Notes: generated by a model not told the origin, from the sequence alone. A stretch of 37,083 nucleotides of DNA from Myxococcales bacterium (GCA_002721815.1 PBLQ01000011.1:197682-234764); one strand, 5' to 3'. Positions 1-37,083 are shown, counted from the first letter of the stretch. Numbers and translations: made by a program.

Positions 1-587
1 GTAAAATAAGGTTCTTGTAAAACCCCCTGCTCATCCAAAGTTTCGATGAGCTTTTCTAACCGGTGACGCATGCGCTCTTGTAGCTCGAAAACTTGTGCTT
101 TGGCTGCGGCCAACTCAGGCGACGCGTTGGAGACCAGATTCCCATGTTCATCAAAACACCTGAGAATATCTAAGGCAAAATCGTGCCATTCCGTGATGGT
201 GGCTACAACGCCAAGCAACTGAGCGCCTGCCCCCCCCGCTTGCAGCGCGGATTTGAGGCGCGACATGATCACCAACGATTGAGATATCTCTTTGAGATCT
301 GCAGAGGATAAAACTTCGTCCTTTAATGCAGCCTCTAAAAAGAATCGGATTTCATTCAAATTCGAAATCAAGGTGAAGTTTTGTTTCTCTAAAAACACTT
401 TCGCCGCCCACACCTCTGCCATGCGGGCCTCAATGGCCTCCACCGACCCTAAGAAAGGCGATTCATTGAGATTTTCGCGTCCGTAAATACACCCACAGTT
501 GTTTTCAAGCGCACGCCAAAGCGCGTCAAAGCCAAGGGCTTCCTGAGTGGACTGGGGCAGGACGAAATGTTCCGATTGCAACGTCAT
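1..587 (-). CDS. mutS2: MutS2 family protein, N-terminal part (runs off left edge)
   Basis: An open frame of 195 codons starts at ATG 587 and runs off the window at base 1, so only the N-terminal quarter is visible. The translation matches the MutS2 N-terminal region: an early 'LGFDALWRALENNC' helix, 'GSVEAIEARMAEV', the hallmark 'DEHGNLVSNASPELAAAK' and then 'LQEPYF', which in the family precedes the clamp region. The ATPase and any Smr nuclease domain would lie beyond the edge. MutS2 proteins are MutS-like ATPases acting on branched DNA or on collided ribosomes, depending on the organism. The frame is read on the minus strand and no obvious Shine-Dalgarno sequence precedes the ATG; an in-frame TTG lies two codons later. 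A run of eight G (coding strand, near base 235) lies inside the frame. The identification is firm and the exact start less so. Confidence 0.88.
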   Translation of the reverse strand, partial: MTLQSEHFVLPQSTQEALGFDALWRALENNCGCIYGRENLNESPFLGSVEAIEARMAEVWAAKVFLEKQNFTLISNLNEIRFFLEAALKDEVLSSADLKEISQSLVIMSRLKSALQAGGAGAQLLGVVATITEWHDFALDILRCFDEHGNLVSNASPELAAAKAQVFELQERMRHRLEKLIETLDEQGVLQEPYF

Positions 588-625
588 GAAGCGTGCATAA
601 CCGTTTTAATGCTTGAAAAAAAGCC

Positions 626-910
626 TTACCAGCCGGCGCGCACCAGATCTTGGGCAATTCGTTGGAGCAACAGGCGGCGTAAATCACGCTTCATGATCAT
701 TAATGTGGATTCAGAAGGGATGTTTTTGGTTTGTAATTCCATCCAAACGCTGGCCAAGTTCACCGCTTGATCAAAACGTTTGTCGTCCAGTGCCAAAGGA
801 TGGGGCTGTCCGTTCTCAACCAAAAAATAATGCAGCCCGTAGCGCTCGATCAAAATGCCAAACAGCCTTTTTGATCTCCGAACATGCTCTAGTGCGATCA
901 CTTCTCCCAT
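626..910 (-). CDS. Hypothetical protein, 94 aa, upstream of mutS2
   Basis: A 94-codon ORF lies on the same strand as mutS2 and ends 38 bases before its start, so the two may be cotranscribed. The protein has no signal peptide or membrane segment. It mixes short hydrophobic stretches ('LFGILIERYGLHYFLVENG') with a C-terminal basic helix ('MKRDLRRLLLQRIAQDL'). I do not recognise the family. An AAGGAT-like sequence lies well upstream of the ATG, a poor ribosome-binding site. The case for a real gene rests on strand and spacing agreement with mutS2 and plausible composition. It could be a chance frame. Confidence 0.5.
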   Translation of the reverse strand: MGEVIALEHVRRSKRLFGILIERYGLHYFLVENGQPHPLALDDKRFDQAVNLASVWMELQTKNIPSESTLMIMKRDLRRLLLQRIAQDLVRAGW

Positions 911-1027
911 GCTTCGACGTTAAGATCCTTCTGATGAAAGATCCAAAAAAGAGCTGAGATCTCGTCGAGGAGATCTCAAAATTGATTTTGGTATGTAAAT
1001 GTGTCATTCAGACATCCGGAGGGTTCC

Positions 1028-1639
1028 ATGTACCTACATCTGCGACTTCTTTGTTTGACTGTATTGATGACGGTGGCCATTGCACCTTTGCCCGCACAAG
1101 CCTTTGGATTAGGCCTTACAGCCGAGTTGGGTGGTTTTTCCGGCTTTCCAGATCCAGATCCAACGTCATTAGAATTGGAAAGTCCCACCGGCCAAGATGG
1201 CATTGCGGGTGCGGATCTCGCCGTTTTATTACACCTTGAATTGCTCGATAAACCCTTCTTCAAACTCCATGGCATTATCCGGGCTGCCGGTCTGGCAGGG
1301 GCCATGTCCACCGATTTGGCCGCCTCTGGCCTTTTGGGCGAAGTTCTGGCCCGAGCCACGGTCGATCTGCCAGTGGTCGCCCCATTTATTGAATTGGGCG
1401 GGGGGGCCGGCCAAGGCCAACTCCATGGCAATGATGCTGCCAATTTGCCCGATCCCCCTTCAGGGATAGGTGCCCAAGCCTATTTAGGAGCCGGATTGTC
1501 CCTCAAGGTGCCGTTTATGCCGCTTTTTGAAATACGGGCTGGCAATCGCCTGATTTCACTCCAGGGCGATTGGCAAACTGACTATCCCGATGTGATCTCA
1601 TTAAAAGAGGTGCACGTGGGCGGTGGCTTTCGGTTCTAA
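1028..1639 (+). CDS. Predicted outer-membrane beta-barrel protein
   Basis: The start is set at ATG 1028 because GGAGGG lies four bases upstream and because it puts a clean signal peptide (MYLHLRLLCLTVLMTVAIAPLPAQA) at the N-terminus; an in-frame start at 1001 would add nine residues before it. The mature part (about 175 aa) is rich in Gly and in alternating hydrophobic/polar strands ('ARATVDLPVVAPFIELGGGAG', 'AYLGAGLSLKVPF') and ends in 'VHVGGGFRF'. A terminal Phe preceded by alternating residues is the usual C-terminal signature of BAM-inserted barrels. The exact family is not recognised. The TAA stop overlaps the pyrE stop on the other strand by four bases. Confidence 0.7.
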   Translation: MYLHLRLLCLTVLMTVAIAPLPAQAFGLGLTAELGGFSGFPDPDPTSLELESPTGQDGIAGADLAVLLHLELLDKPFFKLHGIIRAAGLAGAMSTDLAASGLLGEVLARATVDLPVVAPFIELGGGAGQGQLHGNDAANLPDPPSGIGAQAYLGAGLSLKVPFMPLFEIRAGNRLISLQGDWQTDYPDVISLKEVHVGGGFRF

Positions 1640-2205
1640 TCGGCCAAAAAATCAGAGCGCTTAAAAAGCGGGTGCAAAGTCACCCCTGCGTCGGCCAAAT
1701 TGCCTGCGCCACCCTCTTCTCTGTCTACCAAGCATAAGGCATGTTCGATCACAAAGCCTGCTTCGCGGAGCGCGTTGATGGCAATGATGGCGGAGCCTCC
1801 CGAGGTGACCACATCTTCCAGTAAAATGAGCCGGTCCCCCTTGGAGAAAGCATCGGTCCCTTCCACTTGGTTACCCGCACCATGCCCCTTAGCGGTTTTG
1901 CGCACCACCACGGCCGAGAGATCACGATCCTTTTGGAATGCAATCAGGGCGAGCGCCGAGGCGAGAGGCACCGCACCCAATGCCATCCCTGCGCAACCGG
2001 CAAAGCGCAGGTTCAGTTCGGACTCTAAGCCGCCCAATTGGGACAAAAATGCGTGACCAATAAGCTGGTGACCTTGTCCCGTGAAAGCGACCTTGCGACA
2101 GTCGATGTAAAAATCACTTTGCTTACCGCTGGCCAAGGTGACCAAACCGGGCGTATAGGCGCGTTCTTTCAGCAAAGCCAGAAGGTTGTTTTTTGCGTTT
2201 TCCAT
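1636..2205 (-). CDS. pyrE: Orotate phosphoribosyltransferase
   Basis: PyrE converts orotate and PRPP to orotidine 5'-monophosphate in de novo pyrimidine synthesis. The 189-aa product is of normal length. It has the phosphoribosyltransferase fold signature 'LILLEDVVTSGGSA' near residues 126-139, which is the PRPP-binding loop with its two acidic residues, and the N-terminal 'TLASGKQSDFYIDCRK' expected of PyrE. ATG 2205 is preferred over the in-frame ATG 2220 because GGGAG lies five bases before it. The gene stands alone, with no other pyr gene nearby. It converges on the outer-membrane protein gene with a four-base stop overlap and diverges from the membrane-protein gene at 2306. Confidence 0.93.
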   Translation of the reverse strand: MENAKNNLLALLKERAYTPGLVTLASGKQSDFYIDCRKVAFTGQGHQLIGHAFLSQLGGLESELNLRFAGCAGMALGAVPLASALALIAFQKDRDLSAVVVRKTAKGHGAGNQVEGTDAFSKGDRLILLEDVVTSGGSAIIAINALREAGFVIEHALCLVDREEGGAGNLADAGVTLHPLFKRSDFLAD

Positions 2206-2305
2206 GGGACTCCCATCCATTTTTCAGGGGCACCCTGCCCTAAATAGCCGCCAGAAACAAAGGGATTCCTTTGAGTCTCAGACGATTTCACGGTAATGCC
2301 ACATC

Positions 2306-2980
2306 ATGCAGATCTTACAGCATACCCACCAGCCCGTGGCCCAACAGGTTTCCCCCCAAGCCGAGGCCCAACTGCAAAATAAGAGCTCTGGATTGGCGAT
2401 TTTGCTGGCCTTTGTCTCAGCCACGCTGTTTATAGGGGCCAATCTTTTCCTGAACCTTCCCTTGTGGGGCTGGGCCATTCCAACGCTCTGCGGTGCTTTT
2501 ACGGTGGGTCTGTGGCTCTTTTTGCCCTCTGGCGGTCTGCTCAAAAATGGGGCCCTCACCAGTTTGGTGATCTTTTCCATTGCCCTGGGGGCCGTGTGCC
2601 AAGCCACTGAGCTCAAGGTCTTTTTCACCGGATTCTTCAGCCTGTGGCTCTTTAACCTACTGTTTTATCGTTTATTTTATGCTTCAGCCAAGTGGGCCGC
2701 TTTTGCCTTTTGGCTCTGTGACACCTTACTGCTGGGTGTGGGTTTGTATTTGTTACCCCCGCCTTGGAGCGTGGAAATTCTGGCTTTGAGCGCGGGCGGT
2801 TTGGTGGCGTTTTTGGATGCTTTACATTTCTTATGGGCCCAGGCCATCATTCCACGTCGCCATGGCGCGCACGAAGTTTTTCGTGGTGCCATGACCTGTC
2901 ATTTGGAAATCTTTCGGGTTTTCGTGTTATGGCTACTACCCAATACGGAGGGCGATTTTCGCTATGAAAGCACCGAATAA
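2306..2980 (+). CDS. Polytopic membrane protein of unknown function
   Basis: The 224-aa product has a hydrophilic, Gln-rich N-terminus (about 28 residues), then about six predicted transmembrane helices (roughly 29-48, 53-73, 83-98, 105-121, 129-151 and 155-180). It ends in a charged cytoplasmic-type tail containing 'PRRHGAHEVFRGAMTCHLEIFR'. I do not recognise the family. The start codon lacks a strong ribosome-binding site. The next gene begins 17 bases before this one stops, which suggests translational coupling and a shared role, perhaps in the envelope. Confidence 0.65.
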   Translation: MQILQHTHQPVAQQVSPQAEAQLQNKSSGLAILLAFVSATLFIGANLFLNLPLWGWAIPTLCGAFTVGLWLFLPSGGLLKNGALTSLVIFSIALGAVCQATELKVFFTGFFSLWLFNLLFYRLFYASAKWAAFAFWLCDTLLLGVGLYLLPPPWSVEILALSAGGLVAFLDALHFLWAQAIIPRRHGAHEVFRGAMTCHLEIFRVFVLWLLPNTEGDFRYESTE

Positions 2981-3341
2981 CTTTAAACTCATTTTGGGCC
3001 TCGCCAGTCTCCTCGGTCTTTTCTTGCTCGCCCCCACCGAAGCCCAGGCCAAAACCCGCAAAGTCTACGGCATGGAACTGCCACCTTACGCGAAAGAACT
3101 CAGTAAAGGGCGTTACGCTTCCCATACCACCTTCGACAAAACCATCGACTACTTCAAAAAGCAGCGGTCTTTTCGCAAAAAGAAAGTCAAATGGCTCAAG
3201 CCGGTCACCCTCATGGGCGTGAAGTACATCCACGTGCGCAACCTCGACCGTAAATCCAAATGGTCAGGCATGAACATCTACGAACTCAAAGGGCGCAAAG
3301 TCCGGTTCTACGTTATGCCCCGACATAAAAAAGGATCGTAA
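2964..3341 (+). CDS. Small secreted basic protein
   Basis: A 125-aa protein with a typical Sec signal peptide (about residues 1-29, ending 'APTEAQA') and a mature part very rich in Lys, Arg and aromatic residues ('YFKKQRSFRKKKVKWLKPV', 'YELKGRKVRFYVMPRHKK'). It has no Cys. The strong positive charge suggests a periplasmic protein that binds peptidoglycan, LPS or nucleic acid, but this is only inference. The gene overlaps the preceding membrane-protein gene by 17 bases and is followed 75 bases later by comEC, which acts in DNA uptake. Confidence 0.65.
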   Translation: MKAPNNFKLILGLASLLGLFLLAPTEAQAKTRKVYGMELPPYAKELSKGRYASHTTFDKTIDYFKKQRSFRKKKVKWLKPVTLMGVKYIHVRNLDRKSKWSGMNIYELKGRKVRFYVMPRHKKGS

Positions 3342-3416
3342 AGCGATCTACATTTAGCAACATCAAGCTGAAAACACCGATGATGAGATTTGGTTGGAGC
3401 GCGCCGCGTACCCGCG

Positions 3417-5762
3417 ATGTCGCCTTTTATTATTCTCTTCCCCATCTTGGCCCTCAACGCCTTAATCGGTTCCACCAGTTCATCTTTTTTTGTGGCGGCG
3501 GGATTGGGTTGCCAGTTATTGCTCGCGTGGCTGTTGCTCAAGCAAGCCCCCCATCTGGCAAGATGCCTTTTGGTGGGGTGTGTGATTTTGTCCATTGCGG
3601 CATGGCAAAAATATAATTTTCATCAACGACAAAAAGAACTTCCCACACAAAAAGTCTTGATGCGTGGGCAAATCACAGATCTGCAAATTCGTTTTGATGG
3701 CGCCCAAAAAGGTTTCTTTTCCCTCGACGGAATCTATGGAGAAAATGGTTTCGCGCCGGCATCGGGCCAGTTGGCCATCGTGCTCCACAAAAGTGCTGCA
3801 CACAACGCCCCTGAGGGCAACCCCACCCTTCTTCTTCATGGAACCATTACGCCCTTTCAGCCAAGTCCCCTTCCCTGGGGTTTCAATGAGCAAGAATTCG
3901 GGTTGGCCCGCCAGTTGCTGGGCCGAATTCATGTCCATCATTTCAAATCCATGATGGTGGTGGCTCAAAGCCCTCCAAGCTTTTCCACCAGTCATTGGCG
4001 CGCCAGCCTCAGGCAAAAAATGGCACAGTTGGTCACCCCCAGAGAAATGTCTCTTTTGCTCGCTTTGATGATCGGTGACACCGGCTTGTTTGAGCCAAGT
4101 CAACGAGAGCTGTACCAAAATGTAGGTGCAGGACATCTGCTGGCTGTGAGTGGCCTGCAGGTGACGCTTTTCGCCATCTTGCTGTATTTTATCCTTTTAC
4201 GTCTGCCTTTGCTGTGGCGTGATGACTTCAGTGGCAAACTCGTTTTTTTTACGGGGATTGGCCTCATTCTCCTTTTCATCTGGAGCTACGTGGCGCTCTG
4301 TGCTTGGCCAGCCTCTGCCATTCGCGCCGCCATGATGACCACTCATTTCTTGGTAGGCAATTGTTTGGGTCGCCCACAAAAACTAAGTCATATTTTGTGT
4401 ACCAGTGGTTCACTTTCACTGTTGTGGCACCCTGCACAAATCTTAGATCCCAGCTTTCTCTTATCTTACGCCGCGCTTTTTGGACTGTTACTGTTCTCAG
4501 ACTTCGGAACAAGTGCACACCCCATTGGTCGACTTCTGAAAACTTGGGTCTGGGGGTCTTTGGGTTCAACCCTTGCAACGTTGCCCTTCGTGGCTCATTT
4601 TTTTGGGGTATTTATCCCTGCCGGCTTTGTGGTGAACATCTTTTTGATTCCAGTGGCCTCTTTTATTCAAGTACCCGCTTTGGCGCTCGCAGGTGCGGGC
4701 CTCCTCTTCACCTCGTCGACAGCATGTCATTGGGGTGCACAAATTGCTGGTTTCTTAGAAGCCATTTGTGAACGGTTTTGCATCTGGTTACCCGGGCCGG
4801 TACCGTTCCCCATTTTTTATTGGTGGCATATTGTCCTCTGTGCGCTGGTGTTAATTACACTCACCAAATCCACATGGCGCTATAAAATTATCGCGGCCAG
4901 TCTGTGTACGTGCTTGGTTGTGATTGCCATCCAACATCTTTGGGCAGTCAAAAGTTTGCGCGTTGACGTGGTTCCCGTTGGGCACGGTGATGCATCCTTC
5001 TTGCATTTCACCAATGGCCAAATCATGCTCATCGATGGGGGTGGCCGTCCACTTCGCCCAGACAACCCTGCCCCCAGGGCCTTAACGAACTACATAAACC
5101 GATATCATATTTCACATATTGACGTGGTGGTGGTGAGTCACCCGGACCCTGATCATCTTTTGGGGTTATTAGAAATTATGCAAAACATCTCAGTGGGTGA
5201 GCTTTGGCACAGCGGTTTCACCCTTGATCATCCCTTAATGCGTCGGCTGTATCACTTGGCCCATAAGAAAAACATTCTCGTAAGAACGGGGGCCCAGCTC
5301 GATGCCCTTCACCATATTGGAACAACGCAAATCGAAATTCTGCATCCTTTTGCGCATCCGGGCGAGGTGTCCATTTATCCTGAGTTTGGCGTGAACGATA
5401 ACTCATTGGTTCTCAAAATTACGCACAATAGGCAAACGATGTTGTGGACGGGTGATGTTGAATTCTTTGGAGAGCATGCACTGCTCAAAAATCCCAACGC
5501 GCTCAAAGCTCACGTGGTCAAGGTGCCACACCACGGTTCGAACACCTCTTCTTCCCCTGATTTTGTGCAAGCAACGCGGGCGCAACACGCGATTTTCACC
5601 GTGCCCACCAAAAGCCGTTTTGGTTTTCCCAAACCCAACATTCAGCAACGATGGGAAAAGGCTGGCGTGCAGACCTGGAGCACCGGTCACCATGGCCTGA
5701 TCCGCGTTTGGGTTCATGAAAATGAAATCGAACTGGAAACAGCGAGAGGAAGTACAGACTAA
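3417..5762 (+). CDS. comEC: ComEC/Rec2 DNA internalisation protein
   Basis: ComEC forms the inner-membrane channel that takes single-stranded DNA into the cytoplasm during natural transformation. The 781-aa product has the full architecture. There are N-terminal membrane helices and a DUF4131-like segment, then the Competence domain with 'GHLLAVSGLQVTL' near residues 237-249 and many membrane helices. A C-terminal metallo-beta-lactamase-like domain begins near residue 515: 'VGHGDASFLHF', then 'VVSHPDPDHLLG' near 572-583 as the metal ligand motif, then 'LWTGDVE' and 'VKVPHHGSNTS'. ATG 3417 is chosen; an in-frame TTG at 3390 would add nine residues and neither has a clear ribosome-binding site. 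Its stop overlaps ytoQ's by four bases. No other competence gene lies in the window. Confidence 0.93.
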   Translation: MSPFIILFPILALNALIGSTSSSFFVAAGLGCQLLLAWLLLKQAPHLARCLLVGCVILSIAAWQKYNFHQRQKELPTQKVLMRGQITDLQIRFDGAQKGFFSLDGIYGENGFAPASGQLAIVLHKSAAHNAPEGNPTLLLHGTITPFQPSPLPWGFNEQEFGLARQLLGRIHVHHFKSMMVVAQSPPSFSTSHWRASLRQKMAQLVTPREMSLLLALMIGDTGLFEPSQRELYQNVGAGHLLAVSGLQVTLFAILLYFILLRLPLLWRDDFSGKLVFFTGIGLILLFIWSYVALCAWPASAIRAAMMTTHFLVGNCLGRPQKLSHILCTSGSLSLLWHPAQILDPSFLLSYAALFGLLLFSDFGTSAHPIGRLLKTWVWGSLGSTLATLPFVAHFFGVFIPAGFVVNIFLIPVASFIQVPALALAGAGLLFTSSTACHWGAQIAGFLEAICERFCIWLPGPVPFPIFYWWHIVLCALVLITLTKSTWRYKIIAASLCTCLVVIAIQHLWAVKSLRVDVVPVGHGDASFLHFTNGQIMLIDGGGRPLRPDNPAPRALTNYINRYHISHIDVVVVSHPDPDHLLGLLEIMQNISVGELWHSGFTLDHPLMRRLYHLAHKKNILVRTGAQLDALHHIGTTQIEILHPFAHPGEVSIYPEFGVNDNSLVLKITHNRQTMLWTGDVEFFGEHALLKNPNALKAHVVKVPHHGSNTSSSPDFVQATRAQHAIFTVPTKSRFGFPKPNIQQRWEKAGVQTWSTGHHGLIRVWVHENEIELETARGSTD

Positions 5763-6211
5763 GGCAGCTCACCCTTGATCACGTAGGTGAGCGCTTGCAC
5801 CACTTGCTCTGGGGTCTCTACCACCGCGGCCGCGGCCGCATCCACTTCTTTGAGCGCGTGTTGGGTTTCGGCCCCGTGCATGATGATCAACGACTTGCCC
5901 AAAGCTGAAGCGTAACCTGCGTCAAAAGCGGCATTCCATTGCCGGTATTTCTCACCAAAGCGCACGACCACCACATCGGCATCGGCAATGCTTTTGCGGG
6001 TGCGAATGGCATTCAACTTGGCGCCTTTGTGATCGTGCCAAAACTTGTTTTCTTCAGCGCCCAGGATTGCCACGCCACAGTCATCTGAGGTGGCATGATC
6101 AGTGACGGGTGCAGAAAAGGTAATGGGCAAATCCAACGCCATGGCCTGGTCCTGAATTTCCTGCCGCCAGTTGGTGTGAATTTCTCCAGACAAATAGACA
6201 CTTAATTTCAT
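5759..6211 (-). CDS. ytoQ: YtoQ family protein
   Basis: The 150-aa product begins 'MKLSVYLSGEIHTNWRQEI' and carries 'VRFGEKYRQWNAAFDAGYA', both hallmarks of the YtoQ family, a small group related to nucleoside 2-deoxyribosyltransferase-like folds whose reaction is not established. ATG 6211 is chosen because GGGAGG lies just upstream; an ATG 15 bases earlier is in frame but less well placed. A run of five Ala near the C-terminus is encoded by a short GGCCGC repeat around 5825. The gene lies 48 bases downstream of acnB on the same strand with no terminator visible between them, so cotranscription with acnB is likely. It converges on comEC with a four-base stop overlap. Confidence 0.85.
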   Translation of the reverse strand: MKLSVYLSGEIHTNWRQEIQDQAMALDLPITFSAPVTDHATSDDCGVAILGAEENKFWHDHKGAKLNAIRTRKSIADADVVVVRFGEKYRQWNAAFDAGYASALGKSLIIMHGAETQHALKEVDAAAAAVVETPEQVVQALTYVIKGELP

Positions 6212-6259
6212 GGTGCCCTCCCACAACGTTAATGAAGTCGCCCGATACGCGCGTTTGTT

Positions 6260-9064
6260 TTACTGAAGGACCGGTAGACCTGTACTTTCACTGGCTTCCG
6301 TGGGTGGTGCATAACTGGTGAGCTTAATCCCATCCACAGCCGCCACATACTCATCAATGGTAGGGGTGCGACCAAGAATGGTGGACAACACCACCACCGG
6401 TGTGGATGCGAGCAAAGACTCTCCTTTTTTCTCTTCGCTGTCAGCCACAACCCGACCTTGAAAAAGGCGGGTGGACGTGGCCATCACGGTATCCCCTTTG
6501 GCGGCCTTTTCTTGGTTGCCCATACAAAGGTTGCATCCAGGTCGTTCTAAATACATCATGTTCTCGTAGGCCGTGCGCGCTTTATTTTTAGGTGCGCTGT
6601 CGTCGAATTCGAAACCTGAGTATTTTTGTAAGACTTCCCAATCGCCTTCTTCTTTGAGTTCGTCCACGATGTTATAGGTGGGCGGCGCCACCACCAATGG
6701 GGCTTTGAACTCTACCGTGCCCTGTTGCTTTTCGATGTTCTTCAACATTTGCGAGATGATTTTCATATCGCCCTTGTGAATCATACAAGACCCCACAAAG
6801 CCTAGGTCGACGGCCTTGTTCCCACCGTAATAAGAAATGGGCCGAATGGTATCGTGGGTGTAACGCTTAGAAACGTCGTCATTGTGCACATCGGGGTCAG
6901 CGATCATGGGTTCGATGATTTGGTCTAAATCCACCACAAACTCTGCAGCGTATTTCGCATTTTCATCTGGGGCCAGTGCAGGTTTTTCACCGGAGCGCAG
7001 CCCCTCGATTCGCGCTTGGGCTTTATCGATCAAGCCTTGCAAGACCTTTTTGTCATTGTCCATGCCCTTTTCCAACATGATCTGAATGCGGCTCTTCGCA
7101 ATTTCCAGGGATTCAATGAGGGTTTCACTGTTGGAAATGCATATGGAAGCCTTGGCCTTCATTTCGGCTGTCCAATCGGTGAAGGTGAAGGCCTGGTCCG
7201 CCAATAAGGTACCAATGTGCACCTCAATCACCTTGCCTTGGAACACATTCTCACCACCGAACTCTTTAAGCATCTGGGCCTGCGTGGCATGAACCACATC
7301 CCGAAAGTCCATGTGGTCTTTCAAGGAGCCTTTGAAGGTCACTTTGACCGATTGGGGAATCGGCATGGTGGCTTCCCCGGTGGCCAAAGCCAAGGCCACC
7401 GTTCCAGAGTCTGCACCAAAAGCGATGCCTTTAGACATTCGCGTGTGCGAATCACCACCGATGATGACATCCCAGTCATCCACCGTGATATCGTTCAGAA
7501 CTTTGTGAATGACATCGGTCATGGGATGATACTCACCCTTGGGGTCACGCCCGGTGATAAGACCAAATCTGTTCATGAAGCTCATGAGTTTCGGAATGTT
7601 CTTTTGCGCTTTCGAATCCCAAACAGACGCCGTGTGGCAACCGGATTGATAAGAGCCATCTACCGTGGGGGAGATCACTGTGGCCGCCATCATCTCCAGT
7701 TCTTGCGAGGTCATTAAGCCCGTGGTGTCTTGCGAACCTACAATATTCACTTTCACCCGAACGTCGGATCCCGAATGCAACACCTTACCCGGCGTGACGC
7801 CAACCGCATTCCGGTTGAATATCTTTTCTACCGCGGTGAGGCCCTGGCCCTCGTGGGAAATTTCTTTAGAGGTCGCGTACACGGTTGGCACGTCTATCCC
7901 AAGGATACCCGCCGCAGTGGTCTGCAATTTTTTCCCAAACACCACGGCGTATGAGCCTTGCGCACGAATGAACTCAAGTTTTTGGGGTGTCAAAGCCGAA
8001 GCAATATCGCACAGTTCTTTGGTGCCATCTTCGTTGTAGAGTTTTTTCGTCTTGGTGTTGATGGTTAAAACGGTCCCCGTGTCGATGGAGAAAACGCGTT
8101 CCAGTACCGGCTCGCCATCTTCATCCAGCACGGTGTCCCCATTTGCATCGGTCTTTTTGACCCAGTTTTTGAGATCGATACCAATTCCACCGGTCACGCC
8201 CACTGTGGTTAAAAAGATAGGGGAAATACCATTGGTCCCACCAACGATGGGGGCGATATTGATGAAAGGCACATAGGGACTGGCTTGAATCCCCGTCCAC
8301 AACGCGACGTTGTTCACACCAGACATGCGTGAAGAACCCACACCCATGGTGCCCTTGTCGGCCACCAGCATCACACGCTTGTCGGGGTGTTTGTCTTTCA
8401 ACCCTTGAAGAACGCCTTGAGATTCTTTGTTATGCTCAAACAAGCATTGACCATGAAGCTCGCGATCAGAGCGGGAATGTGCATCGCTCCCCGGTGACAG
8501 CAAGTCGGTAGAGACATCCCCCACCGCCGTCACATAGGTGACCACTTGAATGGTTTCTTCCACCTCAGGCAACTCCGTAAAGAACTCAGCTTTGGCGTAG
8601 GATTGCAAAATGTCCGTGGCGATGGCTTGCCCGCTTTTGTGCGCCTCTTCCAGGCGATCGGTATCGGCTTCGTATAGGAAGACCTGGGTTTTAAGGACAT
8701 CCGCGGCCTTGTTGGCAATGCCTTGATCATCTCCCAGAGCCAAATCCAAAAGAACTTCAACCGATGGGCCCCCCTTCATGTGAGACAGAAGTTCCAGCGC
8801 AAAATCAGGGGTTATCTCTGCCACTGTGGATTGCCCCAAAACGATCTTCTTCAGGAACTGAGCCTTGGCCCCAGCCGCGCTGGTGGTCCCTGGAAGCGTA
8901 TTGTAAATGAAGAAGTTCAGCGAATCCGCGCGATGCGCGTGCTGGGTGTCTTCGATTTGGGCGATCAGTGCCTCCACCAAATCGGCATCTTCAATGGGCT
9001 TGGCATGCAAACCTTCTTCTTTTCGCGTTTCGATCTGTTCTAGGTAGTCCGTATAAAGACTCAT
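6260..9064 (-). CDS. acnB: Aconitate hydratase B (2-methylisocitrate dehydratase)
   Basis: AcnB interconverts citrate and isocitrate in the TCA cycle and can also act on 2-methylisocitrate. The 934-aa product is longer than the roughly 865-aa enterobacterial protein and resembles the long form seen in Bacteroidota. The N-terminus has the HEAT-like domain, and 'GGDSHTRMSKGIAFGADSGTVALALATG' marks the substrate domain. The [4Fe-4S] ligands appear as Cys760 ('GSCMIHKGD') and Cys844/Cys847 ('GCNLCMGN'); the first gap is wider than in the E. coli enzyme. The start at 9064 has GGAGG ten bases upstream. That ATG overlaps the stop codon of a small upstream ORF (ATGA), implying translational coupling. 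ytoQ follows 48 bases downstream. Confidence 0.95.
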   Translation of the reverse strand: MSLYTDYLEQIETRKEEGLHAKPIEDADLVEALIAQIEDTQHAHRADSLNFFIYNTLPGTTSAAGAKAQFLKKIVLGQSTVAEITPDFALELLSHMKGGPSVEVLLDLALGDDQGIANKAADVLKTQVFLYEADTDRLEEAHKSGQAIATDILQSYAKAEFFTELPEVEETIQVVTYVTAVGDVSTDLLSPGSDAHSRSDRELHGQCLFEHNKESQGVLQGLKDKHPDKRVMLVADKGTMGVGSSRMSGVNNVALWTGIQASPYVPFINIAPIVGGTNGISPIFLTTVGVTGGIGIDLKNWVKKTDANGDTVLDEDGEPVLERVFSIDTGTVLTINTKTKKLYNEDGTKELCDIASALTPQKLEFIRAQGSYAVVFGKKLQTTAAGILGIDVPTVYATSKEISHEGQGLTAVEKIFNRNAVGVTPGKVLHSGSDVRVKVNIVGSQDTTGLMTSQELEMMAATVISPTVDGSYQSGCHTASVWDSKAQKNIPKLMSFMNRFGLITGRDPKGEYHPMTDVIHKVLNDITVDDWDVIIGGDSHTRMSKGIAFGADSGTVALALATGEATMPIPQSVKVTFKGSLKDHMDFRDVVHATQAQMLKEFGGENVFQGKVIEVHIGTLLADQAFTFTDWTAEMKAKASICISNSETLIESLEIAKSRIQIMLEKGMDNDKKVLQGLIDKAQARIEGLRSGEKPALAPDENAKYAAEFVVDLDQIIEPMIADPDVHNDDVSKRYTHDTIRPISYYGGNKAVDLGFVGSCMIHKGDMKIISQMLKNIEKQQGTVEFKAPLVVAPPTYNIVDELKEEGDWEVLQKYSGFEFDDSAPKNKARTAYENMMYLERPGCNLCMGNQEKAAKGDTVMATSTRLFQGRVVADSEEKKGESLLASTPVVVLSTILGRTPTIDEYVAAVDGIKLTSYAPPTEASESTGLPVLQ

Positions 9065-9195
9065 GGGCTCTCTTCCTCCGCAGGCGACTTTTTCATCAAC
9101 TTTGTAAGCTTAGCAGGCTGTGCAGCGTTTCGGGCGAGGGTCAAAATCCCACTCACCGCACGTTTCTCAACGTTTTTCCTGCATTCTTTAAGCAT
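9061..9195 (-). CDS. Small ORF (44 aa) translationally coupled to acnB
   Basis: An ORF too short for most gene callers starts at ATG 9195. A near-perfect Shine-Dalgarno sequence (AGGAGG) lies seven bases upstream. It runs 44 codons to a TGA that shares bases with the acnB start codon (ATGA). The peptide is basic and begins 'MLKECRKNVEKRAVSG' and ends 'KKSPAEEESP'. It has no signal peptide or clear membrane helix. I do not recognise it. The strong ribosome-binding site and the exact ATGA junction make translation plausible. It may be a leader that couples ribosome loading to acnB, a small partner protein, or a coincidence. The acnB ribosome-binding site lies inside its last codons. Confidence 0.6.
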   Translation of the reverse strand: MLKECRKNVEKRAVSGILTLARNAAQPAKLTKLMKKSPAEEESP

Positions 9196-9598
9196 GAATT
9201 AGCCTCCTAAGACTTGATTCAAATTAGGTGCGCGCGATTGTGTTGGCGCTATTTTGGGTGCTCTTACTTGAAATTCCACCACTTTACGTGCTTTTGCGGC
9301 AGAATTCCATGCGTAAATGAAGGACGACAGGAGAATCGGCCGAAAAAATCTATCCATATTAAAACTGGTCGATGTTTTAACCACTTACAACCCTCAGCGC
9401 CACTCTCCCCATGCCATAAGATATCGATTTTGCCCGACAACATTCAGATTTGAGGGAAAGTCCCGTTTGGGGTCCCCCTCACGGCACTGTCTTTACGCTT
9501 GCCCCGGCTTAGAGCGACAGCGAAAATTCGCTAAATTGGTGCAAACGATCTGGGTTTAAGCTAACGTAACCCCCGAAAGACGTTGAAAGAGGGACCAC
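9196..9598. other. Intergenic region between acnB leader and FHA gene
   Basis: This 403-base region separates two divergent transcription units and should carry promoters for both. I found no convincing -35/-10 pair for the acnB side. For the FHA gene a weak candidate is TTGCCC (9499-9504) with GAAAAT (9522-9527) 17 bases later. The stretch 9451-9481 holds clustered inverted repeats and is listed separately. A 61-codon GTG-started frame on the minus strand (9199-9384) ends on the Shine-Dalgarno sequence of the small ORF but has no ribosome-binding site of its own and is not called. Confidence 0.5.
9451..9481. repeat. Cluster of nested inverted repeats, possible operator
   Basis: TGAGGG at 9451-9456 is mirrored by CCCTCA at 9476-9481. 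Inside it sit GGGA/TCCC (9454-9464, three-base loop) and GGGGTCCCC (9469-9477). The cluster lies in the long divergent intergenic region, upstream of the FHA gene and of acnB. It could be a regulator site or a structured RNA leader. No T-run follows, so it is not an intrinsic terminator on the plus strand. Confidence 0.35.
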
Positions 9599-10132
9599 AT
9601 GGCGGGCAGACGACCCATCACACTTGAAAAACTCAAATCTGAACAAAAAGATTTGGGGCTGGGCTTTAAGCAAGAATACGGACGCCCCTGCCTGATTGGC
9701 TGCGGCATTGTGCCCACCGAGCTGCTCGATTCTTCGGGTTCTTCCACCCAAGTCTTCGATATGGGCTCCGATATTGTGCGCGTACGCACCGATCACCCCT
9801 TGGTGGGTCGAATTTTTTTCATGGAAGGTGAAAAATCTTTGGGTCAAATCATGCTGGGTCGAGGGGCTGATTCCGACGTCACTATTCCTGATTATCCCAT
9901 TTCAAAAAACCATTGTACCTTTCAGTGGTCCAAAGACGGCTACTTGATCACTGACGTGGGCTCAACCAATGGCACCTTTGTAGAATTTGAGCGACTCGAT
10001 CCCAATGAACCTTGTCTCATTGAAGACAGAACACGTCTGGTTTTGGGTCGTTTCGGATTTAGGTTTTACAAGTCGGGAAGCAGCCTTCTTGAAGACGAAG
10101 ACCCGCTCACGAATTTCACACCCTTCGACTAA
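9599..10132 (+). CDS. FHA domain protein
   Basis: The 177-aa product has a C-terminal forkhead-associated domain, a phosphothreonine-binding module. The canonical positions are visible: 'LGRGADSDVTIPDYPISKNHCTF' (Gly87-Arg88, Ser102, His105) and 'DVGSTNGTFVE' (Ser122-Thr126). The first 65 residues are not FHA and I do not recognise them. It has no signal peptide, so it is probably cytoplasmic, where it would bind a Ser/Thr-phosphorylated partner. The start is ATG 9599, with AGAGGGA a few bases upstream. No Ser/Thr kinase gene lies in the window. The next gene, a membrane protein, is convergent and overlaps it by four bases at the stop codons. Confidence 0.88.
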   Translation: MAGRRPITLEKLKSEQKDLGLGFKQEYGRPCLIGCGIVPTELLDSSGSSTQVFDMGSDIVRVRTDHPLVGRIFFMEGEKSLGQIMLGRGADSDVTIPDYPISKNHCTFQWSKDGYLITDVGSTNGTFVEFERLDPNEPCLIEDRTRLVLGRFGFRFYKSGSSLLEDEDPLTNFTPFD

Positions 10133-11583
10133 TAATCCTCTAAGGGAACATGAGATGGTGGATGCACCAGCAACCAACCCAAAAACAACCCCTTCCGAGC
10201 ACCATGAACACCCACCGTACCGCTCCTTTTCCACAAGGGTGGCATACGTATATTGGCCATGATGGGATAATACCCGGCCAGCATGTAATCAGGTAATTGC
10301 CATTCCCGAAATGCTTGTCGATCCTGGTTTTCAAACCAGGCAAAAGGAATCACATCTTTGGCTTTGGAACCCCAGATATAAACTTCTACGTGACCTTCAG
10401 CGTCACACAATGGCACCTTGTCATTAGGCAACCATGATTCCATTTTTATTTCGTAGTTAAAGGTGTCGCCCACCGTTACCTCTTGAGGAAACTCCGATAC
10501 CGCACGCAATCGGCAAGCCCCCAGATGGACGCCTTTGTCTTCCGCATCACCAAAGACCATTTCCTCGGCCAACGCATTGAGCATAGGTTCTTCACCCATC
10601 TGCTCAGCCTGGGAAGCCAAACAAGGCCAACGAGATTCTTGCCGGACCATGATTGGCCAAGTGTATTCAACGAGCTTTAAATCTTCACTGTGTAAATCCC
10701 GTTGGCACATTTTACGAACCGCAGCAGGTAATCCTTTGCCTGCCCTTCCCCACAACGCTACGGCCGTTGTCAGCGTGACATTATTCTTATCCAAACCTGA
10801 CCAACGTCGCCAAAACCCGCCTTCAAAAATTTGCTGCGTTCGCTCCCATTGAAATTGCGCCAAAGCCGCGTCTCGTATTTCTTGGACACGATCCAGTCCC
10901 ACCCGGTGTCCCAACTGGCGTGACAGATGTTGGGCACGATACATTTCTTCGGTATCAGAAAGTTGTTGTTCTTGACCCATTGTCCATGATGACGCCAAAC
11001 CCACGCCAGAAAAAAGAAACAGGGCCACCAATACAAAAGAAGTTGGCCACCTAAAATGCTGTTTTAGCAAAGTCTGATTTCCGGCGTGGTGCGCCACCGC
11101 CCAGCTCAAGGGAAAAGCCAAAAACGCGGCCATAAATGTCAATAAGGTTTGAGTGCCGTTAACCCTCAAAGAAAGTCCTGCTCCCACACTGGTCACGGCA
11201 CTGTAACCCAATACGACAGCTAGAACTGCAGTTGCGAGCAAGGACAACATCAGTTTGAAATTGGGATGACTGCGTATGGTCCATACAAATGACGCCAGCA
11301 ACCACGCGCAGGCAATCCCAGCCTGAGACATACCCGTCATTGTATCTGGCTGGTAGGCCATTAAGCTGGCGGAAAGTGCCCCACTTAAAAAGCCAAATAA
11401 GAATGAAGCCCCCCCTAAAAACGTCAGAAACAAGAGTCCCAACGAAAGGAGCATGAGAAACAAACCACCCCACTGAGCGCCGTTAAACAGCACCAACCAG
11501 GTTCCTAACAGCAAAATGACCGGAACTCCCGCGATCACTTGAGCCAGCAGTTGACCTTTTAGGGGTGGGCTTGAATTGTCCAT
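10129..11583 (-). CDS. Membrane protein with large C-terminal soluble domain
   Basis: The 484-aa protein has six or seven predicted membrane helices in its first 200 residues (roughly 10-32, 36-68, 86-105, 110-135, 144-165 and 180-201). A soluble C-terminal part of about 280 residues follows, rich in Trp and Arg. Within it, residues from about 365 ('FPQEVTVGDTFNYEIKMESW') look like a beta-sandwich, and 'LPDYMLAGYYPIMANIRMPP' follows. The family is not recognised. The gene is divergent from mfd (85 bases between start codons) and convergent with the FHA gene. ATG 11583 is the first start and begins 'MDNSSPPLKGQ', reasonable for a cytoplasmic N-terminus. Confidence 0.7.
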   Translation of the reverse strand: MDNSSPPLKGQLLAQVIAGVPVILLLGTWLVLFNGAQWGGLFLMLLSLGLLFLTFLGGASFLFGFLSGALSASLMAYQPDTMTGMSQAGIACAWLLASFVWTIRSHPNFKLMLSLLATAVLAVVLGYSAVTSVGAGLSLRVNGTQTLLTFMAAFLAFPLSWAVAHHAGNQTLLKQHFRWPTSFVLVALFLFSGVGLASSWTMGQEQQLSDTEEMYRAQHLSRQLGHRVGLDRVQEIRDAALAQFQWERTQQIFEGGFWRRWSGLDKNNVTLTTAVALWGRAGKGLPAAVRKMCQRDLHSEDLKLVEYTWPIMVRQESRWPCLASQAEQMGEEPMLNALAEEMVFGDAEDKGVHLGACRLRAVSEFPQEVTVGDTFNYEIKMESWLPNDKVPLCDAEGHVEVYIWGSKAKDVIPFAWFENQDRQAFREWQLPDYMLAGYYPIMANIRMPPLWKRSGTVGVHGARKGLFLGWLLVHPPSHVPLEDY

Positions 11584-11668
11584 GCCTTAATGTGCAGAAA
11601 AATGAAGATTGACACAAGTTCTCGTCGCGCATCTTGACATTCCATCTTTTTGCGTCTTCTCTGTGCCC

Positions 11669-14600
11669 ATGACTGCAGGTTCCAATTTTAAAGAATTGAA
11701 GGCCAATGCGGCCTCTAGCCCCTGTGCGCAGACCGCGGTGGGGCTGGAAGGCTTGGCCAAGGCCCATTTGGTTTGGCAAATGGCGCAGAAAAAGCCCGTA
11801 ATTTGGGTGGTCCCCGATCTCGAACGGGCAGAGCAAGAACTCACCAACCTGCACTTTTTCGCCCAGGAACACGGGCGCAGCGCCATTGTTTCGCTGCCTT
11901 TTGAAGAGCGCACCCCCTACCACGCCACCTCCCCTGACCCAGCGGTGGTCATGGAACGAACCGCCACCCTCTTTAAGCTGTGCATGGGCTGGCCCTTTCA
12001 AGTGCTCATGATCACCCCTGAAGCCCTCAGTCGCAAACACCCTCCCTTCGATGTGTTTCAAGACATGACGATTTGGTTGGCCGAAGGCGAAGAAATTGAC
12101 CGTGATGAACTCACCCAAACTTTGGTGGCCGGCGGTTACACCCAAGTGAGCTTGGTGGAAGATGTGGGGACCTTTGCCATCCGCGGCAGCATCATTGATA
12201 TTTTTTGGGCCGGACTGCCCTATCCCATTCGGCTCGACCTGTTTGGTGATGAGCTCGAACGGCTCACGCTTTTTTCACCCGACAACCAACGGACCATCGA
12301 AAAGCGTCAAGAGATTCAAATCGGCCCAGCCCGCGAAATCATGATGACCGATGCCCACTGCAAACTGGCCATACAACAACTCCGCGACTTGGCCGACGAA
12401 GTGGAGCATCCCACCAAAAAACTACGAGAAAAAATTCACGACCTTGAAAACCGATTGCCCTTCTTTGGGGCTGAACGTTTACTCCCGGCCTTCTACCCCA
12501 AGCTTGAAAACACCTTTGAAATTCTGGCGCACAATTACCCCTCTGAAGACTTGCTTTGGGTATTCGATGACCCAGACACCATCGTGGATACCCTACACAA
12601 CCGCACCTCTTTTTATGACAGTTTATACGGTGAGAATCTCACCCGAAACGACCTGGTATTTGCCCCCGAAGTCTGGCTGCACCCGCTCTCAGATGTTCAA
12701 GAGATGGTGAATGGGCGTAACCATGTTTTATTGAAATCCTGGACCACAGAAAACACCGAAAACAATGCCATCGCCCTCAAGACCAAAGCCACCGCGGACA
12801 TCCGCCAAGAAATCATGTTGCACAGCACGCAAACTGAAGAAGCGGGGCAAAAAAGCATTCTGACGCCGCTGGTCAAACGCATTCAAAAAGCCAAACAAAA
12901 TGGCGAGCTCATTTTCTTGCCCAGTCTTACCTTGGGTGGGGTGCACCGCTACAAAGAAATGCTTCAAGAAGCGGGGGTCCATGTCTCCCTGTGCCAAGAA
13001 CAACCGGTGATGGATTCCAACGAGCGTCTCAGTGCTTTTCGCAAAGGGGGCGCCACGGTGTGGACGTACGTGGCCAAACCCACCGCTCCAGCGCAAGGCG
13101 GCCACTTTCCGCACCTGGGCTGTTGGGTGATTCCTGAAGCCGATATTTTTGGCAAACGAACCCGGCGCGGCACCCACACCGGCAAAAAACAAGGATTCAA
13201 AACCACCCTCTCCGATCTTGAACCCGGGGATTTCGTGGTCCACATCGATCATGGCGTGGGCGTCTTTGACGGACTCACCCGACTCAACGTTCGCGGGGCC
13301 GAACAAGATTACTTACAACTCAAATACCTGGGTGATGACACCTTCTTTTTACCGGTTCATCGCATCAACCAAATCCAAAAATACACGGTGTTCAAAGGCA
13401 AAGAACCCAAGCTCGACAAATTGGGCGGCACCGCTTGGCAATCCAAAAAGAAGAAGGTCAAACAAGCTGTGGTGGCCATGGCCCAAGACTTGTTGGCGCT
13501 TTACGCCAAACGTGAACTCATCAAAAGGCCGCCGTTTGCTGCCCCCGAACAACACTACTATGCGTTTGAAAGTGCCTTTGCTTTTGTGCCCACCCCCGAT
13601 CAGGCCAAAGCCACTGAAGAAGTTTTAAAGGACATGCAATCAGAAAAACCCATGGACCGCCTCATCTGTGGCGACGTGGGATTTGGGAAAACGGAAGTGG
13701 CCATGCGGGGCGCCATGATGGCAGTGCTGGGCAACAAACAAGTGGGCATTTTAGCCCCCACCACCGTGTTGGCCCAACAGCATTACCTGAGTTTTAAAGA
13801 ACGTTTTCGCAAGTTCCCCGTCAAAGTCGATGTGGTGAGTCGGTTTAAAACCCAAAAAGAAGTCAAACAAACCCTCAAAGACACGCTCGATGGGAAAGTT
13901 GATATTCTGGTAGGGACCCACCGGCTTATTTCTGACGATGTGGACTTTAAAAACCTGGGTCTGCTCATTATCGACGAAGAGCAACGTTTTGGAGTCAAAG
14001 CCAAAGAAAAGCTCAAACGACTCAGAGCCCAAGTGGACATCTTGGTCATGTCGGCCACGCCCATTCCGCGAACCTTGCAAATGGGCTTTTTTGGCGTTCG
14101 TGATCTCAGCCTCATCGAAACACCACCGCCCGATCGACGTGCCATTCGCACCTCCATCGTCCAATTCGATGACGATGTGATTCGTGAAGCGGTCATGCGC
14201 GAACTCAACCGTAATGGACAAGTTTTCTTTGTTCACAACCGTGTACGTTCTATTTACACCACCGCGGACTACCTCAAACAACTCTTGCCCGAAGCCCGCA
14301 TTGGCGTGGCCCACGGCCAAATGCCCGAACGCGAGCTCGAAGAGATGATGCTTAAATTCGTGAACCACGAAATCAACATTCTCATCTGCACCACCATCAT
14401 CGAGACCGGCATTGATGTGCCCTCGGCCAACACCATGTTTATCGACCACGCCGAGGATTTTGGTTTGTCTCAACTGTACCAGTTGCGCGGGCGAATTGGG
14501 CGCAGCCAAGCGCGTGCCTTTTGCTATTTGATGATTCCTGGAAAGACCACCCAACTCACCCCCATCGCTCGCAAGCGACTGGAGGTGCTCAATCGCTTCA

Positions 14601-15265
14601 GTGATTTGGGTGCCGGCTTCAAGGTGGCCCAACACGATTTGGAGCTGCGGGGCGCGGGCGATTTGCTGGGGCGTAACCAACATGGTCATGTGGCGTCCGT
14701 GGGTTACGACTTGTACGCCGAGCTGCTCAAAGAAGCGGTAGAAGATCTCAAAGGCAAAGTGAATATCGACATTCCCGATCCGGAAGTGAACTTGCCCATC
14801 GCAGCGCTCTTGCCCGACAATTACATTCACGACCTGCAAGAACGGCTGTCCATGTACCAACGCTTGGCCACCGCTGAAGACGGACCTGCCATTTACGACG
14901 TGGTGGAAATCATCAAAGACCAATACGGCCAACCCCCACAAGAGGTTGTGGCCCTGGCAGAAATCATGCTCTTGAAACAACGGCTTAAAAAGCTACGTGC
15001 CCGCGGTCTTGAAGCGGGTTTTCCACCCCACGATGAAAATGCCGAGCATCCACCTCCCCCACGCATCGTTTTCGTCTTGGGCAATCAAGCCAAACTCAAC
15101 CCGGCCACCACCCTCGATTGGGTGCAAGAAAAGGCCAGTGAACGTAAGCTGACCCCACAAATGAAGTTGGTCATTGCGCCGGACAAAGCCCTTTGGGAAA
15201 AGCACCAATACAACCTATTAACCATGGTGCGCCACCAAATGGATGTGGTGGAGACGTTGGTTTAA
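11669..15265 (+). CDS. mfd: Transcription-repair coupling factor Mfd
   Basis: Mfd removes RNA polymerase stalled at DNA lesions and recruits UvrA for nucleotide excision repair. The product is 1198 aa from ATG 11669, normal for the family; an in-frame TTG at 11609 would add 20 residues that do not look like Mfd. The order is as expected: UvrB-like N-terminal domain, RNA-polymerase-interacting CarD-like domain near 510-575 ('LEPGDFVVHIDHGVGVFDG'), RecG-like helicase with Walker A 'GDVGFGKTE' near 668-676, 'DEEQRFGV' near 769, 'SATPIPRTLQMG' and 'RGRIGRSQ', and the C-terminal TRCF domain. No clear promoter is seen. The stop overlaps that of the next, convergent gene by four bases. Confidence 0.96.
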   Translation: MTAGSNFKELKANAASSPCAQTAVGLEGLAKAHLVWQMAQKKPVIWVVPDLERAEQELTNLHFFAQEHGRSAIVSLPFEERTPYHATSPDPAVVMERTATLFKLCMGWPFQVLMITPEALSRKHPPFDVFQDMTIWLAEGEEIDRDELTQTLVAGGYTQVSLVEDVGTFAIRGSIIDIFWAGLPYPIRLDLFGDELERLTLFSPDNQRTIEKRQEIQIGPAREIMMTDAHCKLAIQQLRDLADEVEHPTKKLREKIHDLENRLPFFGAERLLPAFYPKLENTFEILAHNYPSEDLLWVFDDPDTIVDTLHNRTSFYDSLYGENLTRNDLVFAPEVWLHPLSDVQEMVNGRNHVLLKSWTTENTENNAIALKTKATADIRQEIMLHSTQTEEAGQKSILTPLVKRIQKAKQNGELIFLPSLTLGGVHRYKEMLQEAGVHVSLCQEQPVMDSNERLSAFRKGGATVWTYVAKPTAPAQGGHFPHLGCWVIPEADIFGKRTRRGTHTGKKQGFKTTLSDLEPGDFVVHIDHGVGVFDGLTRLNVRGAEQDYLQLKYLGDDTFFLPVHRINQIQKYTVFKGKEPKLDKLGGTAWQSKKKKVKQAVVAMAQDLLALYAKRELIKRPPFAAPEQHYYAFESAFAFVPTPDQAKATEEVLKDMQSEKPMDRLICGDVGFGKTEVAMRGAMMAVLGNKQVGILAPTTVLAQQHYLSFKERFRKFPVKVDVVSRFKTQKEVKQTLKDTLDGKVDILVGTHRLISDDVDFKNLGLLIIDEEQRFGVKAKEKLKRLRAQVDILVMSATPIPRTLQMGFFGVRDLSLIETPPPDRRAIRTSIVQFDDDVIREAVMRELNRNGQVFFVHNRVRSIYTTADYLKQLLPEARIGVAHGQMPERELEEMMLKFVNHEINILICTTIIETGIDVPSANTMFIDHAEDFGLSQLYQLRGRIGRSQARAFCYLMIPGKTTQLTPIARKRLEVLNRFSDLGAGFKVAQHDLELRGAGDLLGRNQHGHVASVGYDLYAELLKEAVEDLKGKVNIDIPDPEVNLPIAALLPDNYIHDLQERLSMYQRLATAEDGPAIYDVVEIIKDQYGQPPQEVVALAEIMLLKQRLKKLRARGLEAGFPPHDENAEHPPPPRIVFVLGNQAKLNPATTLDWVQEKASERKLTPQMKLVIAPDKALWEKHQYNLLTMVRHQMDVVETLV

Positions 15266-16047
15266 AACTTTTGGCCTTCAGAACGCGTATCGACCGTTTC
15301 CGATGAAGCAGCACCACTGCCCGTTTTCTGGGACAAGAGCAAAGCCTCATATTTATTCAACGCATTGTGGTAGCTTTTTTCGAGGACCGCCGTCTGTGAA
15401 GCACACAGGCCCAAGGAACCAACAGGAACAAGAACTACCCCTGCAGCAGGTACCAAAGCCAGCAGGGGCACCGCACATTGAAGGCCGCCGGTGGTGATGC
15501 TGCCAACGGTAGCAAGATTCGATGGTCCGGGAACAAGCTGGGGCTCGCGCAAGCTTTTGTGAACCAACTGTGTCGTTAGAGGCTGCAGAGCTTGTAAAAC
15601 AATTAGCGTAGCTACAGCTGCTACTGTTCCAAAAAGAAAAGAAAACATAGCGAACTCATCGAGGGAATCTCCTAAAGAAGGGTCTTCCGATTCCTCGACT
15701 TCCTTCGCGCCCCTCGAAAAGAGGTTGCCGGCCGATAAAACACCCACAGTCACACTGCCGACAAAGCTCAATGCTGTATGTGCGCCCGCTGTTAATGCAG
15801 TCAAGGAAACACGGAGAGCCGTTTTGTCTCGCTCTTTTTTTATCAAGAGCAATGCTTCTTCTGGGCTGAATTCAGGCGCCGTCACATTTTCTGCTTGCGA
15901 ATCATCGACCGGAGGTGTTTTATCTCCTGCCAATAAAACCAAGGGTGATTTCAACTGAAGGGGTTGCCTTATTAAAGAAGTGGCATGCCCCGTCCATGGA
16001 ACGAACACCAGACCCACTAATAAGAGCACGAACAGATTTTTCAGCAT
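15262..16047 (-). CDS. Secreted or membrane-associated hypothetical protein
   Basis: The 261-aa product starts at ATG 16047, six codons inside the longest frame, because a G-rich ribosome-binding site (GGGGGG) precedes it and a signal peptide then begins at once (MLKNLFVLLLVGLVFVPWTGHA). After an acidic, Pro-rich linker there is a Lys/Glu-rich helix ('SPEEALLLIKKERDKTAL'). Three long hydrophobic stretches follow (about 80-105, 138-160 and 183-220), the last Val/Pro/Ala/Gly-rich. The family is not recognised. It lies 74 bases downstream of the metallophosphoesterase gene on the same strand and may share its transcript. It is convergent with mfd (four-base stop overlap). Confidence 0.6.
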   Translation of the reverse strand: MLKNLFVLLLVGLVFVPWTGHATSLIRQPLQLKSPLVLLAGDKTPPVDDSQAENVTAPEFSPEEALLLIKKERDKTALRVSLTALTAGAHTALSFVGSVTVGVLSAGNLFSRGAKEVEESEDPSLGDSLDEFAMFSFLFGTVAAVATLIVLQALQPLTTQLVHKSLREPQLVPGPSNLATVGSITTGGLQCAVPLLALVPAAGVVLVPVGSLGLCASQTAVLEKSYHNALNKYEALLLSQKTGSGAASSETVDTRSEGQKF

Positions 16048-16121
16048 TGCCCCCCCTTTCAGCAACTTTCTGACCCGAGATTAACAGGTTGAATGTGAAA
16101 GCGCAAAAAGAGGCAGGCCAA

Positions 16122-17267
16122 CTAGGCCAAACGCCTAAGTTTCAAGAGCGTAATCTCTTGCTCGGGCCCCAGTCGCATGGGCGGGCCCCAAAACGTGGTG
16201 CCGCGATTCACATACACCCACATGTCTTCATGGCGATAAAGCCCAGCCACGTATTTTTGCACCAGGTGGATCAGGAAATTGTACGGAAAGTACTGGCCAC
16301 CGTGGGTGTGACCGCTCAGTTGCAAGTCGTATTGGCCCCGTTCGGTGAGAAACGCCACTTTGGGTTGGTGGGCCAAGAGAATCTTCACGTCCGCATCTTC
16401 AGGGGCACCTTCACACGCAAGCCCGGGCTGGCAGCGATGGCTCTCAATAAAACGCGCGCCGTGTAAATCGGTCACGCCCGCCATCATGATTTTACCACCG
16501 GGCACCTCAATCACATCATGGGCATTGTTAAGGACCTTAACGCCTTGCTGTTCAAGAAAATCACACCACCTTAAAGCGCCCGAATAATATTCGTGGTTGC
16601 CCGTGCAAAAGTAGGTGCCATGGGGGGTGGCGACATTGAGGAGAGTTTTCACTTGTTCACCCAGATCAGACACAGAGCCATCGATAAGGTCACCGGTGAT
16701 CACATACATGTCGGGCTTGAGTTGTTGCACTTGCTCGGCGATGTGAGCAATTTTTTCGGCGCGCACGGTGGAGCCAATGTGAATGTCGCTCACCTGGGCG
16801 ATGGAGAATCCCTCCAACGCTTCCGGCAGGTTCTTGATGGGGACTGACACCTCTTGGATGTCGGGCATTTGCCGCGCATTCACGGCTGCCGCCAAGCCCA
16901 CGGAGGAGGCGCCCGCCAAAACGCCCCAGTTGGCCGCGTCTTTAAACAGGGCCCGGCGCTCGGGAGATACCAAATCTGGCAACAGGTTGTACTTGTTGCA
17001 AAGCCACATGACGATCAACGCGAGATCGCGCAGAACGATGAGCGTGTAGGCCAAAAACAAAAAGCCCATCATGAGAAACGCGACGGTTTTGAGCCAAGGG
17101 GTCCCGATGGTGAAGGCGAGCGGTGTCACGACCAGGCCCCCGATGACCAAAAGGCAAAATGCGATTTTAATTCCGCGCGGCACATCCCATCCGGCCAAAA
17201 AGCGCCAGGTGAGGAATGCATTGAGCCCCGCCCAGAACGTAATGAAAAATACAAATCGGATGATCAT
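16122..17267 (-). CDS. Membrane-anchored metallophosphoesterase (YkuE/YaeI-like)
   Basis: The C-terminal two thirds is a calcineurin-like phosphoesterase with all metal motifs: 'DIHIG' from Asp161, 'GDLIDG', 'GNHEYY', and 'GHTHGGQYFPY'. Family members hydrolyse phosphoester or pyrophosphate bonds, often in UDP-sugar or phospholipid substrates. The first 100 residues hold three membrane helices. They are followed by 'SPERRALFKDAANWGVLAGASS', a degenerate twin-arginine-like motif before a hydrophobic segment, suggesting that the catalytic domain faces the periplasm. ATG 17267 is chosen; the longer frame from 17333 adds an Arg/Gly-rich stretch unlikely to be translated. It is divergent from the beta-helix lipoprotein gene. 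Confidence 0.87.
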   Translation of the reverse strand: MIIRFVFFITFWAGLNAFLTWRFLAGWDVPRGIKIAFCLLVIGGLVVTPLAFTIGTPWLKTVAFLMMGFLFLAYTLIVLRDLALIVMWLCNKYNLLPDLVSPERRALFKDAANWGVLAGASSVGLAAAVNARQMPDIQEVSVPIKNLPEALEGFSIAQVSDIHIGSTVRAEKIAHIAEQVQQLKPDMYVITGDLIDGSVSDLGEQVKTLLNVATPHGTYFCTGNHEYYSGALRWCDFLEQQGVKVLNNAHDVIEVPGGKIMMAGVTDLHGARFIESHRCQPGLACEGAPEDADVKILLAHQPKVAFLTERGQYDLQLSGHTHGGQYFPYNFLIHLVQKYVAGLYRHEDMWVYVNRGTTFWGPPMRLGPEQEITLLKLRRLA

Positions 17268-17377
17268 TCCAGCGGAATACAAAGTACGTCTCCCTACCCG
17301 GCCCGGCCCAGCGCGAGCAACTCCATAACCCATTGAAACTAGGTTTTATTTCCGTTTTTTTCATTTTTGACCGTTTA

Positions 17378-17413
17378 TTGTCAAATTCCCGTCACAATCG
17401 TTTGAGATACACT
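17378..17413 (+). promoter_or_regulatory. Pho-box-like promoter 1 (beta-helix lipoprotein)
   Basis: The 18-mer TTGTCAAATTCCCGTCAC at 17378-17395 has two GTCA half-sites exactly 11 bases apart, as in the PhoB box (CTGTCAT, four bases, CTGTCAT). It matches 13 of 18 consensus positions. A third, degenerate half-site (TTGACC) lies another 11 bases upstream, at 17367. A -10-like TACACT follows at 17408-17413, 12 bases after the box, close to the 11-base spacing of phoA in E. coli. The assignment to PhoB rather than another OmpR-family regulator is inference. Confidence 0.55.
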
Positions 17414-17451
17414 GCATGCTTTTAAAAAATAACTTTTCCAGGAGATCCAAA

Positions 17452-18798
17452 ATGAAAAAAGCGCTATGCACCCTGTCTTTCCTCGCTTTCGCAATCGGCT
17501 GCGGTCCTGAGGCCGAAGATGTGGCTGAAAAAATCGAAGGTTGTCCCGCCGGTACCTCTGCGATTAACCCTGATGCAGACATGCCCGTCTGTGAACTCGT
17601 GGGTGTGATCACCGAAGACCTCACCTTAGATGCCGAACGTGCGTGGCTCTTGAACGATGCCGTATATATCGGTGATGGCACCACCACCAACACCCTGACC
17701 CTCGAACCCGGAACCACCGTGTACGGAAAAATGGGCAGCAAAGCTTATTTGGTGATTCAGCGCAATGCTCAAATCATCGCTGACGGCACGGCCGAAGCAC
17801 CCATCGTTTTCACTTCTGAAGCCCCTGTGGGCGAGCGTAAAGTGGGCGACTGGGGTGGTATCGTCATCAACGGCAAAGCCCCTGTGAACCTCTGCCCCGA
17901 CATGGACGACTGCAACATTGAGGGCGAAGCTGACACAGGCACCTACGGTGGCAACATCTCTGATGATAACAGTGGCATTCTTCGTTACGTTCGCGTGGAG
18001 TTCGCGGGCAAAGACGTGGACAGCGAGAACCAGCTCAACGGCATTGGATTTCAAGCAGTGGGCAGCGGTACTGTGATTGAAAACATTCAGGTACACATGG
18101 CCCAAGACGATTGCATTGAATTCTTTGGAGGCACCGCTAACTTCCGTAACGTGCTTTGTACCGGCATTGGTGACGACAACTTGGACTGGACTTTTGGCTG
18201 GACCGGTAAAGGCGAAGGCCTTGTGGTTCAACAATACGACGGCATCGGTGAGCGCGGCATCGAAGCTGACAGCAACAAAACAGCGGGCACCACACCTGTT
18301 TCGAAGCCTACTTTGAGCAACATTACGCTGGTGGGTGCACCCAACTCCGACACCTCTGACGTGGGCATGCTCTTCCGTCGCGGTACAGGCGCAACCATTT
18401 ACAACGCAGTGGTCGTTGGCTTCAAATCTGCATGCATCGATGTGGACGGCGAAGAAACCTTCGATTTGGCTGAAACCAACCTCACCATCGAAAACAGTGT
18501 GTTCGCATGCGACACCACTTTCAAAACCGATGACGAAAAAGACGACAATGAGCAAACCATTGTTGACCCCATCGATTTGGAAGAATACTTCATGGACGAA
18601 GCTTTGAACAACTCTGAAGCCAACCCAGAAGATGTTCTAGAGGACGCTTTCAATGAACTCGCGCCTAACTTCAGCGTGAAGGGCTCTTTCACCAGCAAAA
18701 CCCTTTCCGACAGCTTTTTCCAAGCATCCGGTTACGTGGGTGGGGTTGACCCAAGCAGCCCTTGGACCCAAGACTGGACTGTAAGTCACCGCGAATAA
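17452..18798 (+). CDS. Right-handed beta-helix lipoprotein
   Basis: The 448-aa product starts at ATG 17452 behind AGGAG. Its lipoprotein signal peptide ends in 'LAFAIGC', so Cys18 would be lipidated. The mature protein is acidic and made of short beta-helix repeats: 'LTLEPGTTVYGK', 'AQIIADGTAEAPIVFTS', 'DWGGIVINGKAPVN', 'LRYVRVEFAG', 'VHMAQDDCIEFFGGTANFRNVLC'. Cys pairs and an Asp/Glu-rich loop ('DEKDDNEQ') are present. Proteins of this type are common beside TonB-dependent receptors in Bacteroidota and Gammaproteobacteria; the function is not established. Here it lies upstream of, and co-oriented with, a TonB system and shares its promoter motif. A surface-exposed ligand-binding partner for the receptor is a reasonable inference. 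An intrinsic terminator follows. Confidence 0.85.
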   Translation: MKKALCTLSFLAFAIGCGPEAEDVAEKIEGCPAGTSAINPDADMPVCELVGVITEDLTLDAERAWLLNDAVYIGDGTTTNTLTLEPGTTVYGKMGSKAYLVIQRNAQIIADGTAEAPIVFTSEAPVGERKVGDWGGIVINGKAPVNLCPDMDDCNIEGEADTGTYGGNISDDNSGILRYVRVEFAGKDVDSENQLNGIGFQAVGSGTVIENIQVHMAQDDCIEFFGGTANFRNVLCTGIGDDNLDWTFGWTGKGEGLVVQQYDGIGERGIEADSNKTAGTTPVSKPTLSNITLVGAPNSDTSDVGMLFRRGTGATIYNAVVVGFKSACIDVDGEETFDLAETNLTIENSVFACDTTFKTDDEKDDNEQTIVDPIDLEEYFMDEALNNSEANPEDVLEDAFNELAPNFSVKGSFTSKTLSDSFFQASGYVGGVDPSSPWTQDWTVSHRE

Positions 18799-18820
18799 GA
18801 GACTTTTTTGTCTAAAGGCC

Positions 18821-18862
18821 AGCGGGCGCTTCGTTTTTTACGGACCGCCCGCTTTTCTTTTG
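18821..18862 (+). terminator. Intrinsic terminator after beta-helix lipoprotein
   Basis: An eight-base-pair stem (AGCGGGCG at 18821-18828 with CGCCCGCT at 18846-18853) encloses a 17-base loop and is followed by a T-rich run with one C. It ends the lipoprotein transcript just before the next Pho-box-like promoter, so the two units are transcribed separately. Confidence 0.85.
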
Positions 18863-18872
18863 TTTTTCCTGA

Positions 18873-18907
18873 GCGTCACGGACCTGTCACTTTGACCTGT
18901 GCAGAGT
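18873..18907 (+). promoter_or_regulatory. Pho-box-like promoter 2 (DUF3450-ttpC-exbB)
   Basis: The 18-mer GCGTCACGGACCTGTCAC at 18873-18890 has GTCAC twice, 11 bases apart, matching 12 of 18 Pho-box consensus positions. A -10-like CAGAGT lies at 18902-18907, 11 bases after the box. The sequence from here to the start codon, including the AGGAGCACC ribosome-binding segment, is clearly related to the leader of exbD at 21734-21806. Confidence 0.55.
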
Positions 18908-18947
18908 ACTTCCATCAAGATTTTGATCCCTTTCATAGGAGCACCCT

Positions 18948-19718
18948 GTGTCAACAAAACGAAACCTATTAGCAAGCCTGGCAATCGGGGCCATCGCGGC
19001 TTCAACCGCCCACGCGAAAGATCTCACGGCTTTGGCCAAAGAGCTGGCCAACTTGCGCCAAGAAGTGGCCGAACTCGAAAGCCAACTCGGTGATAAACGA
19101 GCTCAGTATCGCGCTCAAGAAGACAGTCTATCTCGACAAGTGGCTGAAATGGAAGGCGACGTTCGCAGAGAAGAACTGCTGCTGGATAAAGTTCGTTTGG
19201 AAATCAACAGCCGTGAACAACGCATCCAAGAAATCGGTGGTGAAGAAACCCCGATTAAAACCACCGTCCTCAAATCGTGCGACGAGTTAGAACAACACAT
19301 TAGCAGCTCATTGCCATTCAAACGCGCAGAGCGATTGGCCTCAGTGACCGAGTTGAAAAAACAAATCAACAGTGAAGTCCTCAGTCCTCGTAAAGCAGCC
19401 TCCCAGGTATGGGGCATTATTCAAGACGAGGTTCGGCTCTCACGGGAAAACATTCTCGATCAACAAATCATTGAAGTGGACGGCAAAACCTTCCAGGCCA
19501 AAGTGATTCATATCGGTATGGTGGCTTTGTATTTTGAGCTGCCCAACGGTTTGAATGGTTACGCCAAGAAAAACGGTACCCATTACGAAATGACGCTGGC
19601 CAGCGATCCTCAGGAACAAGAAGCCATCCAAAAACTGTTCGAGGATTTTTCAAAACAAATTCGACAAGGTGAATTCTACCTGCCGCACGTCCAAATCAGT
19701 CAGGGAGGTGTACAATGA
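18948..19718 (+). CDS. DUF3450 periplasmic coiled-coil protein of the TonB cluster
   Basis: The 256-aa product starts at GTG 18948, six bases after AGGAG, with a Sec signal peptide ending 'ASTAHA'. Residues 25-95 form a long coiled coil ('LTALAKELANLRQEVAELESQL'). The C-terminal half has the DUF3450 core: 'LPFKRAERLASVTELKKQI', 'SPRKAASQVWGIIQDEV' and 'AKVIHIGMVALYFELPNG'. DUF3450 genes sit directly upstream of ttpC-exbB-exbD-tonB in Vibrio and Shewanella TonB2-type loci, and the same order is seen here. The role is unknown but it must act in the periplasm with TtpC. Its stop overlaps the ttpC start by four bases (ATGA). Confidence 0.85.
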   Translation: MSTKRNLLASLAIGAIAASTAHAKDLTALAKELANLRQEVAELESQLGDKRAQYRAQEDSLSRQVAEMEGDVRREELLLDKVRLEINSREQRIQEIGGEETPIKTTVLKSCDELEQHISSSLPFKRAERLASVTELKKQINSEVLSPRKAASQVWGIIQDEVRLSRENILDQQIIEVDGKTFQAKVIHIGMVALYFELPNGLNGYAKKNGTHYEMTLASDPQEQEAIQKLFEDFSKQIRQGEFYLPHVQISQGGVQ

Positions 19719-21145
19719 AAAAGTTGAGTTTTATCATTGCCGCCGGGCTTCTTTGTGCCCCCAGCTTGTACGCCGAAACCACGCCCAAAGCTTCCAAGCC
19801 CGCAAAAGCGGCGCCCGAAAAATCGAAAAAGCAAGAGACGGCATCATTGGCCCGCGCTTACAAGCGTGAATTTGCCTTTCTCGAATCTGAGAAACGGGCA
19901 TTGCTCAAAAGGCTCAAAAAAATCGAGACGCAGCATGAAGACAACAGAAACGGCCTCGAAGATAAAATCGCATTGTTGAAGGCCAAATTGCTTTCTTTTT
20001 CTGCGAAGAGCACCACCCAGAACAACCGTTTGTTCAAACTCGAAGACCGTTTGTCGTCCACAGAGGCAGCGGCAGACAACTTACAAAGCATCGTTGAGCA
20101 AGCCCAAGAAGAGGGCCTGCTTGCCAAAGATCCTGAAAACCAAGAGGCGTTGAGCGAGCAACTCGCGAAGACCTTCACCAATGGGATTGCCAAAGCCAAG
20201 GCAAGCGCCACCACTGTGAAGACACAAGGTCACTTCTTTCTCACCTCGGGGGAAAAAGTCGCTGGGACCCTGATGCATATCGGGAAAACCATTAGTTTTG
20301 GTGTGAGTGAAAAGGAATCGGGCTTTATCACCCCCCTTGATGCAGACAATTATCGGGTGATGAAAATCAGCCCAGAAGCGCAAAAACTACAAAACCATGC
20401 CGCGTCCACTGCCAGCCTCACAGGCTTTGTGTACGAGCCGACCGAAAAAGGCATTGCCCCCAAGAAAGAAAAAACACTTGAAGAGTTTTTGGCTGCGGGT
20501 GGGATTATTGGCTACGTGATCATCGGGCTTGGTTTGTTTGCCCTGCTCATCGCCCTTCTACGTACCTTTAACCTTCGTCGACTCGGCTCCAAGCGTAACG
20601 ACTCAGACGCCACTGTGTGGGACGCCATTTCCAATCAAGATTGGGACAAAGCCAATCAAGAACTGCAACATTTGTCGGGCTCTAAATCTCGATTGCTCCA
20701 TGAAGGCATTGCGTTACTGAGAGAAGGACGCGCTGAGATCATGGACAAGCTAGAGGAAATCTATCTGTCAGAAGAAGGTAAAATCGATCGCATGGGCGCC
20801 ATGATTTTGGTCTTCGCTGCCGTCGCCCCACTAATGGGCCTCCTTGGTACGGTGACCGGTATGATTTCTACCTTCGATATTATCACCGAGTTTGGTACTG
20901 GCGACCCCAAACTGCTCTCCAGCGGTATCTCAGAAGCCTTGGTCACCACCGAGCTGGGCCTCATCGTTGCGATTCCATCTTTGTTGCTGGGCAACATGCT
21001 CAATGGCTGGGCGGACAACATCAAAGGCGAGCTGGAATCATTGATTCTCAGAATCCAAAATGTGGCCACCGAAAATACGCCTGGCCCCACCCACGCTATT
21101 AAAAAAGCCCCCGAAACCGTTCCACCTGTTTTGAAGGTCGGTTAG
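19715..21145 (+). CDS. TtpC-like MotA/TolQ/ExbB proton channel protein
   Basis: The 476-aa product has a Sec signal peptide (about residues 1-20), a Lys/Glu-rich coiled coil (about 40-150) and a periplasmic domain with 'FFLTSGEKVAGTLMHIGKTISFG'. A membrane helix follows near 260 ('GGIIGYVIIGLGLFALLIALL'). The C-terminal MotA/TolQ/ExbB domain includes 'GAMILVFAAVAPLMGLLGTVTGMISTFDIITEFGTGDPKLLSSGISEALVTTELGL'. This is the architecture of TtpC in Vibrio TonB2 systems, a fourth component needed beside ExbB, ExbD and TonB. An ATGA junction joins it to the DUF3450 gene, and exbB starts three bases after its stop. The periplasmic segment around 'HIG' resembles the DUF3450 protein. Confidence 0.9.
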   Translation: MKKLSFIIAAGLLCAPSLYAETTPKASKPAKAAPEKSKKQETASLARAYKREFAFLESEKRALLKRLKKIETQHEDNRNGLEDKIALLKAKLLSFSAKSTTQNNRLFKLEDRLSSTEAAADNLQSIVEQAQEEGLLAKDPENQEALSEQLAKTFTNGIAKAKASATTVKTQGHFFLTSGEKVAGTLMHIGKTISFGVSEKESGFITPLDADNYRVMKISPEAQKLQNHAASTASLTGFVYEPTEKGIAPKKEKTLEEFLAAGGIIGYVIIGLGLFALLIALLRTFNLRRLGSKRNDSDATVWDAISNQDWDKANQELQHLSGSKSRLLHEGIALLREGRAEIMDKLEEIYLSEEGKIDRMGAMILVFAAVAPLMGLLGTVTGMISTFDIITEFGTGDPKLLSSGISEALVTTELGLIVAIPSLLLGNMLNGWADNIKGELESLILRIQNVATENTPGPTHAIKKAPETVPPVLKVG

Positions 21146-21148
21146 TTC

Positions 21149-21673
21149 ATGGAAATGCTCAAAGACGTACAGGACTATATGGTTTCAGGGGGGTTTGTCA
21201 TGCCGCCCCTGATGCTCTTGACCTTTGCCCTTTGGTACCAACTCACCGAGCGCTATTTTATTTTGAACGAAAACAAAAACATCAAAATTAGTCTCAGAAA
21301 ACAGCTCCAGAACGTGAACCCCTACGCATTGGATTACCTTTTTCTTCAGGTACAAACCCACATGAAAAAGGGCAAAATGACCATCAAGGCCATCGTGGGC
21401 AGCGCACCCTTGCTGGGGCTTCTGGGGACCGTGAATGGCATGATCACCACTTTTGACTCACTGGGTGACATGACCCTTTTCTCCCAAACGGGCGGTGTGG
21501 CCGGCGGCATCTCTCAAGCCCTTATCACCACCCAAATGGGCCTGTGCGTGGCCATTCCAGGGGTGATCGCAGGTCGCATTTTAGACCGTCGGGAAACCGC
21601 CATTTGCAACGAGATGGAAGAATTCAAAAAAGCCCTTCTCAACCAAGAGACTTCCGCCGCCCCTGCCAGCTAA
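21149..21673 (+). CDS. exbB: ExbB-like proton channel subunit
   Basis: The 174-aa product is a short MotA/TolQ/ExbB-family protein of the ExbB2 type. Helix 1 lies near residues 14-30 ('GGFVMPPLMLLTFALW'). The conserved C-terminal pair of helices includes 'AIVGSAPLLGLLGTVNGMITTFDSLG' and 'GGISQALITTQMGLCVAIPGVIAG'. With ExbD it would conduct protons and energise TonB. It follows ttpC after three bases. A hairpin-plus-T-run and a new promoter lie downstream, so in this locus exbB and exbD are in separate transcription units. That is unusual, because the two proteins form one complex. Confidence 0.92.
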   Translation: MEMLKDVQDYMVSGGFVMPPLMLLTFALWYQLTERYFILNENKNIKISLRKQLQNVNPYALDYLFLQVQTHMKKGKMTIKAIVGSAPLLGLLGTVNGMITTFDSLGDMTLFSQTGGVAGGISQALITTQMGLCVAIPGVIAGRILDRRETAICNEMEEFKKALLNQETSAAPAS

Positions 21674-21696
21674 GTATCTGTAAAATATAGTTTATC

Positions 21697-21731
21697 ACTG
21701 AGGCCGAGCACCGTTTTCCTTAGTTTTTCTT
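21697..21731 (+). terminator. Probable intrinsic terminator between exbB and exbD
   Basis: ACTGAGG (21697-21703) pairs with CCTTAGT (21718-21724) in a seven-base-pair stem with one G-T wobble and a 14-base loop, followed by TTTTTCTT. It is weaker than the hairpin after the lipoprotein gene, so some readthrough into exbD is likely. Its position just before a new promoter supports the call. Confidence 0.6.
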
Positions 21732-21733
21732 CC

Positions 21734-21768
21734 CCGTCACATAACTGTCACGTTGATCAGCGCAGACT
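21734..21768 (+). promoter_or_regulatory. Pho-box-like promoter 3 (exbD-tonB-TPR-receptor)
   Basis: The 18-mer CCGTCACATAACTGTCAC at 21734-21751 matches 16 of 18 positions of the PhoB box, including the A/T-rich four-base spacer. A -10-like CAGACT lies at 21763-21768, 11 bases after the box, in exactly the position of CAGAGT in promoter 2. A conserved TTGA and GCAGA, the box and an AGGAGCACC ribosome-binding segment are shared with the leader at 18873-18947. This is the best of the three boxes. Confidence 0.65.
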
Positions 21769-21806
21769 CTATCCAACAAAGGGAAGGATCCCTTAGGAGC
21801 ACCACA

Positions 21807-22217
21807 ATGAGAATGAAACGCAGACAAAAAAATGAGCAGGACGGGATCGATATCTCGCCACTCATCGATATGGTTTTCATTCTGCTGATCTTTTTCATGG
21901 TCTCCACCACTTTTGTGAAAGATGCCAAAGTGGACATCAACCGACCCACGGCTTCAACGGCCACGGCCGCTTCCGAAAAATCCTTGCGCGTGACTTTAGA
22001 CAGCCAAGGACAAGTGACCATCGACGGCAAAGAAGTTCGCTCCTGGATGCTTCAAAGCCGCGTTCGAGATTTTTTAAAGTCTGCCACATCCAAAGAAGTT
22101 CTCATCGTGACAGACAAAAGCATTTTAGCAGATCAACTCATTCACGTGGTTGATCAATGTAGATTGGGCGGCGCTCAGCAAATCGCAGTGGCGACCATCA
22201 AAGAGGTAGGCTTATGA
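21807..22217 (+). CDS. exbD: ExbD-like TonB energiser subunit
   Basis: The 136-aa product starts at ATG 21807, seven bases after AGGAG; the longer frame from 21753 would run through the promoter. After a short basic cytoplasmic tail comes 'DISPLIDMVFILLIFFMVSTTF', a single membrane helix with the essential Asp at residue 21. A periplasmic ExbD/TolR domain follows ('LRVTLDSQGQVTIDGKEV', 'VLIVTDKSILADQLIHVVDQCRLGGAQQIAVAT'). Its stop overlaps the tonB start (ATGA), so the two are translationally coupled. Confidence 0.94.
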   Translation: MRMKRRQKNEQDGIDISPLIDMVFILLIFFMVSTTFVKDAKVDINRPTASTATAASEKSLRVTLDSQGQVTIDGKEVRSWMLQSRVRDFLKSATSKEVLIVTDKSILADQLIHVVDQCRLGGAQQIAVATIKEVGL

Positions 22218-22846
22218 TCGAAATGAAAAACTTCAGATTCCGCGCATTGTTCACCGCTGCTTTCGTTAGCTTTGGCGTGCTCGCTTTAGCTGCTGGCCTC
22301 AATGAACTCACAGCCACCAAAGACAAAAAAGACATTGGCCCTGCCGTGGCTTTTCAGGTCAAAAAGCAAGAACCCAAAAAGGCCAAAAAAGTAGTTCGCA
22401 AAAAGCGCAACAAGCCCAAGCCGCGCACCAATAAAGCGCCTCCTCCCCCCATGCTCAGTGGCGCAGGGGCCCTTTCTGGCGTGGCCGTGGCTGGTCTGAA
22501 CTTCTTGGATGACGACAGCTTGAACAACGAACTTTTCGGCGACACCAAAAACACTGTCATGACCGAAGAAACCGTTGACAGCCTCCCCCAACCAAGACGC
22601 CAAGTGCCTCCAGGCTACCCTGACACCGCACGTCACAGTGGCATCACCGGTCAGGTCACATATTCTTTGCTCATCGGCACCGATGGTCGCGTGGAACGCA
22701 TTAAAGTCGCCACAGCGTCACCCATGGGTGTGTTTGAACAAGAAGGTCAAAATGCCTTGTCACAATGGGAGTTCGAACCTGCGACCTTTCAAGGCAACCC
22801 CGTTCGGGTATGGGCCACACAAACCCTGCGGTTTGAACTCAACTAA
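22214..22846 (+). CDS. tonB: TonB energy transducer
   Basis: The 210-aa product has an N-terminal membrane anchor (about residues 10-28) and a Lys/Pro-rich periplasm-spanning linker (about 46-80, 'KKAKKVVRKKRNKPKPRTN'). A Gly/Ala segment follows, then a C-terminal TonB domain from about residue 127 ('PRRQVPPGYPDTARHSGITG' to 'VWATQTLRFELN'). The linker is short compared with classical TonB, as in TonB2-type proteins that work with TtpC. It starts within the exbD stop codon (ATGA), and the TPR gene starts three bases after it ends. It is expected to energise the receptor encoded at 24025. Confidence 0.93.
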   Translation: MIEMKNFRFRALFTAAFVSFGVLALAAGLNELTATKDKKDIGPAVAFQVKKQEPKKAKKVVRKKRNKPKPRTNKAPPPPMLSGAGALSGVAVAGLNFLDDDSLNNELFGDTKNTVMTEETVDSLPQPRRQVPPGYPDTARHSGITGQVTYSLLIGTDGRVERIKVATASPMGVFEQEGQNALSQWEFEPATFQGNPVRVWATQTLRFELN

Positions 22847-22849
22847 GCC

Positions 22850-24013
22850 ATGAACACCTGTAAAAACTTACTCTCTTTGGTGCTTATCTTGACCCACCTG
22901 TGTGTGTCAGGCGCCGCCATGGCAGACGAGCCAAAAGAGGAAGTGGACCCTTTGGCCATCGCCACCGTTCTCCTAAAGGCGGGGCAATACGAAAAAGTGG
23001 CACAGGTTTTTGCAGAGCTAAATACGAAAAAATTAACTCCGGAGCAGCTGAACCGCTTACACCTTCTCAAAGCGGAATATCATCTCCAAAGACAAGATTA
23101 TGATGCGGCAGAGACTAATTTCCGGAAAGCCCTAAACCAATCAAAAGAAAAAGACTTGGTCCGCCTGAAACTGATCAAGGTTCTCTTTCTTCAAAAAAAG
23201 CCCACCAAAGTGCTTCACGAAATCGCGCTTCTCACGCCCCAAACCCGTCACCAACCCCTCACCCTGCAATTTGAAGCAGAGGCTTATTTCTTAACCGATG
23301 CCATCGAAAAAGGTTTCGAAGTACTCAGTCTCGCACAAGCCAAATACCCTGACGAAATTCGGTTCCCACTAAAGCGTGTGGTGGTATTGGCTGAGCATTC
23401 TTTGGCTCAAACCGCCGTGGAAGAAGCGCTGGAGTTATTGGGCCACCCGGGATGCCGCGCCGAAAACCTGTTGCAAATCGCACAAATCTTCACGCAGCAA
23501 AAAGACTACAAAAACGCGGTCATTTTGCTCGAAGGTGCACGCTTGCAGCTGTTCGGCACCCAGAAAATAGCCAAAGCCCTGGCTTTCAACTACGCACAAA
23601 TGGGCGAGTACAAACTGGCTGGAGAAGTGCTGTACCAAAGCGGACTTGAGCAAGATGAAATCAACCTGCAATCTGCTGAACTGTTTCGAAAAGCAGGCGA
23701 TTATCATCGGGCTGAATGGATGAATGCGCAGGTGGAAAACCAAGAAAAGAAATTACTCCAACGGTTTGGGATGTTACTACAAACAAAATCGTTTGAGTCT
23801 GCCGCAGCTTTGGCACCTCGACTGCGGCGAAATGGACTAACCCAAGAGGGACAAGTTCAATATGGCCTTGCCTACGCATATTTCCAAACCGGTCAGTTTC
23901 AGAAGAGCAAGAGCACTTTACAAAGCATTCGTGACGACGCCTACTTCGAAGATGCTGCCCGACTGCTGCAAGTGGTCGGTGATTGTATCGAGAAGCCCGT
24001 TTCATGTAACTAA
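22850..24013 (+). CDS. TPR-repeat protein of the TonB cluster
   Basis: The 387-aa product has a Sec signal peptide (about residues 1-25, ending 'VSGAAMA') and a series of helical tetratricopeptide-like repeats, for example 'LLKAGQYEKVAQVFAELN', 'YHLQRQDYDAAETNFRKAL', 'QIFTQQKDYKNAVILLEGA' and 'AYFQTGQFQKSKSTLQSI'. A TPR gene in this place is typical of ttpC-exbB-exbD-tonB loci. The protein probably scaffolds the complex in the periplasm. There is no visible ribosome-binding site; it is three bases from the tonB stop and likely translated by coupling. The receptor gene follows after 11 bases. Confidence 0.87.
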   Translation: MNTCKNLLSLVLILTHLCVSGAAMADEPKEEVDPLAIATVLLKAGQYEKVAQVFAELNTKKLTPEQLNRLHLLKAEYHLQRQDYDAAETNFRKALNQSKEKDLVRLKLIKVLFLQKKPTKVLHEIALLTPQTRHQPLTLQFEAEAYFLTDAIEKGFEVLSLAQAKYPDEIRFPLKRVVVLAEHSLAQTAVEEALELLGHPGCRAENLLQIAQIFTQQKDYKNAVILLEGARLQLFGTQKIAKALAFNYAQMGEYKLAGEVLYQSGLEQDEINLQSAELFRKAGDYHRAEWMNAQVENQEKKLLQRFGMLLQTKSFESAAALAPRLRRNGLTQEGQVQYGLAYAYFQTGQFQKSKSTLQSIRDDAYFEDAARLLQVVGDCIEKPVSCN

Positions 24014-24024
24014 AGGTCATCCCC

Positions 24025-27000
24025 ATGTACAAACTGCCGAAATTCTGTTTGACAGTCGTGACCCTTATCTTTTTGGCGATGCCGGCTGCCGCGCAAGGCC
24101 AAGGGCGATTGGCGCTGTTTCTCTTTAACGGCGAAAAAGAAACCCCTCTCAAGGACGTTGCCGTGACTTTCCCCGACGGTAGCCAGGCGCAAACCGATGA
24201 CAAAGGCAAAGTGGTTTGGCGTGTAGATGCGGGAACCTACACTGTCCAATTGCACCTGCAAACCCCCACCATTCCGCTCGAAGTCACCATCCAATCTGCG
24301 AGCATTACTGAAATTATTTACACCCACTTCCCCTCTGGTGCCGAGGCCGAAACACTCATCGAATCCAAACCACTGGAAGAAGAAACCGTCGAAGTAGAAA
24401 GAGAAGACCTGGGTCCAGTGATTCCAGTGCGCGGCAAGGTGTTATCCGAAGATGACAACGCTCCCATTCCAGGCGTGCAAATCTGGGTCCAAGATTTCCC
24501 AGACAAAACCATCACAAATGAAGAGGGTGTCTTTGAAGCGTTCTTGCCTTCAGGAAAAATCAATATTTCATTTATTCACAAACAATACGCCCTGCTCATT
24601 AAAAAAGATTTTGAAATCGACAATGGCAATGCGAACGACCTGCTTTTCAAAATGACACCCAAAGGTTTGCAATTAGCAGACTTTACCGTGAAAGCCCCTC
24701 ACGTGGCTGGTGGGGTCGCGGCCTTAATCGACCAAAAAAGAAAAGCTTCTGGCGTGACCGAGGTCTTAGGTGCCGAAGAAATGAAGCAAAATGGGGACAG
24801 CAATGCCGCCGCCGCGCTTCAACGCGTCACCGGACTCACCGTGGTCGGTGGGCGATATGTTTTTGTGCGTGGCCTGGGCGATCGGTACATCACCACCCTC
24901 CTCAATGGCTTACAGCTTCCCAGCCCCGAACCCGAACGACGGGTCATCCCACTCGATATTTTTCCTGCCGGCGTCTTGGAGCAAATGACCATCGCCAAAA
25001 CCCTCACCCCTGATCTGCCCGGCGCCTTTGGGGGCGGCACCATCTTGTTAAAGACCAAAACGGTGCCGGAACAAGATTACCTGAAGATTGGGACCGGTAT
25101 TTCCTATTTGACCGGTTCCACCTTCGAAGATGGCTGGTCCTATGATGGCGGTGCGCTGGACCTTCTTGGTTTTGACGATGGCAACCGCGCTTTACCCCAA
25201 GAAGTCCAAGAAGCCACGGAGCAAGGCCCCGTGCTTCGTGGTGGCGGGCGATTTTCTGATACGGGTTTTTCCGATGAAGAACTCGCCAAAATGGGTCAAA
25301 GCTTTAACAATAATTGGGAGCAAACCCCCCACACCGTCCTGCCAAACATGAAACTGAACCTCTCTGCAGGCAAGAAGTTTAAAACCAATGGTGTCAAATG
25401 GGGCGTTTTAACCGGATGGAATTATCGCGTTCAAGACAGTGTCATTGAACGAACCACCCGCACCTACGAAACAGGGGTTACGGACTTACAACTCAGAAGC
25501 AGTGCCAACCTCATCCGAAGTCAGCAACGCATATCTCTCGCCGGCCTCGTTTCGCTAGGGGCTGAGTTTGACAAACAAAACTCGGTACAGGCCATCACCC
25601 TACTCACCCGTATTTCAGACAAAACCGCCGATGTGGTGAACTCGTTTTTCAACATTACCGACTCACCTTTTTCCGACTTTTACACCCGTCGGCTCGATTG
25701 GGTCGAGCGCATGCTTATCTCCCAACAGTTTGTGGGAGAACACCCTTTATTCAACATTCCGGACTGGAAACTAAACTGGCGCTATGGTCTTTCATTCGCC
25801 TCGCGCGAGCAACCCGATCGCCGTACGGTGGATTATGGCCAAGATCCGGATGGGACTGAATACCGCTTGCGAGGAGAAACTGGGGACAACGAGCGCTTCT
25901 TTTCTGATCTTTTTGACCAAGCCCATCATGCGGCCATTGATACCCAATCCAAGGAACTCGCACCGGACAGTACCGGCATCCAATTTAAAACGGGTTTGAA
26001 CTATTTTTTCAAGGATCGATTGGTGGATTCCAGACGCTTCAACCTCGCACCACCGGTCTTCACTGATGAATGGCCCGAATTCGATACCTTGGTGTATCAA
26101 AATCCCGGTGACATTTTTGTTCCAGAGAACATTAATTCAGATCGGTTCTCCTTCATTGAGACCTCAAAAGATACCGATTCCTACAAAGCCTATCAGCACA
26201 TTGGTGCCGCCTACCTTTCCAATGATTGGCGGTTCGCACCCCGATGGACTTTGACCAGCGGTTTACGTTTTGAAAGCTCTTATCAAAACGTGCAAGCTTT
26301 TAAGCCTGGGGTACCTGACAACATCAAAGCCGAAGCCGATCTGCTCAAGAATGATTTTCTGCCCTCTGCGCTTCTTTCCTGGCGCTTCACCCAAAACATG
26401 CAGTTGCGCCTGGCAGGGTCTTCTTCTGTGTCGCGCCCCAACTTTCGCGAGCTGTCCAACACAGGCTTTTTTGATGTGGAGCGAGGACGTCTCATCAGAG
26501 GAAACAGTGAATTGGAAAGTTCACAGATCCACCATGCTGACATGCGGTGGGAATGGTATTTTTCGCCCAAAGAAAGTTTAAGTTTGGCCGCCTTTGGCAA
26601 GTACTTCAACAAGCCCATCGAGATGGTTTATAAAATGAGTGCCGAAAATGCCATCACCTATCAAAACGCGAATTACGCCGAAAATGCAGGGGTTGAAATT
26701 GAAGCCCGGAAGAGTTTCGACTTCATTCATAAAGTGCTGGCGCCCCTATTTATCTCGGGCAACGCGTCATGGATTTATTCTCGGGTGTACCTCGAAGAAG
26801 GCGCCTCGCTCTCTTCTTCAACGGAACGCCCTCTGCAAGGCCAATCCCCTTGGGTCATCAATGGGCGGCTGGCATGGACCGAAAAAGCCCGTAGTATTTC
26901 TATGCTCTACAATGTGTTTGGGCCGCGAATTGTCGAGGTAGGTGACAACGGCGTTCCCGACCTTTACGAGCAACCCTTTCACCGCTTAGACTTTGTCTAT

Positions 27001-27144
27001 CGGGAGAACATGGGGCCCGTTTCCCTGGCTTTAAAGGGACAAAACCTTTTGGACTCCACCCAACAAGTCACCATTGGTGACAAGGTGGTGCTCGATGTGA
27101 GACCCGGCAGCCAAATTACGCTGGACATGTCCTTTAGTTTTTAG
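24025..27144 (+). CDS. TonB-dependent outer-membrane receptor
   Basis: The 1039-aa product has a signal peptide (about 1-24). Two carboxypeptidase-regulatory-like beta domains follow (about 28-105 and 133-210, the second with 'VRGKVLSEDDNAPIPGVQIWVQD'). The plug carries 'LQRVTGLTVVGGRYVFVRGLGDRYITTLLNGLQLPSPEPERRVIPLDIFP' in pieces near 265-320. A 22-strand-type barrel ends 'QITLDMSFSF', with a terminal Phe. Receptors with the 'RGLGDRY ... LPSPEPERRV' plug signature are common in Bacteroidota and some Proteobacteria; their ligands are mostly unknown. Being the last gene of the exbD-tonB unit, it is probably the dedicated client of this TonB system. Its TAG overlaps the PAP2 gene stop by four bases. 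Confidence 0.93.
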   Translation: MYKLPKFCLTVVTLIFLAMPAAAQGQGRLALFLFNGEKETPLKDVAVTFPDGSQAQTDDKGKVVWRVDAGTYTVQLHLQTPTIPLEVTIQSASITEIIYTHFPSGAEAETLIESKPLEEETVEVEREDLGPVIPVRGKVLSEDDNAPIPGVQIWVQDFPDKTITNEEGVFEAFLPSGKINISFIHKQYALLIKKDFEIDNGNANDLLFKMTPKGLQLADFTVKAPHVAGGVAALIDQKRKASGVTEVLGAEEMKQNGDSNAAAALQRVTGLTVVGGRYVFVRGLGDRYITTLLNGLQLPSPEPERRVIPLDIFPAGVLEQMTIAKTLTPDLPGAFGGGTILLKTKTVPEQDYLKIGTGISYLTGSTFEDGWSYDGGALDLLGFDDGNRALPQEVQEATEQGPVLRGGGRFSDTGFSDEELAKMGQSFNNNWEQTPHTVLPNMKLNLSAGKKFKTNGVKWGVLTGWNYRVQDSVIERTTRTYETGVTDLQLRSSANLIRSQQRISLAGLVSLGAEFDKQNSVQAITLLTRISDKTADVVNSFFNITDSPFSDFYTRRLDWVERMLISQQFVGEHPLFNIPDWKLNWRYGLSFASREQPDRRTVDYGQDPDGTEYRLRGETGDNERFFSDLFDQAHHAAIDTQSKELAPDSTGIQFKTGLNYFFKDRLVDSRRFNLAPPVFTDEWPEFDTLVYQNPGDIFVPENINSDRFSFIETSKDTDSYKAYQHIGAAYLSNDWRFAPRWTLTSGLRFESSYQNVQAFKPGVPDNIKAEADLLKNDFLPSALLSWRFTQNMQLRLAGSSSVSRPNFRELSNTGFFDVERGRLIRGNSELESSQIHHADMRWEWYFSPKESLSLAAFGKYFNKPIEMVYKMSAENAITYQNANYAENAGVEIEARKSFDFIHKVLAPLFISGNASWIYSRVYLEEGASLSSSTERPLQGQSPWVINGRLAWTEKARSISMLYNVFGPRIVEVGDNGVPDLYEQPFHRLDFVYRENMGPVSLALKGQNLLDSTQQVTIGDKVVLDVRPGSQITLDMSFSF

Positions 27145-27716
27145 TCAGAGGTGGCGGGCCTTACATTCCAACGCACCACCCAAGCAGCTACCGCCCCCAT
27201 CACCAACCCCACGGTCCAGCCAGCCAACACATCACTGGGATAATGGACCCCCACAAACACCCTTGAGAGCCCCACACACATCCCAAACAACAACACGGGC
27301 AGCCCTTCTTGAACCTTGGGCCGCCAGACCAACAAAGCAGCGATGGCCAGGCTCATGCCGTTGGCCGCGTGATTGGACGGCAACGAAAAGCCGGTGCCGC
27401 AGTTTTCTAAGGCCACGATGGCGTCCATGACTTGGCAAGGTCGGGCCCGCGCAAACAGTGGCTTGAGTACCTGATGGCACAAAGGGTCGGTGAGGATGGT
27501 GGCCAACACCATGCTCCAAAACACATGCCAGATTTTGGGCGATTTGAAAATGTAAGCGAACAGGGGTAACAGGATTCCCAATGGCCACAACAGCATGCGG
27601 TGGCTAAAAAATTGGGCCAAAGCCTTTAAGCCGCCATTGGCATTGGCAGCTTCATTAAGCGACAAAACCCAAGTTGTATCAAAGGCTTCCAAGTTTGGGC
27701 CCTCCTGCGGCCCCAT
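27141..27716 (-). CDS. PAP2-family membrane phosphatase
   Basis: The 191-aa product has about five membrane helices and all three PAP2 motifs: 'KPLFARARP' (85-93), 'SLPSNHAAN' (112-119, where the usual Gly of PSGH is Asn) and 'SRVFVGVHYPSD' (151-162), with the catalytic His158 and Asp162. Such enzymes dephosphorylate undecaprenyl pyrophosphate, phosphatidic acid or phosphatidylglycerophosphate in the membrane, with the active site facing the periplasm. The exact substrate cannot be read from sequence. It lies convergent to, and overlapping, the receptor gene, so it is not part of that operon. Confidence 0.9.
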   Translation of the reverse strand: MGPQEGPNLEAFDTTWVLSLNEAANANGGLKALAQFFSHRMLLWPLGILLPLFAYIFKSPKIWHVFWSMVLATILTDPLCHQVLKPLFARARPCQVMDAIVALENCGTGFSLPSNHAANGMSLAIAALLVWRPKVQEGLPVLLFGMCVGLSRVFVGVHYPSDVLAGWTVGLVMGAVAAWVVRWNVRPATSD

Positions 27717-27785
27717 TCAATCAGGATTTGAGCACCAAGGCAATCTATTGACTTTGGGGCTGAGGCCTTTTAGCGTTTCCCCCTT

Positions 27786-27862
<77 letters not shown>

Positions 27863-27864
27863 TG

Positions 27865-27893
27865 AAAGCCTCTGAGAAATCAGGGGCTTTTTT
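27865..27893 (+). terminator. Intrinsic terminator of the tRNA gene
   Basis: AGCCTCTGA (27867-27875) and TCAGGGGCT (27880-27888) form a nine-base-pair stem (one G-T pair) closed by a GAAA tetraloop, followed by six T. It starts four bases after the CCA end. Confidence 0.9.
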
Positions 27894-27918
27894 AATTCAG
27901 CTGAAAGCCCGCGTAAAA

Positions 27919-27932
27919 GTTACATTTGAAAC
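27919..27932. promoter_or_regulatory. Candidate MarR operator upstream of the regulator gene
   Basis: GTTACATTTGAAAC is an imperfect palindrome of the same form as two sites in the VOC gene promoter (GTTTCATCTGAAAC and GTTACAAATGAAAC). It lies 38 bases before the MarR start codon, where it could mediate autoregulation. Confidence 0.6.
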
Positions 27933-27970
27933 AATATGCCTCCCATGCTATTTCGTGGCGAGGAGTCACC

Positions 27971-28417
27971 ATGGCCAAACAGCAAATAATCCTAGATGAA
28001 TTCTTCCCCTACCAACTGGTACAATTGGCCCAAAGGGTCAGCGCCAACCTTTCGCAGATTTATAAAGACCGGTTTGACCTCACCGTTCCAGAATGGCGCG
28101 TGATGGCCTGTCTTGGCGAACGGGAACGGGCCACCGCCAAAACCATTGGCGAGGCCAGTTTCATGGACAAAGTGAAAACATCCAGAGCCATCAAAAGCTT
28201 GCAGACCAAAGGCCTGTTAAAAAAAGAACAAGATCCGCACGACAGCCGTGCTTATTGGATCAGCCTCAATGCCAAAGGCAAGCAACATTACAAAGCCCTG
28301 ACGCCTGAAGCGCTTCGGTGGGAAAACCAGCTCCTGACAGGTTTAACCGCAAAAGAGCAAGGCCAATTGAGGCACATTCTTGAAAAGCTGAGGGGTCACC
28401 TCAACACAATGAATTAA
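27971..28417 (+). CDS. MarR family transcriptional regulator
   Basis: The 148-aa product is a winged-helix repressor. 'LTVPEWRVMACLGERERATAKTIGEASFMDKVKTSRAIKSLQTKGLLKKEQDPHDSRAYWISLNAKG' in pieces shows the helix-turn-helix and the wing with the conserved Asp-x-Arg ('DPHDSRAYWI', near 84-93), flanked by dimerisation helices. ATG 27971 is chosen with GAGGAG upstream; the longer frame from 27926 would run through the operator. It is followed 119 bases later by a VOC gene whose promoter carries two copies of the palindrome found before this gene. Repression of both genes, relieved by an aromatic or phenolic ligand, is the likely logic. The ligand is unknown. Confidence 0.9.
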   Translation: MAKQQIILDEFFPYQLVQLAQRVSANLSQIYKDRFDLTVPEWRVMACLGERERATAKTIGEASFMDKVKTSRAIKSLQTKGLLKKEQDPHDSRAYWISLNAKGKQHYKALTPEALRWENQLLTGLTAKEQGQLRHILEKLRGHLNTMN

Positions 28418-28472
28418 AAAGCTATTATTTTATAGCACCTTAGACTCCCTTCCCCCGAGCACAGGAAACCGG

Positions 28473-28515
28473 TTGACATTGGTTTCATCTGAAACTACAT
28501 AGTTACAAATGAAAC
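28473..28515 (+). promoter_or_regulatory. VOC gene promoter with two MarR-type operators
   Basis: TTGACA (28473-28478) and TACATA (28496-28501) are separated by 17 bases. The palindrome GTTTCATCTGAAAC (28482-28495) fills the spacer, and GTTACAAATGAAAC (28502-28515) lies just after the -10. The two sites are exactly 20 bases apart, two helical turns, so two dimers could bind the same face and block RNA polymerase. AAAGGAG precedes the start codon at 28537. Confidence 0.7.
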
Positions 28516-28536
28516 CTTTAATTCAAAGGAGACCGC

Positions 28537-29073
28537 ATGAACATCAAACGCATCCATCACGTGGCCTATCGCTGTAACAACGCCAAAGAGACAGTGGCCT
28601 TTTACCAACGCGTCATGGACATGGATTTCTTGCTCGCCATCGCAGAAGATGAAGTGCCCTCCACCAAAGAACCCGACCCTTACATGCACGTCTTTTTAGA
28701 TGCGGGCATGGGGAATGTTTTGGCCTTTTTTGAAATCCCCAACTCTCCCGCCATGTCCAAAGACCCCAATACCCCCGAGTGGGTGCAACACATCGCCTTT
28801 GAAGTGGAAGACCTCGACGCCTTGCACGCTGCCAAAGAAAAAGCCGAGTCAGAGGGTTTGGACGTGGTTGGTCCCACCGATCATGGCATTTTTAAATCCA
28901 TCTATTTCTTTGACCCCAATGGGCACCGTCTTGAACTGGCCGCCAATGTGGGGTCACAAACCACTTTGAATAGGCTTCGTGAAGTGGCCCCGCTGATGAT
29001 CGAGGAATGGAACGAAACGAAGAGAGCGCCCCGACACGCGGCTTTTTTACATGAGGGTGAGTTGGCGAATTAA
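28537..29073 (+). CDS. VOC-fold (glyoxalase/dioxygenase superfamily) protein
   Basis: The 178-aa product has two beta-alpha-beta-beta-beta modules. The expected metal ligands are His8 ('IHHVAYR'), Glu66 ('LAFFEIP'), His85 ('WVQHIAFEV') and Glu133 ('GHRLELA'). It also has 'FYQRVMDMDFLL' and 'YFFDPNGHRLE', typical of vicinal oxygen chelate enzymes. Reactions in the superfamily include glyoxalase I, ring-cleaving dioxygenation and drug binding; sequence alone does not decide. Control by the adjacent MarR regulator suggests detoxification or aromatic-compound metabolism. Its stop overlaps that of the hydrolase gene on the other strand by four bases. Confidence 0.88.
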   Translation: MNIKRIHHVAYRCNNAKETVAFYQRVMDMDFLLAIAEDEVPSTKEPDPYMHVFLDAGMGNVLAFFEIPNSPAMSKDPNTPEWVQHIAFEVEDLDALHAAKEKAESEGLDVVGPTDHGIFKSIYFFDPNGHRLELAANVGSQTTLNRLREVAPLMIEEWNETKRAPRHAAFLHEGELAN

Positions 29074-30278
29074 AGCCCGTTCTTCGACGCCACCGTGATT
29101 AAACCAGCGGCCACATCTGTCTGGGAAGCAGTGCCGTCGAGGTACACGTCGTAAGTATCATTTTCAAATAAGAACACCTGGAAGAACGCGTTCATGTAGC
29201 GGCGCACCAGTTGCCTTGAAACGGCAGGGTCATCGGTGCCTACCGGACACGCCGAACAAGTAAAGCCACAGTTGGGGTCGTCGAGAAACGACATGTGATT
29301 GGCACCGAGCACTTCGATTTCTAAAGCAGGGCTCGTGGCATGCAAATAGTATTGATGAAAGTTATTCTCTTCGGGCGCGCACGCCTGGCAAAACAAACCT
29401 TCGCAGGTGGCGTTGGTGGTCTCCCCCAAAATGCCCAAGGGTACCGTGATCTCATCCATGAGCTCTGGGGTCACCGAAGGATAGTCGGGGCCATCGGAAG
29501 AGCCGGGACCGCCGGCACTGTCTACAGGATCGATGCCAAACACGGCCACCACCCGAGAATCTTCGGTGGCGGTGAGCAATGAAATTTTACCGCCCATGGA
29601 ATGCCCGGCAAGCCCAATGCGGTTGGCGTCGGCTTTATCCGCCAAAGGCCCCTGTGCATCAGCGGCCTGGCTCACCACCCAACTGAGCACGGATTTGAGC
29701 GTGTCTTTCAAAGACGCATGGTTGGGCGCACCGATGGGTCCCAGTGCCCCACCCGGCATTTGTGGCATCACCACCACATACCCCCAACTGGCCAGATGCT
29801 CGCCATAGGACTCATACAAAGAAGGGCTCAATTGGAACCCGTGGGTGAACACCACCACTGGATGACTCCCCTCGCTGCCGGGCAAATAGATGGTGAGGGG
29901 CAAGTCACTGCCATTGGGCAAGCTGGCGTCAATTTGTGAGGTACTGAAAACCAAGTCTCCGTCTAAAGCGGGGTCGTAGACGGTGGGCGGGTTTGGTTCA
30001 TCGTCGGACGGGTCGGGATTGGACGCGTCTGCATTGTTTTGGCCTGCATCGGTGCTCCCCGCTTCTTGTTCTTCATCGGACTCAGAAGGCAATGCATCGT
30101 TATTTGACGGGCCTGCATCATTAGACTCAGAAAAAGCGCCATCTTCCGGCGGCGTGATGGCGGCACCGGGGGCCACAGCGCTTTGAAGTGACCCGCAGGC
30201 CCCAACACCCAACAGGACCACAGGAGCCAGGCACCATAAAACGATCGGAAACAATCCTCTAAGCACATGAAATAACAT
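29070..30278 (-). CDS. Lipoprotein alpha/beta hydrolase (chlorophyllase/lipase-like)
   Basis: The 402-aa product has a lipoprotein-type signal peptide ending 'LLGVGAC' (Cys28), then an Asp/Ser/Asn-rich linker of about 70 residues ('SESDEEQEAGSTDAGQNNAD'). The catalytic domain from about 105 has 'VVVFTHGFQLS' (oxyanion region), 'GLAGHSMGGK' with nucleophile Ser227, Asp250 in 'FGIDPVDS' and His328 in 'LGANHMSFLDD'. This is the fold of chlorophyllase-like, PETase-like and platelet-activating-factor-hydrolase-like esterases. Six Cys in the C-terminal half (about 292-343) suggest disulfides, so it probably acts outside the cytoplasm, tethered to the outer membrane. The substrate is unknown. Linkers of this type are frequent in myxobacterial-type lipoproteins. 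Confidence 0.87.
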   Translation of the reverse strand: MLFHVLRGLFPIVLWCLAPVVLLGVGACGSLQSAVAPGAAITPPEDGAFSESNDAGPSNNDALPSESDEEQEAGSTDAGQNNADASNPDPSDDEPNPPTVYDPALDGDLVFSTSQIDASLPNGSDLPLTIYLPGSEGSHPVVVFTHGFQLSPSLYESYGEHLASWGYVVVMPQMPGGALGPIGAPNHASLKDTLKSVLSWVVSQAADAQGPLADKADANRIGLAGHSMGGKISLLTATEDSRVVAVFGIDPVDSAGGPGSSDGPDYPSVTPELMDEITVPLGILGETTNATCEGLFCQACAPEENNFHQYYLHATSPALEIEVLGANHMSFLDDPNCGFTCSACPVGTDDPAVSRQLVRRYMNAFFQVFLFENDTYDVYLDGTASQTDVAAGLITVASKNGL

Positions 30279-30465
30279 ATCTTTTCACTTCCCCAGTCCA
30301 AAAGGGAACATGCGCTCCCCTAGGTTTCGCCGCACTGTGTCAACCCGAACCTGCTTTGTCCATCGGCTGGCTGGCGGATTCTTATATGCCTTTCAATCCC
30401 GCAGGCAGCCCGCAGCAACGCCAATTATTACCCAATAAGTGTTTCAAACATCCACCGTCAAAAAA

Positions 30466-30474
30466 TGGTATGAT
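30466..30474 (+). promoter_or_regulatory. Extended -10 promoter of the repeat protein gene
   Basis: TGGTATGAT combines TATGAT with a TG one base upstream, an extended -10 element. No good -35 is seen, as is common for this promoter class. It lies 25 bases before the TTG start at 30499. Confidence 0.5.
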
Positions 30475-30498
30475 TGAAGAAGCGACGGGAGACGGCAT

Positions 30499-30879
30499 TT
30501 GAAGACGAAACAACGAGCAATGGGATACAGCCTGGCATTTTTGTGCGGGTTCTTTCTCACCCATGGACCCAACCCAACCCCCAATGCCAAACAAGAGTTT
30601 GCTCGCGAATTACACTTGTGCCAGCAAGCATGGGCCAAAGACATTCCCGATAAATGTAAACTCTTTGGTAAAATCCAACTCGTGGACAATTTCCCTGATG
30701 TGAAAGTTAAAATTGTCGATCACTTCCCCGACATCAAAGTGAAGAGGGTGAAGAACTTCGCGGACAAACCGGGGCTTTGGCAAATCGTTGAGAACTTTCC
30801 CGATTACAAGGTTCAAATCGTCGACAACTTTCCCGATTATAAGGTGGAATACGTGAAGAACTTTCCGGGTTGTGATTGA
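30499..30879 (+). CDS. 11-residue tandem-repeat protein (septoil-knot-like)
   Basis: The 126-aa product starts at TTG 30499, eight bases after GGGAG. A short hydrophobic N-terminal segment (about 8-22, 'MGYSLAFLCGFFLTHG') looks like a signal peptide or anchor. From about residue 57 to the end there are six units of 11 to 14 residues on the pattern 'KVxIVDNFPDx', the third with an insertion ('NFADKPGLW'). Proteins with this 'VDNFPD' repeat are known as 7(1) septoil knot domain proteins, a predicted knotted beta fold of unknown function. Two Cys precede the repeats and one follows. Two of the repeat pairs are nearly identical in DNA. The following arfB gene is 66 bases downstream. Confidence 0.72.
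   Translation: MKTKQRAMGYSLAFLCGFFLTHGPNPTPNAKQEFARELHLCQQAWAKDIPDKCKLFGKIQLVDNFPDVKVKIVDHFPDIKVKRVKNFADKPGLWQIVENFPDYKVQIVDNFPDYKVEYVKNFPGCD
30781..30846 (+). repeat. Tandem 33-base repeat inside the repeat-protein gene
   Basis: Units 30781-30813 and 30814-30846 both start CAAATCGT and are identical at 29 of 33 positions. They encode one 11-residue protein repeat each. The high identity suggests recent duplication, or slippage keeping copies alike. Confidence 0.8.
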
Positions 30880-30945
30880 AGTTGATGACCTCCCCCGATG
30901 TGCATATTTTTCGAGCCACTCGCCGCCCATGTAAGGCTGTAAGCC

Positions 30946-31380
30946 ATGGCTGATGAAGCGCTTCACATCAACTCAAGAATCCAGATACCCTCATGGGAAC
31001 TCACCTTCACCACCAGTCGCTCTGCCGGCCCTGGCGGTCAACACGCCAACAAAACCAGCTCGCGGGTGACTTTGCATTGGTCGATTCCCAATTCCAGTGC
31101 GCTCAGTGACCATCAAAAATCGCGGGTACGCAGACGGTTGAGCGCACGACTCACCCAAGAGGGCGTTTTGCAAATCCACGTGGAAGACAGCCGTTCGCAG
31201 CACCGCAACAAAGAAGTGGCCAAAGAACGCCTTAAGGCCCTGTTGCTCGATGCCCTCAAAGTCCCCAAGCGACGCAAGCCCACTCGGCCCTCTAAAGCCG
31301 CGAAAAAACGCCGGGTGGATAACAAAAAGTCCCGGGGGGCCATCAAGAAATTGCGCGGCAAGCCCACCACCGACAGCTAG
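30946..31380 (+). CDS. arfB: ArfB-type peptidyl-tRNA hydrolase (ribosome rescue)
   Basis: ArfB (YaeJ/ICT1) releases peptides from ribosomes stalled at the end of mRNAs lacking a stop codon. The 144-aa product is of normal length. It has the RF-1 domain motif 'FTTSRSAGPGGQHANKTSSRV' with the catalytic GGQ at residues 30-32, and a basic C-terminal tail ('KRRKPTRPSKAAKKRRVDNK') that enters the empty mRNA channel. No other translation gene is adjacent. Start ATG 30946 agrees with the family's N-terminus ('INSRIQIPSWELTF'). Confidence 0.93.
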   Translation: MADEALHINSRIQIPSWELTFTTSRSAGPGGQHANKTSSRVTLHWSIPNSSALSDHQKSRVRRRLSARLTQEGVLQIHVEDSRSQHRNKEVAKERLKALLLDALKVPKRRKPTRPSKAAKKRRVDNKKSRGAIKKLRGKPTTDS

Positions 31381-31493
31381 CACTTCAACCACCTGTAAAA
31401 CAATAAGAATTCGCTCGTTCCAGACCGCCCCGACTCGCATTGACGCCCAAGGCTCATAGCGTTAGGAAAGCCCCATATTTCAAGGGAGGCCCC

Positions 31494-32189
31494 GTGAACA
31501 AGCTATTCGCCAGTGCAGCAGAAGCAGTCAAAGACATCCCCAACGATGTCACCATCATGAGCGGAGGCTTCGGCCTTTGCGGAAACCCCGAAGACCTCAT
31601 CAGGGCCATTCACGCTCGTGGTATCACCGGTTTGACGGTCATCTCCAACAACTGTGGCGTGGATGGCAAATGCCTGGGCCTTTTGTTGGGAGACAAGCAA
31701 ATCAAGAAAATGATTTCCAGCTACGTGGGCGAAAACAAAACATTTGAATCCCAGTTTCTCTCCGGCGAACTGGAAGTAGAGCTCACCCCTCAAGGCACCT
31801 TGGCCGAACGTATTCGTGCCGGTGGCGCGGGCGTTCCTGCTTTCTTCACGCCCACAGGCTTTGGCACCGTGGTGGCTGAAGGCAAAGAGACCCGCGAGTT
31901 TAACGGTGTGAACTGCGTCATGGAAACGGGACTCACCGCCGATTACGCTTTGGTTAAAGCTTGGAAGGGCGATGCCCACGGCAATCTCGTGTTTCGTAAA
32001 ACCGCACGAAACTTCAACCCCATGATGGCCACGGCAGCCAAAGTGACCATCGCGGAAGTGGAAGAGTTTGTCCCCGCCGGTGAACTCGACGCTGACATGA
32101 TTCACACCCCCGGTATTTTCGTACAACGCGTCATCAAAGCGGGCGACTACGAAAAACCCATCGAACAACGCACCATCACCGAGCGCTAG
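31494..32189 (+). CDS. scoA: 3-oxoacid CoA-transferase subunit A
   Basis: Subunit A of a CoA transferase that moves CoA from succinyl-CoA to acetoacetate or a related 3-oxoacid. The 231-aa product starts at GTG 31494 behind GGGAGG; the longer frame from TTG 31440 is not family-like. It has '[17 protein letters not shown]' near 20-36 (the CoA-binding glycine motif), '[21 protein letters not shown]', '[11 protein letters not shown]' and '[17 protein letters not shown]', all typical of SCOT-type alpha subunits. A weak promoter, TTGACG (31440-31445) and TAGGAA (31463-31468) with 17 bases between, precedes it. scoB follows after nine bases and atoE after that. Confidence 0.93.
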
Positions 32190-32198
32190 GAGCAACCC

Positions 32199-32861
32199 AT
32201 GGCATTATCAAGAGAAGAAATCGTTAAGCGCGTGGCCCAAGAACTCCAAGACGGCTATTACGTCAACCTCGGTATTGGCATGCCCACTTTGGTGGCCAAT
32301 CACATTCCCGAAGGCGTGGAAGTGGTGTTGCAATCCGAAAACGGTCTTTTAGGCATTGGCCCTTTTCCTTACGACGAAGATGTAGACGCCGATCTTATCA
32401 ACGCCGGCAAGCAAACCGTTTCCACCCTGCCCGGCTCTTCCTTTTTCTCCAGCGCTGATTCCTTCGCTATGATTCGTGGCGGACATATCAACTTGGCGAT
32501 TTTGGGCGCCATGCAGGTGAGCCAACAAGGCGATTTGGCCAACTGGATGATTCCCGGCAAAATGGTCAAAGGCATGGGCGGCGCCATGGATTTGGTGGCC
32601 GGCGCACAACGCGTCATTGTGATCATGACTCACAACAGCAAAAACGGCGATGCCAAACTCTTAAAAGAATGTAACCTCCCGCTCACCGGTCGAAACTGCG
32701 TGCAACACGTGATCACCGATTTGGGCTGGTTCGATATTGAAGAAAAAGATGGCCAACACCAACTGGTGCTCAAAGAGATTGCGCCCGGCGAAACCGTAGA
32801 AGGCGTGCGCGAACGCACCGATGCGGAATTCACTGTGGCTGACAATCTCATCACCATGTAG
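32199..32861 (+). CDS. scoB: 3-oxoacid CoA-transferase subunit B
   Basis: Subunit B of the same enzyme, 220 aa. The catalytic glutamate is Glu47 in '[15 protein letters not shown]', which forms the glutamyl-CoA intermediate. '[42 protein letters not shown]' in pieces, near 93-130, is the usual beta-subunit core. AGGAG lies nine bases from the scoA stop and just upstream of ATG 32199. The pair with atoE indicates import and activation of acetoacetate or short-chain fatty acids. Confidence 0.94.
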
Positions 32862-32866
32862 GGCTC

Positions 32867-34240
32867 ATGTCTGACGCCATTCATCGCAAAGAAACGCCTT
32901 TAGAAAAAATCGGTCGCATCTCCGGCTTGTTCGCCGAACGGTATGTGCCCGACCCGTGGATTTACGCCATTTTACTCACCGGCGTGGCCTATTTCAGTGC
33001 CTGCATTTTTACCGATGCCGGTTTGTGGAAAAGCGCAGAGGCTTGGCATGTGGGTCTTTGGAATAAAGGCATCCTCGTTCTCATCGCGCAGTTCAGTCTC
33101 AATCTGATTTTGTGCACGGCCATTGCGCGCACGCCTTTACTTAAAAAAGGCTTGGCAGCTTTGGCGCACACCCCCAACTCTGCCAAAATGGCCATTGCTT
33201 TAATTGGCGCGGTCTCCATTGGTTTGAGTCTTGTCTCGTGGGCCTTGTGCATTATTGGCGGTGCCATCTTTGCACAAGAAGTGGCGCGCGGTGCCCATCA
33301 CAAAGGCTTTAAGCTGCATTACCCACTGGCCATTGCCTCGGGCTACATCGGCATGATGACCTTCGGTTTGGGGCTGACCTCATCGGCACCTTTGATCGTC
33401 TCTTCACCCGGTCATGATCTTGAAAGCGTGATTGGCATCGTGGCTTTTTCTGAAACGGTGGGCACCCCCATGAGCTTAACGGTGTTGGCGCTTTTATGGA
33501 TTGTGTGCCCAGCTTGCTTGGCCGCCATGCATCCATCCCAAGACATCGTGGTGGCCCCGGACAATGTTTTAAAAGAAACATCATCTTCGGGCGGTGATGA
33601 GCAACCCGCTGCCACCTTCTCCGAAAAACTCGAGCGCAGCCCTTGGGTATTAAAAATAGGTGCTATTTTGCCCGTGAGTTTTTTGGTGACCTATTATTTC
33701 ATCGATGGCAAAGGCATCAGCATCAACTCCATGAATTTGATTTTCTTGTGCGCGGCGTTGATCTTATACCGCACCCCGCGCCACATGCTCGATGAACTCA
33801 GCCAAGCCTCTGCTGGGGTGTGGAGCATCGTGTTTCAGTTTCCTTTTTACGCCGGACTCATCGGCATCATTAAAGGCACCGGCTTAGGCATGGTGGTGGC
33901 CGAAGCTTTTGTGGCCATTTCATCGGAAGTCACCTGGCCCCTCATTGGCGCTTTCTTTTCTGCCCTGTGCAATCTCTTTGTGCCTTCGGCCGGTGGGCAA
34001 TGGTTGGTGACTGGAGAGATTTTGGTGCAAACCTCACAGAGTTTTAATTACTCGCCGGCGCAAGCGGTGATGATCGAAGTGATGGGCGACCAAGTGACCA
34101 ACATGATTCAACCCATGTGGGCTTTACCAGCGTTAGCCCTCTCCGGTTTAGAGGCCCGACACATCATGGGCTATACCGCCGTGGTGATGGTGGTGGGCTT
34201 TGCTCTGATGTGCGTGGGGATTACGTTTTTTCCGGTATAA
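32867..34240 (+). CDS. atoE: AtoE-type short-chain fatty acid transporter
   Basis: The 457-aa product is a polytopic inner-membrane protein with about 11 or 12 helices. It begins with a cytoplasmic segment ('ISGLFAERYVPDPWIYAILLTGV'). The C-terminal 'PSAGGQWLVTGEILVQTSQS' and 'VMIEVMGDQVTNMIQPMWALPAL' are the signature of the AtoE/ScfA family that imports acetoacetate, butyrate and similar acids. It starts five bases after scoB and so belongs to the same operon. The name atoE is used for family similarity; the natural substrate is not proven. It converges with the JmjC gene across a 74-base gap, the only convergent pair here that does not overlap. Confidence 0.92.
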   Translation: MSDAIHRKETPLEKIGRISGLFAERYVPDPWIYAILLTGVAYFSACIFTDAGLWKSAEAWHVGLWNKGILVLIAQFSLNLILCTAIARTPLLKKGLAALAHTPNSAKMAIALIGAVSIGLSLVSWALCIIGGAIFAQEVARGAHHKGFKLHYPLAIASGYIGMMTFGLGLTSSAPLIVSSPGHDLESVIGIVAFSETVGTPMSLTVLALLWIVCPACLAAMHPSQDIVVAPDNVLKETSSSGGDEQPAATFSEKLERSPWVLKIGAILPVSFLVTYYFIDGKGISINSMNLIFLCAALILYRTPRHMLDELSQASAGVWSIVFQFPFYAGLIGIIKGTGLGMVVAEAFVAISSEVTWPLIGAFFSALCNLFVPSAGGQWLVTGEILVQTSQSFNYSPAQAVMIEVMGDQVTNMIQPMWALPALALSGLEARHIMGYTAVVMVVGFALMCVGITFFPV

Positions 34241-34314
34241 TCCAATGAGAAACCCTCGCCGCCCAAAGGGTATCCAAGGGGGACGAGTCAGCGCGCTGGC
34301 GTAGCCTCTGGGGA

Positions 34315-35379
34315 TTACTTTCCCGGATGATACCCATCAAACCGGTTGGGTCTGAGCAGATTGATGAACGACAACGAAATGCTGAAATCCAAGGACTGCA
34401 CTTGGTGCCACCAGCCCACCGGGATGAAGAGTGCATCACCGGGCTCGAGGATGAGGGTCTCGATTTGAACTTGCGCCAATTCGGGAAACCGGTCGAGGTC
34501 CATCGGATTGAAACTGGCTTCATTATAAAAAGTGCGGGTGGCCCATTTCAACATGTGGGTTTCTAAAGGTGACGCCAAGTGAAATTCTTTGCGCCCCACC
34601 AACTGACAGAAAATAATATTGGTGTTGTCGTGATGCAGTGGTGTTTGCGTGCCTTGGGGCCCAATCCATAAAGAGGTGCCCCCGGCGAAGTGGCCATCCC
34701 GAACATATTCAAGGGGTGGGCAAACATCTTCGATGAGCCTTTGAAACGCTGGCCGCTCCATCATGCGGTTGTTGGCCGTCATGTAGATGTCATTGCTGGT
34801 ACCCACAGCCTGAACCCGTTGAAGAAAATCTGTCATGGTCATGGTGACGCTGTGACCTTTGAAGTTGGCATCGTAATCAGGGTCTGATTCGCGATCAGCG
34901 GTTACCTCAACCTCTTCGTCACCCAACAGCTGGGTCAAATAGTCTGGCGTCCATCGGCTCAAGGCAGGCCAATCTTTGGCCAACCCCTCTAAGACCACCG
35001 GTTGGTTTTGTGTGTAGTAATTTTGAAAGAACACTTCGCCGCCCATGGGTTTTTCACGGGGGATGCCAACCTCGCTGCGATTGTTGTGCCGGAGTTCACG
35101 GTGAAGTTGAGTGATCTGTTGGAATTGCGCACTGCTTTTTTTAAAGGCCATGGCCCGTTGAAAAGCTGCGGAATTACGGATGCGCATGATTTCATTTTGA
35201 GCCACCTCTTGGGGAACACCCTGCTCTTGTAAGGTGGCTGCTAATGTTTCAAGAGGCACCGCATCGAGCAGGTTGTCTACCACCCACGCTTCCCAGGCAG
35301 GCGACAACTCAACCTCTGAAGAAGGTGATTCGGTGGATGGGGCCTGCCCCGTTTCAGTGTTGGAACTTGTTTTTGCCAT
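34315..35379 (-). CDS. Cupin-like JmjC-type 2-oxoglutarate oxygenase
   Basis: The 354-aa product starts at ATG 35379. Residues about 25-100 form an N-terminal helical region ('SPAWEAWVVDNLLDAVPLETLAATLQEQGVPQEVA') seen in myxobacterial cupin-like proteins. The JmjC/cupin-8 domain follows from about 105, with 'QPVVLEGLAKDWPAL', the Fe(II) motif 'PLHHDNTN' (His249-x-Asp251) and the distal His325 in 'IPVGWWHQV'. Such enzymes hydroxylate proteins or small molecules. The product has no signal peptide. An upstream lipoprotein gene stops 15 bases before the ATG on the same strand, so the two are probably one operon, and the lipoprotein is a candidate substrate or partner. Confidence 0.88.
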   Translation of the reverse strand: MAKTSSNTETGQAPSTESPSSEVELSPAWEAWVVDNLLDAVPLETLAATLQEQGVPQEVAQNEIMRIRNSAAFQRAMAFKKSSAQFQQITQLHRELRHNNRSEVGIPREKPMGGEVFFQNYYTQNQPVVLEGLAKDWPALSRWTPDYLTQLLGDEEVEVTADRESDPDYDANFKGHSVTMTMTDFLQRVQAVGTSNDIYMTANNRMMERPAFQRLIEDVCPPLEYVRDGHFAGGTSLWIGPQGTQTPLHHDNTNIIFCQLVGRKEFHLASPLETHMLKWATRTFYNEASFNPMDLDRFPELAQVQIETLILEPGDALFIPVGWWHQVQSLDFSISLSFINLLRPNRFDGYHPGK

Positions 35380-35394
35380 TATTGCCCACTGCAA

Positions 35395-35850
35395 TCAGGT
35401 TTCAGGGGGGGCCTGCGGCGGCGGCTGAGGCGGCGGATTACTGTCATCGGCGCTTCCCGCGTCCACCGAAACATCAGGAACCGGCGTTGAAACTCCCCCA
35501 TCATCACCACCAGCATCTGTGTCTGATTCACTGGTCTGTTGGCCCGAAACACCTGCATCTGGTGACTGCTCAGGCTGTGGCGGCTGAGGTGTAAAATCGA
35601 TGTTACCACCGTCCAAGCCCGTTTCACTGGATGATTGCCCAGCATCGGTTTCAGGCAACGGCCCCCAATAATCGGGACCCGGTTGTGGCCCACAACACTG
35701 GGGCGGTACGGGGTCTGGAAAACAAGCACTGAGGCTGGTTGCTGCCAAGCTGCCCAAGAGCACGGTTTGCCAAGAAGCCAAGTGGGCCCCCCTTTTTTGC
35801 AGAGGTGGCGTCAATGGCGGTGGTGACGGTGTTTTGTCTTTTTGTTTCAC
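35395..35850 (-). CDS. Small Pro/Asp/Gly-rich lipoprotein
   Basis: The 151-aa product starts at GTG 35850 behind AAGGGGA. A lipoprotein signal peptide with an unusually long n-region (about 22 residues, Pro-rich) is followed by 'VLLGSLAATSLSAC', giving Cys43 as the lipidated residue. The mature part is low complexity: 'PPQCCGPQPGPDYWGPLPE' near the front, then Asp/Ser/Gly-rich repeats ('SESDTDAGGDDGG') and a polyproline tail ('NPPPQPPPQAPPET'). No folded domain is visible. It precedes the JmjC gene on the same transcript by position. Function unknown; a surface spacer or cell-envelope adaptor is possible. Confidence 0.72.
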   Translation of the reverse strand: MKQKDKTPSPPPLTPPLQKRGAHLASWQTVLLGSLAATSLSACFPDPVPPQCCGPQPGPDYWGPLPETDAGQSSSETGLDGGNIDFTPQPPQPEQSPDAGVSGQQTSESDTDAGGDDGGVSTPVPDVSVDAGSADDSNPPPQPPPQAPPET

Positions 35851-35936
35851 AAGGTCCCCTTCATGAGCAGATACCCTATCAGGTCGAAAGAGCTTAAATG
35901 ATTTACCCCTTTTTTATCAAGTGTCTCGCAGTTGGC

Positions 35937-37083
35937 TCATGCTTCGTTGTTTTTCACCCTCGTGTCGGCCCTCAGCCCCCGAACCAAAGCCACACACATG
36001 AGTATGATCAACACGCAAAATGGCAAAGCAGTAGCCAATGATGCCGCCTGTAGCGCCTTTAGACCGCCCACAAATAAGAGCGCTGCCGCTACCCCCCCTT
36101 CAAAAATCGCCCAAAAGACCCGCTGCCGCATCGGTGGTTCTTCTTGTCCGCCCGAGGCAATGGTGTCGATAACGAGTGAAGCTGAGTCGGAAGAGGTCAC
36201 AAAAAAGAGAATCACACACACCGTACACACCAACCCCGTGACGCCCGCGAGGGGGTATTGGTCTAACAACACGTAAAGCGCCGCCGGTAGGTTTTGAGAC
36301 ACGGTGTCAGCAATACCACCGGTCCCATTTTGTTCGAGGTGTAACGCGGTGTTGCCAAAAACAGTGAGCCAAACAAAGCCGGTGAAGGTGGGTGCCAACA
36401 AAACGGCCACGAGAAACTCACGAATGGTTCTCCCTTTAGAGACTCTCGCGATAAACATCCCCACAAAAGGGGCCCAGGCGATCCACCACGCCCAGTAAAA
36501 AACCGTCCAAGACCCCAGCCACGCTTTTTGTTGAGGGGCGTTGGAGGCCGAGGTCCAAAAAGAAGCTTGGGGGAGCTGTTTGACATAGGCGAAGACATTC
36601 TCCACCAACCCGCCACAGAGGGCCGCCGTGGGTCCCACCACAAATACGAAAAGCAATAACAACCCCGCTAAGGTCATATTGATTTCGCTCAGCCGCCGCA
36701 CCCCAGCTTTGAGACCGGTGACCACTGAAGCCGTGGCCATCAGCGTGATCACCGTGATGATCACCATTTGCGTACCGATGGAAACCGTGACCCCAAAAAG
36801 ATGCTCAATGCCTGCATTGACCTGCATGGCCCCGAGCCCCAACGAAGTGGCCACCCCGAAAAGCGTGCTCACCACCGCAAGAATATCGATGGCATCACCC
36901 AACCCACCCTGAATGCGATCACCCAAGAGAGGTTGAAACGCCGAGCGAATGGAGAGCGGCAAACCCCGCCTGAAGCTAAAATACGCCAATGACAATCCAA
37001 CCACCGCGTACAACGCCCAAGGGTGCAGGCCCCAGTGAAAAAACGTTATGCCCATGGCTTGTTGCGCGGCCGCTGCCGTCTTG
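35937..37083 (-). CDS. BCCT family betaine/carnitine/choline transporter (partial)
   Basis: The frame runs off the right edge, so the first 120 or so of about 500 residues are missing; an internal Met at 37055 is not the true start ('QQAMGITFFHWGLHPWALY' reads through it). About nine membrane helices remain. The BCCT signature appears as 'WTVFYWAWWIAWAPFVGMFIARVSKGRTIREF', written here in pieces, and 'FFVTSSDSASLVID' near the C-terminus matches the sodium-site region. Family members import glycine betaine, choline or carnitine with Na+ or H+, mostly as osmoprotectants. Substrate not determined. The stop lies 86 bases upstream of the lipoprotein gene start on the same strand, with no clear terminator between. 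Confidence 0.9.
   Translation of the reverse strand, partial: KTAAAAQQAMGITFFHWGLHPWALYAVVGLSLAYFSFRRGLPLSIRSAFQPLLGDRIQGGLGDAIDILAVVSTLFGVATSLGLGAMQVNAGIEHLFGVTVSIGTQMVIITVITLMATASVVTGLKAGVRRLSEINMTLAGLLLLFVFVVGPTAALCGGLVENVFAYVKQLPQASFWTSASNAPQQKAWLGSWTVFYWAWWIAWAPFVGMFIARVSKGRTIREFLVAVLLAPTFTGFVWLTVFGNTALHLEQNGTGGIADTVSQNLPAALYVLLDQYPLAGVTGLVCTVCVILFFVTSSDSASLVIDTIASGGQEEPPMRQRVFWAIFEGGVAAALLFVGGLKALQAASLATALPFCVLIILMCVALVRGLRADTRVKNNEA

Follow-up and report, generated by a model that had tools for sequence, protein, structure and literature searches.

TonB systems are usually read as importers of iron, vitamins or glycans. The window, i.e. the whole stretch of 37,083 nucleotides that was analysed, comes from a Myxococcales bacterium (GCA_002721815.1, PBLQ01000011.1:197682-234764). 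It contains a TonB-dependent receptor, a surface lipoprotein and a set of energiser genes, with tandem repeats upstream of them, Table 1. This raises the question of which signal these repeats answer to and what the system takes up.

Table 1. Features of the eight-gene module, its upstream elements and its neighbours, in window coordinates.
Feature	Position	Strand	Basis or remark
Calcineurin-like phosphoesterase, divergent from promoter 1	16122..17333	-	PF00149
Promoter 1, Pho-box-like tandem repeat	17378..17395	+	TTGTCAAATTCCCGTCAC; 13/18 against the E. coli consensus
Surface lipoprotein, 448 aa, predicted right-handed beta-helix	17452..18798	+	AlphaFold2 and Foldseek; homologues in ElpS-type loci
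Hairpin-T terminator-like element, boundary of units 1 and 2	18819..18862	+	Fold of 18801-18870: -26.7 kcal/mol, z -5.05
Promoter 2, Pho-box-like tandem repeat	18873..18890	+	GCGTCACGGACCTGTCAC; 12/18 against the E. coli consensus
TtpB-like (DUF3450), TonB2-type accessory	18948..19718	+	PF11932, E 1.2e-26; naming after PMC6957404
TtpC-like MotA/TolQ/ExbB protein with N-terminal extension	19715..21145	+	PF01618, alignment
ExbB	21149..21673	+	PF01618
Promoter 3, Pho-box-like tandem repeat	21734..21751	+	CCGTCACATAACTGTCAC; 16/18; near-copy of promoter 2
ExbD	21807..22217	+	PF02472
TonB	22214..22846	+	PF03544
TPR protein, TtpD position	22850..24013	+	TPR families; gene order matches V. vulnificus tonB2
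TonB-dependent receptor, CarboxypepD_reg domain, TIGR01782-like	24025..27144	+	Domain searches
PAP2-superfamily phosphatase, convergent	27141..27716	-	PF01569

A Pho box is a pair of direct repeats in a promoter, 11 bases in period and with TGTCA-like cores, and the three sites have this form. Each of the three promoters carries GTCA-N7-GTCA on the + strand (17380-17394, 18875-18889 and 21736-21750), within the 18-mers given by the preliminary description, and the period of the repeats is exactly 11 bases, as stated there. The match counts in Table 1 were recomputed against the E. coli Pho-box consensus (CTGTCATAWAWCTGTCAY, 18 positions) and have the same values as before. In shuffled upstream regions the chance of a + strand GTCA-N7-GTCA is 0.001, 0.0007 and 0.0025 for promoters 1, 2 and 3, respectively. 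A score of 13 is obtained by 1.9% of the shuffles at promoter 1 and a score of 12 by 6.7% at promoter 2; at promoter 3 none out of 3000 scored 16. The consensus match score by itself is thus weaker evidence than the repeat pattern.

All genome-wide statements are based on pattern searches of the assembly (4.6 Mb, 98% complete). The pattern GTCA-N5-C-N-GTCAC is found five times, three of them at promoters 1-3 and the remaining two inside reading frames, while the reversed control pattern is found 12 times. GTCAC-N6-GTCAC is found ten times, seven of them intragenic and three in promoters, namely promoter 2, promoter 3 and the promoter of a DUF47-PiT gene pair described below. As this count is not above that of the reversed control (8), the argument depends on placement. 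A genome search for the extended motif of promoters 2 and 3 (TGTCACNTTGANCNGNGCAGA, at most three mismatches) gave no further convincing promoter.

Promoters 2 and 3 can be aligned over about 115 bases, from a T-rich tract to the ribosome-binding site, with a score of 73 compared with 36 for the best of 500 shuffles, and are probably one duplicated promoter. Being near-copies, they reduce the three sites to about two independent ones. Promoter 1 has no overall similarity to either of them beyond the repeat, i.e. the conserved flanks described earlier exist between promoters 2 and 3 and do not extend to promoter 1. As to the proposed -10-like hexamers, promoter 1 has TACACT (4/6) 12 bases on, and no hexamer with at least four matches was found 6-21 bases downstream of the boxes at promoters 2 and 3. 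A sigma-70 promoter scan gave about as many promoters as in shuffles. Of the proposed three transcription units, the boundary between units 1 and 2 is marked by the terminator-like element in Table 1. No comparable hairpin was found ahead of promoter 3 (z -1.15), which therefore looks like an internal promoter. The hairpin between units 1 and 2 is absent from the output of the terminator scan and is visible by folding.

Two OmpR-type regulators were detected in the genome. For both, the best model is PhoB, with 235 bits for the first (cut-off 296) and 160 bits for the second. The gene after the first, PhoB-like regulator encodes a kinase with PnpS/PhoR as the best models (346 bits, cut-off 400). 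This regulator, when aligned to PhoB of E. coli, largely keeps the recognition helix (RTVDxHxxRLR) and the T-x-R-G wing. In the promoter of its own gene no clean tandem of 11-base period is present. Pst-PhoU is the usual Pho signal input, although not every Pho regulon strictly includes it. Neither PhoU nor PstB above cut-off was found in the genome, absences that are provisional since the genome is a draft; each of the two was detected in 13 out of 14 control genomes. Within the class, PhoU was unmatched in 11 of the 15 genomes searched.

One PiT-type transporter was detected, and its gene follows a DUF47-like gene, named from its position before PiT and from its sequence by eye, not by a family search. 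The promoter of this pair was picked for function, not for sequence, and was used in place of pst promoters. It carries GTCACAAAGGCGTCAC (GTCAC-N6-GTCAC) in the correct orientation, about 55 bases before the DUF47-like gene. Within the 200 bases before this gene the chance of the full GTCAC-N6-GTCAC is about 0.0001, and that of the looser GTCA-N7-GTCA is 0.005. In view of the undetected PhoU and PstB, inner-membrane phosphate uptake is probably carried out by PiT, whose operon shares the box. The genome resembles the E. coli-type PhoB regulon in the 11-base-period GTCA repeats upstream of units, in the PhoB/PhoR-like pair and in a box at a phosphate transporter. It differs from it in the missing PhoU and above-cut-off PstB, in a regulator and a kinase that score below their family cut-offs, and in the predicted extracytoplasmic domain of the kinase (about 130 residues). 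Our guess is that this domain might stand in for Pst-PhoU as input.

According to the domain searches, the order TtpB(DUF3450)-TtpC-ExbB-ExbD-TonB-TtpD(TPR) is that of a TonB2-type energiser. The lipoprotein has no match to a Pfam or NCBIfam family, and its profile has none among the sequences of solved structures. Its AlphaFold2 model has a mean pLDDT of 88.9, and the best Foldseek matches are right-handed beta-helix proteins, e.g. PL6 lyases and tailspikes, with modest TM-scores. Read by eye, the N-terminus (MKKALCTLSFLAFAIGCG) resembles a lipobox. A SusD-family lipoprotein partner, a feature of SusCD-like PusCD systems, was not seen at this position, where the predicted beta-helix is found instead. 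Homologues of the lipoprotein are encoded in lipoprotein-receptor-gsp loci (E 7e-57 and 1e-20), and the ElpS-type assignment refers to this homology with lipoproteins of ElpS-type loci, not to an alignment with ElpS itself. The receptor shares 29% identity, along about 870 aa, with its counterparts in the Alteromonas and Indioceanicola loci. The homologues of the lipoprotein and the receptor precede a type II secretion cluster in Indioceanicola and Sphingomonas.

The same eight genes are found in Deltaproteobacteria, Nitrosomonas, Marinicella, Lysobacterales, Methylomonas and Oceanospirillales, and the set is partly present in Campylobacterota and Pseudoalteromonas. A box that agrees with the E. 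coli consensus at 14 or more of the 18 positions is present in 11 of 47 regions upstream of lipoprotein or DUF3450 genes, compared with 0 of 59 for other cluster genes and 8 of 237 for non-cluster genes (Fisher p 2e-5, the regions being not fully independent). In the same 47 regions the reversed consensus is found twice, and scrambled tandem 11-mers give a mean of 1.3. Boxes with at least 15 matches occur in 7 of 103 cluster regions, while none are expected from shuffles. The module is not under phosphate control everywhere, as 17 of 32 related loci have no box of at least 13 matches before cluster genes, and no comparable Pho box is evident in the Myxococcota relatives (L030-L034, L050-L054), several of which resemble continuous operons.

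In L055, which is among the closer homologues with a lipoprotein 47% identical, several similar repeats follow one another upstream of the lipoprotein gene, GTCACAGCGCTGTCAC among them, and a type I phosphodiesterase lies in the neighbourhood. In an Oceanospirillales MAG (L076) PstB and PhoU lie directly upstream of the cluster. PhoB is among the neighbours of the cluster in N. aestuarii (L069), and in Nitrosomonas JL21 (L075) it is divergent from the cluster, with a 15/18 box and PhoX beyond. The annotated order on the Alteromonas macleodii plasmid pBGP9 starts with phoB, phoR, a phosphate-binding protein, an oxygenase, the lipoprotein and the receptor and continues with DUF3450, TtpC, ExbB, ExbD, TonB and TPR; boxes with 14-15 of 18 matches are located before the phoB, lipoprotein and DUF3450 genes. 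As unrelated bacteria have the same sites upstream of these genes, the system very probably serves to scavenge phosphorus once phosphate is exhausted.

Parts of this arrangement are known from other bacteria. In Caulobacter crescentus ElpS (CC0170) is a surface lipoprotein produced under phosphate starvation, its gene lies beside that of the receptor CC0171 in the arrangement elpS-cc0171-gsp (PMC2996285), and the PhoB regulon includes the secretion system and several receptors (PMC11208175). The lipoprotein and receptor studied here have homologues in loci that share this lipoprotein-receptor-T2SS order; however, no adjacent type II secretion genes were seen, and a complete TonB2-type energiser is attached. 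In the available part of a study of Flavobacterium johnsoniae, lipoprotein/receptor pairs are among the genes most strongly induced by phosphate depletion. Its PUSIII and PUSIV consist of FI/FII lipoproteins and a receptor, with FII in the phoBR cluster, the FI/FII lipoproteins are said to resemble ElpS and polygalacturonases, and pstS is present in only 26 of 102 Flavobacterium strains (PMC8115612). The likeness to our locus, at the level of description, is a lipoprotein paired with a TonB-dependent transporter, and a dedicated TtpB/TtpC/ExbB/ExbD/TonB set is not mentioned in that part of the study.

A precedent for PhoB-dependent ExbB/ExbD/TonB genes is PUMA3 of P. aeruginosa (phdA-pdtB-exbB2D2-tonB4). 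According to the accessible sections of its description, exbB, exbD and tonB are switched on in low phosphate via PhoB and Pho boxes (PMC4971064). PUMA3 differs in that it also needs the ECF sigma factor VreI, and those sections describe neither an ElpS-like lipoprotein nor TtpB/C/D. The energiser order TtpB-TtpC-ExbB-ExbD-TonB-TtpD is shared with the tonB2 operon of V. vulnificus, in which the DUF3450 protein is TtpB and the TPR protein TtpD. However, that operon is iron-repressed and has a Fur site (PMC6957404), and no linked ElpS-like lipoprotein is described for it.

This shared gene order would fit the uptake of iron or another metal complex, as by the Vibrio TonB2 systems, with repeats that are unrelated to regulation. 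However, the Fur-box-like matches at promoters 1-3 are 10, 10 and 11 of 19, none of them above shuffles. Together with the phosphate-linked lipoprotein family and receptors of Caulobacter and Flavobacterium, this makes metal uptake very unlikely. The likeness of promoters 2 and 3 along their aligned stretch could also result from duplication only, the GTCA repeats being functionless. We regard this as the least likely of the alternatives, given that promoter 1 and the PiT promoter share the repeat without the flanks, that unrelated lineages have boxes upstream of the same genes, and that both copies have preserved the bases of the repeat.

The repeats might instead be bound by another OmpR-family regulator, in which case the unit would answer a signal other than phosphate. 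These regulators have tandem-repeat binding in common, and the second one in this genome also has PhoB as its best model. However, it is less PhoB-like than the first (160 vs 235 bits), and no third OmpR-type regulator was detected. As the same box is found before the PiT operon and relatives tie these genes to pho/pst genes, we consider another regulator unlikely, if somewhat less so than the two previous explanations.

We find it quite probable, judging from the sequence comparisons, that the sites are binding sites of the PhoB-like regulator of this genome and drive a phosphorus-scavenging TonB2-type module. The earlier proposal of PhoB-type control and of co-induction under phosphate limitation is thereby supported at the sequence level, by the box at DUF47-PiT, the PhoB/PhoR-like pair, the recurrent boxes, the pho/pst neighbours and the ElpS homology. 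From these we infer binding by the regulator, induction in low phosphate, a phosphorus substrate and the role of PiT. In low phosphate the PhoR-like kinase would phosphorylate the PhoB-like regulator, and two regulator molecules would bind the 11-base repeats head to tail and recruit RNA polymerase at promoters 1-3 and at DUF47-PiT. Separate promoters would then serve the lipoprotein, DUF3450-TtpC-ExbB and ExbD-TonB-TPR-receptor, whose products would form one outer-membrane uptake system. In this system the surface beta-helix lipoprotein may capture or present a phosphorus-containing substrate, the dedicated TonB2-type motor would power its import by the TonB-dependent receptor, and PiT would carry the freed phosphate across the inner membrane.

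What is new is that a predicted member of a PhoB-type regulon joins an ElpS-type lipoprotein and a receptor to a dedicated TonB2-type motor; in the open-licence literature we found no description of this exact cluster. A broader proposal, plausible but somewhat doubtful, is that of a widespread, unnamed PhoB-controlled scavenger, consisting of an ElpS-type lipoprotein, a receptor and its own TonB2-type motor, which here would work without Pst-PhoU, the PhoR-like kinase sensing phosphate otherwise, possibly via its extracytoplasmic domain. The recurrence of the module across Proteobacteria, the Pho boxes and the pho/pst neighbours suggest that the ElpS lipoprotein family and the adjoining TtpB/TtpC/TtpD sets capture phosphorus at the outer membrane, a function that can be tested. 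Since this genome appears to run a Pho-type circuit without Pst and PhoU, the question of how phosphate is sensed can be asked there directly.

The module is flanked by two further genes, for neither of which were homologues found in the related loci examined. No Pho box was found for the PAP2-superfamily phosphatase, which is probably a mere neighbour. The box of promoter 1, upstream of the lipoprotein gene, is also located between this gene and that of the divergent calcineurin-like phosphoesterase, which is a possible candidate member of the unit.

The draft assembly that contains the window encodes a PhoB/PhoR-like pair and PiT, yet no match to PhoU was found anywhere in it. Counting this genome, 11 of the 15 searched genomes of the class gave no PhoU match, and phosphate control without Pst may be frequent there. 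The PhoB/PhoR-like pair is adjoined by a Cobalamin riboswitch, with the gene of a 327-residue His/Asp-rich lipoprotein immediately downstream of it.

A phosphoesterase gene and a phosphatase gene flank the uptake unit in the window, and neither was seen next to the related clusters in the loci examined. Some loci contain two consecutive ElpS-like lipoprotein genes or a single long gene with two or three copies. The lipoprotein-receptor-T2SS loci of ElpS type in Indioceanicola and Sphingomonas are carried on plasmids, as is the Alteromonas pho/TonB cluster (loci L169, L170 and L171).

Features in the window, in the assembly region with the PhoB/PhoR-like pair (L003) and in further loci (L051, L100, L114)
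Feature	Locus	Position	Strand	Remark
Calcineurin-like phosphoesterase	window	16122-17333		divergent from promoter 1 (upstream of the lipoprotein gene)
PAP2 phosphatase	window	27141-27716		convergent with receptor gene
Cobalamin riboswitch (RF00174)	L003	14072-14249	-	107 bits
ElpS-like lipoprotein genes	L051	7275-8795 and 8931-10382		adjacent pair
ElpS-like lipoprotein	L100	12847-15600		long multi-copy gene
ElpS-like lipoprotein	L114	434-4498		long multi-copy gene
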